Assembly: GCF_000702885.1 (NCBI RefSeq)
Contig: NZ_JNKO01000004.1
Span: forward strand, 62,001-126,000
Direction of reading: 5' to 3'
DNA: 64,000 nt
DNA from: Oribacterium sp. P6A1
GTDB taxonomy: Bacteria > Bacillota > Clostridia > Lachnospirales > Lachnospiraceae
In this document: positions 1 to 64,000 of the stretch, piece after piece
How the letters are laid out: each line of letters begins with the position of its first letter
How positions within the stretch are numbered: the first letter of the stretch is position 1
The notes under the pieces: generated by a model
The model's input: only the letters and a program-made list of their open reading frames with translations
The model's database searches: none
Told to the model about the DNA's origin: nothing
Program-made: the position numbers and the translations under genes

Positions 1-506
1 TTATACTGTACTTTATAAATGGAATCTACAGAAAAACACTGTTTCCTCTGCTGCTTATAATGAGCGGTGTATTGAGCCATCTCTTGGTATTTTGCTCAAG
101 ATATCTGTATCTTGTGGAGACCTATGCATGGCAGAGCAGATATTCCTTACAATATCTGCCGGGAACTTTCGGTATACTGATAATTTACGGTATAGTTATA
201 AGAAGATTCTGTGAAGAGAGGAAAAGCAGAAAAATAAAGAGTACAGTTTCTGTCATTTCCTTTGGTATATCTCTGGCTGTGATCTGCATATTCATGGCAG
301 GAAGCTTTGTTTCAACAAAAAGAGAACTCCAAAATGCGCCATATCGTAAAACATATTTTCAGTCCATGATGGATACGGCTCTTCACATTGAAGATTACAC
401 GGATGATGAACTGAACAGGATTTTTGAGTATAATCATGGTGCCGGTAAGGTCAGAGGAGCTTTTTCTATACTGAAGGAAAACGGACTCAACATATACAGC
501 AAATGA
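1..506 (+). CDS. C-terminal part of an unknown multi-pass membrane protein (5' truncated by window)
   Basis: The reading frame is open from the first bases of the window (codons in phase with position 3) to a TGA at 504-506, so this is the end of a longer gene. At least two hydrophobic segments are visible, one near the start of the window and one ending in IIYGIVIRR, then another at about 250-310. The final 60 or so residues are soluble and end in KENGLNIYSK. It lies 114 bases upstream of rfbF, so it probably belongs to the same surface-polysaccharide locus, for example as a polytopic glycosyl-precursor or polymerase-like protein. I do not recognise the family and assign no function. Confidence 0.7.
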   Translation, partial: ILYFINGIYRKTLFPLLLIMSGVLSHLLVFCSRYLYLVETYAWQSRYSLQYLPGTFGILIIYGIVIRRFCEERKSRKIKSTVSVISFGISLAVICIFMAGSFVSTKRELQNAPYRKTYFQSMMDTALHIEDYTDDELNRIFEYNHGAGKVRGAFSILKENGLNIYSK

Positions 507-620
507 TAGGATGGTTTTTCCTTACAATTAAGTACATTTTCAGCGGAATTCCTGTATATGAATCAAGTAAATTGAAGCGGACAAAAAGATACAGAGACTC
601 TCGCTTTGGAGGTTATATTA

Positions 621-1394
621 ATGAAGGTTTTAATTTTAGCAGGTGGATTCGGAACACGTATCTCGGAAGAGTCACATCTTAAACCAAAGCCAATGATAGA
701 AATAGGCGAGATGCCTATACTCTGGCATATCATGAAATACTATTCCAGCTACGGATACAATGATTTCATCATACTGGCAGGTTACAAGCAGTATGTTATA
801 AAAGAGTTTTTTGCAAACTATTTCCTGCATAATTCCGATGTCACCTTCGATTTGAGCAATAATCAGATGGAAGTTCATAACAATATGAATGAGCCATGGA
901 AGGTTACCATAGTGGATACAGGTCTCAATACCATGACCGGAGGTCGTATCAAGCGGGTACAGAAGTACGTGGGAGATGAGCCCTTTATGCTTACCTACGG
1001 TGACGGAGTTTCTGATGTGAATCTGTCTTCCCTTGTTGAGTTCCATAAATCTCATGGAAAGACAGCGACAATAACCACGGTTTCTCTTGCGCAGCAAAAG
1101 GGAGTTCTTGATATAGACGGAAACAACTGCATTAAGTCTTTCAGAGAGAAAGAGAATGAGGATGGTGCTATCATTAATGGTGGATTCATGGTATTCCAGC
1201 CCTCGGTTTTCGATTATCTTTCCGGAGATAAATGTGTACTTGAACAGGAACCTATGCACAGGCTTGCGGCAGACGGACAGCTTATGAGTTTCTATCATCC
1301 GGGATTCTGGCAGTGTATGGATACCCAGAGAGAAAAGAAGCTTTTGGAGACATTGTGGGAAGAAAACAGGGCGCCCTGGAAGAGATGGAGCTGA
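621..1394 (+). CDS. rfbF: Glucose-1-phosphate cytidylyltransferase
   Basis: Makes CDP-glucose from CTP and glucose 1-phosphate, the first step towards CDP-linked 6-deoxy and 3,6-dideoxy hexoses. The protein begins MKVLILAGGFGTR, the nucleotide-binding signature of sugar nucleotidyltransferases, followed by KPKPMIEIG, where the lysines contact the phosphates. The length of 257 residues is usual for RfbF. The ATG at 621 is chosen because GGAGG at 608-612 lies 8 bases upstream; an in-frame TTG at 606 overlaps that ribosome binding site and is unlikely. The next gene uses the product, so the two form a pathway unit. Confidence 0.95.
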   Translation: MKVLILAGGFGTRISEESHLKPKPMIEIGEMPILWHIMKYYSSYGYNDFIILAGYKQYVIKEFFANYFLHNSDVTFDLSNNQMEVHNNMNEPWKVTIVDTGLNTMTGGRIKRVQKYVGDEPFMLTYGDGVSDVNLSSLVEFHKSHGKTATITTVSLAQQKGVLDIDGNNCIKSFREKENEDGAIINGGFMVFQPSVFDYLSGDKCVLEQEPMHRLAADGQLMSFYHPGFWQCMDTQREKKLLETLWEENRAPWKRWS

Positions 1395-1482
1395 GTGATA
1401 TCAGCATTAAGTAAATACCTCAGGGATTCTATGAAACAGTTACTGTGAATCCTAAGGGTAGTTTGTGATAAAGGAAAAAGAA

Positions 1483-2577
1483 ATGTCTAAATTTACAGAG
1501 CTTAAAGAGTTCTATAGCGGGAAGCGGGTTCTTGTTACAGGACACACAGGTTTTAAAGGAAGCTGGCTTTCACTTATGTTGAAGCTTCTTGATGCAGATG
1601 TCTATGGCTATTCCCTGGAGGCGCCTACAGAGCCATCACTTTTTGATATTCTCGGATTAAAAGAACAGATACATTCGGAAACAGGTGATATAAGGGATTA
1701 TGAACATCTGAAAAGATTTTTTGATGAAGCCAAGCCTCAGGTGGTGCTTCACCTTGCAGCACAGCCCATAGTCAGAACATCCTATGAGTTTCCGAGAGAG
1801 ACCTATGAGACCAATGTCATGGGAACCGTAAATCTTCTTGAATGTATAAGAAATTATAACCTGAGTCATGAGGAAAAGGTTATTTCATGCCTTAATGTCA
1901 CCACAGACAAGGTTTATGAGAACAATGATCTCGAGAATCATGCCTTCAGAGAGGATGAAAAGCTTGACGGATATGATCCCTACAGTAATTCAAAGTCCTG
2001 TTCTGAGCTGGTGACTCACAGCTACAAGAAATCATTTTTTGATCATGAATCAGGAAATGTTACCTGCATTTCCACGGCAAGAGCCGGAAATGTTATAGGA
2101 GGCGGTGATTTTGCAAAGGACCGTATCATTCCTGATTGCGTAAGGGATACTGTGGCCGGGAAAATGATACATGTGAGAAATCCGTACAGTACGAGACCCT
2201 ATCAGCATGTGCTGGAGCCGTTGTATGTATATCTTCTCATAGCTATGAAGCAGGTTTCGGAGCCGGTTCTTTCAGATTGCTATAATGTCGGACCTGATGA
2301 GGAAGATGCCATAACAACAGGTGAGCTTGCGGATAAGTTTACATCCTTCTGGGGAGGTGCTTCAAAGTGGCATACTGAGGCTGAGTTAAATGCCCCCCAC
2401 GAGGCAGCCTTCCTGAAGCTCGACACAGCAAAGATCAAAAAGAAATTCGGTTGGGAGCCTGTGTGGCATGTGGATGATGCAGTGGCTCAGACTGTGAAGT
2501 GGTACAGAGCATGGTATGATAAAGAGGATATGCTTTTGTTCACAAGGAATCAGATACAGGAATTTCTTTCAGAGTGA
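1483..2577 (+). CDS. rfbG: CDP-glucose 4,6-dehydratase
   Basis: An NAD-dependent short-chain dehydrogenase/reductase that converts CDP-glucose to CDP-4-keto-6-deoxyglucose. Visible features are the Rossmann motif VTGHTGFKGSW near the N-terminus, LAAQPIVRTSY as the conserved substrate loop, and the catalytic YSNSK (Tyr-x-x-x-Lys) motif. At 364 residues it has normal family length. An ATG at 1483 with AAAGGA shortly upstream is preferred to an in-frame GTG at 1465, because the protein then starts close to the Rossmann strand. It follows rfbF by 88 bases and feeds RfbH, encoded at 3860. Confidence 0.95.
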   Translation: MSKFTELKEFYSGKRVLVTGHTGFKGSWLSLMLKLLDADVYGYSLEAPTEPSLFDILGLKEQIHSETGDIRDYEHLKRFFDEAKPQVVLHLAAQPIVRTSYEFPRETYETNVMGTVNLLECIRNYNLSHEEKVISCLNVTTDKVYENNDLENHAFREDEKLDGYDPYSNSKSCSELVTHSYKKSFFDHESGNVTCISTARAGNVIGGGDFAKDRIIPDCVRDTVAGKMIHVRNPYSTRPYQHVLEPLYVYLLIAMKQVSEPVLSDCYNVGPDEEDAITTGELADKFTSFWGGASKWHTEAELNAPHEAAFLKLDTAKIKKKFGWEPVWHVDDAVAQTVKWYRAWYDKEDMLLFTRNQIQEFLSE

Positions 2578-2683
2578 TTATCCGGTTGAAATCATTGCTA
2601 AAACCTTTCCGAAGATTCGCATCGGGTGAAAAACTCCGGAAAGACAGCATTGCACAGATTAAATATAAAAGCTTGGGAGAAAA

Positions 2684-3772
2684 ATGATGGATAATGGAAT
2701 GCCTAAGCGCATGATTTGGCTTGATTCCGTACGTGGTCTCGCTATTCTTATAGTGCTGGCGGTTCATATCATACAGGCAGTGCCGAAATATCATGATGCT
2801 GTATCGGGATGCGGTAAAATGGGCGTATGGCTTCTGTTTCTGCTTACCGGTTTTTTTACATTTCGTCCATATCTTATTGATAATAAGATAAATACTGATA
2901 TAAATAGCGTCAATCCGGAAGATAAAACCTTCGTGAAACAATATGTGATGGCTTCTTTAAGGTTTTATCTTAAAAGAATAATCCGCATCTACCCGGCATT
3001 TTCAGTGGTTCTGGTGTTAAGTGTTTTAATCGGATATCTTGGGATTCCGGAAGCTGTGAAGAATTTTCTGCTTCTGGAAGGAACAGGTCATTTTTGGACT
3101 TTACCGGTGGAACTTAAGTTCTATCTGGTGACACCGCTTTTCGGATTTGTATTTTCGGTGTTTAAGAAAAGAGAATATAGGATAAGTCTGCTTGTATTTA
3201 CAGCTGTTATGTTTTCATTTCTTTTCTTCTATAAAAACTGTCCCGAAAACAGCATACAGCTTGGATGGTACCTTCCGGTGCTTTTGTCAGGAGCCTTACT
3301 TAACTATGTTATATGTAATGGTCATAAGACTACAGATGGTGAAAATGCTTCATTCAAGAGAAATAAAACAAGGCTTTCCATATATGATGCAGCAGCAGTA
3401 AGTATCCTTGTTTTGCTTTTTCTTATGGTTCCGGGAATAAGACATGTGATTTTCGGGATACCGGTGAGCAGATACCTGTCGGATAAATATCTGTTTTTGA
3501 GTTTGCTTTGGATGGCGTTCCTTTTTTCGATTGACAGATCTTCGTATATACTTTCATTTCTTGAAAAAAGCAGAATTCTTCCATTTTTCGGAAAAATAAG
3601 CTATTCTTTATATCTTGTTCACTATATAGTGATACAACATTTAGGATTATTCATAGAGAATCAAAAACTGAAAAGTGTAATGGCATTGATCCTGAGTCTT
3701 ATTCTTTCTCTTCTTCTGGAGAGGATAATCGAAAGACCGGTCATAAGATTATCAAAGAAACTATTCAGCTGA
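2684..3772 (+). CDS. Acyltransferase 3 family membrane protein (O-acetylase-like)
   Basis: A polytopic membrane protein of 362 residues that starts MIWLDSVRGLAILIVLAVH. The paired Arg-Gly-Leu-Ala and the His of the first helix are the hallmark of the acyltransferase 3 (OafA/WecH) family. The later block FWTLPVELKFYLVTPL matches the family's W-x-L-x-x-E-x-x-FY motif. About ten membrane helices can be read. It probably O-acylates a sugar of the surface glycan built by this locus, since it sits between rfbG and rfbH. GGGAGA just upstream supports the start; the donor and acceptor are unknown. Confidence 0.85.
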   Translation: MMDNGMPKRMIWLDSVRGLAILIVLAVHIIQAVPKYHDAVSGCGKMGVWLLFLLTGFFTFRPYLIDNKINTDINSVNPEDKTFVKQYVMASLRFYLKRIIRIYPAFSVVLVLSVLIGYLGIPEAVKNFLLLEGTGHFWTLPVELKFYLVTPLFGFVFSVFKKREYRISLLVFTAVMFSFLFFYKNCPENSIQLGWYLPVLLSGALLNYVICNGHKTTDGENASFKRNKTRLSIYDAAAVSILVLLFLMVPGIRHVIFGIPVSRYLSDKYLFLSLLWMAFLFSIDRSSYILSFLEKSRILPFFGKISYSLYLVHYIVIQHLGLFIENQKLKSVMALILSLILSLLLERIIERPVIRLSKKLFS

Positions 3773-3859
3773 CTTAACAGACTGAACTTTTAAACTTTGT
3801 TGGCGGGTCAGATGGGAGCCAGGATGATCCCGGCCCCTGCCTGAACCAAGGAGGTAATA

Positions 3860-5197
3860 ATGGATAAAACAGAACAGCAGGCAAGACAGGAAATACTTGA
3901 TCTTGTATCTGAGTATGCAAAAAAATATAAGATGCCGGCAAAACCCTACGAGGAAGGTGACCGTATACCTTACGCAAGCCGTGTATTTGATGATAAGGAA
4001 ATGGTGAATCTCGTTGACAGTGCTCTTGAGTTTTGGCTTACTGCAGGAAGATTTACAGATGAGTTTGAGAAGAAATTCGGAGAGTACCTTGGTGTAAGGT
4101 ATGTGAGCCTTGTCAATTCAGGCTCAAGTGCAAATCTTCTTGCCTTCAGTACTCTTACAAGTCCGCTTTTGAAGGATAGGCAGATAAGAAGAGGCGATGA
4201 GGTCATCACTGTGGCAGCGGGCTTCCCGACTACGGTAAATCCTATCATACAGTATGGTGCGGTTCCTGTATTCGTGGATGTAACATTTCCGACCTGTGAT
4301 ATAGATGTGAGTAGGCTGGAAGAGGCTTACAGCCCTAAAACCAAGGCTGTTATGATAGCCCATACTCTCGGAAATCCGTTTAACTTAAAGGCGGTAAAGG
4401 AGTTCTGTGATAAGCATGGTCTCTGGCTTGTGGAAGATAATTGTGACTCTCTGGGAACCACCTATGAGATTGACGGGGAGACAAAGCTTACAGGTACCAT
4501 AGGTGATATAGGAACCTCAAGTTTCTATCCGCCTCATCATATGACCATGGGAGAAGGAGGAGCCTGCTATACCAACAATCCCCTTCTTCACCGTATCATG
4601 AGAAGCTTCAGAGACTGGGGACGTGATTGCTGGTGCGCACCGGGCAGGGACAATACCTGCGGACATCGTTTTGACGGACAGTATGGGGAGCTTCCAAAGG
4701 GTTACGACCATAAATATGTTTATTCACATTTCGGATACAATCTTAAGGCTACCGATATGCAGGCTGCAGTCGGTGTTGCACAGCTTGAGAAGTTCCCTTC
4801 ATTTGTTGAAAGAAGAAAACATAATTTCAGCTTCCTTAAGAAGCTTCTGGTTGAGGGCGGAGCAGAGGACAAGCTCATACTTCCGGAGGCTGAGCCCGGT
4901 TCAGATCCAAGCTGGTTCGGTTTTCTTATGACCTGCAGGGAAGGTGTGGACAGAGAGCATGTAGTCAGATATGTGGAGGACCACGGAGTACAGACAAGAA
5001 TGCTGTTTGCAGGAAATTTCATTAAGCATCCATGCTTCGATGAGATGCGTAAGTCGGGAGAAGGATATCGTGTTGTGGGAAGTCTGGAAAATACAGACAG
5101 GATCATGAGAGATACTTTCTGGGTAGGTCTTTATCCCGGAATGACTGACGAGAAGCTGAGCTATATGGCTAAAGTTCTGATAGAGGCATTAAAATAA
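3860..5197 (+). CDS. rfbH: CDP-4-keto-6-deoxyglucose 3-dehydratase (E1), PMP and [2Fe-2S] dependent
   Basis: Removes the 3-hydroxyl of CDP-4-keto-6-deoxyglucose on the way to 3,6-dideoxyhexoses such as abequose, paratose, tyvelose or ascarylose. It has the DegT/aspartate aminotransferase fold, but the usual PLP-binding lysine is replaced by histidine in PPHHMTMGEGG (His226/His227), as in the E1 dehydratases. Four cysteines at 195, 257, 259 and 267 (C-x61-C-x-C-x7-C) match the [2Fe-2S] pattern of E1. The 445-residue length is normal. GGAGG precedes the ATG. No E3-type reductase gene lies beside it, so electrons must come from elsewhere. Confidence 0.96.
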   Translation: MDKTEQQARQEILDLVSEYAKKYKMPAKPYEEGDRIPYASRVFDDKEMVNLVDSALEFWLTAGRFTDEFEKKFGEYLGVRYVSLVNSGSSANLLAFSTLTSPLLKDRQIRRGDEVITVAAGFPTTVNPIIQYGAVPVFVDVTFPTCDIDVSRLEEAYSPKTKAVMIAHTLGNPFNLKAVKEFCDKHGLWLVEDNCDSLGTTYEIDGETKLTGTIGDIGTSSFYPPHHMTMGEGGACYTNNPLLHRIMRSFRDWGRDCWCAPGRDNTCGHRFDGQYGELPKGYDHKYVYSHFGYNLKATDMQAAVGVAQLEKFPSFVERRKHNFSFLKKLLVEGGAEDKLILPEAEPGSDPSWFGFLMTCREGVDREHVVRYVEDHGVQTRMLFAGNFIKHPCFDEMRKSGEGYRVVGSLENTDRIMRDTFWVGLYPGMTDEKLSYMAKVLIEALK

Positions 5198-5201
5198 TCA
5201 T

Positions 5202-6095
5202 ATGAACAATACTATAGAAAAAAATGACTGGGATTTTGACCTTGAAAAGATACACAGGGCCAATCTCGAGATACTTAAAGCCATACGGGATATATGTGAG
5301 AAACACAATATCTCTTATCTTATTGATTCCGGAACCCTTCTTGGTGCTGTAAGGCACAAGGGATTCATCCCATGGGATGATGATGTGGATCTTTGCTTCA
5401 GACGAGAAGAATTTGAAAAGTTCAAGGCCATAGCAAATCTTGAGCTTCCGGCTGAGATGGAACTGGTGATGCCTTATGAATACAGAAACGGTGAATCCTT
5501 CTATGATTTCGTTCCGAGAGTGGTTTATCTTAATTCGAGAAGACATTCGGAAGATGATGAGGATATGGAGTTTTATGAGGGTAAACTCAATCATCTGTGG
5601 GTTGACCTTTTTATAATAGACAGACTTCCTTCTGATAAGACTGAGGCAAAGCTCATGAAGCTTAAGCAGCAGATATATTTTGGACTCGGAATGGCTCACA
5701 GAAGAAAACTTGACTGGTCAAAGTATAAAGGATTACAGAAGCTGGAGGTTATGGTTCTTGTGGGACTCGGAAAGCTGATTTCCATGAATACCATATTCAA
5801 GTGGCAGGATCAGAGTGCAAGAAAGTACACAGATCTTTATAACGGGAATGAGCTTAAGGAAGAAGGACAGTCGTTTTTTTCAAATTATCAGCCTGATTTC
5901 CAGTACTGTACCGTAAAGGATTCCTGGGAGGAACCTATTCACTTTGAGTTCGAAGGAGAAAAGTTCACAGGACCGAAGGAGTGGGATAAGGTTTTAAAAA
6001 TGCTCTATGGGGATTATATGAAGCTTCCTCCAGTGGAAAAGAGGCAGCCATCCCATAGCGGACGTGAACTTGAGATACTGGAAAACAGGGATTAA
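5202..6095 (+). CDS. LicD family phosphotransferase
   Basis: LicD proteins transfer phosphocholine or related phospho-groups, or act as nucleotidyltransferase-fold enzymes, on surface glycans. The core motif is clear near residue 45: DSGTLLGAVRHKG followed by IPWDDDVDL, whose acidic residues bind metal. Length is 297 residues. The ATG lies only 4 bases after the rfbH stop, so the two genes are probably translationally coupled. In this setting it most likely decorates the polysaccharide made by the locus. Whether the group is choline, ribitol or something else cannot be told from sequence alone. Confidence 0.88.
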   Translation: MNNTIEKNDWDFDLEKIHRANLEILKAIRDICEKHNISYLIDSGTLLGAVRHKGFIPWDDDVDLCFRREEFEKFKAIANLELPAEMELVMPYEYRNGESFYDFVPRVVYLNSRRHSEDDEDMEFYEGKLNHLWVDLFIIDRLPSDKTEAKLMKLKQQIYFGLGMAHRRKLDWSKYKGLQKLEVMVLVGLGKLISMNTIFKWQDQSARKYTDLYNGNELKEEGQSFFSNYQPDFQYCTVKDSWEEPIHFEFEGEKFTGPKEWDKVLKMLYGDYMKLPPVEKRQPSHSGRELEILENRD

Positions 6096-6154
6096 CTTTC
6101 CGATATGGACTTTTGGAACTCACGTCATATATCGGATAATGAACAGGAGATATC

Positions 6155-7108
6155 ATGAAACTGTTGAGCATCGTTGTTTCTGCCTACAATGAAGAGGCGG
6201 GGATAAATGAGTTTTACAGAGTTACAAGAGAATACGCAAAGTACCTGAGGGATAAGAACTGGGATTATGAATTTATCTTTGTGAATGACGGATCAAAAGA
6301 TGCAACCGGGGAAATACTTCTTGAACTGTCTGAAAAGGATCCGGAGCACGTGAAGTTTATAAGTTTTTCCAGAAATTTCGGGCATGAAGCGGCTATGATA
6401 GCCGGACTTGATTATGCGGAAGGTGACGGGATGGTATTTATGGATGCTGATCTTCAGCATCCTCCCGAGAATCTTGAAAAGATAATTGATGCCTTTGATT
6501 CCGGATTTAAGGTTGTTTCCATGGTCAGAACAAGAAATGAAACAGCGGGTATCATAAAAAAGATCACCAGCGGTGGATTTTACTGGTTCATTAATAAGGT
6601 ATCGGATATATACCTTGAACCCAATGCCTCGGATTTCTTTGCCATAACCCGATCTGTACAGGATATTCTGAAAAAGAATTACCGTGAGAAGGTGAGGTTT
6701 CTTCGCGGTTACGTACAGAATGTCGGGTTCAGAAAGACTACCATAGAGTATGAGGCGGCTCCGAGAGTTGCCGGAAGCAGTCATTACTCCATAAAGAAAC
6801 TTTTTACCTTTGCCATGAATACCATCATGTGCTTTTCCAATGTTCCGTTGAAGCTTGGAATATTTGCCGGCTTTTTCAGCGGTTTCCTGGGCATGGTTCT
6901 TCTTATATATACTCTATGTACCCATGACGGGGCTCCGTCAGGCTATGCCACCATAGTGGTACTGTTATGTTTTATGTTTGCGGTACTGTTCATAGTCATA
7001 GGAATCATCGGAGAATATATTGCGGTTCTGTTTGAAGAGCTTAAGGACAGACCTCTGTATATTATTGAAGATATGAAGAACTTTGATAAAGAGAATGGTT
7101 TGAGCTGA
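6155..7108 (+). CDS. GtrB/DPM1-like glycosyltransferase family 2 with two C-terminal membrane helices
   Basis: Likely moves a hexose from a nucleotide donor to undecaprenyl phosphate on the inner leaflet. The N-terminal GT-A domain shows VVSAYNEE, FVNDGSKDAT and the metal-binding DADLQHPPE. Two hydrophobic helices at about residues 230-255 and 265-288 are typical of GtrB and related polyprenyl-phosphate transferases, as is the 317-residue length. It is the last gene of the polysaccharide block, and a strong terminator follows about 28 bases later. The sugar is not predictable. Confidence 0.9.
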   Translation: MKLLSIVVSAYNEEAGINEFYRVTREYAKYLRDKNWDYEFIFVNDGSKDATGEILLELSEKDPEHVKFISFSRNFGHEAAMIAGLDYAEGDGMVFMDADLQHPPENLEKIIDAFDSGFKVVSMVRTRNETAGIIKKITSGGFYWFINKVSDIYLEPNASDFFAITRSVQDILKKNYREKVRFLRGYVQNVGFRKTTIEYEAAPRVAGSSHYSIKKLFTFAMNTIMCFSNVPLKLGIFAGFFSGFLGMVLLIYTLCTHDGAPSGYATIVVLLCFMFAVLFIVIGIIGEYIAVLFEELKDRPLYIIEDMKNFDKENGLS

Positions 7109-7135
7109 ACTTGCAGGCAGGTATATGGGTTTTTT

Positions 7136-7168
7136 AAGATGCGATATCACATATCGCATCTTTTTTTT
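7136..7168 (+). terminator. Intrinsic terminator of the polysaccharide operon
   Basis: A perfect 12-bp stem (AAGATGCGATAT with its complement), a CAC loop and a run of eight or more T residues. The upstream side is also T-rich-complementary, so it may be partly bidirectional. Confidence 0.9.
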
Positions 7169-7208
7169 ATTAAATTAATAACATTTAATATATCAATTTA
7201 ATATTCCC

Positions 7209-7230
7209 TGATTGCTTTCGAAAATCATCA
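7209..7230. promoter_or_regulatory. 22-bp dyad upstream of mglB, candidate operator
   Basis: TGAT-N3-TTTCGAAA-N3-ATCA forms a dyad with a perfect 8-bp centre and matching outer arms. It lies about 85 bases upstream of the likely -10 box, a position suited to an activator. The binding protein is unknown; CcpA or the neighbouring YesN regulator are possible. Confidence 0.4.
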
Positions 7231-7314
7231 TAAAAATTCTATGGTCATCAATATATGAAAGGATTTTCAAGATTCAAAGAAGAATAATCTATTCTATCCC
7301 TTGCAGTGGATGGA

Positions 7315-7320
7315 TATAAT
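7315..7320 (+). promoter_or_regulatory. Probable -10 box of the mgl operon
   Basis: A consensus TATAAT 60 bases before the mglB start. The hexamer 17 bases upstream is TTCTAT, a poor -35, so the promoter probably needs an activator. A small ACGGG-AGAA-CCCGT hairpin at 7334-7347 lies in the leader before AGGAGG at 7363-7368. Confidence 0.5.
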
Positions 7321-7379
7321 CTACTCAAGAAACACGGGAGAACCCGTAAACACAGAAAATCTAGGAGGATTGGATTATT

Positions 7380-8513
7380 ATGAAGAAAGCACTTAGCATT
7401 CTCACAGTTTCAGCAATGGCAGTATCTATGCTTGCAGGTTGTGGTTCATCTAACACAGCAGCTACAACAGCAGCAGCTACAGAGGCTGCAAAGACAGAGG
7501 TAGCTGCAACAGAGGCTGCAAAGACAGAGACAGCAGCAGCTACAGAGGCAGCAACAGCCGCAGCAGCAGAGGCAGGAGCAACTGACCTTGCAGACAAGAA
7601 GGTAGGCGTTTGTATTTATCAGTTCTCAGATAACTTCATGACACTTTTCAGAACAGAGCTTCAGTCATATCTTGAGTCACTTGGATTTAAGCCTGAGAAC
7701 ATTTCAATCGTTGACGGTGCTAACGATCAGGCAACTCAGACAAACCAGATTCAGAACTTCATCACATCAGGTGTAGATGTTCTTATCATCAATCCTGTAA
7801 ACTCTTCATCAGCAGCTACAATCACAGATATGGTTACAGCAGCTAACATCCCTCTCGTATACATCAACAGAGAGCCTGATGAGCAGGAAGAGAAGAGATG
7901 GGCAGACGAGAACATGAACGTAACATATGTTGGCTGTGATGCTCGTCAGTCAGGAACAATGCAGGGTGAAATCGTTGCAGACCTTGAGAACAAGGGTGAT
8001 ATCAACGGCGATGGCAAGGTTTCTTACATCATGATCGAAGGTGACCCTGAGAACGTTGATGCTCAGTACAGAACAGAGTTCTCAGTTAAGGCACTTAAGG
8101 ATGCAGGCATCGAGGTTGAGGAGCTTGATGATCAGGTTGGTAACTGGGATCAGGCACAGGCTCAGTCACTTGTTGCTAACTCACTTGCTCAGCATGGTAA
8201 GGATATCGAAGTAGTATTCTGTAACAACGACGCTATGGCACTTGGTGCTCTTCAGGCTATCGAGGCTGCAGGCGAGACAGTTGGAACAGATGTATATCTT
8301 CTTGGTGTAGATGCTCTTCAGGAGGCTTGCGAGAACGTTAAGTCAGGAAAGCAGACAGGTACAGTATTTAATGACCACATCTCACAGTCACACTCAGCAG
8401 CAGATGCAGCTGTTAAGTACCTTAAGGGTGAGACAAATGATCACTACATCGGCTGTGATTATGTAAAGGTTACAACATCTAATGTTGATGACATCCTTGC
8501 TTCACTTGGCTGA
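7380..8513 (+). CDS. mglB: Galactose/glucose ABC transporter substrate-binding lipoprotein
   Basis: Captures galactose, glucose or methylgalactoside outside the membrane for MglAC. The signal peptide ends in a lipobox LAGC (Cys21). A 45-residue Ala/Thr/Glu/Lys-rich linker then tethers the periplasmic-binding-protein type 1 domain. Hallmarks of the E. coli MglB family are present: a calcium loop DINGDGKVS, NVDAQYR (the ligand-binding Asp and Arg), NWDQAQ (the stacking Trp), NNDAMALGA and GVDAL. The gene uses strongly biased codons, suggesting high expression. AGGAGG lies 11 bases before the ATG. mglA follows 112 bases later. Confidence 0.93.
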   Translation: MKKALSILTVSAMAVSMLAGCGSSNTAATTAAATEAAKTEVAATEAAKTETAAATEAATAAAAEAGATDLADKKVGVCIYQFSDNFMTLFRTELQSYLESLGFKPENISIVDGANDQATQTNQIQNFITSGVDVLIINPVNSSSAATITDMVTAANIPLVYINREPDEQEEKRWADENMNVTYVGCDARQSGTMQGEIVADLENKGDINGDGKVSYIMIEGDPENVDAQYRTEFSVKALKDAGIEVEELDDQVGNWDQAQAQSLVANSLAQHGKDIEVVFCNNDAMALGALQAIEAAGETVGTDVYLLGVDALQEACENVKSGKQTGTVFNDHISQSHSAADAAVKYLKGETNDHYIGCDYVKVTTSNVDDILASLG

Positions 8514-8624
8514 TTAACAAAACAGAAGTAACTAATTTAATTAAGATTATTAGACAGGAGTGCGGGTGCGAAAACGCACCTGTGCTCCTGCTTTGTAAAA
8601 AAGTAAAGATTACTGGAGGACAAA

Positions 8625-10133
8625 ATGGCGGAATATAAACTGGAACTTAGAGGGGTATCTAAGTCATTCCCGGGTGTAAAAGCGCTGGATAAAGTCAATC
8701 TTGCTGTTCGTCCAGGTACAGTTCTCGCACTCATGGGAGAAAACGGTGCCGGAAAGTCAACACTTATGAAGTGCCTTTTTGGTATCTATCACATGGATGA
8801 AGGAGAAATATATCTGGATGGTGAGAAAGTTGAGATCGCTAACCCGGATGAAGCAGCAAAGCGAGGAGTAGCGATGGTACACCAGGAGCTTCAGCCTATC
8901 CCGGCAAGAAGTATCGGTGAAAACATGTATCTGGGCCGTTTCCCGGTTAAGAAGTACGGACCGATACAGATGATAGACCATGCTACCATGTTCGCTGAAA
9001 CGGAGAAGTGGTTAAAGGAGCTGGGTCTTGAGTACAATCCAAAGGCTCTTCTCGGATCCTTATCCATAGGTCAGATGCAGCTGGTAGAAATTGCCAAGGC
9101 GGTTTCCCGTGAGGCAAAGGTAATCATCTTCGATGAGCCTACATCTTCACTTTCAGACAATGAAGTAGATTTCCTTTTTAAGGTAATGAATCAGCTCAGA
9201 GACCGTGGCGTTTCCATGATCTATATTTCCCACAAAATGGATGAGATCAAGAGAATAGCCGATGATATTCAGGTAATGCGTGACGGTACATATGTAGGAA
9301 CATGGCCTGCAGCAGAGCTTACAACAGATCAGATCATCGCAAAGATGGTAGGTCGTGAACTCACTCAGATCTATCCTGAACATCAGCATGAGATCGGTGA
9401 AGTTGTCCTTGAAGTGGAAAATGTAAGTTCCATCCATGCAAAGTCCTTCCAGAATTGTTCCTTTAATATCCGTAAGGGAGAAATCCTCGGATTTGGCGGA
9501 CTTGTTGGTGCACAGAGAACAGAGCTTATGGAAGGTATCTTCGGAATAAGACATCTTTCAGAAGGAACAATAAAGATTCACGGCAAGGAAGTAAAGATCA
9601 CAAAACCTAAGGATGCCATGGATGCCGGTATCGGTATGATCACAGAGGATCGTAGAGGAAACGGTATCTTCGGATGTCTTTCCATCAAGGATAATGTAGG
9701 CATTTCCATTTATAACAAGCATCTTAAGGGTGGATTTGTTCTTGATCATCCGACAATAAACAAAATCGTTGATGATAGCATCAAGCAGCTTTCTATCAAA
9801 ACACCAAGCATGAACCAGCATATCGAGAATCTTTCCGGTGGTAACCAGCAGAAGGTAATCGTATCAAGATGGCTGGCAAATGATCCTGACATCCTTATCA
9901 TGGATGAGCCTACAAGAGGTATCGACGTAGGAGCCAAGCATGAGATCTATGAGATCATGGAGGATCTTGCAAAGCAGGGCAAAGCCATCATAATGATCTC
10001 TTCAGAAATGCCTGAGCTTCTCGGTATGGCGGATCGAGTTTATGTAATGTGTAACGGTAAAATCACCGGTCAGATAGATCAGCAGGAAGACATGACTCAG
10101 GAAAAGGTCATGACCTTTGCAACCAAGTTCTGA
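8625..10133 (+). CDS. mglA: Galactose/methylgalactoside ABC transporter ATP-binding protein
   Basis: Powers sugar import by the MglABC complex on the cytoplasmic face. It has two fused ABC domains in 502 residues, the normal layout for the MglA/RbsA family. The first shows Walker A GENGAGKST, signature LSIGQMQ and Walker B IIFDEPTS. The second has a degenerate Walker A region near GFGGLVGAQRTE, an intact LSGGNQQKV signature and Walker B ILIMDEPTRGIDVG. An asymmetric second site is normal in this family. GGAGG sits just before the ATG, and the gene runs into mglC with a 30-base gap. Confidence 0.95.
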   Translation: MAEYKLELRGVSKSFPGVKALDKVNLAVRPGTVLALMGENGAGKSTLMKCLFGIYHMDEGEIYLDGEKVEIANPDEAAKRGVAMVHQELQPIPARSIGENMYLGRFPVKKYGPIQMIDHATMFAETEKWLKELGLEYNPKALLGSLSIGQMQLVEIAKAVSREAKVIIFDEPTSSLSDNEVDFLFKVMNQLRDRGVSMIYISHKMDEIKRIADDIQVMRDGTYVGTWPAAELTTDQIIAKMVGRELTQIYPEHQHEIGEVVLEVENVSSIHAKSFQNCSFNIRKGEILGFGGLVGAQRTELMEGIFGIRHLSEGTIKIHGKEVKITKPKDAMDAGIGMITEDRRGNGIFGCLSIKDNVGISIYNKHLKGGFVLDHPTINKIVDDSIKQLSIKTPSMNQHIENLSGGNQQKVIVSRWLANDPDILIMDEPTRGIDVGAKHEIYEIMEDLAKQGKAIIMISSEMPELLGMADRVYVMCNGKITGQIDQQEDMTQEKVMTFATKF

Positions 10134-10163
10134 TTGAGTATTTGAGATTAAGGGGAAAGTAAA

Positions 10164-11168
10164 ATGCAGAAGACACAAAAACAGAAAATCACGGATTTTC
10201 TTATCAATAACGGTGTTATCATCGTAATGTTCATACTCGTAATTTATACGGGATTAACAACCAAGAATTTCTTGACACCAAACAACTTCCTGAACCTTCT
10301 TGCTAACATGTCCTACAGACTTGTTATAGCTCTTGGTATTTCAGGTGCTGTTATCACCGGCGGATGTGATCTTTCCGGTGGACGTATGGTAGGTTTTGGC
10401 GCATGTATCGCAGGTACACTTCTTCAGAAGCAGGAGTATGGCGGACGTTTCTTCCAGGAAGGCTTCCTTGCAAGCATCACACCGCTTAATCCGTTCCTGG
10501 TACTTATTATAGCAATGCTTATCTGCGGATGCTTCGGTGCAGTCACAGGCTGGTTCATAGCATTTCTTCATGTTCCACCATTCATTTCCACACTTGCAAT
10601 GATGGAGATCATCTATGGTCTTGGTCTTATCTACACAGGTGCAACACCTCTTGGAGGATATGTAACCTCATACACAGGTTTCTCAACAGGCAGATTCCTG
10701 GGACTCAGCTGGCTCATCTGGATGGCAATTGCCATGGCAGGAATCACATGGTTCATTTATAACATGACCCGTCATGGTAAGTACATGTATGCTATCGGTG
10801 GCAACCCACAGGCAGCAGAGGTTGCCGGTGTACCTGTTAAGCTTACAATGGTACTCATCTATGCAAAGGCATCTGCATTCTTCGCAATGGCAGGCTTCAT
10901 GCTCGGAGCAAAGGCAGGTGGTGCATCCATCAATACCGGTCTTTCATACGAGATGGAAGGTATCGCAGCCTGCGCCCTCGGCGGTGTATCTGTAACAGGT
11001 GGACGTGGTAAGGTTTCATCAGCTATCATCGGTGTAGCCGTACTTGAACTTCTGAAGGTTGCACTCCAGTTCCTCGGAGTAGATGCAAACTCTCAGTACA
11101 TAGCAATCGGTATCGTAATTTTCGTAGCTATCTCACTGGATATCAGAAAGTACGTACAGAAGAAGTAA
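10164..11168 (+). CDS. mglC: Galactose/methylgalactoside ABC transporter permease
   Basis: The membrane channel of the Mgl importer, 334 residues with about nine to ten hydrophobic helices. The conserved block EMEGIAACALGGVSVTGGRGK is the coupling loop seen in branched-chain and monosaccharide (RbsC/MglC type) permeases. Position directly after mglA, with a shared transcript and a terminator shortly after the stop, supports the assignment. Confidence 0.94.
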   Translation: MQKTQKQKITDFLINNGVIIVMFILVIYTGLTTKNFLTPNNFLNLLANMSYRLVIALGISGAVITGGCDLSGGRMVGFGACIAGTLLQKQEYGGRFFQEGFLASITPLNPFLVLIIAMLICGCFGAVTGWFIAFLHVPPFISTLAMMEIIYGLGLIYTGATPLGGYVTSYTGFSTGRFLGLSWLIWMAIAMAGITWFIYNMTRHGKYMYAIGGNPQAAEVAGVPVKLTMVLIYAKASAFFAMAGFMLGAKAGGASINTGLSYEMEGIAACALGGVSVTGGRGKVSSAIIGVAVLELLKVALQFLGVDANSQYIAIGIVIFVAISLDIRKYVQKK

Positions 11169-11198
11169 TTGAGCGAAGTAAATCGATAGATTATAATG

Positions 11199-11230
11199 AG
11201 GTCTGTGACTTATGCCACAGACCTTTTTTA
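11199..11230 (+). terminator. Intrinsic terminator after mglC
   Basis: A 9-bp stem, AGGTCTGTG pairing with CACAGACCT, followed by TTTTTT. It ends the mglBAC transcript and separates it from the regulatory genes downstream. Confidence 0.88.
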
Positions 11231-11252
11231 TTAGTTTATGTGAGGTATTTAT

Positions 11253-11612
11253 ATGGTGATACTTGCGGAAAACCAGACAGTCATAACACAGTTTTTATCT
11301 GCCCATGCAATGCAGCTTTTTATGGGCGCGATTTTCATATACTACGCTGTAAAGCTTTTGGTATTTAAGGACGTGGATGCAGTAAGACCAAAGGAATGGG
11401 GCAAGCTTAAGGAAGAAAATGTTGAGCCTTATGCAAAAGAGATGGGAATACTTATCCTGTGCTTTGCAGCCTGTGTTTTTGTGATGGAGGTTGTGTCACA
11501 GTATGACGGACTTATGGGGATGCTGTTCCTTCTTCTGTCTATAGCTGTGGTATTTTTCAGATTTAAGAAGATAGAAGAAAAGTACGGAAACAGGAATCAT
11601 ATGGGAATGTGA
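11253..11612 (+). CDS. Small membrane protein of unknown function
   Basis: A 119-residue protein with about three hydrophobic stretches, near residues 15-40, 63-85 and 85-105, a short charged loop between the first two and a basic C-terminus. I do not recognise the family. It sits between the mgl operon terminator and the YesN-type regulator and runs in the same direction as both, so it may be co-transcribed with the two-component genes. Upstream of the ATG only a weak TGAGG ribosome binding site is seen. Confidence 0.6.
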   Translation: MVILAENQTVITQFLSAHAMQLFMGAIFIYYAVKLLVFKDVDAVRPKEWGKLKEENVEPYAKEMGILILCFAACVFVMEVVSQYDGLMGMLFLLLSIAVVFFRFKKIEEKYGNRNHMGM

Positions 11613-11656
11613 TCTAAAATAATATAAAGATATACAGATATTAAGTGAGGCAGATA

Positions 11657-13285
11657 GTGAGGAACGGCGAGACTAAGAATTATTCGGTTATGCTGGTGGA
11701 TGATGAAGAGACAGTAATACAGGTCATCATCAATAAAATTGATTGGGAGAGTCTGGGATTTTCTGTTCAGGGATATGCCCATAACGGACTGGAGGCTCTG
11801 GAGATGGCGGAGGAAAATCAGCCTGATGTGGTCATGACTGATATCAAGATGCCGTATATGGACGGTCTTGAGCTGGCAAGAAGACTTAAGGAACAGTATC
11901 CTACCATCAAGATCATCATTTTCTCCGGTTTCGATGAGTTTGAATATGCAAAGGAAGCCATAAGACTGGAGGCTGAGGAATACATTCTGAAGCCTATAGA
12001 TTCCACAGAGCTGAGTGAGGTCTTCAAAAGGATCAAAGGATCCCTTGATAAGGAATTTAACGAGAAGCAGAACATAAATATGCTCAAGAAATACTATCAG
12101 GAAAGTCTTCCCATACTTCAGGAAAATTTCTATACAGCACTTATAGAAGGGCGTGCTGATGAAGAGACATTGGCAAGAGACATGATGGATTATCAGGTCA
12201 GTCTCGATGGTCCGTACTATGATGTGGTGATACTTCACAACAGTACCTCACTTGCTCCGGAAGGAATAAACCCTCTTCTCATAACCATGTCTGTAAGAAA
12301 GTTATGGGAGGAGCATATAAGCAGGAAATGGGATGCCAGATTTTTCTCTTATCTCGGTAATGTCATAATACTTGTGAGGATGGAATCGGAAAGTGAAGTA
12401 AGGCAGCTGACGGATGAATGCCAGGTTCTGTGCAGGCTCAGCAAGCATATTTCAAAGGCTACGATAACAGCAGGAATAGGAAAGCCGGTTTCAAATATCA
12501 TGAATCTTCCGAAAGCCTATACGGGAGCCAGGGAAGCTACATCCTACAGAGTGATTTACGGCCGCGGGCAGGCTATAAATATCGCAGAGATAGTTCCTGA
12601 GGATAACAGGACGGCTGACAGCATAAAGTCGGATAATACAGAAGATAAGCTCTATTCTGTATTTAAGGCCATAAAGATGGATACAGAGGAAAAGCTTGAT
12701 GAGGAAATAGATAGCTTCATAACTGATGAAGCACCGGTCAATCCTTCCATCCAGGACTATAAGTTCTTTGTTATGGATCTCGTAACTGAGATATACAGAT
12801 TTATGAAGGCAAATCATGTGGAACCTTCAGCAATATTCGGAAAGGATGAGGATCCCTTTGATAAGGTACAGCACTTAGATATCAGCGAACTCAAAAAATG
12901 GCTGAAAAAGACCACTCATGATATCAGGGAGACACTTCGTCTAAACCGTTCCGATACCACCAGAAGTTTTGTGTCAAAGGCTATTGACTATGTAAGAGAG
13001 AATTATGGAAACAAAGATCTTACGGTTGAGAGTATCTGTTCATATCTTGTTATAAGTTCAGCATATTTCTCCACTGTGTTTAAGAAGGAGACCGGCAAGA
13101 CCTTTATAAATTATCTGACAGATATAAGGATGGAAAAGGCTGTCCGCATGCTTCTCGAAGAAAATGAGAAGACCTATGTTATAGCCGAGGCTGTGGGTTA
13201 CAGTGATCCAAATTACTTCAGTTATGTTTTTAAAAAGAAATTCGGAGTATCACCTTCAAGGTATAAGATGCAGCAAAATGGATGA
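11657..13285 (+). CDS. YesN-type response regulator with AraC DNA-binding domain
   Basis: The regulatory half of a two-component system. An N-terminal receiver domain shows the acidic pair in LVDDEE, the phospho-accepting Asp62 in MTDIKMP and the conserved Lys in ILKPID. A middle region of about 290 residues has no recognisable enzyme motif. Two AraC helix-turn-helix units lie at the C-terminus, ending YSDPNYFSYVFKKKFGVSPSRY. The GTG at 11657 is preferred because GTGAGG at 11645-11650 lies 6 bases upstream; an in-frame GTG at 11645 is part of that site. The last 8 bases overlap the kinase start, indicating coupled translation. It probably activates mglBAC. Confidence 0.88.
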   Translation: MRNGETKNYSVMLVDDEETVIQVIINKIDWESLGFSVQGYAHNGLEALEMAEENQPDVVMTDIKMPYMDGLELARRLKEQYPTIKIIIFSGFDEFEYAKEAIRLEAEEYILKPIDSTELSEVFKRIKGSLDKEFNEKQNINMLKKYYQESLPILQENFYTALIEGRADEETLARDMMDYQVSLDGPYYDVVILHNSTSLAPEGINPLLITMSVRKLWEEHISRKWDARFFSYLGNVIILVRMESESEVRQLTDECQVLCRLSKHISKATITAGIGKPVSNIMNLPKAYTGAREATSYRVIYGRGQAINIAEIVPEDNRTADSIKSDNTEDKLYSVFKAIKMDTEEKLDEEIDSFITDEAPVNPSIQDYKFFVMDLVTEIYRFMKANHVEPSAIFGKDEDPFDKVQHLDISELKKWLKKTTHDIRETLRLNRSDTTRSFVSKAIDYVRENYGNKDLTVESICSYLVISSAYFSTVFKKETGKTFINYLTDIRMEKAVRMLLEENEKTYVIAEAVGYSDPNYFSYVFKKKFGVSPSRYKMQQNG

Positions 13286-15335
13286 TAATGTTCACATTAA
13301 ATCAAATGAAATGAATGCGGGTGCGCCGAGGGATCAGCAGGAAGCCCGTGAGAGGGACAGACTGGTAAAGGAGAGTTTCAGAAAGACCAAAAGTGTTTTT
13401 TACAAATATATGCCCCATGATATTCAGGGCACCATACTTTTGACCTTTACCATAGTCTCCTTCACACTGCTCATGATCCTCGGAATTGTGCTGTACACCC
13501 TGTTTGCCCGGCGTATGAGCACGAGCTCCATTGAGACTACGGAACAGCTTATGAAACAGTCTGTGGTAAATCTTGAGGATTATCTTCTCAGTATGAGGCG
13601 TATTTCCGATGCCATGTACTATGACGTTATCAAGAATACAGATGTAGCCGAAGATTCCGTGGATAATGAGATGAATCTGATTTATGAGGCTCATAAGGAT
13701 AATCTGGTGAGCTTTTCACTGTTTCTTAATGACGGAAGACTCGTTTCAGCCACTCCCATAGCCAAGGTCAAGGAGGACCTGGATGTAACAAGTCAGGTAT
13801 GGTTCACATCAGCTCTTGAAAAGATGGAAAACCTGCATTTTTCAACGCCGCATGTGGAAAATCTGTTTCTGGATCCTACCTTCAGGTACAGCTGGGTGGT
13901 ATCCCTGAGCCGGGCGGTGGAGCTTACGGAGGGCAGTAATCCTACACTTGGAGTGCTGCTTGTTGATATGAACTATTCTACCATCAAACAGATGATGGAC
14001 AGAATCAACAAGGACAGTACCGGGCAGTATGTTTATCTTACTGATTCCAGCGGAAATATCATCTATCATCCCAGACAGATGCAGCTGAACTATGAGATAA
14101 TCAGGGAAAACAATATTAATGAAGCCCACTATACCGACGGTCTCCATGAGGAAGTATTTCAGGGGGAGCACAGACAGGTGATAGTGGAAAGCATTTCCTA
14201 TACCGGATGGAAATTAATAGCTGTTTTGCCTGAAAGTGCCTACCAGCTTGATATAAGCAATATGCGTTTTCTTGTCATACTTCTTCTTGCCTGTGTGCTT
14301 CTTATAATGATCTTTATTAACCGGATGATATCAAGCAGACTTTCTCTTCCCCTTAATCTTTTAAACAAATCCATCAGAAATATGGAAAATGGTGATATGT
14401 ATCCGGAAGACATCTATGTAGGAGGTACCCGGGAGGTAGAGCATCTGGGAAGAACTCTGAGACATTCCATAGAGCGGATCAATCAGCTTATGGATGACAT
14501 AGTCATAAAACAGGAGGAAAAGAGAAAATCAGAAATGGACGCTCTCCAGTCCCAGATAAACCCGCACTTCCTTTATAATACCCTGGATTCCATAGTCTGG
14601 ATGATAGAAGGTGGCCATAACAAAGATGCGGTTTTCATGGTTACACAGCTGGCAAGTCTATTCCGGATCAGTCTTAGCAGGGGGAAAAACATCATTTCCC
14701 TTGAACAGGAGATACGACATGCCGAGAACTACATGAATATACAGAAAGTAAGATACAAGAATGTCTTCAATGTAGTGTTCGATATCGATGAGAAGATAAA
14801 GAACTATTCCACTATAAAACTCATTATCCAACCAATTCTGGAAAATGCCATATATTACGGTGTCGGTGATATGGATCCGGATGATGGCGGAGAAATCAGG
14901 ATATCCGCAAAATTTGTCCCCGACATAGCTGGTTTTCTCACCATAAGTAATGAGAATAATGAAGTTGAATCAGGTGATGCTGAGTTTTCCCATGAGAGTA
15001 AAGGATTATCCGAAGGGGATATTTACATCGATGTCACAGATAACGGATTCGGTATGCCTCCCGAGGTGTGTGAAAATCTTCTTAATGAGGATTATGAACA
15101 AAAGAGCAGTACGGTTAAGCACGGTTCCGGTGTGGGACTAGTGAATGTAAATAATCGTATCAGACTGCGATTCGGTGAGCAGTACGGACTCAGTGCAGAA
15201 TCGGAGCCTGACGAGGGAACCAGGATCACCATACATATTCCGGCGATTCCGTTTAACGAAGAGAATCAGAAGATCCTGGAAAGCGGACATTACAGAACAT
15301 TGAGAAGTAAAGAAAAGAACGGTGATAAAGCATGA
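13278..15335 (+). CDS. YesM-type sensor histidine kinase
   Basis: A membrane sensor that phosphorylates the preceding regulator. It has one hydrophobic helix near residues 28-50, a large extracytoplasmic domain of about 270 residues, a second helix near 328-350, a HAMP linker, the His-kinase motif QINPHFLYNTLD with phospho-acceptor His430, and an ATPase domain with IQPILENAIYYG, DNGFGM and GSGVGLVNVNNR. The ATG at 13278 overlaps the regulator's stop; the frame is open further upstream but without a better start. The next two genes encode binding proteins, suggesting that the kinase reads sugar-loaded partners. Confidence 0.9.
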   Translation: MDDNVHIKSNEMNAGAPRDQQEARERDRLVKESFRKTKSVFYKYMPHDIQGTILLTFTIVSFTLLMILGIVLYTLFARRMSTSSIETTEQLMKQSVVNLEDYLLSMRRISDAMYYDVIKNTDVAEDSVDNEMNLIYEAHKDNLVSFSLFLNDGRLVSATPIAKVKEDLDVTSQVWFTSALEKMENLHFSTPHVENLFLDPTFRYSWVVSLSRAVELTEGSNPTLGVLLVDMNYSTIKQMMDRINKDSTGQYVYLTDSSGNIIYHPRQMQLNYEIIRENNINEAHYTDGLHEEVFQGEHRQVIVESISYTGWKLIAVLPESAYQLDISNMRFLVILLLACVLLIMIFINRMISSRLSLPLNLLNKSIRNMENGDMYPEDIYVGGTREVEHLGRTLRHSIERINQLMDDIVIKQEEKRKSEMDALQSQINPHFLYNTLDSIVWMIEGGHNKDAVFMVTQLASLFRISLSRGKNIISLEQEIRHAENYMNIQKVRYKNVFNVVFDIDEKIKNYSTIKLIIQPILENAIYYGVGDMDPDDGGEIRISAKFVPDIAGFLTISNENNEVESGDAEFSHESKGLSEGDIYIDVTDNGFGMPPEVCENLLNEDYEQKSSTVKHGSGVGLVNVNNRIRLRFGEQYGLSAESEPDEGTRITIHIPAIPFNEENQKILESGHYRTLRSKEKNGDKA

Positions 15336-16309
15336 ATGATGATCATGAAATAATTCTGCCTTTGGTTATCGGCATATTTATAGTTATCCTGTTCTGTGTG
15401 GTAATGCTTATTAAGGGTACAAATACTGAGGTATACAAGGTTTCTGTTATTGTAAGTAATTCCGCATCAGACAGATGGGTGAACTTTAAAGCAGGGGTGG
15501 AGCAGGCAGCCAAAGATAACAATATAAGACTGGATTATGTTTATACAGATTATATAGACAATATCTATACAGAAGCCTCAATTATTAATGACGAGATCAG
15601 CCAGGGTGCTCATGGTATCATAGCGGATTTTTGCCTGAGTGAAGGTGTGGAGGATGTGATTGATTCCATAAGTGCAAGAGTTCCCATTATGCTGGTGGAA
15701 ACAAGTGTCAAAGCCGATGCGGATATAAGAGGTAATCACGCAACTGTGATGCCTGACAACTATGCTATTGGAAGGGCCATAGGAAATGAAATCGTCATAG
15801 ACTATGGCGAAGGTCTCAAAGGAATGAAGATAGGTATAGTTGCGGGAAACCAGAATCAGTATGCCATGCAGGACAGACTTAAGGGCTTTTTGGATGCAAC
15901 CGGGAAAATGAGCCCTGATGTGGTATGGTGCATTTCCGAGAACAGATATACTGAAGATGAGCTTATAAAGAGCAATGAGAAAAAATCTGCAGATATAGTG
16001 GTAGGTCTCGATAACAACAGTATGGAGACTGCAGTGGACTATTTTGTAGGTGAAAAAAGCTCCAATGTCAGATTATACGGTTCCGGATGTAGTAAAAAAC
16101 TTATTTATTATATAGATGCCGGTGAAGTGGAATCCATGATAGTACCCGATGATTTCAGCATGGGTTATCAAAGTATGTCTGATCTGGCCATTAAGCTTCA
16201 GAACCGTACCTCGGCGCTAATGGACAGGGAAGTCGGCTTCAGCATAGTAAACAGGGAAAATCTGTTTGCGGGAGATAATCAGCAGATACTGTTCCCTATA
16301 GTTCAGTGA
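15332..16309 (+). CDS. Membrane-anchored periplasmic-binding-protein-like sugar sensor
   Basis: Starts inside the kinase stop codon (ATGA overlap). Residues 8-28 form one uncleaved hydrophobic anchor, without a lipobox cysteine. The rest, about 290 residues, resembles periplasmic-binding-protein type 1: VSVIVSNSASDRWVNFKAG, GIIADFCLSEG, MKIGIVAGN and ADIVVGLDNNSMETAV follow its alternating strand-helix pattern. An anchor in place of a lipoprotein signal, no adjacent permease and tight coupling to the kinase argue for signalling rather than uptake. The closest concept I know is XylFII, which works with LytS in xylose sensing in Clostridium beijerinckii. Ligand unknown. Confidence 0.75.
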   Translation: MNDDHEIILPLVIGIFIVILFCVVMLIKGTNTEVYKVSVIVSNSASDRWVNFKAGVEQAAKDNNIRLDYVYTDYIDNIYTEASIINDEISQGAHGIIADFCLSEGVEDVIDSISARVPIMLVETSVKADADIRGNHATVMPDNYAIGRAIGNEIVIDYGEGLKGMKIGIVAGNQNQYAMQDRLKGFLDATGKMSPDVVWCISENRYTEDELIKSNEKKSADIVVGLDNNSMETAVDYFVGEKSSNVRLYGSGCSKKLIYYIDAGEVESMIVPDDFSMGYQSMSDLAIKLQNRTSALMDREVGFSIVNRENLFAGDNQQILFPIVQ

Positions 16310-16323
16310 TATGGTGAGATGGT

Positions 16324-17352
16324 ATGAGGAAAACATTTATTGTTTTATTTATTATGGGAATTATGGCAGCCTGTTCCGGGTGCAGTGCGGAAGCGGCTTC
16401 GGAACAGGAGACTGACAGAGAGATCAAGATCGGTGTCACGGTTTATGACCGTTACGATACATTCATCTCCTCCATACTTGAGGATCTTAATGAAGACGTC
16501 CTGAAGGCAAGAACCGAAAAAGGACGGGGAATCGTCCTTGAAACATACAACTCCGCCCAGAGTCAGGCTACCCAGGATGATCAGGTGGAGGAAATGATCA
16601 AGGATGGATGTGATGTTATATGTGTGAATCTTGTGGATCGTACGGCTCCATCCAATATTATAGATGCTGCAAGAAACGCCAATGTTCCCATAGTATTTTT
16701 CAACAGGGAGCTTGTGGATGAGGACATGCACAGATGGGACAGGCTCTACTATGTTGGTGCAGACGCATTTTTATCAGGTGTCATGCAGGGAGAGCTGGCA
16801 GTGGATGTCATCAAAGAAAAAAATGTTGATAAGAATCATGACGGAGAGATCCAGTATGTGATGCTGGAGGGAGAGGCCGGACATCAGGATGCCATAGTGC
16901 GTTCAGAGAACTGTGTCAAAAGGATGCTGGAGCTTGGGGTAAAGCTTGATAAGCTTGGATACGCCATAGCCAACTGGAACAGAGCTCAGGCAGCGACACA
17001 GATGGAAAAAATGATAAAAAATCATGGATCAGAGATAGAATTTGTATTTGCCAACAACGATGATATGGCACTCGGGGCAATTGATGCATATACAGCCTCA
17101 GGGATAAACCGCAGCAAGTGGCCATGTATAATAGGAATCGACGGAACAGAGCCCGGACTTTCAGCGGTAAAAGACGGTACAATGGATGCTACAGTCTACA
17201 ATGATGCCAGGGGACAGGCAGAAGCGATATTTCAGCTTGCCTACAGGCTTTCATGCGGTGAGAGTCTTTCGGGACTTCAGCTTCAGGGAGACAAGTATAT
17301 ACGTCTCCCGTATCAGAAGATAACACAGGAAAATGTGGATAAGTTCAGATAA
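16324..17352 (+). CDS. Second MglB-like galactose/glucose-binding lipoprotein (orphan)
   Basis: A paralogue of the MglB at 7380 with no permease of its own. The signal peptide ends in AACSGC, with a likely lipidated cysteine, and the long Ala-rich linker of MglB is missing. The ligand-binding set is kept: calcium loop DKNHDGEIQ, HQDAIVR (Asp and Arg), NWNRAQ (stacking Trp), NNDDMALGA and GIDGTEPG. It should therefore still bind a hexose. It lies 14 bases after the anchored sensor, in one transcript with the kinase and regulator, and a terminator follows. It may deliver sugar to MglAC or, more likely, present it to the sensor kinase. Confidence 0.85.
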   Translation: MRKTFIVLFIMGIMAACSGCSAEAASEQETDREIKIGVTVYDRYDTFISSILEDLNEDVLKARTEKGRGIVLETYNSAQSQATQDDQVEEMIKDGCDVICVNLVDRTAPSNIIDAARNANVPIVFFNRELVDEDMHRWDRLYYVGADAFLSGVMQGELAVDVIKEKNVDKNHDGEIQYVMLEGEAGHQDAIVRSENCVKRMLELGVKLDKLGYAIANWNRAQAATQMEKMIKNHGSEIEFVFANNDDMALGAIDAYTASGINRSKWPCIIGIDGTEPGLSAVKDGTMDATVYNDARGQAEAIFQLAYRLSCGESLSGLQLQGDKYIRLPYQKITQENVDKFR

Positions 17353-17379
17353 CAAACATTTGAAAAATACCATCAAAAA

Positions 17380-17421
17380 AACTGCCGGCCGGATTGATAA
17401 TCTGACCGGTGGTTCTTTTTT
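17380..17421 (+). terminator. Intrinsic terminator of the YesMN/binding-protein operon
   Basis: AACTGCCGG pairs with CCGGTGGTT (two G-T wobbles), the stem continues past one mismatch, and TTCTTTTTT follows. The minus-strand gene ending at 17420 converges on it, and the upstream A tract (CAAAAAA) could serve that strand as well. Confidence 0.82.
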
Positions 17422-18073
17422 ATGATGGTTCCATCTCATTCCAGTATTTCACGCCGTTATCTATCATACCGGTATATGTTTTTTTCAGGACAGATCTGAA
17501 AGCTTTACAGTCATTTTCATAACCGAATTTTGAAGGTATGAAATAGCTTATGTCCAGTATATCTCCGGCTATTTTAGAGGCAAGATTTTTGTCGTTCAGT
17601 CTGATGAGACCGAAGATGGTTGAATCATAAGTCTTGTCCTCCACACAGCTTTTTATCCAAAACTTTGCGAAATCCTCCCATTCCTTAATAAGAATCTCAT
17701 CCGTTGGAAAATCAAGGACACAGAGATCTTTCAAATATTGAGTGACTTCTTTCCTGATGCGCCCCTTATTTAAGAAATTGATTCCCAGACGACCGGTTAT
17801 AAGAAGATTCATCCATGCCGCAATGAAATTATCCACTCGCACACCGTTTACTTTTTTTTCGGGATATCGCTTCAAAAGTATCTCCAGGCGTCTTTCATTT
17901 TGAGACAGGACCTCATTAAGACTCTGGCTGCCGGAGTCTGTTTCTTTACGTAAGTCTGATATGATTTTTTTCAGTATACGTTCTCTTTCATCTATATCAG
18001 TGATCTCATAGTAGTGCAGCGGCCAGTTCTCTTCGTAATCTGTATGTTCTTTATTATCAGTGCGTAAAAGCAT
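17420..18073 (-). CDS. Hypothetical soluble protein
   Basis: A 217-residue, mostly helical and charged protein without signal peptide or membrane segment. It contains ERILKKIISDLRKE near the N-terminus, a hydrophobic core IAAWMNLLITGRLGINFL in the middle, and ends KYWNEMEPS. I do not recognise it with confidence; it looks like a clostridial family of unknown function. It is transcribed against its neighbours and divergently from the BCCT transporter, sharing a 167-base intergenic region that holds the transporter's promoter. Codon use resembles the neighbours, so there is no sign of recent transfer. Confidence 0.65.
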   Translation of the reverse strand: MLLRTDNKEHTDYEENWPLHYYEITDIDERERILKKIISDLRKETDSGSQSLNEVLSQNERRLEILLKRYPEKKVNGVRVDNFIAAWMNLLITGRLGINFLNKGRIRKEVTQYLKDLCVLDFPTDEILIKEWEDFAKFWIKSCVEDKTYDSTIFGLIRLNDKNLASKIAGDILDISYFIPSKFGYENDCKAFRSVLKKTYTGMIDNGVKYWNEMEPS

Positions 18074-18183
18074 TATCTACCTCCGGTATGCAAAGGAAAT
18101 CCAATTTAGATCCTTTTTTTATCAGACAGCATTTATTCTATCATAAGCGCATGGAAAAATATAAATCAAATAGTCTGACATGC

Positions 18184-18216
18184 TTGACAGGAGAAGAACA
18201 TGATGCTATCATGTTC
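18184..18216 (+). promoter_or_regulatory. Promoter of the BCCT gene with an overlapping palindromic operator
   Basis: TTGACA at 18184-18189, a 17-base spacer and TATCAT at 18207-18212 make a near-consensus promoter. A perfect inverted repeat, GAACATGAT-GCT-ATCATGTTC at 18196-18216, covers the spacer and -10 box, the place expected for a repressor. It is not a LexA box, because the GAAC and GTTC halves are 13 bases apart. Confidence 0.7.
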
Positions 18217-18240
18217 AAAATTTGAGAGGAGAAAGAAAAA

Positions 18241-19902
18241 ATGAACAAGAAAATCTTCGAAAATAAAGACAGAATCGACTGGATGATAACTTTGGTTCCG
18301 TTTCTTCTTATAGTGTTTCTATGTATATTGTTTTTTGTTTTCCCGGATGATTCCAATGTGGTACTTAACGGTATAAGAAATTTTCTCGGAGACAGCTTCG
18401 GAGTTTATTATCTCCTCATAGGACTTGGCACGGCCATAGCTTCAATTTATATTTCCTTTTCAAAGTACGGAAGCATTGTACTTGGAGAACAGGATGAAAA
18501 ACCAAAATACAGCTTTTTTGCCTGGGGTTCCATGATGTTCACCTGCGGACTTGCGGCAGATATACTGTTCTATTCCCTCTGCGAATGGATACTGTACTGG
18601 GAGGACCCCCATACTGCGGAGCTTGGAAATCTGATGGACTGGTCATCAACCTTTACCCTTTTTCACTGGGGACCCATACCCTGGGGATTTTATCTGGTAC
18701 TTGCTGTGGCATTCGGATTTATGCTCCATGTCAGGAAACGTAAGCGCCAGAAGTATTCAGAGGCCTGCAGACCGCTGCTTGGAAAGTATACGGATCTTCT
18801 TCCGGGCAGATTAATAGACCTTCTGGCGGTATTTGCCCTTCTTGCAGGAACCGCAACCACATTTTCAGTTGCGACACCGCTTTTGAGTCAGGCTATCAAA
18901 TCCCTTATAGGTTTGGAAATTTCTGACAGGATCATAACCATAGTCATACTTGTGACAACCTGCATTATTTATACTTATTCCGTAATGAAGGGAATGATAG
19001 GAGTTTCCATACTTGCCAATGTCTGCACCTACCTTTTCTATGGCCTGCTCCTTTACGTGCTTCTGTTCGGCGGACAGTGCAGGTTCATAATCGAGTGCGG
19101 AGTTTCCGCCATGGGAAGACTGGCGCAGAATTTCATAGGTCTTTCAACCTATACAGATCCCACAAGATCCACAGGCTTTGCACAGAACTGGACCATATTC
19201 TACTGGGCATACTGGATGGTTTGGTGTGTTGCGGCACCTTTCTTTATCGGAAGTATATCAAGAGGACGAACAGTGAGACAGACTATCCTTGGGGGATACG
19301 TATTCGGTATGGGAAGTACCTTCGTGAGCTTTATCGTTCTCGGAAACTATGGACTGGGACTTCATATGTCAGGAAAGCTGGATGTTGTATCTTTCTATGA
19401 AAAGACGGGAGATCTTTACGTGACCATAATTGAGATCATAAATCAGCTTCCCCTGGCGCCCCTTGTGATGGTGGCGCTTATAATAGCCATGATAGCTTTT
19501 TATGCCACATCTTTTGATTCCATAACCCTGGTGGCTGCCCAGTACAGCTATAAGGATCTCAGGGAGGATGAAGAGCCTAAGGGTCCCATAAAGGCCTTCT
19601 GGTCTGTTCTTCTTATACTTCTCCCTGTGGCACTTGTATTCTCCGACAGCTCCATGTCAAACATACAGTCAGTCAGCATAATCGCGGCATTCCCTATAGG
19701 ACTTGTGATAATGCTTATAACGGCGGCATTTGTAAAGGACGCGGAGTTGTTCTTAAGAGAGATTGAACAGACGGAAAAAGAAGGTGTAAAAATCTTACAG
19801 GCTCATAAGCCGGTGAAGGCTAAGGAAGAGGATGAACTCTCAGATGATAAAATAGAAGAAATCATCGAGAATTGGGAGTACATGTATGGAGATAGAGGAT
19901 GA
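18241..19902 (+). CDS. BCCT family betaine/choline/carnitine-type transporter
   Basis: A secondary transporter for quaternary ammonium compounds, with about twelve membrane helices in 553 residues. The family signature is clear: NWTIFYWAYWMVWCVAAPFF followed by GSISRGRT. Earlier, HWGPIPWGFY matches the conserved tryptophan-rich helix of the aromatic binding box. The C-terminal 60 residues are acidic and cytoplasmic. Carnitine, choline and glycine betaine are all possible substrates, for osmoprotection or, in gut Clostridia, metabolism. GAGGAGAAAG precedes the ATG. A terminator follows, then a YesL-like gene. Confidence 0.9.
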   Translation: MNKKIFENKDRIDWMITLVPFLLIVFLCILFFVFPDDSNVVLNGIRNFLGDSFGVYYLLIGLGTAIASIYISFSKYGSIVLGEQDEKPKYSFFAWGSMMFTCGLAADILFYSLCEWILYWEDPHTAELGNLMDWSSTFTLFHWGPIPWGFYLVLAVAFGFMLHVRKRKRQKYSEACRPLLGKYTDLLPGRLIDLLAVFALLAGTATTFSVATPLLSQAIKSLIGLEISDRIITIVILVTTCIIYTYSVMKGMIGVSILANVCTYLFYGLLLYVLLFGGQCRFIIECGVSAMGRLAQNFIGLSTYTDPTRSTGFAQNWTIFYWAYWMVWCVAAPFFIGSISRGRTVRQTILGGYVFGMGSTFVSFIVLGNYGLGLHMSGKLDVVSFYEKTGDLYVTIIEIINQLPLAPLVMVALIIAMIAFYATSFDSITLVAAQYSYKDLREDEEPKGPIKAFWSVLLILLPVALVFSDSSMSNIQSVSIIAAFPIGLVIMLITAAFVKDAELFLREIEQTEKEGVKILQAHKPVKAKEEDELSDDKIEEIIENWEYMYGDRG

Positions 19903-19910
19903 TTTGTGAT

Positions 19911-19950
19911 AAAATGCTCATGCTGCTTTTTGGCGGCATGAGCATTTTAA
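19911..19950 (+). terminator. Strong hairpin terminator after the BCCT gene
   Basis: A 16-bp stem, AAAATGCTCATGCTGC with GCGGCATGAGCATTTT and one G-T wobble, loop TTTTTG. The trailing T tract is short and mixed (TTTTAATTTATT), and the complementary A tract in front may allow termination on both strands. Confidence 0.75.
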
Positions 19951-19972
19951 TTTATTAACGGGAGATGATACC

Positions 19973-20632
19973 ATGCTTCAGGGCTTTTTTAATTATGACA
20001 ATCCTATCTGGCGTTTTGTAGGAAGATTAGGAGATATGATGATTCTCAATGTACTTTGGATTCTGTGTTCTCTGCCTGTATTTACCATAGGGGCATCCAC
20101 GACTGCACTGTACTACTGCACACTGAAGATAGTGAGAAATGAGGATTACGGCAATATAAAGATGTTTTTTAAATCCTTCAGGCAGAATTTCAGGCAGGCC
20201 ACCCTTATCTGGATTCCCATGCTTTTCATAGGAGGAGTACTGGCATTTGATTTTTATTTTTTCGGAAAGATCATGGAAAATGCCGGTGTAATGAGGATCG
20301 TCTGCCAGGCGGTGACCATCGCCATCATGGTTATCTGGCTTTTTGTGTTCCTTTATGTATGGCCGGTGCTCAGCAGATTTGAAAACACCATAAAGAATAC
20401 AGTGCTTAATGCAGCCTTTATGTCCGTACGCTATCTCGGTTCCACATTGGGTATGCTCGTAAGTGATGTGATAGTTATGGGTATAGCCTATGTCTGCTTA
20501 TTTTATGTAGGATGGATTACAGCTATTATGGTACTTATGGGATATCCGCTTCTTGCATGGATCAATTCCACCATGCTGGAACATATTTTCAAGAATTTTA
20601 TGCCAAAAGAAGATGTAGATCACTATGAGTGA
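19973..20632 (+). CDS. YesL-like (DUF624) membrane protein
   Basis: A 219-residue protein with about five membrane helices. The opening NPIWRFVGRLGDMMILNVLW and the block SLPVFTIGASTTALYYCTLK are typical of the DUF624/YesL family, which is often found near YesM/YesN systems and sugar transporters and has no proven function. It is separated from the upstream transporter by a terminator, so it probably has its own transcript. Its stop codon directly touches a set of phased repeats listed separately. Confidence 0.85.
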   Translation: MLQGFFNYDNPIWRFVGRLGDMMILNVLWILCSLPVFTIGASTTALYYCTLKIVRNEDYGNIKMFFKSFRQNFRQATLIWIPMLFIGGVLAFDFYFFGKIMENAGVMRIVCQAVTIAIMVIWLFVFLYVWPVLSRFENTIKNTVLNAAFMSVRYLGSTLGMLVSDVIVMGIAYVCLFYVGWITAIMVLMGYPLLAWINSTMLEHIFKNFMPKEDVDHYE

Positions 20633-20693
20633 TTGTTCATATAACGTTCATAATTGTTTACAATTTGTTCAAACGGAAAACATAGTTTGTTCA
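20633..20693 (+). repeat. Helically phased GTTCA direct repeats, candidate regulator binding array
   Basis: TTGTTCA occurs at 20633, 20665 and 20687, with variants ACGTTCA at 20644 and TTGTTTA at 20654. The steps are 11, 10, 11 and 22 bases, so all copies face the same side of the helix. Pairs 21-22 bases apart have the spacing of LytTR-type sites, and AACGTTCAT at 20643-20651 fits the LytTR consensus as I know it; the others fit only in part. TTGACT at 20697-20702 follows directly and could be a -35 box. Confidence 0.5.
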
Positions 20694-20724
20694 CCGTTGA
20701 CTTTTATAGTATAAGCATGATAAC

Positions 20725-20852
20725 AAAAGTGTTATCAATAGTTAATAAGATTTTTTTCATAATACTCGGGCAGGGACCATTGGTCACCTGCCCTCCTCCC
20801 TTTTATGAGATAATTTTTGGGGGCTTACTTCCGGGTTCAGAAGTAAGCCCCC
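20725..20852 (+). ncRNA. Candidate small RNA with two hairpins
   Basis: The stretch downstream of the phased repeats has no credible gene but strong structure. GGGCAGG-GACC pairs with GGTC-A-CCTGCCC at 20768-20793 (one bulged A). A C-rich single-stranded segment, TCCTCCC, could pair with Shine-Dalgarno sequences. A perfect 13-bp terminator hairpin at 20819-20852 follows. A possible promoter is TTGACT at 20697 with GATAAC at 20719. The exact 5' end is a guess. It could instead be only a double terminator region for yesL. Confidence 0.35.
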
Positions 20853-20857
20853 TTTCT
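20819..20857. terminator. Intrinsic terminator between yesL and the AraC gene
   Basis: A perfect 13-bp stem, GGGGGCTTACTTC with GAAGTAAGCCCCC, loop CGGGTTCA, then TTTCTT. A run of T residues also lies before it, giving A-rich flanks, and the minus-strand AraC gene ends at 20886, so it may serve both strands. Confidence 0.85.
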
Positions 20858-20885
20858 TAAAACTGAAACCTGCATCAGTTTCGCT

Positions 20886-21794
20886 TTAAAGATCTGTCTC
20901 TATGGGGATAGATGCCAGAGGAGCATCATTTATATCGAGACTGTCTTCAAGATTTATATTCTTGTCCTTTTTACGATAGTCTCTGGGAGACATACCGTAT
21001 GCCTTATGGAAGGCGTCTTTAAAGTAGTTTGAATCACTGAAACCGTTGTTCAGAGCTACTTCGGTTACTGTATGATCTGTGTGCGCCAGTTCTATGGCAG
21101 CTTTGTTCAGACGGACATAGGTCAGATATTCATGGACTCCTATGCCGGTATCCTCTTTGAATTTTCTTGAAAGATAATTGGGGCTGAATCCGCTTGCATC
21201 CGCTATGTCTGACAGAGATATGCGCTGATTATAATTTCTGTTTATATATGTGGCGGCGAGATTAACCTGACGGTTGGTAGTATGCAATTCGTCCATCAGG
21301 GTAGTATCTATACCTGTTGAGAAACGATTTATGATAACAATCAGCTGGATGAGACACAGAGAAAGCATGACAGGACTTATCTTTGAATCATTAAATCGCT
21401 GCTCAGCCTCCATATTACGTATAAGCTGTTCCACATGAACCTGATACATGGGAGGTATCTGAAGAATAAGCTTATGTTTTCCGTCCTTCAGCATATCACT
21501 GATAAAATTCAGATTTGAGAAGCTTACATCCGGTTCCCTGAATAAAATACTGGTTCGTACAGACTGCTGTCTTGAAGTATAATGAATGATATGGGGAGTA
21601 TTTGGGGGGATGATGATGACGCTTCCGGGAACAAGATTATATGAGAGGGACCTCATAAGGAAAGTGCAGCTGCCCTTGCTAAGATAAAACAGTTCATAAT
21701 GATTGTGAACATGGGGGTCCATCATCTTGTAGTCTGAGCTTCTGCTTTTTGTATCAACAAATATTCTGTTAATGGAATAACCAATGATCGGCAT
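20886..21794 (-). CDS. AraC family transcriptional regulator with cupin sensing domain
   Basis: A 302-residue regulator. The N-terminal half is cupin-like, with DPHVHNHYELFYL (metal or ligand-binding histidines) and PGSVIIIPPNTPHIIHY. The C-terminal half holds two helix-turn-helix units, ISLSDIADASGFSPNYLSRK and the closing GFSDSNYFKDAFHKAYGMSP. These proteins usually sense a sugar and activate nearby catabolic or uptake genes. The ATG at 21794 is chosen because GAGG lies 6 bases upstream; an in-frame TTG 21 bases earlier has no such site. It faces away from the solute-binding protein and chemoreceptor genes, which may be its targets. Confidence 0.9.
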   Translation of the reverse strand: MPIIGYSINRIFVDTKSRSSDYKMMDPHVHNHYELFYLSKGSCTFLMRSLSYNLVPGSVIIIPPNTPHIIHYTSRQQSVRTSILFREPDVSFSNLNFISDMLKDGKHKLILQIPPMYQVHVEQLIRNMEAEQRFNDSKISPVMLSLCLIQLIVIINRFSTGIDTTLMDELHTTNRQVNLAATYINRNYNQRISLSDIADASGFSPNYLSRKFKEDTGIGVHEYLTYVRLNKAAIELAHTDHTVTEVALNNGFSDSNYFKDAFHKAYGMSPRDYRKKDKNINLEDSLDINDAPLASIPIETDL

Positions 21795-22009
21795 AAAAAA
21801 CCTCGTAAATCCCAAATTGATGAAATGAAAATGAGTATTATCATCCAGGACAAATAAAAAAATAGTAAAAAATTAAAAAAAAGTATTATAGCGATAAATA
21901 TTCAGTGCTTTTATAGTTTTACAACAAAAAACATATAGAATCAAATGCTAATTTATCATATTGTAATGTAGGACTTCAAAGAGTCTAACTATTCTATACT
22001 CTATACTAT

Positions 22010-22137
22010 CAGGATTGAGACCCGATTACCCCTCACTCAAATCGGGCCTCCCGCAATCCTGGATGATTCCTGAGATTTATTTAGAAATTAAAGATTGATT
22101 TGTATTTTAAGGCACCTTTGCAGGGTGCTTTTTTTTG
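22010..22137 (+). ncRNA. Candidate small RNA or leader RNA with C-rich loops
   Basis: CAGGATTG (22010-22017) pairs with CAATCCTG (22054-22061). Within it CCCGATT (22021-22027) pairs with AATCGGG (22040-22046). The loop ACCCCTCACTC and the strand CCTCCC are unpaired and C-rich, the kind of anti-Shine-Dalgarno motif found in some Gram-positive regulatory RNAs. An intrinsic terminator at 22108-22137 ends the unit, 140 bases before the next gene. It does not match any riboswitch class that I know. Confidence 0.4.
22108..22137 (+). terminator. Intrinsic terminator upstream of the solute-binding protein gene
   Basis: GCACC pairs with GGTGC, extended by AA/TT across a bulged G, followed by eight T residues at 22129-22136. 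As it lies before and not after a gene, it ends either a small RNA or an attenuated leader. Confidence 0.7.
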
Positions 22138-22278
22138 TATCGTGGAGAGAATATAAAGAAATAAAATACTTATAAATTTTTTGAATTATTCCGAAAGTAA
22201 TGTTAGAAACCTTGTTTTTTAAGCTTTTTTTATGGGTTAAAGAGTGTTTGAAGGTAAGTATCAAGGAGCACGGTAAAG

Positions 22279-23658
22279 ATGAAGAAAGAGTTTTTGAGTA
22301 TAGGCACAGGAGTGATGATGGCAGTTATGCTGTCTTCCTGCGGAAATGTTGAGCTTCTCAAAGAACAGGTGACGAAAAAGGTATTTGGAATAGATTTGTC
22401 TGAGCCTGGCTCTGCCGCAAAGGAGGAAACCGGGGACACAGAGAGCAAAACGACTATTAAACTTTTTAACGGAAAAGCAGAGGTCGAAGCGCAGATTCAG
22501 GAGCTTGCAAGAAAATATAAAGAAGAGACGGGAATCAATGTAGAGGTTGAATCTGCCCAGTCGGGAGTAGATGTACAGGCTACACTGAAAGCCTATTATC
22601 TTTCTGATAAAATGCCGGATATATTTGTCTGCGAATCTTCAAGCTTTGCAAACTGGGAAGGTTTGCTGGAAGATATGAGCGATCAGGAATGGACCAGGGA
22701 TACAGATGCTGAATATGTGGATCCTGTATACGGTACTTTGGGATTTCCCTATGCCACAGAGGCAATAGGGCTCATTTACAATGCAGATATTTTATCTAAG
22801 GCAGGAATAGATGCAGGTAGTCTGACAACTCCCGAGCAGGTAAGGAATGCTTTTCAGGAACTCGATTTGAAAAAGGAGCAGCTGGGACTTACTGCAGTGG
22901 TAGGTTATTGTGCTGAGGATAAAAATCTCAGCTGGTCGACCGGAAACCATATATTCGGAAACTATATAGATGCAGGACTTGACAGAGGGGACACCACCTA
23001 TATAGATATGATAAATAACGATCAGACTCTGGATCAGGACAGAATGCTCAAGTTTGGAAAATTTATCGGACTTCTTCAGGAGTATAGTGATCCGGCCCTT
23101 CTTCTGGATGGAACCTATGATGATCAGGTTAAGAATTTTGCTTCCGGAAAATATGCTTTTGTAACCCAGGGTTCATGGATAGGTGCTGTTATGACAGGGG
23201 CATCGGCTGCTGAGTATGCCGCAGCCGGCAATTTTGAAGTCGGTATGATGCCGTATGTATTTGATGAAGGCATAGACACCATCCTTACCAATCCTCCGTC
23301 ATGGTGGGCGGTTTTGAAAGAAGGAAATGTGGAAGCATCAAAGGATTTTCTTCAGTGGTGTTCAAAGGATGCCGGTCAGAAGATACTTGTTGAAGATGCC
23401 GGTTTCGTAAGTCCCTTCACTTCATGCAAATATGTGGCCAATGATCCTTTTGCCCATGTGGTTTCAAGCTATATTTCATCAGGAAAAACTTCCAGCTGGC
23501 ACTGGATGAACATGAAGGAAGGAATCGCTGCCAATGCTTTGGGATCTGTATTCCACAGCTATGCTGCAGGCGGGATAAATGCTGAGGGCTTTGTTTCAGA
23601 AATCGGTCTTAAGATAAAGAATTACTATCAGGGCGGAAAGGAGGAGCAGAATGGATAA
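22279..23658 (+). CDS. Family 1 extracellular solute-binding lipoprotein, coupled to a chemoreceptor
   Basis: A 459-residue lipoprotein; the signal peptide ends in a lipobox LSSC. The mature part has the pattern of the MalE/UgpB type: [54 protein letters not shown] and [14 protein letters not shown]. No permease or ATPase genes lie nearby. The stop codon at 23656-23658 overlaps the start of a methyl-accepting chemotaxis protein at 23651, so the two are translated together. The likely job is to catch an oligosaccharide and present it to the receptor, although sharing a distant permease is possible. The ligand is unknown. Confidence 0.88.
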
Positions 23659-25444
23659 CATAGAAGTTGAGAACAGCGGTAGAAAGTTGAAAGTAAGAAA
23701 GAATCCTTTGTTCTTCTGCACTATCATATTCCAGATCAGTGTCATCAACATAATCATGCTGATTGCCTTCATATTCGTTATGAGAATGCTCATAACCCAG
23801 ATGCAGCAGCAGACTGTAAACAGCAGGTCCATGTCCCAGTATGTTCTGTCCCTGAGTACGGGAGAAGCACAGCTTAAATCCGATGTCATGTCCCTTTATG
23901 ACCAGTCCATAGGATATGTATCTGCCACGGCAACAGAAACCAGAGTGGCATTATTACCTGAAATTCAATCCACGAGAGAGACCATCGAGAGAGACATTAC
24001 CAATCTCAAGGATCATTTTGATGCAGACAGCCAGGCTGAAGCCGTCAGCACACTTCTGGAAATAAAAAACCAGTATGACCGGTTAAATGTCATAATCGAT
24101 GAAGCAATAGAAAAAATAGATGCCGGCGATAGGGAAACGGCTTATGAAATCCTTTTTAACCGTGCGGAGATTCAGAAGGTGGCCATCTTCCACTCGTGTA
24201 AGGTCATAGATCAGGTGGTTGCATCAGAAGCGGATAAGAGCAATGCCGAGATGCAGAACATGATGGTGGAAGGAATACAGTCGGCTATCAGGGGTACAGG
24301 ACTTTTCGTTCTGCTCATCATATTTAATTACCTGCTGAACTATTTCGGTATTGTCAGAAAGATAAAGAAGATATCAAGAGAAGTTACCGATATCATAGGT
24401 AATATAGAGAAGCATGAGGGTGATCTGACAGCAAGAATCTATACAAGAAGTGCTTCTGAACTTGTGTATATCATAAACGGAATCAACCACTTCATAGAGA
24501 CTCTGCAGGCTATCATGCGGGAAGTCAAGTCAGGTGTGGAGGTGCTTAATTCATCAACGGAAACAGTCACCAGAAAGCTCAATTCTTCAAACAGCAATGT
24601 GCAGAGTACATCTGCAGCCATGGAGGAGCTTAGTGCCAGCATGCAGTCCGTATCTGAAATGGTCAACTCCATGAATACTCAGGTTGTGGATGTCAAGTCC
24701 TCCACTGATGAGATCAATTCCGAGGCCAGTGACGGATGTGACACAGCCACCGGCATAAAGAAAGAAGCGGACGAGATCAAGCAGCATGTTACCGAGAGAA
24801 AACAGAGCATGAATGAAAAGATGAGCGAGCTGAGCGCTGTTCTTGCCAAGTCTCTGGAGGATTCAAAGAAGGTAAAGGAAATCGATAAGCTGACAAAGAA
24901 TATCCTCGATATCGCAGAACAGACTAATCTCCTTGCTGTCAATGCCTCCATCGAGGCGGCACGTGCAGGACAGGCTGGAAAAGGCTTTGCTGTAGTTGCT
25001 GCCGAAGTAAGCAGCCTGGCTGCAAATTCAAAGCAGACAGCGAACAACATCCAGAAGATCAGTAAGGATGTTACAAGTGCTGTAGGTGAACTTGCGGAGA
25101 ATTCACAGAAGGTATTGGAATTCATAAATACGGATGTCATGGAAGATTATGACTCCTTTGTTGAGACCGGTGACAAGTACGAGCATACAGCAGATACCAT
25201 GCATGAGATCCTTACATCCTTTAAGGAAAAAGCGGATCATCTGAATTACGTAATGTCAGATATGGCCAATGCCGTGGATTCCATTACAAATTCCATCTCG
25301 GAAAGCTCACAGGCTATCAAGATGTCAGCCGACAATACGATGGAAATAGTCGGAGAAATGAACGGAATTTCGGAGGCTATGGACCAGAATGTGGAGGTTA
25401 CCGGAAAACTTAATGAAGCTACCGATAAATTTACACAAGTGTAG
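23651..25444 (+). CDS. Methyl-accepting chemotaxis protein
   Basis: A transmembrane chemoreceptor of 597 residues. One helix lies at about residues 20-45, a helical extracytoplasmic domain of about 165 residues follows, a second helix ([15 protein letters not shown]) sits near 220-238, then a HAMP segment with GDLTARI and a long signalling coiled coil. The highly conserved hairpin tip is present: [19 protein letters not shown] followed by [15 protein letters not shown]. It overlaps the preceding binding-protein gene by 8 bases, which strongly suggests ligand sensing through that lipoprotein. It implies that the organism is motile with a Che pathway encoded elsewhere. Confidence 0.94.
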
Positions 25445-25486
25445 CCTGAAGGTATGCCTGTGATTAAGTGAAATTGTTAAAAAATA

Positions 25487-25524
25487 AGCACAAGATATCT
25501 TGAAGAAAAGAGATATCTTGTGCT
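25487..25524. terminator. 14-bp inverted repeat after the chemoreceptor gene, overlapping the kdgK promoter
   Basis: AGCACAAGATATCT, a 10-base loop and AGATATCTTGTGCT form a perfect stem 43 bases after the chemoreceptor stop. Only a short T tract follows (ATACTTTTA). It may act as terminator, but the -35 (TTGAAG, 25500-25505) and start of the -10 (TATACT, 25524-25529) of the next gene lie within it, so it could also be an operator. Confidence 0.55.
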
Positions 25525-25554
25525 ATACTTTTATACGTTATGAAAACGCTTACA
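25500..25554 (+). promoter_or_regulatory. kdgK promoter with a catabolite-responsive element (cre)
   Basis: TTGAAG at 25500-25505 and TATACT at 25524-25529 are 18 bases apart. TGAAAACGCTTACA at 25541-25554, just after the expected start of transcription, is a textbook match to the CcpA cre consensus TGWAANCGNTNWCA. This predicts carbon catabolite repression by roadblock. Confidence 0.75.
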
Positions 25555-25638
25555 TTATCTGGCATTTTATAATGATGCAAGCGGTAAAAAAGTGGAGTGC
25601 TGCGTTGCGGAAGCAGGCAGTTTAAAATGGAGGAAGAT

Positions 25639-26736
25639 ATGGATTTAAATTTAAGACCGGCAAACGAATGTGCATTTGAAGCAGCTTCTTTAGGTGAGGT
25701 TATGCTCCGCCTTGATCCGGGTGAAGGAAGAATCAGAACAGCAAGATCATTCCGTGCATGGGAAGGCGGCGGAGAGTACAATGTTATCCGCGGACTTCGT
25801 AAGTGCTTCGGATTAAAGACTGCAGTTATCACAGCTCTTGCTGACAATGAGGTTGGACATCTCGTTGAGGATTTCATGATGCAGGGAGGTGTTGATACAT
25901 CCCTCGTTAAGTGGATGGATACAGACGGAATCGGCAGGATCTGCAGAAACGGTCTTAACTTTACAGAGAGAGGCTTCGGTATCCGTGGTGCAAAGGGATG
26001 CTCAGACAGAGCAAACACAGCTATTTCAAAGGCTAAACCGGAGGATTTTGATTTCGATTATATCTTCGGTGAGCTTGGTGTTCGCTGGCTCCACACAGGC
26101 GGAATTTATGCAGCTCTTTCAGAGCAGGCTTCAGAGACTGTGATTGAAGCTATCAAGACAGCAAAGAAGTATGGAACTATTGTTTCTTACGATCTTAACT
26201 ACCGTCCTTCCATGTGGTCAGCAATCGGCGGACAGGCAAAGGCTCAGGAAGTAAACAAGGAGATCGCAAAGTACGTAGACGTTATGATCGGTAACGAGGA
26301 AGACTTTACAGCATGCCTTGGCTTCAAGATCGAGGGACAGGATGAGTCTCTTAAGGAGCTCAATGTTGACGGCTATAAGAAGATGATCAATGAGGCTGTT
26401 AAGACATATCCTAACTTCAAGGCAGTTGCCACAACACTTCGTACTGTTCACACAGCTACAGTAAATGACTGGTCAGCTCTTTGCTGGGCAGACGGTGAGA
26501 TCTACAAGGCTGCAGACTACAAGGGCCTTGAGATCATGGATCGTGTAGGCGGCGGTGATTCTTTCGCATCCGGTCTTATCTACGGACTTATGACAACAGG
26601 AGATGCAGAGAAGGCTGTCAACTACGGTGCAGCTCACGGTGCACTTGCCATGACAACACCTGGTGATACAACCATGGCTACAAAGAAGGAAGTTGAAGCA
26701 GTTATGGGCGGTGCAGGAGCACGTGTTCAGAGATAA
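25639..26736 (+). CDS. 2-keto-3-deoxygluconate kinase-like PfkB family sugar kinase
   Basis: A ribokinase-family kinase of 365 residues. GGEYNVIRGLRK near residue 40 is the substrate-binding region and DRVGGGDSFASGLIYGL near the end is the PfkB signature with catalytic Asp. Length, the sequence WLHTGGIYAALS and the motif SYDLNYRPSMW suggest 2-keto-3-deoxygluconate kinase, which would place it in uronic-acid (pectin) breakdown. The start at 25639 is chosen because GGAGGAAG at 25629-25636 lies just upstream; ATG codons at 25627 and further upstream lack such a site. Biased codon use points to high expression. A cre site predicts repression on good sugars. Confidence 0.82.
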   Translation: MDLNLRPANECAFEAASLGEVMLRLDPGEGRIRTARSFRAWEGGGEYNVIRGLRKCFGLKTAVITALADNEVGHLVEDFMMQGGVDTSLVKWMDTDGIGRICRNGLNFTERGFGIRGAKGCSDRANTAISKAKPEDFDFDYIFGELGVRWLHTGGIYAALSEQASETVIEAIKTAKKYGTIVSYDLNYRPSMWSAIGGQAKAQEVNKEIAKYVDVMIGNEEDFTACLGFKIEGQDESLKELNVDGYKKMINEAVKTYPNFKAVATTLRTVHTATVNDWSALCWADGEIYKAADYKGLEIMDRVGGGDSFASGLIYGLMTTGDAEKAVNYGAAHGALAMTTPGDTTMATKKEVEAVMGGAGARVQR

Positions 26737-26763
26737 TTAATACAGCTCGGTTTCATAATAAAA

Positions 26764-26806
26764 AAGAAGATACAGGCCTTGAAAAGGTTTGTATCTTCTT
26801 TTTTTA
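26764..26806. terminator. Bidirectional intrinsic terminator between kdgK and lrgB
   Basis: A 15-bp stem, AAGAAGATACAGGCC with GGTTTGTATCTTCTT (two G-T wobbles), seven-base loop, then TTTTTTT. The AAAAAA on the other flank gives the minus-strand lrgAB operon a T tract too. Confidence 0.88.
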
Positions 26807-26828
26807 TCTATGTTATATGTGCATTATC

Positions 26829-27524
26829 CTAGACAAGAGTTGAGTTGACTATAGGAACAAGTATTACTGTAAGTATGCCGGCCACACAGATGCTGAGAGA
26901 GCTCATGGCACCTTCTACTTCTCCAAGCTCAAGAGCCTTTGCGGTACCTACGGCATGAGCTGAAGTACCGAGTGCAAGACCTCTTGCTATCGGGTGATCT
27001 ATATGGAATATCCTGAATATGGATTCTGCGATCATATTGCCCAGGATACCGGTAATGATGATACCCGCTACAGTGAGAGTGACTATACCGCCTGCCTCTT
27101 CAGAGACACCCATGCCGATAGCTGTGGTGATGGATTTTGGGAGAAGGGTAGCGATATGCTCTGAACTCAATCGGAAAAGCTTTCCCATAATAAATATACT
27201 CATAATGGAACAGATCGTGCCTGATGTGATGGCTGCAATGACTGCTAAAAGATTATCCTTTAGAAGCTTTAACTGCTTATACATGGGAATCGCAAGGCAA
27301 ACTGTAGCAGGAGTCAGAAGATAGTTTAATAAGCCGGCGCTTTCTTTGTAGGTATCGTATGGTATCTTGAAAACCACCAGAACTGCGATGCACAGAAGAG
27401 TTGAAATCAAAAGAGGGTTTAGGATCGCAAGCCTGAATTTTGCTTTTATCCTGACAGAAAGTATAAAAAGTGCGATACTCAGTATCAGACCGAAATAATT
27501 GGAATTTATAAGAGCCTCTTTCAT
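26829..27524 (-). CDS. lrgB: LrgB/CidB-family membrane protein
   Basis: A 231-residue membrane protein with about seven hydrophobic helices. The conserved block SVSEEAGG-like sequence is seen as MGVSEEAGGIVTLTVAGI, and GTSAHAVGTAKALELGEVEGA is the other family hallmark. Together with LrgA it forms the LrgAB pair first described in Staphylococcus as modulating autolysis and now also linked to pyruvate or glycolate transport. The start overlaps the lrgA stop by 4 bases (ATGA), so the pair is one operon on the minus strand. Confidence 0.92.
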   Translation of the reverse strand: MKEALINSNYFGLILSIALFILSVRIKAKFRLAILNPLLISTLLCIAVLVVFKIPYDTYKESAGLLNYLLTPATVCLAIPMYKQLKLLKDNLLAVIAAITSGTICSIMSIFIMGKLFRLSSEHIATLLPKSITTAIGMGVSEEAGGIVTLTVAGIIITGILGNMIAESIFRIFHIDHPIARGLALGTSAHAVGTAKALELGEVEGAMSSLSICVAGILTVILVPIVNSTLV

Positions 27525-27913
27525 ACTGCTGCCTCCTTATTTGCCGGTTCATCCTGGGATTTTGAATGCTTAAGGATAAATGAAGCTACAAGGCCGGTTG
27601 AGACCATAACAATAATTGTTGATATGACTATCATAACAGCATAGGGAAGAAGCACGGGAAGAAGAACATCCACAGAGCTCATGATACCTACCGCAGCAGG
27701 AACGAACATCATGGTCATGGTATCAAGAAGAAAATTACCTGTAGATTCAACATCCTGAAGCTTCAGGATTCCGGTAACAAGGGCCAGGAGCAACAGAATC
27801 AGACCGTAAACTCCTGCAGGAACGGGAAGAGGCAAAAGCTTATTGAGAACTTCGCCTATAAAAGTGAATGCAATTATCCATACAACCTCTTTTACATATT
27901 TCATATTTAACAC
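27521..27913 (-). CDS. lrgA: LrgA/CidA-family holin-like membrane protein
   Basis: A 130-residue protein with four hydrophobic helices. IPVPAGVYGLILLLLAL-type sequence (LPVPAGVYGLILLLLA here) and NFLLDTMTMMFVPAAVGIM are typical of the LrgA/CidA family. It is the first gene of a two-gene operon with lrgB. It may help export or import small carboxylates or influence cell-wall hydrolysis; no regulator such as LytSR lies next to it. An 11-bp inverted repeat lies 29-57 bases upstream of its start. Confidence 0.9.
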   Translation of the reverse strand: MLNMKYVKEVVWIIAFTFIGEVLNKLLPLPVPAGVYGLILLLLALVTGILKLQDVESTGNFLLDTMTMMFVPAAVGIMSSVDVLLPVLLPYAVMIVISTIIVMVSTGLVASFILKHSKSQDEPANKEAAV

Positions 27914-28220
27914 GCTTTCTGAAATTGATTAAGGGTGATATTTTTTCTTTGTGTTGTATACAAAGAAAAATCAGAAAAAGCATAATCAAATTGATAAGGC
28001 TGTGCAATTGTTATAATGAACAAATATTTAAAAGAATTAAGAGCTGCTGTATACATTAAAAAAGCAGTGCATTGTATAAGCATTTACTACTATAAAATAA
28101 AAAAACCCGGAAATATTTGTATGCAGAATTGGGCTTGTGATTTTAGTTAAATGAATTATACTAAACTTCGGTAATGCACTTCGGACCAAAAGTGTCCTTA
28201 ATTGAATATGGAGGGTAAAG
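27914..28220. other. Divergent intergenic region between lrgA and purC
   Basis: About 300 bases with no gene. Near lrgA there is an inverted repeat, TTTTTCTTTGT (27942-27952) with ACAAAGAAAAA (27960-27970), which could be an operator for lrgA. Towards purC there is a possible promoter, TTGATA at 27991-27996 and TATAAT at 28012-28017 with a short 15-base spacer. No purine riboswitch core was found in the remaining 200-base leader. GGAGGG at 28211 is the purC ribosome binding site. Confidence 0.5.
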
Positions 28221-29090
28221 ATGGCAGATTTTAAACCTGTTAAGGAAGGTAAAGTACGTGAGATATATGATCTCGGAGATAAGCTGATTATGGTGGCAAC
28301 CGATAGAATATCAGCATTCGACGTCATTCTTCACAATCAGATCACTGATAAGGGCAGGGTTCTTACTCAGATGTCAAAGTTCTGGTTTGATCTCACAAAG
28401 GACGTTATTCCAAACGATTTAATTTCCGTTGATAACAAAGATATGCCGGAGTTTTTCCAGAAGCCGGAATTTGACGGCAGAGCTACACTTTGCAAGAAAC
28501 TTACTATGATTCCTATCGAGTGTATCGTACGTGGATATATCACAGGATCAGGATGGGAAAACTATAAGAAGGACGGCACTATCTGCGGATTAAAGCTTCC
28601 TGAGGGACTTGTTGAGTGCCAGAAGCTTCCTGAGCCGCTTTACACACCATCTACCAAGGCTGATCTCGGAGATCATGACGAGAACATTAACTTCGAGCAG
28701 TCTATCGACGTTCTCGAGAAGGCATTTCCGGGAAAGGGCAAGGAGATAGCAACCAGAATCAAGGATGCGACACTTGCTGTATACAAGAAATGTGCGGACT
28801 ATGCACTTTCAAAGGGTATCATCATTGCTGATACAAAATTTGAGTTCGGTCTCGATGAGAACGGTGAAGTGGTTCTTGCCGATGAGGTACTTACACCAGA
28901 CAGCTCAAGATTCTGGAGACTCGATAAATACAAAGAGGGACAGGGACAGGAGTCATTTGACAAGCAGTTCGTACGCAACTGGTTAAAGGCAAATCCTGAT
29001 AACAATGCAACTCTTCCTCAGGAGATTGTTGACAAGACTGTTGACCTCTACAAGGAAGCCTACACCATGCTCACAGGCGAGACACTGTAA
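28221..29090 (+). CDS. purC: SAICAR synthase (phosphoribosylaminoimidazole-succinocarboxamide synthase)
   Basis: Joins aspartate to CAIR in purine synthesis. Family hallmarks are VKEGKVREIYDLGDKLIMVATDRISAFD near the start (the ATP-binding and substrate loop, here cited in two parts), IECIVRGYITGSGW in the middle, and LADEVLTPDSSRFW near the C-terminus. At 289 residues it is of the longer type also found in other Firmicutes and fungi. It stands alone here, not next to other pur genes, which is common in Lachnospiraceae. A strong terminator follows. Confidence 0.95.
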   Translation: MADFKPVKEGKVREIYDLGDKLIMVATDRISAFDVILHNQITDKGRVLTQMSKFWFDLTKDVIPNDLISVDNKDMPEFFQKPEFDGRATLCKKLTMIPIECIVRGYITGSGWENYKKDGTICGLKLPEGLVECQKLPEPLYTPSTKADLGDHDENINFEQSIDVLEKAFPGKGKEIATRIKDATLAVYKKCADYALSKGIIIADTKFEFGLDENGEVVLADEVLTPDSSRFWRLDKYKEGQGQESFDKQFVRNWLKANPDNNATLPQEIVDKTVDLYKEAYTMLTGETL

Positions 29091-29148
29091 TATTCCTAAG
29101 TGCGATAACCGGATATACGGTTAGAAAAGTATTGAAATAAAAACAAGA

Positions 29149-29184
29149 GCCGGTACAAGAGAATACTTGTGCCGGTCTTTTTTT
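29149..29184 (+). terminator. Intrinsic terminator after purC
   Basis: CCGGTACAAG pairs with CTTGTGCCGG through a six-base loop, followed by TCTTTTTTT. It lies 60 bases after the purC stop. Confidence 0.88.
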
Positions 29185-29340
29185 GTATGGTAATATTTAT
29201 GAAAATAAAGTTGCGGCACAATTAAATTTAATACATTATTTTGTGCTTATGGACAAAATAAGGCATACTTTGTGCTTTTCTGATGGATTTTGCCCGGTTT
29301 TGCTCCGGTATATTCGTTACTGTTTTAAGGGAGATATATA

Positions 29341-30816
29341 GTGAGTCTGTTGAATGAAGATGAGTTGAGGAATCATGAATCAAAGGAGGAGTTTACCGAA
29401 GAGGTGGATATTCCGGGGCTGGATTATGACGGAAGTCCTAAAAGCAAGGAAGAGTACAATGTAAAGTCCAATCTGGTCAGGAAGATGGAGATGCATGTTC
29501 GTACTCATGGAGAGGATATCGATGAGGAAGAGCATGAGAAGAGAGAATATTTCAATAAGATAGTGGATGAGGCTACAGGAGCCTCTCAGGTTGAACAGGG
29601 AACACCTGTCAGGGAGGCAGAGGGCTCCATTCTGTACCGTATCTGGTCAAGAGTGAATCGTGAGAGCCCGAAACCGAAAGATCATGTGGAAAAGAAGGTT
29701 GAGTACATAGAGCTTTTTTATGATCTTATTTTCGTTTACAGCCTGAGAACCATAAATGCCCTTTTTCATGGATTTGAAGACACATTTCCTCCGAAGGAGG
29801 CTATAATCACCTTTGTTTTTCTTACCGCTGTGGTCATGCAGGTATGGATGTTTACCACCATGTTTTTTAACCGTTACGGAAGAAAATCCCTGAGGGATTA
29901 TCTGAGTATATTGTTGAATATGTATCTGCTCTACTATATGGCAAGCGGATCAAATATACACTGGCTGGATCACTATATACGTTATCACTCTGCCTGGGCG
30001 CTTATTATGGCAAATCTGGCGTACAGAAGCTGGGACAAGCTCCGTTTCGCGCCGAAACTGGATGAGATAGATAAAGAGATACTCAGGAACAATATCATGA
30101 TTCTGAGTTTTGAGTTTGCCATTATAGCCCTTTCCATACCTATACATCATTTTACGGGTATAGTTATTTCACCTGTGGCGCTTATAGTCGGTTATGTTGG
30201 AAAACTTAAGGAGCATTCGGCATATGCCCAGAGACCCTGTGATTTTCCGCATTTTGCAGAGAGAAACCTTCTGCTTGTCATTCTGACCTTCGGCGAGATG
30301 ATCATCGGCATAGGAGGCTATTTTACCAGTGAAACTCATATTTTGTTTAATGTGATGTCTTTCCTTGTGGTTATCGGTATGTTCCTGAGTTACGGGTTTT
30401 TCTATGACAATGTTCTTGACCACCATAAAAAGACATCGGGTCTTGGATTTTTGGTTATTCATGTTATCATGATCCTCGCCATCAACTCCACCACCATAGC
30501 ACTGGAACTTTTGGCGAGACCTATGGTTCCTATCTTCCCGAAGACCATGTGGATGGTCATAACCATGTTCATATACTATGTCTGTCTTCTTATGACGGAA
30601 AAATACGGTAAGACACATGGAAAGCTTGGATATAAGTCCATGGGAAAGATTTTTGTAATTATGGTGGGATATACGGTCCTTATGCTCTTTGCCGGATATA
30701 ATCAGCTGATAGGAGCCATCGTTACAGTAGTGTTTATATATCTTATATTCTTTATGTTCCTTCAGAGACATAATGTACATCTTAAGGAAATGAAGGTCGG
30801 TGGTTACATCGAATAA
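29341..30816 (+). CDS. LtrA (low temperature requirement A) family membrane protein with long acidic N-terminus
   Basis: A 491-residue polytopic membrane protein. VEYIELFYDLIFVYSL and the later FAERNLLLVILTFGEMIIGIGG are the two hallmarks of the LtrA family, named after a Listeria gene needed for growth in the cold; its biochemical function is not established. About twelve hydrophobic helices follow a soluble, very acidic N-terminal region of about 115 residues that most family members lack. The GTG start is chosen because AAGGGAGA lies 7 bases upstream. It is a single gene with a terminator directly after it. Confidence 0.85.
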   Translation: MSLLNEDELRNHESKEEFTEEVDIPGLDYDGSPKSKEEYNVKSNLVRKMEMHVRTHGEDIDEEEHEKREYFNKIVDEATGASQVEQGTPVREAEGSILYRIWSRVNRESPKPKDHVEKKVEYIELFYDLIFVYSLRTINALFHGFEDTFPPKEAIITFVFLTAVVMQVWMFTTMFFNRYGRKSLRDYLSILLNMYLLYYMASGSNIHWLDHYIRYHSAWALIMANLAYRSWDKLRFAPKLDEIDKEILRNNIMILSFEFAIIALSIPIHHFTGIVISPVALIVGYVGKLKEHSAYAQRPCDFPHFAERNLLLVILTFGEMIIGIGGYFTSETHILFNVMSFLVVIGMFLSYGFFYDNVLDHHKKTSGLGFLVIHVIMILAINSTTIALELLARPMVPIFPKTMWMVITMFIYYVCLLMTEKYGKTHGKLGYKSMGKIFVIMVGYTVLMLFAGYNQLIGAIVTVVFIYLIFFMFLQRHNVHLKEMKVGGYIE

Positions 30817-30831
30817 AAACTGTATAGAGTT

Positions 30832-30868
30832 AAAAACTCCCGGATCGTATGCTGATCCGGGAGTTTTT
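30832..30868 (+). terminator. Intrinsic terminator after the ltrA-like gene
   Basis: AAAAACTCCCGGATC pairs perfectly with GATCCGGGAGTTTTT around a seven-base loop; a T tract continues. Probably bidirectional. Confidence 0.92.
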
Positions 30869-31005
30869 TTACCATGGCAGATTACCATAAGTATAAAATG
30901 GGTTATTATAAACCAGTTGAGTAGCTTTAATTAAAATGCTAATATATTCACGTACATTTGTTTGAGATATGTTCATGGGGATTCCCATAAGATAAGGATA
31001 GATAT

Positions 31006-32208
31006 ATGAAGATCATTCACTGTGCGGATTTGCATCTGGATAGTAGATTAAATACCAATTTAGACGAAAAAAAGGCTGAAGAGAGAAGACAGGAACTGCT
31101 TGGCACCTGGTTAAGGCTTCTTGGCTATGCAAATAGCCATCAGATTTCGGCAGTACTTATTTCCGGCGATATGTTTGATACCGGGGCAGTTAGTTCCACA
31201 ACTGCCCAGACTATACTCGGCAGCATAAAAGGGAATCCTGAGATTGCCTTTTTTTATTTAAAAGGAAATCACGACACGGATTCATTTCTTAACAGATCGG
31301 AGCTTTTGCCTGAAAATCTGTATACCTTTAATGATTCATGGCGTATGTACAGACTCTCCGGAAATATAGTGATATCCGGCAGGGAGCTGAGCAGCAGCTT
31401 CGGAGGAGCGAAACTGCCGGAAGGCTGGGCTGCAAGGACCCTCAACATTCGTGAAGAGGATTGCAACATAGTGATGCTCCATGGTCAGGTGGTTTCTTCC
31501 CGCGGCACACTTTCTGACGGTGAAGAAGAGATATATCCGGGCGATTACGCCGGGAGAAATATTGACTATATGGCCCTTGGCCATGTTCATAAATTTATGA
31601 GCGGCCAGCTGGACGGAAGAGGCATATGGTGTTATCCCGGATGTCTTGAGGGAAGAGGCTTTGACGAGTGTTCAAAGCATGGATTTATCGTACTGGATAT
31701 TGATGAAGAGACTCATAGGATAAAGAGGCAGCTTGTAGACATTGGCAGGAGACATATGTGGACTATTCCGGTGGATGTTACAGGTCTCATAAGTTCCATG
31801 GAAATGGTCAAAAGAGCAACGGCCCTGCTTGATATACTGAGCGGCATACCATCCCAGGGTGAAGAGATAAAAAACATCAGTCAGGATTCTGTGAGAGAGA
31901 TAGTGGAGAGCTCCGGCGGCAGACGCCTTCATGGAGATGATATGGTAAAGCTTATTTTGACCGGGGAGCTGGATCTTGAAGCAGAAAAAAACCTGAGCTT
32001 CATCGGTACTCAGCTGAGTCCGCGCTTCTACTTTCTGAAGCTTGAGGACGAGACCCGCAGAAAGATAGATTATCAGAGTTATGTAAATGACAGATCTCTG
32101 AAGGGAGAGTTCATACGTTCGGTAAGAGATGACAGTCAGCTTTCGGAGACCGTCAAGTCGGAAGTTATCGAAGCGGGTATACGGCTTTTGATGGGAGAAG
32201 GTGTCTGA
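31006..32208 (+). CDS. SbcD/YhaO-like metallophosphoesterase (DNA repair nuclease subunit)
   Basis: A 400-residue protein with a calcineurin-type nuclease domain in its first 240 residues. All metal motifs are visible: CADLHLDS, ISGDMFD, KGNHDTD, MLHGQV and ALGHVH. The C-terminal 160 residues probably contact the partner ATPase. In Bacillus the YhaO-YhaN pair has the same arrangement and resembles SbcD-SbcC/Mre11-Rad50, which trim DNA ends. The ATPase gene follows after 60 bases. Nuclease polarity and substrate are not predictable. Confidence 0.88.
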   Translation: MKIIHCADLHLDSRLNTNLDEKKAEERRQELLGTWLRLLGYANSHQISAVLISGDMFDTGAVSSTTAQTILGSIKGNPEIAFFYLKGNHDTDSFLNRSELLPENLYTFNDSWRMYRLSGNIVISGRELSSSFGGAKLPEGWAARTLNIREEDCNIVMLHGQVVSSRGTLSDGEEEIYPGDYAGRNIDYMALGHVHKFMSGQLDGRGIWCYPGCLEGRGFDECSKHGFIVLDIDEETHRIKRQLVDIGRRHMWTIPVDVTGLISSMEMVKRATALLDILSGIPSQGEEIKNISQDSVREIVESSGGRRLHGDDMVKLILTGELDLEAEKNLSFIGTQLSPRFYFLKLEDETRRKIDYQSYVNDRSLKGEFIRSVRDDSQLSETVKSEVIEAGIRLLMGEGV

Positions 32209-32268
32209 TAGGGCCGGTAAAAAAGCAGCAGGAGATCAAAAGCGGAATTTTGGAAGTAAGAATATAAG

Positions 32269-34401
32269 ATGAAATTAATTAGTGCAAAAATTGAAAATTT
32301 TGGAAAATTGCATGATACAAGCATAGATTTTAATGAAGGGCTCAATGTTTTTCTTCGGGAGAACGGATACGGAAAGTCAACACTGGCAGCATTTATAAGG
32401 GTGATGTTCTATGGACTGTCCGGAGATCGTAAGGCTACGGATGCCGGGAATGAAAGAAAGAAATACAGGCCGTGGCAGGGAGGCACATTCGGCGGAGAAC
32501 TTGTCTTCAGTGTGGGGGAAGGCCTGGAAAAATTCCGTATAGTGCGTATCTTTGGAGAGAAACGGTCTCAGGATGTTTTCAGACTCTATGACGCGGATAC
32601 GAATCTTGAATCCTCTGCATATACAGAAAATATCGGGGAAGAGATTCTGAAGATAGATGAAAGATCTTTCAGAAAGACTGTCTTTATAGGGCAGCAGGAG
32701 CTGGAAACAGGGGTCACATCCCGGATCAATGCTAAAATCGGAAATGTATCGGATGATCTGGATGACATGAACCGTTATGAAGCTGTTATAGAAAAGCTTA
32801 AGAATGAGATAAATGCCCTGTCTCCAAACAGAAGGACCGGAGATATTTTCAAAAAGCGTATGGATCTGGAGATATTACATTCAGAGTTGATGGATAAAAC
32901 TTCCCTGGAGAAGGAACTGACTGACAGTGCCGAAAAGCTTCACGGTGCAGGGGAAGAGCTGAGAAGACTTTCAAGAACCATAGAAGGGCTGAATTCCCGC
33001 ATCATGGAGATGAGTCAGTATCAGGATGCCATAAGGGAAAAGATGAGTTATGACAACCTGCTGCAGGATATAGCGGCTTGTGAGAGGCGCCTTTTGGAGG
33101 CGGAGCGGAGACATTTTGGCGCGGCATTTGAAACCATGTCACCTGAAATGAGGAACGGGGAGATAAACCGGGGGCTCAGGGAGCTTGATGATCGTTTCAG
33201 ATGTGGATTGCCGGATGAAAAAGAGTTGTTTTCCATAGAAAAAAGGATAGCAAAGGTTCAGTTTCTCAGGGAGAAGCTGAACATTATGGAAGAGACCCGG
33301 CGGGGAAGCGGATTTTCGGATCATAGAGGGGGAACAGAGTCAAAAATCGTTACTGCTGTTTTGGCCGTCGTACTTATTATTACCGGAGTGTATCTTAAGA
33401 TCAGCCAAAAGCCGGGGTATACGGGCGTGGCTATGGCAGCCGTTGGAGCGGCGATTATCATTATCATGACGGTAAGTGCTTTTGCCGGAGGATCTTCCGG
33501 CAGGAATAAGCTAAGAAGACAGCCCCGGGGAATTGATGAGGTTTCTGATGAGATAGAGCATTTATGCGAAGAGATTGCCGCTTTTCTTCAAAAATATTAT
33601 CCAAAATATGATTTTTCCGATGCTTACAATCTTGATTTTGAACCCTTCAGAGGATTCGGAAATGATATATTGAGATATAACCGCCTGTGCGACATGAGGG
33701 GACTTGCTGAAGAACTTGTTGCGAAGGACAGGGAAAAAGCCCGGTTTGAGAACACTCATGATATGGAGAAGCTTCTCAGGATAAAATCATCCTATAGTGA
33801 AGGTTCATTTGAGTCTCTGAACCAAAAGCTTAGTGAACAGACCCGTCAATACAATGAAATGAACGAAAATATACATGGTCTGAAGCTTCGTATGAAGAAT
33901 GTTGAGGATAAGCTTAAGCCCATATACGAGAAAGAAAGGCAGTATACACAGGGACTTCAGGAACTTCACAACATGGAGCAGAAGTACAGTCTCCTTGTGC
34001 TGATAAGAGATCATCTTGAAAAGGCACACAACAGTTTTACGAAAGCCTATCTTTCTCCTCTCATGGAAGCTTTTGAAAAGTACTATCGGATATTTATCAG
34101 CACATCCGGTATGGATGAAGTCCCTTATCGTATGGATGCCCGCTTCAATGTAGATCTGATAGATGAAGGGCAGTCTCACAGCACTGAGCTTTTGTCTCAG
34201 GGATACAGGAACATGGTGGAACTTGCAAGAAGGATGTCATTTATTGATGCCATGTATGAAGATGAAAAGCCCTTTATCATTCTGGATGATCCCTTTGTGA
34301 ATCTTGATGAGGACAAGCTGGATGGAGCCATGAAGTTCCTGAAGGAAGCATCGAAAGCGTATCAGCTGATTTACTTCACCTGCCACGAGAGCAGAAAATG
34401 A
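32269..34401 (+). CDS. YhaN/SbcC-like SMC-type ATPase with a membrane helix pair in the coiled coil
   Basis: Partner of the preceding nuclease, 710 residues, shorter than SbcC. The N-terminal P-loop reads LRENGYGKST, where the usual first Gly is Arg. The C-terminus supplies signature LLSQGYRNMVELA and Walker B FIILDDPFVNLDED. Between them run two long coiled coils, interrupted near residues 360-410 by two hydrophobic helices (TAVLAVVLIITGVYL and AAVGAAIIIIMTV). No CxxC zinc hook is present. YhaN-type proteins are known to carry such hydrophobic apices, which suggests a membrane-tethered end-processing complex. A strong terminator follows. Confidence 0.85.
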   Translation: MKLISAKIENFGKLHDTSIDFNEGLNVFLRENGYGKSTLAAFIRVMFYGLSGDRKATDAGNERKKYRPWQGGTFGGELVFSVGEGLEKFRIVRIFGEKRSQDVFRLYDADTNLESSAYTENIGEEILKIDERSFRKTVFIGQQELETGVTSRINAKIGNVSDDLDDMNRYEAVIEKLKNEINALSPNRRTGDIFKKRMDLEILHSELMDKTSLEKELTDSAEKLHGAGEELRRLSRTIEGLNSRIMEMSQYQDAIREKMSYDNLLQDIAACERRLLEAERRHFGAAFETMSPEMRNGEINRGLRELDDRFRCGLPDEKELFSIEKRIAKVQFLREKLNIMEETRRGSGFSDHRGGTESKIVTAVLAVVLIITGVYLKISQKPGYTGVAMAAVGAAIIIIMTVSAFAGGSSGRNKLRRQPRGIDEVSDEIEHLCEEIAAFLQKYYPKYDFSDAYNLDFEPFRGFGNDILRYNRLCDMRGLAEELVAKDREKARFENTHDMEKLLRIKSSYSEGSFESLNQKLSEQTRQYNEMNENIHGLKLRMKNVEDKLKPIYEKERQYTQGLQELHNMEQKYSLLVLIRDHLEKAHNSFTKAYLSPLMEAFEKYYRIFISTSGMDEVPYRMDARFNVDLIDEGQSHSTELLSQGYRNMVELARRMSFIDAMYEDEKPFIILDDPFVNLDEDKLDGAMKFLKEASKAYQLIYFTCHESRK

Positions 34402-34464
34402 AAGCAGGAAAGTGATACTGACAGTAGCTGCTTCCCTGTGCAGTGTAATAAGAATTTATACAGA

Positions 34465-34513
34465 AAAAGAGTTGAATCCTAACCGGTATGGCTGGATTCA
34501 ACTCTTTTTTTCT
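34465..34513 (+). terminator. Intrinsic terminator after the YhaN-like gene
   Basis: AAAGAGTTGAATCC pairs with GGATTCAACTCTTT, a 14-base loop between, then TTTTTT. The A-rich left flank may serve the converging GntR gene. Confidence 0.9.
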
Positions 34514-34581
34514 GGCTTTGATTTTTATTCCCCCGATCAAAAAGGCCGGTATAAAGACATATATGACTTTTGATTATTAAA

Positions 34582-35286
34582 TCACTTACGCTTCTGATTT
34601 GATCTGGCTTCAGCGGACTCACCTTCGAGGTTCTGAGAAACGGTGAGCTCCTGATTGTCGATGTGCTCCTTCATGAGAGTCTTGGCACGGATGATATCTC
34701 TGATTCTGATTGCCTCAAGAATATTCTCATGCTCGTTTATGAGAGTTCCGCGCTGAGCCTCATCCTTAATGTACTCAAGACGATAGCGGTACATCTGCTC
34801 ACGAAGGTTGTTTATCATCTGTACCAGCTTATCGTTTCTGGTGGCCTTGTAGATGATGTCATGATAAGCTTCATCTGCCTCGGCAATTTCCATTTCAGTT
34901 CCGTTGTTCTCCACAACCTTCTTAAAGTGATCCTCTGCATCCGTAAGCTCCTTGAGCTCTTCTTCATTTATACGCTGGCATGCAAGATCTGTTGCAAGTT
35001 CCTCAAGAGCACCTCTGACCTCAAGAACATCCTGGAGGCTCTTGTGGGAGATTTTGGCAACCTCTGCACCTCGTCTCGGGATCATGATAACGAGACCTTC
35101 CAGCTCCAGCTTTCTGATGGCTTCTCTTATAGGTGTACGTGATACCCCGAGTTTCTCTGCAAGCTGAATCTCCATGAGACGCTCGCCGGGTTTTAATTCA
35201 CCTTTGAGAATGGCCTGTCTGAGAGTATTGAAAACCAGATCTCTCAAAGGAAGATATTCGTTCATATTTACTGTGAATTCGCTCAT
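34582..35286 (-). CDS. GntR family regulator with FCD effector domain
   Basis: A 234-residue repressor-type regulator. The N-terminal winged helix reads RLMEIQLAEKLGVSRTPIREAIRKL, typical for FadR-subfamily GntR proteins. The C-terminal helical FCD domain shows the Asp/His residues that usually bind a metal (AYHDIIYKATRN, LINEHENILEAI and LMKEHIDNQE). FCD regulators often respond to small organic acids or sugar acids. Its stop is 69 bases from a terminator that may be shared. The ATG at 35286 is preceded by GGAGG; a TTG one codon earlier is equally well placed. Target genes are not evident. Confidence 0.9.
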   Translation of the reverse strand: MSEFTVNMNEYLPLRDLVFNTLRQAILKGELKPGERLMEIQLAEKLGVSRTPIREAIRKLELEGLVIMIPRRGAEVAKISHKSLQDVLEVRGALEELATDLACQRINEEELKELTDAEDHFKKVVENNGTEMEIAEADEAYHDIIYKATRNDKLVQMINNLREQMYRYRLEYIKDEAQRGTLINEHENILEAIRIRDIIRAKTLMKEHIDNQELTVSQNLEGESAEARSNQKRK

Positions 35287-35412
35287 CAAATTGTTGTCCT
35301 CCGTTGATTTATTTTAACATCTATTCTTATCAAACCGGTTCCGGATAACCGGAAACACGGATTATAGAGATGCGCCTGTCCGGGTGCACACCGGCAGTCC
35401 GGTGATCAAAGG

Positions 35413-36291
35413 TCAGCGCCATGGCTCTGTCAGATAAATCTGTTTTGCGAGATGTTTATGTTTTCCGAATCTCAAAGATTCATAACACTTCTTCGCCATC
35501 CTGGCATCATCAAAAATGCCGAAAACTGTTGGACCGGAACCTGACATGATAGCATTAACGGCTCCAAGATCCTTCATTACAGTCTTTATATCTTCGATTT
35601 CAGGATAATGCTTACATGTAACGCTCTCCAGAATATTTCCCATATTCTCTGCAATCTCCCTCACATCGTGCTTTTTCAGGGCTTCGATTACCGAATCAAC
35701 ATCAGGATGAGATGATTCCGGAAGATCGTTGACATGAAGATTCTGATACACAAACTTTGTGGATACGGATATCCCGGGTTTTGCCAGAACAATAGGGCAG
35801 GGCGGAAGCTTAGGAAGAGGTGTCAGTATTTCGCCTATTCCCTCGGAAAGAGCAGTGCCCCGCATAAGACAGAAAGGTATATCCGCTCCCAGTTTTACTC
35901 CGCGTTTTTTCAGATCATCTGAAGATAATCCAAGATTGAACAGTTTGTTCATTCCGTAAAGAACAGAAGCTGCATCAGTGGAACCACCTGCCATGCCTGC
36001 GGATACGGGAATGACTTTTTTCAGGTGCATGGATACACCTTCTTTTATATCGAATTCATCCAGTAACATCCTGGCTGCACGATACATAAGGTTATTTTCG
36101 TTTACAGGAAGAAAACTTAGATTGGTACTCAGCTTTATGCCGGGTTCCCTGGTTTTCTGCATATCTATGTTGTCATGAAGCTTAACGGTCTGCATGATCA
36201 TCCTTACATCGTGATAACCGTCAGCTCTTTGTTTCAGGACATCCAGAGAAAGATTTATCTTTCCGTAAGCCTGAAGCTTAACACTGTCCAT
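35413..36291 (-). CDS. ispE: 4-diphosphocytidyl-2-C-methyl-D-erythritol kinase
   Basis: The ATP-dependent kinase of the MEP isoprenoid pathway, a GHMP-family enzyme. Motifs in order: YGKINLSLDVLKQRADGYH near the start, the ATP loop PVSAGMAGGSTDAAS, and AIMSGSGPTVFGIF near the C-terminus. Using the second ATG (36291) gives 292 residues, close to the usual length, and AAAGGA lies 11 bases upstream; the first in-frame ATG at 36312 has no ribosome binding site. It stands 127 bases downstream of no gene on its strand and precedes the GntR gene, so the two may share a transcript. Confidence 0.93.
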   Translation of the reverse strand: MDSVKLQAYGKINLSLDVLKQRADGYHDVRMIMQTVKLHDNIDMQKTREPGIKLSTNLSFLPVNENNLMYRAARMLLDEFDIKEGVSMHLKKVIPVSAGMAGGSTDAASVLYGMNKLFNLGLSSDDLKKRGVKLGADIPFCLMRGTALSEGIGEILTPLPKLPPCPIVLAKPGISVSTKFVYQNLHVNDLPESSHPDVDSVIEALKKHDVREIAENMGNILESVTCKHYPEIEDIKTVMKDLGAVNAIMSGSGPTVFGIFDDARMAKKCYESLRFGKHKHLAKQIYLTEPWR

Positions 36292-36312
36292 ATAAAAATA
36301 TTTCCTTTCCAT

Positions 36313-36628
36313 GGAATTAGTGTCTTATTTTTTAATATAAAACGTTCTTTGTATACAATACTCGGCTATTGTAATGCATTGCCGGCCTTTAATCAAGGAA
36401 TTATGTACTGATAATAATACAATAATATGAAAAATTTATAAAATCTTATTAAATATGAATTAATTAGTAAGGATTTAAGTTATGGACGGTTGACATAATG
36501 ACAAGTTGTCACTATACTCGGACAAGTAAAGTGACAACTTGTCACTAAATCGAAGATGAATTCTGATATATAGTTTTATTCATCGAAGAGGAGGAATGGG
36601 GATTTAATGAAGGCTATGGAGGAAACAG
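36313..36628. other. Divergent intergenic region between ispE and tetR-like gene
   Basis: 316 bases. The ispE side (36313-36480) is AT-rich with no clear motif. The tetR side carries a promoter and twin palindromes, listed separately. GGAGG at 36616-36620 is the ribosome binding site of the TetR gene. Confidence 0.5.
36490..36544 (+). promoter_or_regulatory. TetR-type autoregulated promoter with two TGACAA-S-TTGTCA operators
   Basis: TTGACA (36490-36495), a 17-base spacer and TATACT (36513-36518) form a strong promoter. A 13-bp palindrome TGACAAGTTGTCA (36499-36511) fills the spacer, and TGACAACTTGTCA (36532-36544) lies over the expected transcript start. The two are 33 bases apart, about three helical turns. 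This is the layout expected for self-repression by the TetR protein encoded next. Confidence 0.85.
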
Positions 36629-37261
36629 ATGTCAACTGAAAGGTTTGAAAAGCTTCCTGAAGATAAAAAGAAAAGAATACTTGAAGCTGCGAGAGAGGAG
36701 TTCGCAAGAGTTCCCTTTGAAGAAGCTTCTATAAATCAGATAATAAAAAATGCAGGAATATCAAGAGGAAGTTTTTACACATATTTTGAGGATAAGAATG
36801 ACCTTTTAAAGTATGTTTTCCGGAAAGAAGAGGAAAACAGTAATTCATTTATGCGAGAACTGGTGCTCAAAAATAAAGGGGATTTTTGGAAAGCAACATA
36901 TGAGTGGGTATACAAGGTTGCAGGATATCTGAAAAAGGGATCAATAAACCAAAGCATTAATATCCTGAAAAATTCCGGTGTTATGAAAAGAGTTGTGGAC
37001 TGGGGAGAAAGAGACTGCGACTCAAAAAAACAGATGGAGAATAATCAGATTCAATGGCTTATGGAACATATAGACAGCGATCTTGTGGATATACAGGGAA
37101 GCAGAGAAAGATTTGAAGCCCTCCTTAAAGCAGTACAGATCGTTGCCACCCTCGCGGTTATAAATATCATCATGTTTCCGGAAAGGGATACGGAGATCAT
37201 ACTTAAACAGTTTGAAATGCAGATGAACATAATCAGATTTGGCGCTGACGCGAGAAAATGA
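36629..37261 (+). CDS. TetR family transcriptional regulator of the efflux genes
   Basis: A 210-residue regulator. The helix-turn-helix lies at residues 25-50, ASINQIIKNAGISRGSFYTYF, as in the TetR family. The remaining 160 residues form a ligand-binding domain without recognisable specificity. GGAGG precedes the ATG. The gene has its own strong promoter with twin palindromes and lies 246 bases upstream of an adaptor-pump operon on the same strand, the usual place for a repressor of an RND exporter. Likely inducers are toxic hydrophobic compounds or bile-acid-like molecules, but this is inference. Confidence 0.9.
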   Translation: MSTERFEKLPEDKKKRILEAAREEFARVPFEEASINQIIKNAGISRGSFYTYFEDKNDLLKYVFRKEEENSNSFMRELVLKNKGDFWKATYEWVYKVAGYLKKGSINQSINILKNSGVMKRVVDWGERDCDSKKQMENNQIQWLMEHIDSDLVDIQGSRERFEALLKAVQIVATLAVINIIMFPERDTEIILKQFEMQMNIIRFGADARK

Positions 37262-37388
37262 AAAACCTATAGCCGGATATGTTTAAGACTATCTGAAAAG
37301 CAGCCTCAGCATACGGAATATGGGTATTTATAAGGCGTGATTTTATGTCTGACAGATAATTATTATGTTAATGGTTTTGACGATTTGA

Positions 37389-37410
37389 TATATAGGACAG
37401 CAATTTGTCC
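37389..37410 (+). promoter_or_regulatory. Possible promoter -10 and weaker operator upstream of the RND operon
   Basis: TATATA at 37389-37394 is directly followed by the dyad GGACA-GCAATT-TGTCC (37395-37410). The GACA/TGTC arms resemble the twin TetR operators upstream but with one more central base. Its place just after a -10 box suits repression. Confidence 0.4.
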
Positions 37411-37507
37411 GGTATCTGATTATTTAGAAGACAATAGTTCTCATATAAAGAAGACATTGGTTTTTCGGGTATGGATTTAGTTCTCTAAATCATAGGAGGA
37501 TGAATAT

Positions 37508-38629
37508 ATGAAAAAAGCAGTTTCGATAATTATAGTTGTTGCGGTGATCGGTGCTTTGGGCGCCGCTGTTGCAGCAAGATTGATGAAACCAAAGGAGGAG
37601 ATGCAGGTTAAAGAGCTTCCGGCGGTTACGATTACCAACCTTTCCACAGGAACAATAGAACGTGAAACTTCACTGATGGGAAAGATAGAGCCGTCTGATA
37701 CATATCATGTGATGCCGAAGACCTCCGGGGAAATCATTGAAATATATGTACAGAACGGGGACCGGGTTAAGCAGGGAGATCCGATTGCGAAGATAGATAA
37801 CCAGAAGGCTATAGATTCGGCAAAGGCTGCTTATGATTCAGCCAGCGCTTCCCTTCAGGCAGCTCAGGATCAGGCAAATACTGCGACAGATTCACTCAAT
37901 CGTATGACTCCCCTTTATCAGGCCGGAGATGTGGCACCTCAGACATATACCCAGACCCTGAATTCTGCAAATGCCGCCCAGTCACAGGCTGCGGCAGCGA
38001 GGGCCCAGTTAAATTCCGCAAAGCTTCAGTACGATACCCAGGTTGAATATTCAACCGTGACAGCGCCTGCGGACGGTACTATTCAGAATCAGAATATGAC
38101 AATTAACGGAACGGTTTCGCAGTCATCTGAACTTTGTGTTATCACCGGTTCAGGACAGAGAAAGGTTATATTCAGTGTTACAGAGGATATCCTTAACAAT
38201 CTGTCTCTTGGACAGAAGGTGACTGTTGAAAAAAACAGTTCTAAATATGAAGGAACTATCTCTGATATATCAAGACTTGTTGATTCTTCTACAGGACTTT
38301 TTGCTGTGGAGGCTCAGCTTAAGAATGCAGATGCTCTTGCAGACGGCGTTGCAGCCAAGGTTCAGCTTGTATCCGCAACAGCTAAAGATGTAATAATCAT
38401 ACCGTCAGACTATGTATACTATTCAAGCGGAAATCCTTACGTTTATGTGTATGAGAACGGAACTGCAAGAAGAACCTTCATTACTTTGGGAATCACCGCT
38501 GATTCTGAGTATCAGGTTATAGACGGAATAACCGAAAAAGATAATATCGTGTCAAGCTGGACTGAGGATATCTATGACGGAGCCAGTGTTCGTATCATAG
38601 ACGAAAACGGAAATATAGCAGCTGACTGA
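37508..38629 (+). CDS. RND efflux adaptor (HlyD/MFP family)
   Basis: The periplasmic-adaptor-type partner of an RND pump, 373 residues. An N-terminal membrane anchor (residues 4-25) is followed by a lipoyl half-motif GEIIEIYVQNGDRVKQGDPIA-type sequence (cited in part), an Ala/Gln-rich coiled-coil hairpin (residues 85-165) and the second half AVTAPADGTIQN-like TVTAPADGTIQNQ. The C-terminal part forms the usual beta-barrel. AGGAGG lies 7 bases before the ATG. The pump gene follows after 20 bases. In a monoderm cell the adaptor probably spans only membrane and wall. Confidence 0.92.
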   Translation: MKKAVSIIIVVAVIGALGAAVAARLMKPKEEMQVKELPAVTITNLSTGTIERETSLMGKIEPSDTYHVMPKTSGEIIEIYVQNGDRVKQGDPIAKIDNQKAIDSAKAAYDSASASLQAAQDQANTATDSLNRMTPLYQAGDVAPQTYTQTLNSANAAQSQAAAARAQLNSAKLQYDTQVEYSTVTAPADGTIQNQNMTINGTVSQSSELCVITGSGQRKVIFSVTEDILNNLSLGQKVTVEKNSSKYEGTISDISRLVDSSTGLFAVEAQLKNADALADGVAAKVQLVSATAKDVIIIPSDYVYYSSGNPYVYVYENGTARRTFITLGITADSEYQVIDGITEKDNIVSSWTEDIYDGASVRIIDENGNIAAD

Positions 38630-38649
38630 CATCAGGGAGGAGCTTTAGA

Positions 38650-41600
38650 ATGCATAATATAACCGAATTCGTAATCAGAAGACCGGTTACCACCTTCCTG
38701 GCGGTTATCAGTCTTATATTCTTCGGAATAATGTCCCTTTTTAGTCAGAAGATGGAACTTATGTCCAATATCGATGTTCCTATGATTATCATAACCACAA
38801 CCTACAGCGGAGCATCTCCGGAGGATGTGGATGAGATCATTTCCACACCGATTGAAGAGGGCGTTTCCGTCCTTTCGGATGTAAAAAAGGTTACGTCCAA
38901 ATCTTCTGAAAACTATGGATTTACCATGGTTCAGTACGAGTATGGTACTGATATGGACAAGGCTTATGATGAGCTGAAAAAGAAGATAGATGCTGTAAAG
39001 ACAAAATTCCCGGAGGGCGTAAACGATCCGAATGTCCTTACCATGAACGTCAGTGAACAGCCGTCCCTTAGCCTGTCTATCGAGAACTCAGCGCAGGATA
39101 ATATGTATAACTATGTTGAAAATGATATATCTCCTGAGTTTGAAAGTCTCGGAACTGTTGCCAGCGTATCTCTTTCCGGCGGACAGAAGCAGTATGTAAG
39201 CATTGAGCTTATACCGGAAAAACTGAAGCAGTACGGTCTTAGCATGTCTACGGTGGCTTCAACGGTTGCAGCAGCAGATTTCGCCCTTCCGGCAGGAACT
39301 ACAAATGTAGGAAAACAAAAGCTGTCGGTCAGTACCGGAAATGACTATGATGATGTTAATTCTTTAGGCAACATTCCCATAACAACGGGAAACGGAAACA
39401 CGGTTTATTTAAGTGATATTGCAAAGATAAACCTGAGCCTCAAGGATCAGGAGGCCATAGGACGATACAACGGTCAGGATACCATCATGCTGGATCTTAC
39501 AAAGAAGCAGAGTGAGTCGGCTGTTAATATGTCAAAGCAGGCTAAAAGGCTTATAGAAGAGCTTGAGGCAAGAGATGAAAATCTGAAGATACACATTATC
39601 GATGATGATTCAGACAGCATTATAAACTCTCTGACTTCTGTATTCGAGACCATGATCATGGCTATAGTCATTTCCATGATTATCATCATACTGTTCTTTG
39701 GAGATTTGAAGGCATCTCTTATAGTTGGTACCTCTATCCCTATTTCCATACTTACTGCACTTGTAGCCATGTGGGCTATGGGATATTCACTTAACATGGT
39801 AACCATGTCATCCCTGGTTCTTGGCGTAGGTATGATGGTAGATAACTCCATAGTCGTACTTGAAGCCTGTTTCAGATCCATGGATAAATATTCAACAGCA
39901 GGATTAAAGACAAGACAGACTGCGGCCCTTGATTCAGTAAAGACCGTTGGTGAGTCGGTTCTTGGATCGACCATAACAACCTGTGTAGTTTTCCTTCCTC
40001 TCGGATTTATGAAGGGACTTATGGGACAGTTCTTTGCACCGCTTGGCTTTACCATTGTTTTCTGTATGCTGTCATCCCTTATTTCGGCGATATCCATAGT
40101 TCCGCTATGTTTTGTTGTATATAAACCTTCAGAGAATTCACATGCTCCGGCTCATTCTGCTATTCAAAGAATGCAGGTAGTCTACAGAAGTATAATCGAT
40201 AAACTTCTTAATCACAGAGTTCTTGTTCTAGTGGTCACTATAGGTATGTTTATCGCATCTCTGGGATTTTTGAAATATATCAAGGTAGAGATGATGCCTG
40301 CAACTGACGACGGTAAGATAACCATCACTGCGGAAACGAGGTCTGGTCTTAAAATAGAGGAGATAAATGAAATACTCCTTAAAATTGAGGATGTGGTTTC
40401 GAAGGATCCGGATACAAAGAGCTACAGAGTGTCTTCGGGTGGCTCCAGTATCCAGTCCATGTATTACGGAAGCAGTTCCACTGTTACAGTTGAGCTTATC
40501 AAAAACAGAAGCATGAAGACAAAGGACAAGGCAACGTACTATCGTAAGCTTTTTGACGGTACACCTGATGCGGTTATTTCCGTAAAAGCCAATAACTCCA
40601 TGTCCGGTATGTCAACTGCCAAGGATACCTACGAGGCGATTTTAAATTCATCGAACTACAATAGTCTGAAGGAGGCATCTAAACAGATAGTTGAAGAACT
40701 TCAGACAAGAACTGATGTTACTGCGGTACATTCTTCACTTGAAAATGCCGCACCGCTTATAAAGATTCATGTGGATCCCATAAAGGCGGCTGCAGAGGGA
40801 CTGACACCTTCGGGAGTCGGAAATCAGCTTTATAACATGATTTCCGGTAAGAAAGCCATGACCATGCAGATAGATGGACAGAACACGGATGTTACGGTGG
40901 AATATCCAAAGGATGAGTACGATGACGTAGAGAAGATAAAAGATATCTTTCTTACAACTCCAACAGGGGCCCAGGTACAGCTTAAGGATATAAGTGATGT
41001 GGTATTTGAGGATTCACCGGCATCTATTTCAAGAGTGGATAAGAAGTACAATGTGACTATTTCCGCTGACTACACAACCAGTGCGGATCAGATGTCCAGA
41101 ATGCGCATAAATCAGGAAGTCATTTCAAAGTATCTTACCAATGGCGTTACAATGGGAGTGAATTCATCAGATCAGTCACAGCAGGAAGAGTTTTCATCCT
41201 TCGGAGGAGCTCTTGTTATCGCGGTATTCCTTATATGGGTAGTAATGGCGGCTCAGTTTGAGTCCATGAGATTCTCTTTCATGGTCATGACTACACTTCC
41301 GCTTGCTTTGATAGGATCTTTTGCCCTTTTGTGGCTGTCCGATTCGTCCATTTCCATGGTTTCACTCCTTGGTTTTATGATGCTTATCGGTACAGTTGTT
41401 AATAACGGTATCCTTTATGTAGATACCGTTAATCAGTACAGAATGGCTATGCCCAGAAGACGTGCGCTTATAGAGGCCGGTGCCACAAGACTGAGACCTA
41501 TTCTCATGACAACCCTTACCACAGTTCTTTCCATGATACCTATGGCTATAGGTATAGGTGATAATGGTGAGATGATGAAGGGTCTTGCCATCGTAGACGT

Positions 41601-41856
41601 GGGTGGTCTTACAGCATCTACCATACTGGCACTCCTTGTACTTCCTGTTTACTATACCGTTATGGATAAAAATAAGAAGAATCTGGACAAGGATGTTCCT
41701 GCTCCGGGATATATGGAAGGTAAGAAACCGTCGGAGTACTATCAGAAGAAGGCTGCTGAAGAATGGAAAAGATACGGAGCAGCTGATGATGATCCTACAG
41801 GAGATGATGACTCTCCGGTGGATGATGGAGACTTCACAGATGGTTTTCCGGACTAA
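38650..41856 (+). CDS. RND family efflux pump (AcrB/MMPL-like hydrophobe exporter)
   Basis: A proton-driven exporter of 1068 residues with the twelve-helix, two-large-loop RND layout. The start EFVIRRPVTTFLAVISLIFFG is typical of AcrB-type transporters, as are GASPEDVD-like sequence, the transmembrane-4 acidic residues in LVLGVGMMVDNSIVVLEA, and GTVVNNGILYVD in the second half. The C-terminal tail after residue 1010 is long and acidic (Asp-rich). The two genes form one operon with a terminator at 41940. Substrates cannot be told from sequence. Confidence 0.95.
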   Translation: MHNITEFVIRRPVTTFLAVISLIFFGIMSLFSQKMELMSNIDVPMIIITTTYSGASPEDVDEIISTPIEEGVSVLSDVKKVTSKSSENYGFTMVQYEYGTDMDKAYDELKKKIDAVKTKFPEGVNDPNVLTMNVSEQPSLSLSIENSAQDNMYNYVENDISPEFESLGTVASVSLSGGQKQYVSIELIPEKLKQYGLSMSTVASTVAAADFALPAGTTNVGKQKLSVSTGNDYDDVNSLGNIPITTGNGNTVYLSDIAKINLSLKDQEAIGRYNGQDTIMLDLTKKQSESAVNMSKQAKRLIEELEARDENLKIHIIDDDSDSIINSLTSVFETMIMAIVISMIIIILFFGDLKASLIVGTSIPISILTALVAMWAMGYSLNMVTMSSLVLGVGMMVDNSIVVLEACFRSMDKYSTAGLKTRQTAALDSVKTVGESVLGSTITTCVVFLPLGFMKGLMGQFFAPLGFTIVFCMLSSLISAISIVPLCFVVYKPSENSHAPAHSAIQRMQVVYRSIIDKLLNHRVLVLVVTIGMFIASLGFLKYIKVEMMPATDDGKITITAETRSGLKIEEINEILLKIEDVVSKDPDTKSYRVSSGGSSIQSMYYGSSSTVTVELIKNRSMKTKDKATYYRKLFDGTPDAVISVKANNSMSGMSTAKDTYEAILNSSNYNSLKEASKQIVEELQTRTDVTAVHSSLENAAPLIKIHVDPIKAAAEGLTPSGVGNQLYNMISGKKAMTMQIDGQNTDVTVEYPKDEYDDVEKIKDIFLTTPTGAQVQLKDISDVVFEDSPASISRVDKKYNVTISADYTTSADQMSRMRINQEVISKYLTNGVTMGVNSSDQSQQEEFSSFGGALVIAVFLIWVVMAAQFESMRFSFMVMTTLPLALIGSFALLWLSDSSISMVSLLGFMMLIGTVVNNGILYVDTVNQYRMAMPRRRALIEAGATRLRPILMTTLTTVLSMIPMAIGIGDNGEMMKGLAIVDVGGLTASTILALLVLPVYYTVMDKNKKNLDKDVPAPGYMEGKKPSEYYQKKAAEEWKRYGAADDDPTGDDDSPVDDGDFTDGFPD

Positions 41857-41939
41857 TGATCATAAATATACTACTGACTTTTAACACTTGCTCACCATGT
41901 GTTTTGTATTATTCAATCAGGTAAGCAGTGTTTGAATGA

Positions 41940-41976
41940 GATATCCCGGAAAAACATTTTTCGGGATATCTTTGTT
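41940..41976 (+). terminator. Intrinsic terminator after the RND pump gene
   Basis: GATATCCCG and AAAAA pair with TTTTT and CGGGATATC (one bulged G), followed by TTTGTTTATTT. It implies that the two TolC-like genes have their own transcript or are expressed at a lower level by read-through. Confidence 0.78.
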
Positions 41977-42055
41977 TATTTAACATAGAGTAAACATTTA
42001 TTGACTAAGATGCTTCATGTGAGCCAATAAAACTGTTCTTAACAGGAGGGTTATA

Positions 42056-43240
42056 ATGATATTTAGTGAAAAAAAACTGGCTATAGCCATGGTGGGTGTG
42101 ATGGTTATGGAGTCGTTTGCGGCAGTTGCCGCAGAACGGGCCACAATAGACTATGCTCCGAGACAGACTTCCTATGAAAGAGAAAGAAGTGCTGAGGAGT
42201 GGGCAAAATTAAGGGATGATAACCTTGAATGGGATGAGATCCAGACTCTCGTTCATGAGTATAATCCCACGGTTTCCGCCATATGGATCAATTACAGGGA
42301 TAATAATGATACAGGAACCTATGATCTTGATTATGATGATGTAATAAGTAACATTGAAAGCACATATGATGCTGCCGTAGGAATAAGCGATGCAGGGGAC
42401 GCCGCTGCTGAACTTAAGAGAAAACAGTCTTTGGCAAGTGTGGATACCGTGATACAAAACTCTGACAGGGAGGTAGTGACTCTCGGTTATAAAAAAACAG
42501 AGGTAACTACAGCAGAAGCCATAAAGCAGCAGATAATCGCAATTTATACAGGAGAGCTCACAACTAAGCTTGATGAACTGACAATTCAACAGGACCAGAA
42601 TCTTCTTCAGCAGGCTCAAAGAAAGCTGCAGGTTGGAAGCGGTACTGAACTTGATGTGCTTACAGCGGAAAAAACACTTAAGGATGCTGAAGCTGCTCTT
42701 CAAAAGGATAAAGCGGCTCAGGTAAAGTCGAAGCAGACTGTACTGGTTAATCTTGGGTGGAAATATGATGCAGACCCGGTTATTTGTCAGGTACCGGAAG
42801 TTACGGATGAGATGATCAATGCTATAAATCTTTCGGAAGATATTTCTAAGGCAATGGGAAACAGTTATACTCTTAAAATTGATGAGAGAAAACTTGCCCT
42901 GGCAGAAGCGGATGGAACCGTAAGCAGCACAACTATCACTCTTAGTACTGATAAAAACCAGGTACAGTCGGATATGACTGCAAAGTACAATGCTCTCATT
43001 ACAGCTCAGAATAGCTTCGCAAAGCAGCAGCTTAACGAAATGAGCCTTATGGAAACATATATGAAGGTTCAGAGAGGCTATGCAACCGGAGCATCAAGCC
43101 TTAGGGAATTGGAGACTGCACAGTATGATTATGAATCTGCAGTCATCAATACACAGTTAAAGAAATATGCACTTCAGGGCGCGTATTTTACATATATTTC
43201 CTACAGAGACGGACTTGCGGGAAGCGGTTCCAATGGATAA
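42056..43240 (+). CDS. TolC-like (outer membrane efflux protein family) coiled-coil protein, copy 1
   Basis: A 394-residue exported protein. It has an N-terminal signal sequence ending near AAVAAE, then long heptad-rich helices and two Ala/Gln-rich repeats typical of the TolC family: LQVGSGTELDVLTAEKTLKDA and RGYATGASSLRELETAQYDYESA, the two halves of the alpha-barrel hairpin. It lacks an obvious set of amphipathic beta strands and is short for TolC (about 470 in E. coli). AGGAGGG lies just upstream and partly pairs with CTGTT, which may limit translation. Function with the RND pump next door is likely but untested. Confidence 0.75.
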   Translation: MIFSEKKLAIAMVGVMVMESFAAVAAERATIDYAPRQTSYERERSAEEWAKLRDDNLEWDEIQTLVHEYNPTVSAIWINYRDNNDTGTYDLDYDDVISNIESTYDAAVGISDAGDAAAELKRKQSLASVDTVIQNSDREVVTLGYKKTEVTTAEAIKQQIIAIYTGELTTKLDELTIQQDQNLLQQAQRKLQVGSGTELDVLTAEKTLKDAEAALQKDKAAQVKSKQTVLVNLGWKYDADPVICQVPEVTDEMINAINLSEDISKAMGNSYTLKIDERKLALAEADGTVSSTTITLSTDKNQVQSDMTAKYNALITAQNSFAKQQLNEMSLMETYMKVQRGYATGASSLRELETAQYDYESAVINTQLKKYALQGAYFTYISYRDGLAGSGSNG

Positions 43241-43355
43241 AGGTTTGATGTGTGAAATCATGAGGAAATGAATGCGGACAGAGAAGCAGCCTCATTACAG
43301 GCTGAACAGGTGTGAGAAGCTTTTATTCAAAAAGTGTCATAAAACGGAGTGGAAT

Positions 43356-44645
43356 ATGAAAAAATACAGACTCATGGCAGGTTTCGTGAGTGCGTCAATG
43401 GCTTTGACATTGGCAGCGGGAATCGCATACGGTGAAGAAAAGATGCCGGGTATAAGAACTACCTACAATGTTACAGCTCCGGGTGAACCGGAGCAGAGTC
43501 TTACCGGTGTGGATTCGAATGGAAGACCTAACGGGATGGATGATGCTGCCTGGGCACGGCTTCAGGATGATGTTATAGATTATGATGAAATACAGAATCT
43601 GGTGGAGTACAAAAGCATTATTGCAAAACAGCAGACGGCTGCTGTTGATAACTATGCGGTAAACATGAATCAGATAGTTGATTCCATAAGTGATTCCATA
43701 AGTGATATCAGAGATCAGATATCAGATCTCAAGGAAGCAAAAAATGATGAAACAGACGCAGCGAAAAAGGCAGAGTATGATGCTCAGATAAAAATATTGA
43801 ATAAAATTATAACAAACAGTGATTCGGATGCGTATGAATCAACCCTTAGCGTTCAAAAGTCAAATGCGAAGACTTCTTTGACCCAGCTGGTTTCAAGTAT
43901 TAAGAAGAACATGCATGCCACTAAAGTCTCTGTTACTACCGGAATGTACTCTGCGTTTATAGGATATCAGACCCTGGCAGAGCTGAATAACATGTATCAG
44001 AAACAGGCAGATATGTATCGTGCCATGTATGAAAGAACTTTGAGACAGCAGGCGGTCGGTGCGGCTACAGCAATTGATGTGAAGAATGCAGAGGTAAAGC
44101 TTAAGGATGCAGAACTGAACTTGAGCACAAATGCTGAGTCCATGAGGACCATAAAGGAAAACATGGCACTGGTACTTGGATGGGATCATGCGGCAGTTCA
44201 AAATGTTTCCATAGGTGTGCTTCCCGAGTACGATGCGAATTACATCAATACAAGGGATCTTAATGCTGATATTTCTGAGGCTCAGCTTCACAATGTTGAT
44301 TACGGAAGCGCTCAGTCTATGGCGAAACCTGATATCACCGGATATGGAGAGGTTGATATCAAGAGAAATTCAACGAGACAGAATCTGAATATAACTATGA
44401 CGGAACTCTATAATGGGGCTCTTGAAGCCGGAGCCGAATATGAGTCGGCTATGGCAGGATATATGGTTGCCAAAAGACAAAAAGAAGCTTCGGAAAGAAG
44501 TTTTGCCTCAGGGCTGGTAAGTGCCACCGATTACTATGGGGCTGTAACAAAGTATATAGCTTCCGAGGCACAGGCCAATATTTCAGCAATCAATGCAGTT
44601 GGAGCAGTTTTGAATTATCAGGCGGCATTAAAAGGGTTTGTATAA
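43356..44645 (+). CDS. TolC-like coiled-coil protein, copy 2
   Basis: A 429-residue paralogue of the preceding gene. The signal sequence ends near AGIAYGEE. Both copies carry the same entry motif, W-A-x-L-x-DD followed by DEIQ-x-LV, and both have the two-fold helical repeat, here QQAVGAATAIDVKNAEVKLKDA and FASGLVSATDYYGAVTKY. The ATG at 43356 is chosen because GGAG lies 6 bases upstream and a clear signal peptide then follows directly; the frame is open from 43272 but without these signs. A terminator follows. Two adjacent copies could build a mixed channel. Confidence 0.75.
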   Translation: MKKYRLMAGFVSASMALTLAAGIAYGEEKMPGIRTTYNVTAPGEPEQSLTGVDSNGRPNGMDDAAWARLQDDVIDYDEIQNLVEYKSIIAKQQTAAVDNYAVNMNQIVDSISDSISDIRDQISDLKEAKNDETDAAKKAEYDAQIKILNKIITNSDSDAYESTLSVQKSNAKTSLTQLVSSIKKNMHATKVSVTTGMYSAFIGYQTLAELNNMYQKQADMYRAMYERTLRQQAVGAATAIDVKNAEVKLKDAELNLSTNAESMRTIKENMALVLGWDHAAVQNVSIGVLPEYDANYINTRDLNADISEAQLHNVDYGSAQSMAKPDITGYGEVDIKRNSTRQNLNITMTELYNGALEAGAEYESAMAGYMVAKRQKEASERSFASGLVSATDYYGAVTKYIASEAQANISAINAVGAVLNYQAALKGFV

Positions 44646-44654
44646 ATAATAAAT

Positions 44655-44691
44655 AAAAGAGGATGATTCAGAAACGGGATCATCCTCTTTT
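44655..44691 (+). terminator. Intrinsic terminator after the TolC-like genes
   Basis: AAAAGAGGATGAT pairs with ATCATCCTCTTTT around an 11-base loop. The arms themselves give A and T tracts on either side, so it can work on both strands. Confidence 0.85.
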
Positions 44692-44700
44692 GTTCGCGAT

Positions 44701-44787
44701 AAGGCCGTCACGCGTGCGTTGTGCTTTTGTACAAGCACATGTGACAGCCAACGCGGAATCGAGTAGGGGCACCCTGCTCGATTTTTT
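44701..44787 (+). ncRNA. Candidate structured RNA with possible pseudoknot, ending in a terminator
   Basis: GTCAC (44707-44711) can pair with GTGAC (44741-44745), and GCGTT (44716-44720) with AACGC (44750-44754); these two helices cross, as in a pseudoknot. A GTGCTT/AAGCAC hairpin (44721-44738) sits between them. A strong terminator, ATCGAGTAGGG with CCCTGCTCGAT and six T residues, closes the unit at 44758-44787. It lies between two other transcription units and encodes no credible protein. It could be a small RNA, a repeat element or simply a double terminator. Confidence 0.4.
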
Positions 44788-44855
44788 GCATGACTTAGTC
44801 TTGGTATGGTCGTTTTTTAGAGTATATTATTGGGCTTTAGCCTGTGGTATACTCC

Positions 44856-44910
44856 TTGACAGCAGAGTAAATAAAGCTTAAAATACAAAATATCACAAAA
44901 CATATGTTTT
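44856..44910 (+). promoter_or_regulatory. recA promoter with LexA-box-like palindrome
   Basis: TTGACA (44856-44861), a 17-base spacer and TAAAAT (44879-44884) form a strong promoter. The 14-bp perfect palindrome AAAACATATGTTTT (44897-44910) lies between it and GGAGG (44913-44917). Its core AAC-ATAT-GTT equals that of the Gram-positive SOS box (GAACATATGTTC), with the outer G and C changed to A and T in both halves. Confidence 0.65.
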
Positions 44911-44923
44911 ACGGAGGACAGAC

Positions 44924-46006
44924 ATGGCTAAGACCAGTAAATCCGCGGTCAATACGAACCAGGATCATGAAGAAAAATTAAAAGCACTTGATGTTGCTTT
45001 GACACAGATAGAAAAAAACTTTGGTAAAGGCTCTATTATGAAGCTCGGAGATTCTGTTGCAAGCCTCAATATCGAGACGGTACCTACAGGCTCCCTTTCC
45101 CTTGACATAGCTCTCGGAGCGGGAGGTTTTCCAAAGGGAAGAATCATAGAGATATACGGACCTGAATCTTCAGGTAAGACAACTTTGGCACTTCATGCTG
45201 TAGCTGAAGTACAGAAGCGCGGCGGTATAGCGGGATTTATTGATGCGGAGCATGCTTTGGATCCCAAGTATGCACAGGATATCGGAGTAGATATAGATGA
45301 TCTTTACATCTCTCAGCCGGATTCCGGAGAGCAGGCGCTTGAAATTGCGGAAACCATGGTGCGTTCAGGAGCTATGGATATTCTGGTCATCGACTCTGTT
45401 GCGGCCCTTGTTCCGAAGGCGGAGATAGATGGAGAGATGGGAGATTCCCATGTTGGACTCCAGGCGAGACTTATGTCTCAGGCTTTACGTAAGCTTACAT
45501 CCATTATTTCCAAGTCAAATTGTATCCTTATCTTCATTAACCAGCTTCGTGAGAAGGTGGGAGTTATGTTTGGAAGTCCTGAGACCACAACAGGCGGACG
45601 TGCCCTCAAGTTCTATGCATCTGTAAGACTTGATATCCGCCGGGTTGAGACACTTAAACAGAACGGGGATGCTTCAGGAAACCGCGTTAGAGTAAAGGTG
45701 GTAAAGAACAAGATAGCTCCGCCTTTCAAGCAGTGTGAATTTGATATCATGTTCGGCGAAGGTATCTCCAAGTCCGGAGATGTACTTGATCTTGCGGTAA
45801 ATGAAAATATCATTGATAAGTCAGGTGCATGGTTCTCTTATAACGGAGAAAAGATCGGACAGGGACGTGAGAATGCCAAGGAATACCTTAAGGCAAATCC
45901 CCGTATCATGGCTGAGGTAGAGAGTAAGGTACGTGAAAAGTACGGTCTGCCCAAGGATGAGTATGAAGAAGCTGAGGCGGAAGAGTCTGAGGAAAACGAA
46001 GACTGA
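44924..46006 (+). CDS. recA: RecA recombinase
   Basis: DNA strand exchange and SOS co-protease, 360 residues. The Walker A loop GPESSGKTT lies near residue 78, and the block [12 protein letters not shown] near the N-terminus is highly conserved. Later [21 protein letters not shown] is the DNA-binding loop 1 region. The C-terminal 25 residues are acidic, as normal for the autoregulatory tail. It heads an operon with recX and a membrane protein, with a hairpin between recA and recX that may reduce the downstream genes. Confidence 0.98.
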
Positions 46007-46035
46007 AACAGTTAAATGTAAAAATCATAAAATAA

Positions 46036-46076
46036 GTGGCCGGACATCCCGAAGGGGTGCTCCGGCTACCGTTTTA
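46036..46076 (+). terminator. Hairpin between recA and recX, probably a partial terminator
   Basis: GTGGCCGGA-CATCCC pairs with GGGGTG-CTCCGGCTAC with a small GAA loop and minor mismatch. The T tract (GTTTTAT) is short, so read-through into recX is expected. This matches the lower need for RecX. Confidence 0.6.
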
Positions 46077-46110
46077 TAACGCTATAGCATAAAACAGACG
46101 GAGAAGATAA

Positions 46111-46668
46111 GTGAAAACAGTAGATGATTTTTTAAATGAGCATCCTGATGAGGTATCGAAATATAATCTGGACCCTCTTAAGCTATCAGAAAGAGACAAG
46201 CTCAGAAACCGATGTAAGGAACGTAGTCTGTACCTTTTGGAACGTGCTCCTAAGACTGAATTAAAGCTAAGAGAGAAGCTTTTAAGTTCAGGGAAATATG
46301 ATGAAGAAATCGTGGATGAGACCATGGATTTTCTCAAAAAATACGGCTATGTGGATGATCTGAGATTTGCGGAGCAGCTTATAAAACAGTATTCCGGGAC
46401 GAAGTCAATACGAGAGATAGAACAGAAGCTGTATCAGAGAGGTGTGGAGCGGAATTGCATAAAGCAGGCTATGTCCGCATTTAAAGAAGACGAGGAGCTT
46501 TCCGGTGATTCCGAGCTGAAAGCAGTAAAAGCTGCTATAAGAAAAAAGTGCAGAGACACAGAAGCTTTGAATCCGGACAGTAAAAGAAAACTCTATGCAT
46601 CACTTATGAGAAAGGGTTTTTCCTACAGCACGGTTACAAAGGCACTTTCCATAGATGAGGATTTCTAA
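46111..46668 (+). CDS. recX: RecX regulatory protein
   Basis: A small helical modulator that binds RecA filaments, 185 residues. The three-helix repeats of the family can be read: ERAPKTELKLREKLLSSGKYD followed by FLKKYGYVDDLRFAEQLI, and SIREIEQKLYQRGV (parts cited). It directly follows recA, which is the classic gene order. The start is GTG with GGAGA upstream. The following membrane-protein gene starts one base after its stop. Confidence 0.92.
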   Translation: MKTVDDFLNEHPDEVSKYNLDPLKLSERDKLRNRCKERSLYLLERAPKTELKLREKLLSSGKYDEEIVDETMDFLKKYGYVDDLRFAEQLIKQYSGTKSIREIEQKLYQRGVERNCIKQAMSAFKEDEELSGDSELKAVKAAIRKKCRDTEALNPDSKRKLYASLMRKGFSYSTVTKALSIDEDF

Positions 46669-46669
46669 A

Positions 46670-47368
46670 GTGGGAAAAAGGGAATTAAAAAATAAAAAAA
46701 CGGAATCAGCGATCCACGACAGGTTTATCATTCTGACGGGACTTATACTTACAGCCATGGAAATATGGAAGCAGCTTACACTCTGGCTGGTGGAGTTCGG
46801 AGGAAAATATAATGTGTGGTACTTTCCGTTTCAGCTTTGCTCCATGCCCATTTATATCACTATACTTTATGGTTTCCTTATGGGATTTAAGAAAAGCAAA
46901 CGGGTGGACCCCGACAGCGTGAAAAAGATACTGCTTACATTTCTTCAGGATTACGGATTTCTGGGAGGAGTCATGTCTCTTATTGTTCATGATGGACTCA
47001 TACATCCGGGATATGTACTGCTGACGCTGCACGGATTTGTGTGGCATATACTTCTTGTGATTTTGTCTTTGTATATATCCATAAACAGGCTTTCACTTCC
47101 GGGATGGAGAGGCTTCCTTAAAACGGTTCCTCTGTTCGGAAGTTTTGCGTTCCTGGCGGAGCTGATAAATGTGCTTTTACACAAGTATGGTGACTGCGAT
47201 ATGTTTTATATTTCTCCTTATCACATCAGTTCACAGCCGGTTTTTTCTTATATAGACATGATAGCAGGCAGAGGAACGGGGATAGCTGTATATCTGTGTT
47301 CGGTTATTATAGGTGCCCTTTTTATGCATATGTTTCTGGAAAACGCAAATAAATTGTTGACAATCTAA
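46670..47368 (+). CDS. YwaF/TMEM164-like integral membrane protein
   Basis: A 232-residue protein with about six to seven membrane helices. The segment WYFPFQLCSMPIYI resembles the Leu-Pro-Leu-His-Leu-Cys motif of the YwaF/TMEM164 family, whose bacterial members have no established function. A GTG at 46670 with GAGG 9 bases upstream is preferred to an in-frame ATG at 46655 that overlaps recX and lacks a binding site. The tight arrangement suggests co-transcription with recA-recX, possibly only by chance. A role in the SOS response would be a guess. Confidence 0.72.
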   Translation: MGKRELKNKKTESAIHDRFIILTGLILTAMEIWKQLTLWLVEFGGKYNVWYFPFQLCSMPIYITILYGFLMGFKKSKRVDPDSVKKILLTFLQDYGFLGGVMSLIVHDGLIHPGYVLLTLHGFVWHILLVILSLYISINRLSLPGWRGFLKTVPLFGSFAFLAELINVLLHKYGDCDMFYISPYHISSQPVFSYIDMIAGRGTGIAVYLCSVIIGALFMHMFLENANKLLTI

Positions 47369-47431
47369 TTTAAGTTGTGTACAATCTAATCATGAATTAA
47401 ATATAGTATTTAAATTTTTCGGGTCAGAGAA

Positions 47432-47475
47432 ATCCCGATAAATGTAAACATCCCGATGATGTGTATTTCGTCGGG
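47432..47475 (+). promoter_or_regulatory. Repeats and hairpin in the trxB leader
   Basis: ATCCCGAT occurs twice, at 47432-47439 and 47450-47457, 18 bases apart. The second copy can also form a hairpin, CCCGATG with CGTCGGG. No T tract follows, so it is not a terminator. It might be a binding site for a redox regulator or an mRNA leader structure. Confidence 0.3.
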
Positions 47476-47504
47476 CTGACATTCCAAGACATGGAGGATC
47501 AGAT

Positions 47505-48419
47505 ATGTATGATGTAATCATTGTAGGAGCCGGTACTGCCGGACTATCGGCGGCCATATACGCAGTCAGGGCCGGAAAGTCAGCACTGGTTATTGAAGCA
47601 GCCTCATACGGCGGGCAGATTATTAACACACCTGATATAGAGAATTATCCGGGTATTGCTCATATCTCGGGCTTTGATTTTGCTACAGGACTTTACAATC
47701 AGGCAAAGGATCTTGGAGCAGAAGTTAAATTTGAAAGAGTTACTGAGATAGCTGACGAAGGAAGCATTAAGAGAGTCAGAACTTCTCAGGGCCAGTATGA
47801 GTGTAAAGCTGTCATTCTGGCCACAGGAGCAAAGAATCGCCCCCTGGGACTTCCCAATGAAAAGGAACTGGTGGGAAAAGGGGTTTCCTACTGTGCTACC
47901 TGTGACGGAATGTTCTACAGAAACAGAGTCGTTGCGGTAAACGGAGGTGGAAATACTGCTCTTGAGGATGCCCAGTTCCTTTCAAACTATTGTTCAAAGG
48001 TGTACCTGATACACAGAAGAGACAAGTTCAGGGCTGATGAAAAGGAAGTTGAACGCTTAAAGGCAAAGGATAATGTTGAATTTGTGCTGAACAGCACCAT
48101 AAGTAAGCTTAACGAAGATGAGACAGGACTTGTATCCATCGATGTTACAGATAAGAACAGCGGTGAAACAAGAAACATAGAGGTTTCCGGTCTTTTCGTA
48201 GCCATAGGTCAGTCTCCGGATAACATTGCCTTTGAAAATGTGGCTGAACTGGACGAAAAGGGCTACATAAAGGCCGGTGAGGATATGAAGACCGGAACAG
48301 AAGGAATCTTTACAGCGGGAGACTGCCGTACAAAAACAGTAAGACAGCTCACAACTGCAGCATCAGACGGAGCTACTGCTGCACTTCAGGCATGCGGATA
48401 CATTGATTCCCTTTCATGA
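47505..48419 (+). CDS. trxB: Thioredoxin reductase
   Basis: A 304-residue FAD enzyme that reduces thioredoxin with NADPH. GAGTAGLSAAIYAVRAG near the start binds FAD, CATCDG in the middle is the redox-active disulfide, NGGGNTALEDAQFL starts the NADPH domain, and EGIFTAGDC near the end is the second FAD motif. It stands directly upstream of a glutathione-peroxidase-like gene and an OhrR regulator. The three make sense as one thiol-peroxide defence unit, since bacterial GPx-like enzymes usually take electrons from thioredoxin. Confidence 0.95.
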   Translation: MYDVIIVGAGTAGLSAAIYAVRAGKSALVIEAASYGGQIINTPDIENYPGIAHISGFDFATGLYNQAKDLGAEVKFERVTEIADEGSIKRVRTSQGQYECKAVILATGAKNRPLGLPNEKELVGKGVSYCATCDGMFYRNRVVAVNGGGNTALEDAQFLSNYCSKVYLIHRRDKFRADEKEVERLKAKDNVEFVLNSTISKLNEDETGLVSIDVTDKNSGETRNIEVSGLFVAIGQSPDNIAFENVAELDEKGYIKAGEDMKTGTEGIFTAGDCRTKTVRQLTTAASDGATAALQACGYIDSLS

Positions 48420-48514
48420 ATCTTTATTTAAGGAAGAGAATCATAGGAAAAGTAAATTTATATTAAACATTTAACGGCCTCCGGAAGGAGGAATTCAGGA
48501 AAAGGAGAAAAGAA

Positions 48515-49060
48515 ATGGCAAATATTTTTGATATCAGGGTTTTGGATAAGGATAAAAACGAAACAACACTTGAAGCATATAAGGGAAAAGTTCTTCTTAT
48601 TGTGAACACAGCAACAGAGTGCGGATTTACACCACATTATGAGCAGTTACAGGATATGTATGAGAAGTATCGCGACAAAGGACTTGTTGTTCTTGACTTC
48701 CCTTGTGATCAGTTCGGACATCAGGCACCCGGAACAGAACAGGAGATAGCAAAGTTCTGTTCAAGCAGATTCGGAGTAAACTTCCCGATGTTTGCAAAGA
48801 TTGACGTAAACGGTGAGAACGAGACAGAGCTTTTCAGATTCCTTAAGGAAGCTCAGGGCTTCAAGGGCTTTGGAGAGGGACAGCAGGCTGACTTCATGAA
48901 GGATTTTGTGGGAAAGGCTCATCCTGACTATGAAAGCACATCAGATATCAAGTGGAATTTCACAAAGTTTTTAGTGAATCGTGAGGGAGAGGTTATTGAT
49001 CGATTCGAGCCTACCATGGATATGGCAGAGGTAGAGGAAAAGGTTGCTGCAGTGCTCTGA
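48515..49060 (+). CDS. Glutathione peroxidase-like thiol peroxidase (Cys type)
   Basis: Reduces hydrogen and organic peroxides, probably with thioredoxin. The catalytic cysteine is Cys36 in NTATECGFTPHYEQL, the Gln of the active site is in DFPCDQFGHQAPG, and the Trp in SDIKWNFTKFLV. Cys replaces selenocysteine, as in most bacteria. At 181 residues the length is normal (about 160-185). It lies 95 bases after trxB with its own GGAGGAATT site, so an operon is likely. A peroxidase of this kind helps a strict anaerobe to survive brief oxygen exposure. Confidence 0.93.
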   Translation: MANIFDIRVLDKDKNETTLEAYKGKVLLIVNTATECGFTPHYEQLQDMYEKYRDKGLVVLDFPCDQFGHQAPGTEQEIAKFCSSRFGVNFPMFAKIDVNGENETELFRFLKEAQGFKGFGEGQQADFMKDFVGKAHPDYESTSDIKWNFTKFLVNREGEVIDRFEPTMDMAEVEEKVAAVL

Positions 49061-49231
49061 TGGAACAAAAAAGTCCTTTGTTTTATACGAATCAATACAT
49101 ATTTCCATATAAAATAAGGATTTATAGAAATTTAATTGCAAGAAAATTGGTAATGTGATAATATATCGGCGTTTTCGAGAGATTTGCATAACAAATTATG
49201 TGTTGTGCCGAAACCACATTCGGAGGATATG

Positions 49232-49678
49232 ATGACAGATAATTATGAGTCATTGAAAATAGAAAATCAGTTATGTTTTCCGCTCTATGCGTGCGCCAAA
49301 GAGGTTGTCAGACGTTACAAGCCGTTTTTGGATAAAATCGATCTTACATATACACAGTATATAGTTATGATGGTTATGTGGGAGAAAAAGCGGGTAAATG
49401 TTAAGGAACTGGGAGAAATACTTTATCTTGATTCCGGTACTCTGACACCGCTCCTCAAGCGTCTTGAAGCCAAGGAACTTATCAAGAGAGAGCGTTCTCA
49501 TGAGGATGAGCGTGCGCTTGATGTAAGCATTACCAAAAAGGGTGAGGAGCTTAAGGATAAGGCCCTGGAGGTTCCGAGAGAGATGGGCAGCTGTATCAAA
49601 CTGTCAAAAGAGGAAGCTGCTACATTATATAATTTGCTTTACAGAACCCTTAACTGTGTTGAAGAGTCCATGAGATGA
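49232..49678 (+). CDS. ohrR: OhrR/MarR family organic-peroxide-sensing regulator
   Basis: A one-Cys OhrR-like repressor of 148 residues, very close in length to the Bacillus protein (147). With the ATG at 49232 the sensing cysteine is Cys15 in ENQLCFPLYAC, and Tyr29 and Tyr40 also fall exactly where Bacillus OhrR has its cysteine-contacting tyrosines. GGAGG at 49222-49226 gives a proper 5-base spacing for this start; an ATG three bases earlier is too close. A winged helix-turn-helix follows. It probably represses the adjacent peroxidase or itself. No ohr gene is seen in the window. Confidence 0.9.
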   Translation: MTDNYESLKIENQLCFPLYACAKEVVRRYKPFLDKIDLTYTQYIVMMVMWEKKRVNVKELGEILYLDSGTLTPLLKRLEAKELIKRERSHEDERALDVSITKKGEELKDKALEVPREMGSCIKLSKEEAATLYNLLYRTLNCVEESMR

Positions 49679-49690
49679 TTTAAGAATGTG

Positions 49691-49726
49691 AAATGCCGTT
49701 AAATCCTTGATTTAACGGCATTTTTT
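49691..49726 (+). terminator. Intrinsic terminator after ohrR
   Basis: AAATGCCGTTAAATC pairs perfectly with GATTTAACGGCATTT around a CTT loop, then more T residues. It ends the trxB-gpx-ohrR group. Confidence 0.93.
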
Positions 49727-49940
49727 CGTGCTTTTTGGAGCTTGGGGACACACGCCTTTTTATTGACAGTGAATGGTATTTTATATAAAATATAGTGGTT
49801 AAGTTAATGATTATATTGTTGGCAATATAAAATTATATATAAATGGAATTGGACGGAGCTTAGTCGGAAAACCGGCGTTTATGGCTTTTTTACATATCTG
49901 TTTGTACATTAACAACAAAATAGTGAAGGAGGTACACAAG

Positions 49941-51491
49941 GTGTCCCCAGTAGTAATTGCTGCTGTTATAGCAGTTGCTGTTGTTGCGGGTGTCATCATG
50001 TTTATTGCTGGTCAGAACAAAGCCAAGTCCGACTACGAAAAGGTGGTGGGTTCCGCTGAACAAAAGTCCAGAGAGATCATTGATGATGCTATCAGAACGG
50101 CTGAAAATAAGAAACGTGAAGCTCTTCTTGAGACAAAGGAAGAAGCATTGAAAGCAAAGAATGATCTGGATAAGGAGATTAAGGATCGTCGTAAGGAAGT
50201 ATCAGATCTTGAACACAGGATGCTGAAGAGAGATGAGGCTTCGGAGAAAAAGGCGGCAAATCTTGAACAGAAGGAGCAGGAGCTCCAGAAGCGTCAGGAG
50301 AAGATCAACAAAAGAGAAACTGAGGTTGAAGAACTTCATAATCAGAAAGTCACTGAGCTTGAAAGAATTTCAGGTCTCACCAGAGATCAGGCCAAGGCAG
50401 AACTTCTTAAGTCATTGGAAGAGGATACAAAGCATGATTATGCTATGATGGTCCGTGAGCTTGATAATCAGGCCAAGGAAGATGCTGAGAAGAATGCAAG
50501 AAATTATATTGTGGATGCAATTCAGAGGTGCGCAGCGGATCAGGTTACTGAATCAACGGTTTCCGTTGTACAGCTTCCGAACGATGAGATGAAGGGTAGA
50601 ATCATCGGACGTGAAGGACGTAACATCCGTACATTGGAGCAGCTTACAGGCGTTGAGCTCATTGTTGATGATACACCGGAGGCAGTTGTTCTTTCTGGAT
50701 TCGATCCTATCAGACGTGAAGTTGCAAGAATTGCTCTTGAGAAACTCATAGTAGACGGACGTATCCATCCGGCAAGAATTGAAGAGGTTGTTGAGAAGGC
50801 CCAGAAGGAAGTAGATGAAACTATCCGTGAAGAGGGTGATGCAGCTGTGCTGGAGGTAGGAGTACACGGTCTCAACCCTGAGCTTGTCAAGCTTCTTGGA
50901 CGCATGAAGTTCAGAACATCTTACGGACAGAATGCATTGAGACATTCGGTAGAGGTTGCTCAGATTTCAGGATTGCTGGCAGAAGAGCTGGGACTGGATG
51001 TGCGTATGGCAAAGAGAGCCGGGCTTCTCCATGATATCGGAAAAGCTATTGACCATGACGTTGAGGGTACTCATGTACAGCTTGGTGTTGAGCTTTGTAA
51101 GAAGTATCATGAGCCGGAAATAGTTATAAATACTGTTGCCTCCCATCATGGCGGCACAGAGCCCACTTCTCTTATAGCATGCATAGTCGCTGCGGCAGAT
51201 GCTATTTCGGCTGCAAGACCAGGTGCGAGACGTAAGTCACTCGAGACTTATACAAATCGTCTCAAGGAACTTGAGGATATCACAAACTCTTATAAAGGTG
51301 TTGAGAAGTCTTTTGCGGTACAGGCCGGAAGAGAAGTTCGTATCATGGTAGTTCCTGATCAGGTATCAGATGATGATATGACTATCATGGCACATGATAT
51401 GGCAAAACAGATTCAGGATCAGATGCAGTATCCGGGAGTTATAAAGGTAAATATCATTCGTGAATCAAGAGCCGTGGATTACGCAAAGTAA
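49941..51491 (+). CDS. rny: Ribonuclease Y
   Basis: The membrane-bound endoribonuclease that starts mRNA decay in many Firmicutes, 516 residues. An N-terminal membrane helix (residues 5-25) is followed by a long Lys/Glu-rich coiled coil to about residue 190, a KH RNA-binding domain ([20 protein letters not shown]) and an HD nuclease domain with [11 protein letters not shown] and [13 protein letters not shown]. The GTG start is fixed by AAGGAGG at 49926-49932; an upstream in-frame ATG at 49881 would add 20 residues before the membrane helix and lacks a site. A strong terminator follows. Confidence 0.96.
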
Positions 51492-51516
51492 TTAAGTTTA
51501 AAACAGTAAACGGATA

Positions 51517-51557
51517 AACAGGTCTGCTCGCCTTGCGGCGCGGCAGGCCTGTTTTTT
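51517..51557 (+). terminator. Intrinsic terminator after rny
   Basis: AACAGGTCTGC pairs with GCAGGCCTGTT (one wobble), with an inner CGCC/GGCG helix and TTGC loop, then TTTTTT. Confidence 0.88.
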
Positions 51558-51605
51558 AGTGATAATGAGCCTGGTGATTGGCTAATGTTGAATACAATCA
51601 TATTA

Positions 51606-51650
51606 CTTTTTATCAAACCATTGCCTTTTTATTCACTGTTTGATAAAAAG
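51606..51650. repeat. 13-bp perfect inverted repeat with 19-base spacer
   Basis: CTTTTTATCAAAC (51606-51618) and GTTTGATAAAAAG (51638-51650) are exact complements. The left arm lacks a following gene and the centre is AT-rich. It could be two operator half-sites, or a hairpin. A TATAAA at 51656-51661 directly downstream could be a -10 box. Confidence 0.5.
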
Positions 51651-51667
51651 AGTTGTATAAATGAGGA

Positions 51668-51783
51668 GACCCCGGAAGGCTTTCGCCTAACCGGGGCAAT
51701 TATGAAAAATTTATATTGGAAAAATAACCAAGAATAGAAGTTAAAAAGCAACGTGTTTGTTAACTTTTTACTATATTTAGAAT
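51668..51783 (+). ncRNA. Candidate small RNA downstream of the inverted repeat
   Basis: If TATAAA at 51656 is a -10 box, transcription would begin near 51668. The RNA would open with a compound hairpin, CCCCGG-AAGGC-TTTC-GCCT-AA-CCGGGG, and end in AAGTTAA/TTAACTT (51738-51776) plus TTTTT. The terminator stem is AT-rich and weak, so confidence is low. Confidence 0.28.
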
Positions 51784-51894
51784 ATAGTATTGAATTATGA
51801 ACAAATTATGAATAATTTTTTTACAATATGTAAATTATAAAAAGTTTCTAAAAATTGGTGTTTTTGATAATTACAGTTAAAGACAGGAGGACTT

Positions 51895-53607
51895 ATGGCA
51901 AAAGAAAAAAACAAGATACAGCATAACACAGAACGGGAAGTGCTGGTAACCGGTCACAGGAATCCGGATACAGATTCAATCTGTGCAGCTATAGCATATT
52001 CAAGGCTTAAAAACAGGATAACGAAGTCAGAGAGATACATTCCCTGCAGAGCCGGTGATCCATCAAGAGAGACTGCCTTCGTCCTTGACTATTTCAAGGT
52101 TCCGGAACCAAGGCTCATTACATCTGTAAAAACTCAGGTTTCCGATATAGAGTACAGAAAAACACCGGGTGTAGACAGAGACATGTCTCTTAAGAAGGCA
52201 TGGACCATGATGAATGAGGATAATCTGGTTACCCTGCCGGTGCTTACTTCCTACAATTCACTTGAGGGTGTTATAACCATCGGTGACATAGCGAAATCAT
52301 ATTTTAATGTCTACGATTCCCACATCATTTCCAAGGCTCACACCAAGTTTGCCAACATTCAGGAGACACTGGAAGCAACTGTGGTGACAGGAGACATGAG
52401 CCGCTGCTGTACTGAGGGTAAGGTGCTCATCGCTGCCGCAAATCCTGAGATGATGTCGTATTATATAGAAAAGCATGACATAGTTATTCTCGGAAACAGA
52501 GCTGAGAACCAGCTTTCAGCCATGGATAACGGTGCAGATTGTATCATTATCTGCGAAGGTGCCAATGTTTCTCCCACCATCAAGAGTCTTGCCGAAGCAA
52601 ACGGCATGATCATCATGGTAACAAGCTATGACGCATATACGGCTGCCAGACTTATCAACCAGTCTATGCCTATTAGCTACTTCATGACTACAGACGGCCT
52701 TATAACCTTTACAGAGGATGACTATGTAGATGACATGAGAGATATCATGGCATCCAAGAGACACCGTGATTTCCCTATCATGGCAAAGGACGGCACTTAT
52801 CTCGGCATGGTATCCCGCAGAAATCTCCTTGGAAATCATGGAAAACAGGTTATCCTTGTTGACCACAACGAGCCGGGACAGGCTGTGGAAGGTATAGAGG
52901 CTGCTGATATTCTTGAAATCATCGATCATCACAAGATCGCTACAGTTCAGACCATGTCTCCTGTATATTTCAGAAATCAGCCCCTCGGATGCTGCTCAAC
53001 CATCATTACCCAGATGTATAAGGAGAACAACATCGAGATCGACAAGCAGACTGCAGGACTTCTTATGTCGGCTATCATTTCCGATACATTGCTTTTCAGA
53101 TCTCCTACCTGTACGCCTCTTGATGAGAAGACAGGAAGAGAGCTTGCGGAAATTGCAGGTGTGGATATCGAGAAGTACGCTTTCTCCATGTTCTCGGCAG
53201 GATCAAACCTTAAGGGAAAGACTACAGAAGAGATATTCTACCAGGATTTCAAGCACTTTACTGCCGGAAAGATCGAATTTGGTGTCAGCCAGGTGACAAG
53301 TCTCAACAAGGATGAGCTTGAGGCGATGAAGGACGACCTTGAGAATTTTGCAAACAAGGCACTCAAGGTAGAGGGTATTGATATGAGCTTCATCATGCTT
53401 ACTAACATCCTTGACAGAAGTACCGATCTTTTGGCTGTGGGTCAGGGAGCAGGTAAGCTTATTGCCAATGCTTTCGGCGTGGAACCTGTCAAGAGAGAGA
53501 ACAGTGAAGGCAACCTGGAGGACTGCTGGTCAGTTGTACTCTCGGGAGTTGTTTCCAGAAAGAAGCAGCTTGTACCACCTCTTACTCTTTTCGGAGAACA
53601 GATGTAA
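51895..53607 (+). CDS. ppaC: Family II (DHH) inorganic pyrophosphatase with CBS-DRTGG-CBS regulatory insert
   Basis: A manganese-dependent pyrophosphatase of 570 residues. The N-terminal DHH motifs are VTGHRNPDTDSICAAIA and, after the insert, IDHHKIATVQTMSP (Asp-His-His). Between residues about 75 and 320 lies a regulatory insert with two CBS domains (TLPVLTSYNSLEGVITIGDI and FPIMAKDGTYLGMVSRRNL) around a DRTGG domain. Related clostridial enzymes are inhibited by AMP or ADP and activated by ATP or diadenosine polyphosphates. The C-terminal DHHA2 part contains SRKKQLVPPL, which binds phosphate. It stands alone upstream of two genes on the same strand. Confidence 0.94.
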   Translation: MAKEKNKIQHNTEREVLVTGHRNPDTDSICAAIAYSRLKNRITKSERYIPCRAGDPSRETAFVLDYFKVPEPRLITSVKTQVSDIEYRKTPGVDRDMSLKKAWTMMNEDNLVTLPVLTSYNSLEGVITIGDIAKSYFNVYDSHIISKAHTKFANIQETLEATVVTGDMSRCCTEGKVLIAAANPEMMSYYIEKHDIVILGNRAENQLSAMDNGADCIIICEGANVSPTIKSLAEANGMIIMVTSYDAYTAARLINQSMPISYFMTTDGLITFTEDDYVDDMRDIMASKRHRDFPIMAKDGTYLGMVSRRNLLGNHGKQVILVDHNEPGQAVEGIEAADILEIIDHHKIATVQTMSPVYFRNQPLGCCSTIITQMYKENNIEIDKQTAGLLMSAIISDTLLFRSPTCTPLDEKTGRELAEIAGVDIEKYAFSMFSAGSNLKGKTTEEIFYQDFKHFTAGKIEFGVSQVTSLNKDELEAMKDDLENFANKALKVEGIDMSFIMLTNILDRSTDLLAVGQGAGKLIANAFGVEPVKRENSEGNLEDCWSVVLSGVVSRKKQLVPPLTLFGEQM

Positions 53608-53723
53608 TATTGTTCCGTACAGTGCCGGTCTTTTGGGCGAAAACCCAGGGGGCCGGCATTATAAACATATTATTGGCAGCTGGGAATCTGCTGACTTATT
53701 AAACTTCGGAGGACATTACTTTT

Positions 53724-54221
53724 ATGAATATCACAATGATAGGGATGCCGGCCTGTGGAAAATCCACAATCGGCGTAATGCTGGCAAAAAGATTCGGTAT
53801 GAGCTTTGTGGATATCGATATTCTGATTCAGGAAAAGACAGGAAAGCTTTTAAAGGAAATCATAGCTTCGGAAGGAAATGATGGATTTCTTAAAATAGAA
53901 GGAGATATCGCGGCAGAACTTAATGTGAAAAACTCAATTATCGCTCCGGGAGGATCAATTTGCTATGAAGACTGGGCCATGGAGCATCTTAAAGCTATAG
54001 GCAGGGTGGTTTATCTCAAGATCTCATACGAGGAGATGGAGAAGCGTATCGGTAATGTTGTTGACCGGGGAGTCGCTATTCCTGAAGGCTATACTCTGAG
54101 GGACCTCTATAATGAAAGAACTGCCCTCTATGAGAAATATGCGGATGTCACTATAGATGAAGCCGGAAAAACTCCGGCTGAAATAGTCAATGAGCTTAAA
54201 CTGTGGCTGGAGAAACTGTGA
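53724..54221 (+). CDS. Shikimate kinase-like P-loop kinase
   Basis: A 165-residue small-molecule kinase. GMPACGKSTIG is the P-loop, FVDIDILIQ resembles the Asp-x-Asp of shikimate kinase, and RDLYNERTALYEKYADV matches its lid and nucleotide-binding end. However, the conserved shikimate-binding Arg of the F-R-x-x-E block is Lys (FLKIE) and the Gly-Gly-Gly motif reads PGGS. So it is either a divergent shikimate kinase or a related kinase with another substrate. It lies outside any aromatic pathway cluster, 18 bases before the GTPase fusion gene, with which it is probably co-transcribed. GGAGG lies upstream. Confidence 0.78.
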   Translation: MNITMIGMPACGKSTIGVMLAKRFGMSFVDIDILIQEKTGKLLKEIIASEGNDGFLKIEGDIAAELNVKNSIIAPGGSICYEDWAMEHLKAIGRVVYLKISYEEMEKRIGNVVDRGVAIPEGYTLRDLYNERTALYEKYADVTIDEAGKTPAEIVNELKLWLEKL

Positions 54222-54239
54222 TGCCCGGGAGGATACATT

Positions 54240-56933
54240 TTGGAGGAGAATATTAAGAAACGCCTTGTTATAGGAATACTGGCTCATGTTGATGCGGGAA
54301 AGACGACATTGTCCGAAAGTATCCTTTTTGATGCCGGAAAAATCCGGAGTCTGGGACGTGTGGATAACGGTAATGCTTATCTGGATACAAATCATATGGA
54401 AAAGGAAAGAGGAATCACCATCTTTTCAAAGATGGCAACCTTTGACCTTAAGGATATAGAGGTATCCCTGCTTGATACTCCGGGACATGTGGACTTTTCC
54501 GCGGAAATGGAAAAGACTCTTTCGGTGCTTGATTATGCCATACTTGTAGTGAACGGAGCCGATGGAGTTCAGGGGCATACGGAGACACTCTGGAAGCTGC
54601 TTGAAAGGTACGGCGTTCCTGTCTTTATCTTTGTGAACAAAATGGACCAGCCCGGAACGGACAAGGGAGTGCTGCTGGAAAATCTGGAAAAGCATTTTGG
54701 AAATGCCGCAGTGGATTTCAGTGATGCGGGAGTATATTCCATGTCTGAAACTCTGAAGGAAAACATTGCCATGTGCGATGAGCGTATCATGGAAAAGTAT
54801 CTTGATAAGGGCGAGCTGGATCCGAAGGATATCAGGAACATGATTTGGGACAGGAAGCTGTTCCCTGTTTATTTCGGATCTGCCCTAAAAAATTTCGGAG
54901 TTAAAGAATTTCTGGAGGGGATACACACCTTCACGGAAATTCCGCTTTATCCCGATGCTTTCGGCGCAAAAGTCTTTAAAATAGCCAAGGATGATTCCGA
55001 CAGAAGACTTACCTATATGAAGATAACAGGTGGAGAGCTAAAGGTAAGGACTGAGATAGTTCCGGATGAAAAAGTATCTGAAATAAGAGTATACAGCGGT
55101 TCGAAATATGTTAATGTGGACACCGCGGAGGCAGGCACGGTATGTGCGGTTCTTGGAGTCGGAAGTCTCAAAACAGGAGATGTACTTGGATGTGAGCCAA
55201 AGGGAAAAGAGATGTCACTGAAGCCGGTTCTGGACTATCAGGTGATTTCAAAAGATGTGGATTCACAGGAACTATACAGAAAGCTGGGCACCATCTCGGA
55301 CGAATTTCCGGAGCTTCATATAAGCTGGGACAATGCTTTAAAGGAGATACACGTTCATCTAATGGGTGAAGTACAGATAGAGATCCTGAAAAGAGTTGTG
55401 AAGGAACGCTTTGACCTAGAGCTTGAATTGGGAGAAAGCAGGATACTCTATCTTGAGACTATAGCGGAACCGGTACTGGGTGTTGGCCACTTTGAACCCC
55501 TTAGACATTATGCCGAGGTACATTTGCTTATGGAGCCCCTTCCGAGAGGCTCGGGTCTTCAGTTCCGGGCAGACTGTTCAACGGATGATCTGGCGCTTAA
55601 CTGGCAGCGACTGGTACTTACCCACCTTAGAGAAAAGGAACATGTGGGGGTTCTTACCGGGAGCGGTATAACGGATATAAGATTTACTCTGGTGGCCGGA
55701 AGAGCACATAACAAGCATACAGAAGGCGGTGATTTCAGAGAGGCAACCTACCGTGCTGTAAGACAGGGACTCAGAAAAGCGGTAAATGTTCTCCTTGAGC
55801 CGTATTATGCCTTTACCCTTGAGATACCGAAGGATTTTGTGGGAAGAGCCATGACGGATCTTTCCAACATGAATGCTAAATTCAATCCTCCTGAAATAAA
55901 GGGTGACAGTTCGGTCATAGTGGGAACAGCCGCTGTAAAGGCCATGAGGGACTATCATAAGGATGTTATGGTTTACAGCAAGGGAAGAGGTCATCTGTTC
56001 TTAAGGTTCAGCGGCTATGATAAGTGCCATGATGCGGAGGAGGTTATATTTAACAGCGGCTATGATCCGGATGAAGACATACTGAATCCAAGCTCTTCTG
56101 TTTTCTGCGCCCATGGATCGGGATATATCGTTCCGTTTGATCAGGTGGAAAGATATATGCACGTGGAATCACCTGTAGATGTTTATGAAAATACGGAGAA
56201 GAGAGATTTTGAGACTGATGCTGTCCGCATGGAGCGAAGTCAGGAAAAGAAAAACGAGCGGAAGTTTAAAAACAGCGGTCAGTATATAGCGGATCAGGAG
56301 CTTGAAGATATTTTTATACGTACCTTCGGACCTATAAAAAACCGGGCCAAGGAAGTTAATCTTGCCAGCGCAAGGACCATAAGAGCAAAGGAAAAAGAGG
56401 CCAATAAGGCTGAGAACCGGCGTGAGATAAGGACCGTGGAAAAGAAAACAGAGTATCTTCTTGTGGACGGATATAACATCATATTTGCATGGGATGATCT
56501 TTGTGATCTTGCAAAAACCAACCTTGACAGTGCAAGAGGGAAGCTTCTTGATATAATGTCCAACTATGCGGGATTCACCGGAAAGTCGGTCATCGTAGTA
56601 TTTGATGCATACAGGGTGGCAGGACATCAGGTGGAACAGATAAAGTATCATAACATCTATGTGGTCTATACCAGAGAAGCCATGACTGCGGACGAGTACA
56701 TAGAAGAAGAGACCCATGAACTGAAAAAGCAGTATAATGTGACAGTTGCCACCTCTGATAAGGTGGTTCAGGTCATAACATGGGGAAAGGGTGCTGTTAT
56801 ACTGAGTGCAAAAAATCTTCTGGAAGAGGTGGAACGTACCGTTAATACCTTAAGAAGAGAGCATCTTGACAAAGATCCCATGTCCGGACATATAGGAACA
56901 AAGCTGGATATACCTTCGGGAAAGGAAGAATAA
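54240..56933 (+). CDS. TetM/EF-G-like ribosomal GTPase fused to a C-terminal Rae1/YacP-like NYN ribonuclease
   Basis: An 897-residue fusion. Residues 1 to about 640 match ribosomal protection proteins and EF-G: G1 AHVDAGKTT (15-23), switch I ERGITI (56-61), G3 DTPGH (79-83), G4 NKMD (133-136), then barrel and domains III-V. A charged linker follows. From about 737 an NYN (PIN-like) domain shows YLLVDGYNIIFAW, VIVVFDAYRV, TADEYIEEE and VATSDKVVQ; Asp743, Asp789, Asp818 and Asp840 are candidate metal ligands. This resembles Rae1 (YacP), which cuts mRNA in the ribosomal A site. Tetracycline resistance cannot be concluded. The TTG start is fixed by GGGAGG 7 bases upstream. Confidence 0.9.
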   Translation: MEENIKKRLVIGILAHVDAGKTTLSESILFDAGKIRSLGRVDNGNAYLDTNHMEKERGITIFSKMATFDLKDIEVSLLDTPGHVDFSAEMEKTLSVLDYAILVVNGADGVQGHTETLWKLLERYGVPVFIFVNKMDQPGTDKGVLLENLEKHFGNAAVDFSDAGVYSMSETLKENIAMCDERIMEKYLDKGELDPKDIRNMIWDRKLFPVYFGSALKNFGVKEFLEGIHTFTEIPLYPDAFGAKVFKIAKDDSDRRLTYMKITGGELKVRTEIVPDEKVSEIRVYSGSKYVNVDTAEAGTVCAVLGVGSLKTGDVLGCEPKGKEMSLKPVLDYQVISKDVDSQELYRKLGTISDEFPELHISWDNALKEIHVHLMGEVQIEILKRVVKERFDLELELGESRILYLETIAEPVLGVGHFEPLRHYAEVHLLMEPLPRGSGLQFRADCSTDDLALNWQRLVLTHLREKEHVGVLTGSGITDIRFTLVAGRAHNKHTEGGDFREATYRAVRQGLRKAVNVLLEPYYAFTLEIPKDFVGRAMTDLSNMNAKFNPPEIKGDSSVIVGTAAVKAMRDYHKDVMVYSKGRGHLFLRFSGYDKCHDAEEVIFNSGYDPDEDILNPSSSVFCAHGSGYIVPFDQVERYMHVESPVDVYENTEKRDFETDAVRMERSQEKKNERKFKNSGQYIADQELEDIFIRTFGPIKNRAKEVNLASARTIRAKEKEANKAENRREIRTVEKKTEYLLVDGYNIIFAWDDLCDLAKTNLDSARGKLLDIMSNYAGFTGKSVIVVFDAYRVAGHQVEQIKYHNIYVVYTREAMTADEYIEEETHELKKQYNVTVATSDKVVQVITWGKGAVILSAKNLLEEVERTVNTLRREHLDKDPMSGHIGTKLDIPSGKEE

Positions 56934-56963
56934 AAGGTTATCCGGAAAGGATGTGAAGGGAGT

Positions 56964-58454
56964 ATGCTGAATAAAATATGGCTGAGACTATCCATAGACA
57001 AAAAGGTCAAAAGCTTTGCTCTTGTGGTCGTGGTCATCATACTGGTATCATCGGGCTTTTCCATGCTTACCATGAGCTTTTCTCTGAAGGACTACAGCGA
57101 AATACTTGATGATAATAAGATATGTCAGGAATTTATGAATGCTATGGAGTCTGAGGGTAATGCTTTTCATGCCTATATTGCCCAGCGGTCTGACATCAGC
57201 AGAGATAATCTTAACAGTGCCATGGCCCGTACCGAAAAAAGCGTCAATGAGCTTCCGTTTGATTATGAGACCATTGGCTCAGAAAGATATGCCCGCACCT
57301 GGAATATCAAAAGCGCTTACCTGCAGTACAAGGAATTCAGGGATGATATGATGAGCATAGGAGTCAATAAGCCTGGATTTGTCAGCCGCTTAAGTGAATA
57401 CAACAGACGGGAAAAGTATCTGGAACAGTATTCAAGACGACTTTTGCAGCTTACTGTTGAGGCGGGGTCCGATATTTATACGGACAAACTCCCCACCTTC
57501 AGGATGCTTCCCTTCCTGCTGGCCAATTTCACCCTTATAATGCTTTTCATAGTGTTCAGCGTAAGCCGTGCCATGACTGAATCCATAGTTGTACCCGTGC
57601 TGAAACTGTCTCAGGAGGCAAGACGCATAGGGCAGTCTGATTTCAGCGGGGAAGACATCAGCATAGAAAATCAGGATGAGATAGGAGATCTGGTGAAGAT
57701 CTTTAACGGTATGAAGCATGCCACTGAGGACAATATCAATACCATTCAGGAAAATCATCGTATGACTGAGCTTCTGCAGCAGGAAAAGATGGAAAATATC
57801 GAGATGGAAAAACGTCTTGATATGAACAGACTTGAACTTCTGAAGAGTCAGATAAATCCCCATTTCCTGTTCAATACACTTAATATGATCGGATCCATGG
57901 CGGAACTTGAGGAAGCTGATACCACGGTAAAGATGACTCACTCTCTGGCCCAGCTTTTCAGATACAATCTCAGCACCAAGGAACAGGTGGTGCCCATAGA
58001 ATCCGAGCTTATGATAGCTGAAAATTACATGTACCTGCAGAAAATGAGATTCGGCAGCAGGGTTCAGTATGAGCTTGTGAGACCGGAGGATATAAGCGGT
58101 ATAAGCATACCCTCATTCACCATGCAGCCTTTGGTGGAGAATGCCATAGTTCACGGAATCTCCAAAAAGGAGCAGGGTGGGAAGGTGAGCGTAAACATCA
58201 GCCTTAAGGATGCCGGAATGGTGGAGATAATCATCTCCGATGACGGACTCGGAATGAAAAAGGAAGTCCTGGACAAGCTTTTGGAGAGATTGAGAGATCC
58301 GGAGGAGAACCGCACCGCCAAAATAGGAATCGGTCTCGGAAATATTTATAGACGTATAAATACGCTGTATAAAGGGAAGGGCGGACTTGAAATTCAATCA
58401 GAGGAGGGAGCTGGCACCAGAATAGTTCTGAGTATCCCTCAGGAGGCAATTTAA
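56964..58454 (+). CDS. YesM-type sensor histidine kinase
   Basis: A membrane kinase of 496 residues, shorter than the one at 13278. One helix at about residues 18-38, an extracytoplasmic domain of about 135 residues, a second helix near 182-203, HAMP, then QINPHFLFNTLN with phospho-accepting His300, and the ATPase boxes MQPLVENAIVHG, DDGLGM and GIGLGNIYRRIN. The response regulator starts at the last base of its stop region (shared A at 58454). A TRAP transporter follows. Kinase and regulator probably switch on the transporter when a carboxylate or sugar acid is present. Confidence 0.92.
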   Translation: MLNKIWLRLSIDKKVKSFALVVVVIILVSSGFSMLTMSFSLKDYSEILDDNKICQEFMNAMESEGNAFHAYIAQRSDISRDNLNSAMARTEKSVNELPFDYETIGSERYARTWNIKSAYLQYKEFRDDMMSIGVNKPGFVSRLSEYNRREKYLEQYSRRLLQLTVEAGSDIYTDKLPTFRMLPFLLANFTLIMLFIVFSVSRAMTESIVVPVLKLSQEARRIGQSDFSGEDISIENQDEIGDLVKIFNGMKHATEDNINTIQENHRMTELLQQEKMENIEMEKRLDMNRLELLKSQINPHFLFNTLNMIGSMAELEEADTTVKMTHSLAQLFRYNLSTKEQVVPIESELMIAENYMYLQKMRFGSRVQYELVRPEDISGISIPSFTMQPLVENAIVHGISKKEQGGKVSVNISLKDAGMVEIIISDDGLGMKKEVLDKLLERLRDPEENRTAKIGIGLGNIYRRINTLYKGKGGLEIQSEEGAGTRIVLSIPQEAI

Positions 58455-59257
58455 TGTACAAAATACTTGTGGCAGATGACGAGAATATAGAGAGAAAGGT
58501 TCTTCTCAAAAAATTACGGACTAAGTATGAAGGAATAGCATTGATTTATGAGGCAGAGAATGGAAGGGAGGCTCTCAGCAAATACAGAGAAGAAGATGTG
58601 AAAATCCTCATACTCGATATAGAGATGCCGGGCATAACAGGACTTCAGGCTGCGGCGGAGATAAGAAAGGAAGATAAGGATGCGGTTATAATATTTCTCA
58701 CAGCCTTTGATGAATTCAGCTATGCCAAAAAGGCGGTATCGGTACATGCACTTGACTATCTTCTGAAGCCTTATGATGAGAAAGAACTGTTCCTGTCTGT
58801 GGATACAGCCATGCATTATGTGGATGAAATAAATCAGGGAAAACTCAGGTCACTGCCGGTGATGGAAGGAGAGACCCCGAAGCAGGATCCTCAAATGCCG
58901 GAAAAAGATGTCCGGGAGCCGGAAAACCCATCACTGAGGAACGGACAGAAGCTAATGATGGATTATGTGGAAAAACACTATATGGAGGATGTGTCGGTTC
59001 AGGATATAGCAAAAGCACTTAATTACAGTGAGGCATATTTTTGCAAGCTTTTTAAACAGCAATTCGGAACCAATTTTATATCTTTTCTTTCGGAGTACAG
59101 GATCAAGAGAGCGAAGGAGCTTCTTTCCGGAACCCATGTCAATATAAAAGATATAGGAAGAACTGTGGGATATCCGGATTCCAATTACTTTGCCAAGGTT
59201 TTTAAACGTATCACAGGAAGGAGCCCTTCTGAATACAGGGCGGATTACTATTCTTAA
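58454..59257 (+). CDS. YesN-type response regulator with AraC DNA-binding domain
   Basis: A compact regulator of 267 residues: receiver domain with ADDEN, phospho-accepting Asp55 in LILDIEMPG and Lys in LLKPYDE, a 35-residue linker, then two AraC helix-turn-helix units (VSVQDIAKALNYSEAYFCKLF and GYPDSNYFAKVFKRITGRSP, cited in part). It lacks the long middle region of the regulator at 11657. It overlaps the kinase by one base. A strong terminator follows, and the TRAP genes start 301 bases later with a weak -35 box, as expected for an activated promoter. Confidence 0.92.
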   Translation: MYKILVADDENIERKVLLKKLRTKYEGIALIYEAENGREALSKYREEDVKILILDIEMPGITGLQAAAEIRKEDKDAVIIFLTAFDEFSYAKKAVSVHALDYLLKPYDEKELFLSVDTAMHYVDEINQGKLRSLPVMEGETPKQDPQMPEKDVREPENPSLRNGQKLMMDYVEKHYMEDVSVQDIAKALNYSEAYFCKLFKQQFGTNFISFLSEYRIKRAKELLSGTHVNIKDIGRTVGYPDSNYFAKVFKRITGRSPSEYRADYYS

Positions 59258-59263
59258 ATATGA

Positions 59264-59311
59264 AAACAAAAGCGTATCTCTTTGCTTCTTCAAAGGGATG
59301 CGCTTTTGTTT
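59264..59311. terminator. Intrinsic terminator after the YesMN pair
   Basis: A long stem, AAACAAAAGCG with CGCTTTTGTTT, extended by ATC/GAT and CTTTG/CAAAG around CTTCTT. The flanking A and T runs suit both strands. Confidence 0.85.
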
Positions 59312-59475
59312 AATCTGCATACTTATCACAGGGATTAATGACAAAAAAATAACTAAACAGAAATAATGCACAAATAACCGGGCTATAAGTTGTGCAAACT
59401 GTAAGTAGTGAATAATAAAATTCGTCAAGAAGTTAAAATTCTTCTACAAATCCAAAAAATTTACCATCGAACAAT

Positions 59476-59495
59476 GTAAGTGCTTACCATATAAT
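59476..59495 (+). promoter_or_regulatory. dctP promoter region with palindrome and -10 box
   Basis: TATAAT at 59490-59495 is a full consensus -10, but the hexamer 17 bases upstream (TCGAAC) is not a -35. The palindrome GTAAG-TG-CTTAC (59476-59487) ends 2 bases before the -10. TGTAAGT also occurs at 59399. Together these fit an activator-dependent promoter, probably under the adjacent YesN. The rest of the 300-base intergenic region is AT-rich without further motifs. Confidence 0.45.
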
Positions 59496-59558
59496 TTTAA
59501 CAGATAAACAAAGTGCCTTGGAGATAAGGCATAGGTTGAATATTGGAGGAAGTAAAGT

Positions 59559-60749
59559 ATGAAGAAGAGAATTTTAAGCTCAGTTCTGGCAGTGACGATG
59601 GCAGCTACAGCCCTTACAGCATGTGGCGGTTCACAGAAGCCGGCAGAAACAGCTGCACAGACACAGGCAGCAGAGACAAAAGCTGCAGAGACTAAGGCAG
59701 CAGAGGAGACCAAGGCAGCAGAAGAGACTAAGGCTGCAGAGGAGACCAAGGCAGCTGAAGAGACCAAGGCAGCAGAGGGCGGAGAGTACAAGGTGAATGA
59801 GGCAGCAGCAGCCGATCCTGCAGTAGTACTCACAATGGCTGAGGTTAATCCTGTAGATGATACAATTTGCGGAAAGATGGATAAGAAGTTCATAGAAGCT
59901 GTTGAGGCTATATCCGGCGGATCAATCACCATTGATCTTCAGGGATCCGGCGTACTCGGAGCTGAGTCAGACGTTCTTGATTCTATGCTCGGCGGCGGCG
60001 GAGACATCGATATCTCACGTATCTCAGCATTTGCACTTACCTCTTACGGCGCAAAGAAGTCAGTACTTCTTTCACTTCCATACACATTTGAATCAAGAGA
60101 GCATTACTGGAAGTTTGTAAACAGTGATCTCGGCAAGGAGATCCTTGATGAGTCAGAGAAGGAGGGCATCGGTGTTAAGGGCCTCTTCTATGGCGAGGAA
60201 GGTTTCAGACACTTCTTTACAGTAAAGGATAAGCCTGTTTCATCAGTTGATGATCTTAAGGGAATGAAGATCAGAGTATCCAACGACCCTATCATGGTAA
60301 AGATGGTTGAGGCACTTGGCGCTACAGCAACATCAGTTTCCATGACAGAGCTTTACTCAGCACTTCAGACAAACACTGTAGACGGTGCAGGTCAGCCTAT
60401 CGTAAACTACGCATCAAACAGATTTGATGAGGTTGCTCCAAACCTTACACTTGACAGCCACACACTTGGTGCAATTGAGGTTGTTATCGCTGAGGATTCA
60501 TGGAACAACAAGCTTACAGATAACCAGAGAGCTGTAATTGAAGAGGCTTCAAAGATCGCATCTGATTACTGCCACACAATCGCAGTTGAGACAGAGGCCA
60601 AGGTTCTTGATGAGCTCAAGGCTCGCGGATGCAATGTTATCGACATCAGTGACATGGCTCCATGGGAGGAAGCTTGTAAGGCTATCGCTGAGGAAAATGC
60701 ACAGGGAGATCTTGCAGACGTATATGCACAGATCAAGGCTCTTGCATAA
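59559..60749 (+). CDS. dctP: TRAP transporter solute-binding lipoprotein
   Basis: Binds a carboxylate or sugar acid and feeds the DctQM permease. The signal peptide ends in a lipobox (LTAC, Cys22). A linker of four to five KAAEET-type repeats follows (residues 33-70), then the DctP domain of about 310 residues. DLKGMKIRVSNDPIMVKMVEALGA contains the Arg that clamps the ligand carboxylate in this family, and DGAGQPIVNYASNRFDEVA follows. Strong codon bias suggests very high expression. GGAGG precedes the ATG. A hairpin terminator between this gene and dctQ should keep permease levels lower. Confidence 0.92.
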   Translation: MKKRILSSVLAVTMAATALTACGGSQKPAETAAQTQAAETKAAETKAAEETKAAEETKAAEETKAAEETKAAEGGEYKVNEAAAADPAVVLTMAEVNPVDDTICGKMDKKFIEAVEAISGGSITIDLQGSGVLGAESDVLDSMLGGGGDIDISRISAFALTSYGAKKSVLLSLPYTFESREHYWKFVNSDLGKEILDESEKEGIGVKGLFYGEEGFRHFFTVKDKPVSSVDDLKGMKIRVSNDPIMVKMVEALGATATSVSMTELYSALQTNTVDGAGQPIVNYASNRFDEVAPNLTLDSHTLGAIEVVIAEDSWNNKLTDNQRAVIEEASKIASDYCHTIAVETEAKVLDELKARGCNVIDISDMAPWEEACKAIAEENAQGDLADVYAQIKALA

Positions 60750-60780
60750 TTCTGTAATCTTAATTCACAAAGCATGAGTT

Positions 60781-60821
60781 AAGGTGCTCTGCGACATACA
60801 TATGTCGGGAGCACCTTTTTT
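60781..60821 (+). terminator. Intrinsic terminator/attenuator between dctP and dctQ
   Basis: AAGGTGCTC pairs with GAGCACCTT, and CGACAT with ATGTCG inside it, followed by TTTTTT. It lies inside an operon, so part of the transcripts should stop after dctP while some continue into dctQM. Confidence 0.85.
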
Positions 60822-60842
60822 AAGAGAGGTGGCAGTTAGTCT

Positions 60843-61478
60843 ATGAAATCTTCGAACGCAGCGTCGGTTCTTGAAAAGCCCGGTTCTGACGTTTCAAAAA
60901 CAGAAGGGGGCTCTATGGCAGCAATACTTGAATTTTTAAAAAGAGCAAAGCCTGTATATGACATGGTGTACAAAACCACCATGCTTATATGTAAGTTGCT
61001 TTTGGTGGCGGACATAATCATCATGACATGGGTGGTTATCGCCAGATATCTTACATTCTTCCCTGCACCGAACTGGGGCGAAGAAGTGATACTTACACTT
61101 ATGGCGTACATGTCGGTTCTTTCAGCATCCCTTGCGATACGTCGCAATGCCCACATCAGGATGACGACCTTTGACCGTTATCTTCCGGTAAGTCTGGTGA
61201 AGTCTCTTGATCTTCTTTCGGATCTGTTTGTTATGGGACTTGCCCTTGTGATGCTGGTGGTTGGCTGGAAATATGCTACGGGAATCGGAGCAAAGGGAAC
61301 ATATATTTCCATGCCATGGCTCAGCAAGACATGGATGTATATGCCTATTCCTCTTGCAGGAGTAGCTATGATATTTTTTGAGATTGAGAGACTGGTTATT
61401 GATGTAGAACACATTCTTGATAAGAATTATGTTCCTGATCTTGGATTCGAACTTGACGAAAAAAAGGAGGATAAATAA
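60843..61478 (+). CDS. dctQ: TRAP transporter small permease subunit
   Basis: The small membrane subunit of the TRAP importer, 211 residues with four helices after a soluble N-terminus of about 45 residues. VVIARYLTFFPAPNWGEEVILTLMAYMS (cited in part: RYLTFFPAPNWGEEV) and LAIRRNAHIRM are typical of DctQ. The start at 60843 follows AGAGGTGG; an ATG at 60915 after AAGGGGG would remove the extra N-terminal 24 residues and give a more usual length, so either is possible. dctM begins 2 bases after its stop. Confidence 0.88.
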   Translation: MKSSNAASVLEKPGSDVSKTEGGSMAAILEFLKRAKPVYDMVYKTTMLICKLLLVADIIIMTWVVIARYLTFFPAPNWGEEVILTLMAYMSVLSASLAIRRNAHIRMTTFDRYLPVSLVKSLDLLSDLFVMGLALVMLVVGWKYATGIGAKGTYISMPWLSKTWMYMPIPLAGVAMIFFEIERLVIDVEHILDKNYVPDLGFELDEKKEDK

Positions 61479-61480
61479 TT

Positions 61481-62812
61481 ATGACAGCTAACACAATGGC
61501 GATAGCAGTTCTTCTGATATCCTTCTTTGTGATGATACTGCTTCGCTTTCCTATTGCCTATGCAGTTGCATTGTCATCTATCTTTTGTCTTACATATCAG
61601 GGTATACCCCTCAATACGGTTGCACAGCAGATGGTTAAGGGAATTTCTTCATTTTCCCTTATGGCGGTTCCGTTCTTTATCACCATGGGCGTACTCATGG
61701 GCACCGGCGGAATCTCGGAAAAGCTTCTGGATCTTGCGGATGCATGTGTGGGCTGGATGACCGGGGGACTTGCCATGGTAAACATCGTGGCTTCATACTT
61801 CTTCGGAGGAATCTCCGGTTCTGCATCAGCAGATACAGCATCCCTTGGTTCCCTTGAGATTCCTATGATGGTTGACAGAGGATACGATGTTGATTTTGCA
61901 ACTGCTGTTACAATTGCATCTTCAGTAGAAGGAATGCTGGTACCTCCGTCACATAACATGGTAATCTATGCTACAACAGCAGGCGGAATTTCAATCGGTG
62001 CACTTTTCCTTGCAGGTTATCTTCCGGGAGCAGTGCTTGCTGTTTCTCTTATGGTAGGTTCTTACATAATCTCATTAAAGAGACATTATCCAAAGGGAGA
62101 ACCTTTCTCTGTAAAGATCCTTTTCAAGCAGCTTACTACATCGGTTTGGGCTCTTCTGTCCATTCTCATTGTTGTGGTAGGTGTAGTGGCAGGTATCTTT
62201 ACAGCTACAGAGTCTGCGGCCATTGCAGTAATCTACTCACTTTTGGTATCCCTCTATATCTATAAGGGAGTGACATGGAAGGGAGTCTGGAAGTGCCTCA
62301 ATTCATGCATCGATACATTGTCAATTGTGCTTATTCTTATTTCCACATCTTCGGTATTCGGATATTGCCTCACAAGACTTCATGTACCTGATCTTGCCGC
62401 AAACCTCATCACCGGTGTTTCGGATAATCCTATAGTTATAGCTATTCTTCTTAACATCATCCTTCTTGTGCTTGGATGTATCATGGATATGGCGCCTATC
62501 ATTCTTATCTCAACACCGATCCTCCTTCCTATTGCTCAGTCCATAGGAATCGACCCGGTTCAGTACGGAATCCTTCTGGTTCTTAACTGTGGTATAGGAC
62601 TTCTTACACCCCCTGTAGGAGCAGTGCTTTTCATCGGATCAGCCATTGCCCACAGACCTATAGAAAAGGTGGTGGTTGCCATGGTTCCGTTCTATGCAAT
62701 GATGGTTATCGCTCTCCTTTGCATAACATTTATTCCTGAAGTATCTCTCTGCATTCCGAAGCTCTTTGGATATGTTCAGACAGGAACGGGAATTCTTGCA
62801 GCCATGGGTTGA
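61481..62812 (+). CDS. dctM: TRAP transporter large permease subunit
   Basis: The ion-coupled channel subunit, 443 residues with about twelve to thirteen helices. Conserved blocks are FPIAYAVALSS, FGGISGSASADTASLGS, VEGMLVPPSHNMVIY and NCGIGLLTPPVGAVLF, all hallmarks of DctM. AAGGAGG overlaps the end of dctQ, so translation is coupled. A GC-rich hairpin follows the stop. Sodium coupling is usual for the family. The sequence does not reveal the substrate, although a KDG kinase elsewhere in the window makes sugar acids plausible. Confidence 0.94.
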   Translation: MTANTMAIAVLLISFFVMILLRFPIAYAVALSSIFCLTYQGIPLNTVAQQMVKGISSFSLMAVPFFITMGVLMGTGGISEKLLDLADACVGWMTGGLAMVNIVASYFFGGISGSASADTASLGSLEIPMMVDRGYDVDFATAVTIASSVEGMLVPPSHNMVIYATTAGGISIGALFLAGYLPGAVLAVSLMVGSYIISLKRHYPKGEPFSVKILFKQLTTSVWALLSILIVVVGVVAGIFTATESAAIAVIYSLLVSLYIYKGVTWKGVWKCLNSCIDTLSIVLILISTSSVFGYCLTRLHVPDLAANLITGVSDNPIVIAILLNIILLVLGCIMDMAPIILISTPILLPIAQSIGIDPVQYGILLVLNCGIGLLTPPVGAVLFIGSAIAHRPIEKVVVAMVPFYAMMVIALLCITFIPEVSLCIPKLFGYVQTGTGILAAMG

Positions 62813-62876
62813 TAAAGGAGACCTGATCAGCAGGTTTAATCATAGTTTGCTCACTTTTTTTCATAAAACTTCTCGG

Positions 62877-62909
62877 ACAGGGCAGCGGAACAGTATTCCG
62901 CTGCCCTGT
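62877..62909 (+). terminator. Strong hairpin after dctM without a good T tract
   Basis: ACAGGGCAGCGGAA pairs perfectly with TTCCGCTGCCCTGT around CAGTA, but only TGCTTGG follows. It may be a transcript-stabilising hairpin or weak terminator between dctM and the second dctP. Confidence 0.6.
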
Positions 62910-63009
62910 TGCTTGGTGAGTTTCACACAAAATAGTGGTAGAATGTTCGGTGATTAAGATGGTATCCGGAAAAAGGAACCATCGGCAGTTTCATCAGAAA
63001 GAAAACTAT

Positions 63010-64000
63010 ATGAATAAACATTTGAAATTAAGGATTCGAAGAATTACAGCTTTTTCTACAGCGGTGCTGTGCGGGATGATGACTTCGGGCTGTCATACCG
63101 CTTCCGGACAATCATATCCATTTGATAAAAAAGCAGAAATAAACCCTGACTATGTTTTTACCTATGCTGAGAATCAGACCAGCGATTATCCCACTACCCA
63201 GGCGGCCAGATATTTTGCCGGTCTTGTCAATGAAAAAACGGAGGGACGCATAGAGATAATAGTATATCCGGGGGCAGAGCTTGGAGATGAGGTTTCCACT
63301 ATGGAGCAGATGAAGTACGGAGGTATAGATTTTGCCAGAGGCTCTTTGTCCAGTCTTGCAGATTACAGTCCGGAATCGGTGGTCCTTCAGATGCCGTATC
63401 TATATAAAAACGCAGACCATATGTGGAAAGTACTGGAGGGTGAAATAGGTGCGGATATAATGAAATCCTTTGAAGGCTCGGGACTGAAGGCCCTGGCATG
63501 GTTTGACGCCGGAGTAAGAAACTTTTACACCATAGATAAACCTATAAGCACACTTGAGGATATGAGAGGTCTTGAGATACGAGTTCAGGATTCGGCCCTT
63601 GCAAAGGACATGATAAAGGCTCTTGGGGCGACCCCGGTTCCCCTTGTATATGAGGATGTGGCAGATGCCCTCCAGACCCATGAAGTTGATGGGGCGGAGA
63701 ACAACTGGTCCTCCTATGAGGCCATGAAACACGATGCTTATGCCCGGTACTACACGCTTGATGAGCATATGAGGATTCCTGAACTCCTCATCATGAGCGA
63801 AGTTACATGGGGAAAGCTTTCTTCCGGGGATCAGGATATAATCCTGGAATGTGCATTGGAAGCAGGTGACTATGAAAGGAAGCTCTGGAAAATGAGAGAG
63901 GACAGTTCCAGGCAGAAATGCATAAAATCAGGAACGGTGGAAATATCACTTTCCGACAGGGAAAAACAGAGGTTCAGAAGCGAAATGAATGAGCTGTATG
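63010..64000 (+). CDS. Second TRAP solute-binding (DctP-like) lipoprotein, 3' end outside the window
   Basis: An open frame of more than 330 residues that runs off the window. The signal peptide ends TSGC (Cys28), an atypical lipobox with Thr at -3. The mature part is DctP-like: YAENQTSDYPTTQAARYFAG, YPGAELGDEVSTMEQMKYG, LEDMRGLEIRVQDSALAKDM with the carboxylate-clamping Arg, and DGAENNWSSYEA. It lacks the repetitive linker of the first DctP and shows weaker codon bias. An in-frame ATG at 62959 is an alternative start; neither has a clear Shine-Dalgarno sequence. It may be a sensing partner for the YesM kinase or serve the same permease. Confidence 0.85.
   Translation, partial: MNKHLKLRIRRITAFSTAVLCGMMTSGCHTASGQSYPFDKKAEINPDYVFTYAENQTSDYPTTQAARYFAGLVNEKTEGRIEIIVYPGAELGDEVSTMEQMKYGGIDFARGSLSSLADYSPESVVLQMPYLYKNADHMWKVLEGEIGADIMKSFEGSGLKALAWFDAGVRNFYTIDKPISTLEDMRGLEIRVQDSALAKDMIKALGATPVPLVYEDVADALQTHEVDGAENNWSSYEAMKHDAYARYYTLDEHMRIPELLIMSEVTWGKLSSGDQDIILECALEAGDYERKLWKMREDSSRQKCIKSGTVEISLSDREKQRFRSEMNELY

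Follow-up and report, generated by a model that had tools for sequence, protein, structure and literature searches.

The window, a stretch of 64,000 nucleotides from Oribacterium sp. P6A1, carries a gene in which a TetM/EF-G-like GTPase is joined to a C-terminal NYN nuclease domain within a single open frame of 897 amino acids (Table 1). The TTG start and a similar purine-rich stretch are kept in three near relatives (L022-L024). Pfam places GTP_EFTU (residues 8-231), EF-G_D2 (243-316), EFG_IV (402-514) and EFG_C (517-598) in this frame, together with EFG_III (337-398) at 25.7 bits, slightly below its cut-off of 27, and NYN_YacP (740-876) at 157.3 bits against a cut-off of 24.6. The architecture proposed in the first-pass annotation is thus confirmed, and intact G motifs in GTP_EFTU with EF-G domains II-V place the protein in the translational GTPase superfamily. 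An assembly joint is ruled out by the one-frame structure, which spans both halves at 80 of 80 named-record loci (the best 80 of 144 relatives). Purifying selection is alike in the NYN and GTPase parts, with dN/dS of 0.03-0.06 against three close relatives, which are rough values with dS near saturation.

Table 1. Coordinates of the fused gene and its parts in the window
Feature	Position	Strand	Description and basis
Fused gene	54240..56933	+	TTG start at 54240 to stop at 56933; trGTPase, extension, linker and NYN_YacP; 897 aa
Likely ribosome-binding stretch GGGAGG	54227..54232	+	7 bases 5' of TTG, directly after the preceding gene's stop; sequence
trGTPase domains I-V	54261..56033	+	Residues 8-598; AHVDAGKT, RGIT, DTPGH, NKMD; Pfam, conservation, fold
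Domain IV tip loop 3	55701..55736	+	Residues 488-499, RAHNKHTEGGDF; subfamily-specific; alignment
C-terminal extension	56034..56174	+	Residues 599-645; alignment; predicted ordered
Linker	56175..56450	+	Residues 646-737; mostly low-confidence in model; conserved motif at about 685-700, DQELEDIFIRTFGPIK
NYN_YacP/Rae1-type nuclease domain	56451..56870	+	Residues 738-877; Asp743, 789, 818, 840

Frames named by eye as RNase Y-, pyrophosphatase- and shikimate kinase-like lie 5' of the fused gene (49881-51491 and 51895-54221), and the latter two adjoin it again at 4 of the 80 loci; among the 13 neighbour families listed, none occurs at more than 9 of the 80, and no conserved partner gene was seen in that list. 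A solute-binding-protein-like frame, also named by eye, occupies 59559-60749 and has a run of AAETK/AAEETK repeats right after its signal-like start. On some Ruminococcus/Oscillospiraceae contigs an EF-G-type frame, about 26-27% identical to the fused GTPase, is located within a few kb of the fused gene (L057 3754-5833, L064 2105-4202, L074 4540-6100). A reading as part of a defence system was set aside, PADLOC giving just a weak ThsB match (E 7e-4).

Identity of the GTPase

By NCBI cut-offs the fused GTPase is neither Tet nor EF-G. The best NCBIfam model, tet_protect (NF012153), reaches 436.8 bits against a cut-off of 775, and scores likewise fall short for Tet(M)/(W) (319.1 against 1100), Tet(M) (274.1 against 1420) and EF-G TIGR00484 (299.5 against 659.4). 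The nearest solved structures by sequence are TetO and TetM, which have the same five-domain EF-G-like build (residues 2-594 are about 31% identical to Tet(O)); the fused protein differs from both in its domain IV loops, its C-terminal extension, its added nuclease and its very wide spread in the host family. EF-G is about 26-30% identical overall and differs in its tip loops; two separate frames in the genome of the window, of 710 and 717 aa, are of EF-G type.

Domain IV of the fused protein has a tip of its own (GHxEPLRHYAEVHL, LTGSxITD, GRAHxKHTEGGDFRxATYRAxRQGL), in which loops 1-3 differ from those of Tet-type proteins in an alignment that included three Tet-type and four EF-G-type proteins from the loci. 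Lys492 occupies the place of TetM Pro509, and K492, H493 and T494 are invariant in 67 aligned rows. This tip and the C-terminal extension of about 50 residues are shared with GTPase-only relatives (41-46% identity, mostly 654-674 aa), which end after the extension, upstream of the linker motif, without linker or NYN domain; the extension is common to the 13 such relatives aligned and absent from the aligned Tet and EF-G proteins. A tree was built from 48 fused, 13 GTPase-only, 3 Tet-type and 2 EF-G sequences, 66 in all. Here the fused proteins group in a single clade (SH-aLRT 98), as do the GTPase-only proteins (96), and the two clades jointly split from the Tet-type/EF-G rows with SH-aLRT 100, the Tet rows carrying long-branch warnings. 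Judged from these sequences, the fused GTPases form a separate subfamily.

The architecture itself is already in print. Atkinson 2015 (PMC4342817) reports NYN addition to 'Tet' proteins in ten clostridial species, proposes that resistance might be RNase-based and asks for this to be tested; the Tet-NYN proteins described there have the same architecture, and the fused protein very probably belongs among them. Added here to those ten species, which were read as Tet, are the breadth of the fusion, its status as a subfamily and the apparent replacement of Rae1. A separate GTPase subfamily standing in for Rae1 was not found in the literature searched, key Rae1 papers lying outside its scope. The Tet reading is also met in databases: some records do name relatives TetM/TetW/TetO/TetS family, as the first-pass annotation had expected. 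Under the proposal of Atkinson 2015, the protein would shield ribosomes from tetracycline or some other drug of the A site, and the nuclease would be an additional tool; TetO and TetM as nearest structures and tet_protect as best model agree with this. TetM Pro509 at the loop 3 tip overlaps bound tetracycline (PMC7456112); the S508A/P509A/V510A form of TetM is still active (PMC4750697), and loop 3 is of equal length in TetM and the fused GTPase, so the tip letters alone do not decide against drug protection. Nevertheless, the score of 437 bits against 775, the differing loops with Lys492 for Pro509 and the separate clade all speak against drug protection, which we consider unlikely.

The nuclease domain and its linker

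The first-pass annotation had proposed comparing residues 730-897 with the Rae1 structure, and in the structure model the C-terminal domain is predicted to have the Rae1 fold. The four acidic residues that it had singled out are all Asp and align with Rae1 Asp7, 53, 81 and 104 (positions counted by hand); all 81 fused and all 16 free NYN domains compared have the four without exception, and in Rae1 these aspartates have a catalytic role. Fold and active-site aspartates are thus those of Rae1/YacP of Bacillus subtilis (PDB 5mq8, 5mq9; Pfam NYN_YacP), and the likeness presumably extends to how they cut at paused ribosomes. The setting differs, Rae1 being a free protein of about 170 aa whose gene is co-transcribed with yacO, the rlmB homologue (PMC6613710), whereas here the NYN domain forms the C-terminal portion of a GTPase of 897 aa whose gene lies elsewhere. 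S1025 is named as a substrate of Rae1 in PMC11780869.

Two features distinguish the fused state. A linker motif of the type DxELxxIFERTYGxIK occurs in 81 of 81 fused proteins (72 strict, 9 variants by eye), and in the 72 strict cases it lies 43-72 residues N-terminal to DGYN. Beside the active site, fused domains have WDDL, with D752 in 81 of 81 and D753 in 80 of 81, whereas in free domains Trp is followed by Pro in 15 of 16 and the second site is Glu in 14 of 16. The motif and D752/D753 could make contacts special to the fused state.

The substrate of such a nuclease need not be mRNA. A role as an RNase for rRNA/tRNA maturation or for ribosome-assembly quality control, with the GTPase as subunit probe, would fit the maturation function proposed for a YacP-like NYN domain (cited in PMC4342817) and the position of free yacP beside rlmB and mrnC, which are read as rRNA genes. 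PMC6613710 and PMC12320835 describe Rae1, the experimentally studied member, as an enzyme whose target is mRNA in the A site, and domain IV, which suits the 70S decoding site, is kept; on this balance a maturation enzyme appears improbable.

Distribution of fused, free and GTPase-only forms

The nearest named relatives are from Oribacterium and Lachnospiraceae bacterium JC7 (83-92% identity), and the 80 loci (best 80 of 144 relatives) reach Oscillospiraceae, Butyricicoccaceae and Christensenellaceae. In a survey of 150 genera of the host family (one genome each, that of the window included, with classes compiled by hand), NYN_YacP was found in 135 and the fused-type GTPase in 130, the latter being 131 matches minus that of G068, which is Tet-type. 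The fusion is present in 125 genera, in 119 as one frame of at least 848 aa and in six as interrupted or shortened copies (G006, G042, G095, G098, G135, G140). One of these six, G135 (C43, 27866-29818), is a 690-aa frame that matches GTPase residues 8-397 and NYN, whereas residues 398-598 are not among the matches reported, as though domains IV-V were absent or had diverged strongly.

GTPase-only and free NYN genes occur together in five genera (G024, G029, G054, G059 and G099, the last with a 541-aa frame), and four have free NYN with no such GTPase found (G007, G016 at 87% completeness, G020 at 67%, and G068). G128, at a contig edge in a genome 69% complete, was left unassigned. Neither gene was found in 15 genera, 12 of them represented by genomes with a completeness of 90% or more; these 15 genera can thus dispense with the function. 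Within the family, fused and free NYN_YacP are nearly mutually exclusive: no complete free NYN was seen in the fused genomes of the survey, and no GTPase-only gene appeared in fused genomes among the matches listed (to E 3.7e-82). Of these fused genomes, G039 holds a further NYN fragment where a contig begins, which might be an additional copy, and G076 a piece of 56 aa at a contig edge. At class level NYN_YacP occurs in 251 of 392 genomes, with frames mostly of about 170-220 or 850-950 aa among the matches listed; four of the 251 have two NYN matches, one of them (G446) plainly fused plus free. At phylum level it occurs in 136 of 249, one genome having two copies; 16 rows, including that of the window, are frames of 863-914 aa and nearly all others are short.

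The breadth of the fusion, which is not sporadic, argues further against drug protection, as do the Tet-type genes (32-34% identity, 643-644 aa) that stand alongside it in at least 13 genomes, that of the window not being among them. Full relatives are also rare on plasmids: among 1,093 plasmid records with a relative, just two cover 80% or more, and these full-length relatives are labelled 'TetM/TetW/TetO/TetS family...' and 'translation factor GTPase family protein'. In all 28 of the plasmid records listed from Ligilactobacillus salivarius (H3-H30), the relative is 45-47% identical over residues 1-643 or 4-643 and lacks any NYN part; 26 are labelled Tet family, one translation factor GTPase, and one is unlabelled.

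A phage gene was also considered and rejected, since 0 of 49 viral-contig relatives (two peptide patterns) match past residue 643; the PHROGs family 'translation elongation factor' matches residues 6-641. In two unannotated 'Bacteriophage sp.' records (H31, MT835563.1; H32, MT835514.1) there is a relative that covers 96% of the fused protein, and a GTPase-only relative occurs in each of three viral contigs (L154, L155, L184); all five probably reflect flanking host DNA.

Could the two halves be uncoupled activities that merely share a chain, the GTPase having its own translation role? GTPase-only genes occur without NYN in 2 of 15 class genomes tested that lack NYN, free NYN occurs without the GTPase in 18 of 26 tested (and with it in 8), and the linker is of low confidence in models. 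The same counts, 8 of 26 against 2 of 15, led to rejection of an obligate pair of GTPase-only and free NYN proteins. Set against uncoupled activities are the joining of the halves in 125 of the 130 family genera that have the GTPase, the linker motif in every fused protein and the shared WDDL, and this explanation seems quite improbable.

In many relatives the fused protein seems to have taken the place of free-standing Rae1. Free yacP lies behind mrnC and rlmB in five of the seven family genomes examined with the free gene (G007, G024, G029, G054, G068) and elsewhere in G059 and G369; four of the stretches have cysS in front, and two have a sigH-like gene behind (names by reading of proteins, rlmB also by NCBIfam TIGR00186). 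Ten fused genomes, picked mainly for long contigs, were examined behind rlmB. In seven (G035, G085, G102, G127, G138, G272, G461) rlmB and sigH adjoin with no yacP between, G000 and G046 have neither yacP after rlmB nor sigH there, and G446 keeps both yacP behind rlmB and the fusion. The genome of the window has cysS-mrnC-rlmB without yacP, and so no free gene at the position that is usual, though not defining, for Rae1. No credible yacP remnant was matched behind rlmB in fused genomes (best E 0.15). Absence of yacP after rlmB is seen in the three examined genomes with neither gene (G004, G062, G120) as well, so vacancy of this position does not on its own prove replacement. Fusion followed by loss of free yacP is the simplest account, the loss being suggested by the absence behind rlmB. 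A quick NYN tree, in which broken fused copies (L016, L121) were counted as free, nests the free Lachnospiraceae genes within the fused ones and suggests fission as the source of the family's free NYN, which the careful tree does not; five of those free genes follow rlmB. In the careful tree the placing of the free Lachnospiraceae genes, outside or inside the fused ones, has support of 44/0, too weak to fix the order of events.

Proposed function and significance

The functional interpretation in the first-pass annotation is supported in part. We favour, at a probability of roughly 0.57, a ribosome-directed endonuclease that replaced free Rae1, and mRNA cutting on paused ribosomes is more likely than drug resistance. 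A GTPase of the EF-G kind would carry the NYN domain to the same place as Rae1. In its GTP form it would presumably dock on paused ribosomes with an empty A site, where domain IV would reach and probe the decoding centre. Since domain IV would be a competitor of Rae1 for the A site, ordered action is expected: GTP hydrolysis and withdrawal of domain IV may free the site for the NYN domain, which, tethered by the flexible linker of about 90 residues, would then cut its putative mRNA substrate at or near the A site, after which rescue and decay could follow.

Eukaryotes clear stalled ribosomes with a paired GTPase and endonuclease. More tentatively, the fused protein may be a bacterial counterpart of that pair in one chain, a GTP-driven, mRNA-cutting rescue factor whose GTPase selects and times the nuclease, which displaced free Rae1 in an ancestor and became a standard no-go-decay tool in a large share of gut Clostridia; this wider proposal is possible rather than probable. 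If the favoured reading is true, a gene partly annotated as tetracycline resistance would be a translation quality-control factor in Lachnospiraceae, Ruminococcus, Faecalibacterium and their kin, and any resistome count in which it figures would have to be corrected. It would also be a natural instance of an A-site-type mRNA nuclease joined to a translational GTPase, in which the recruitment and timing of cutting on the ribosome could be studied with a single purified protein.
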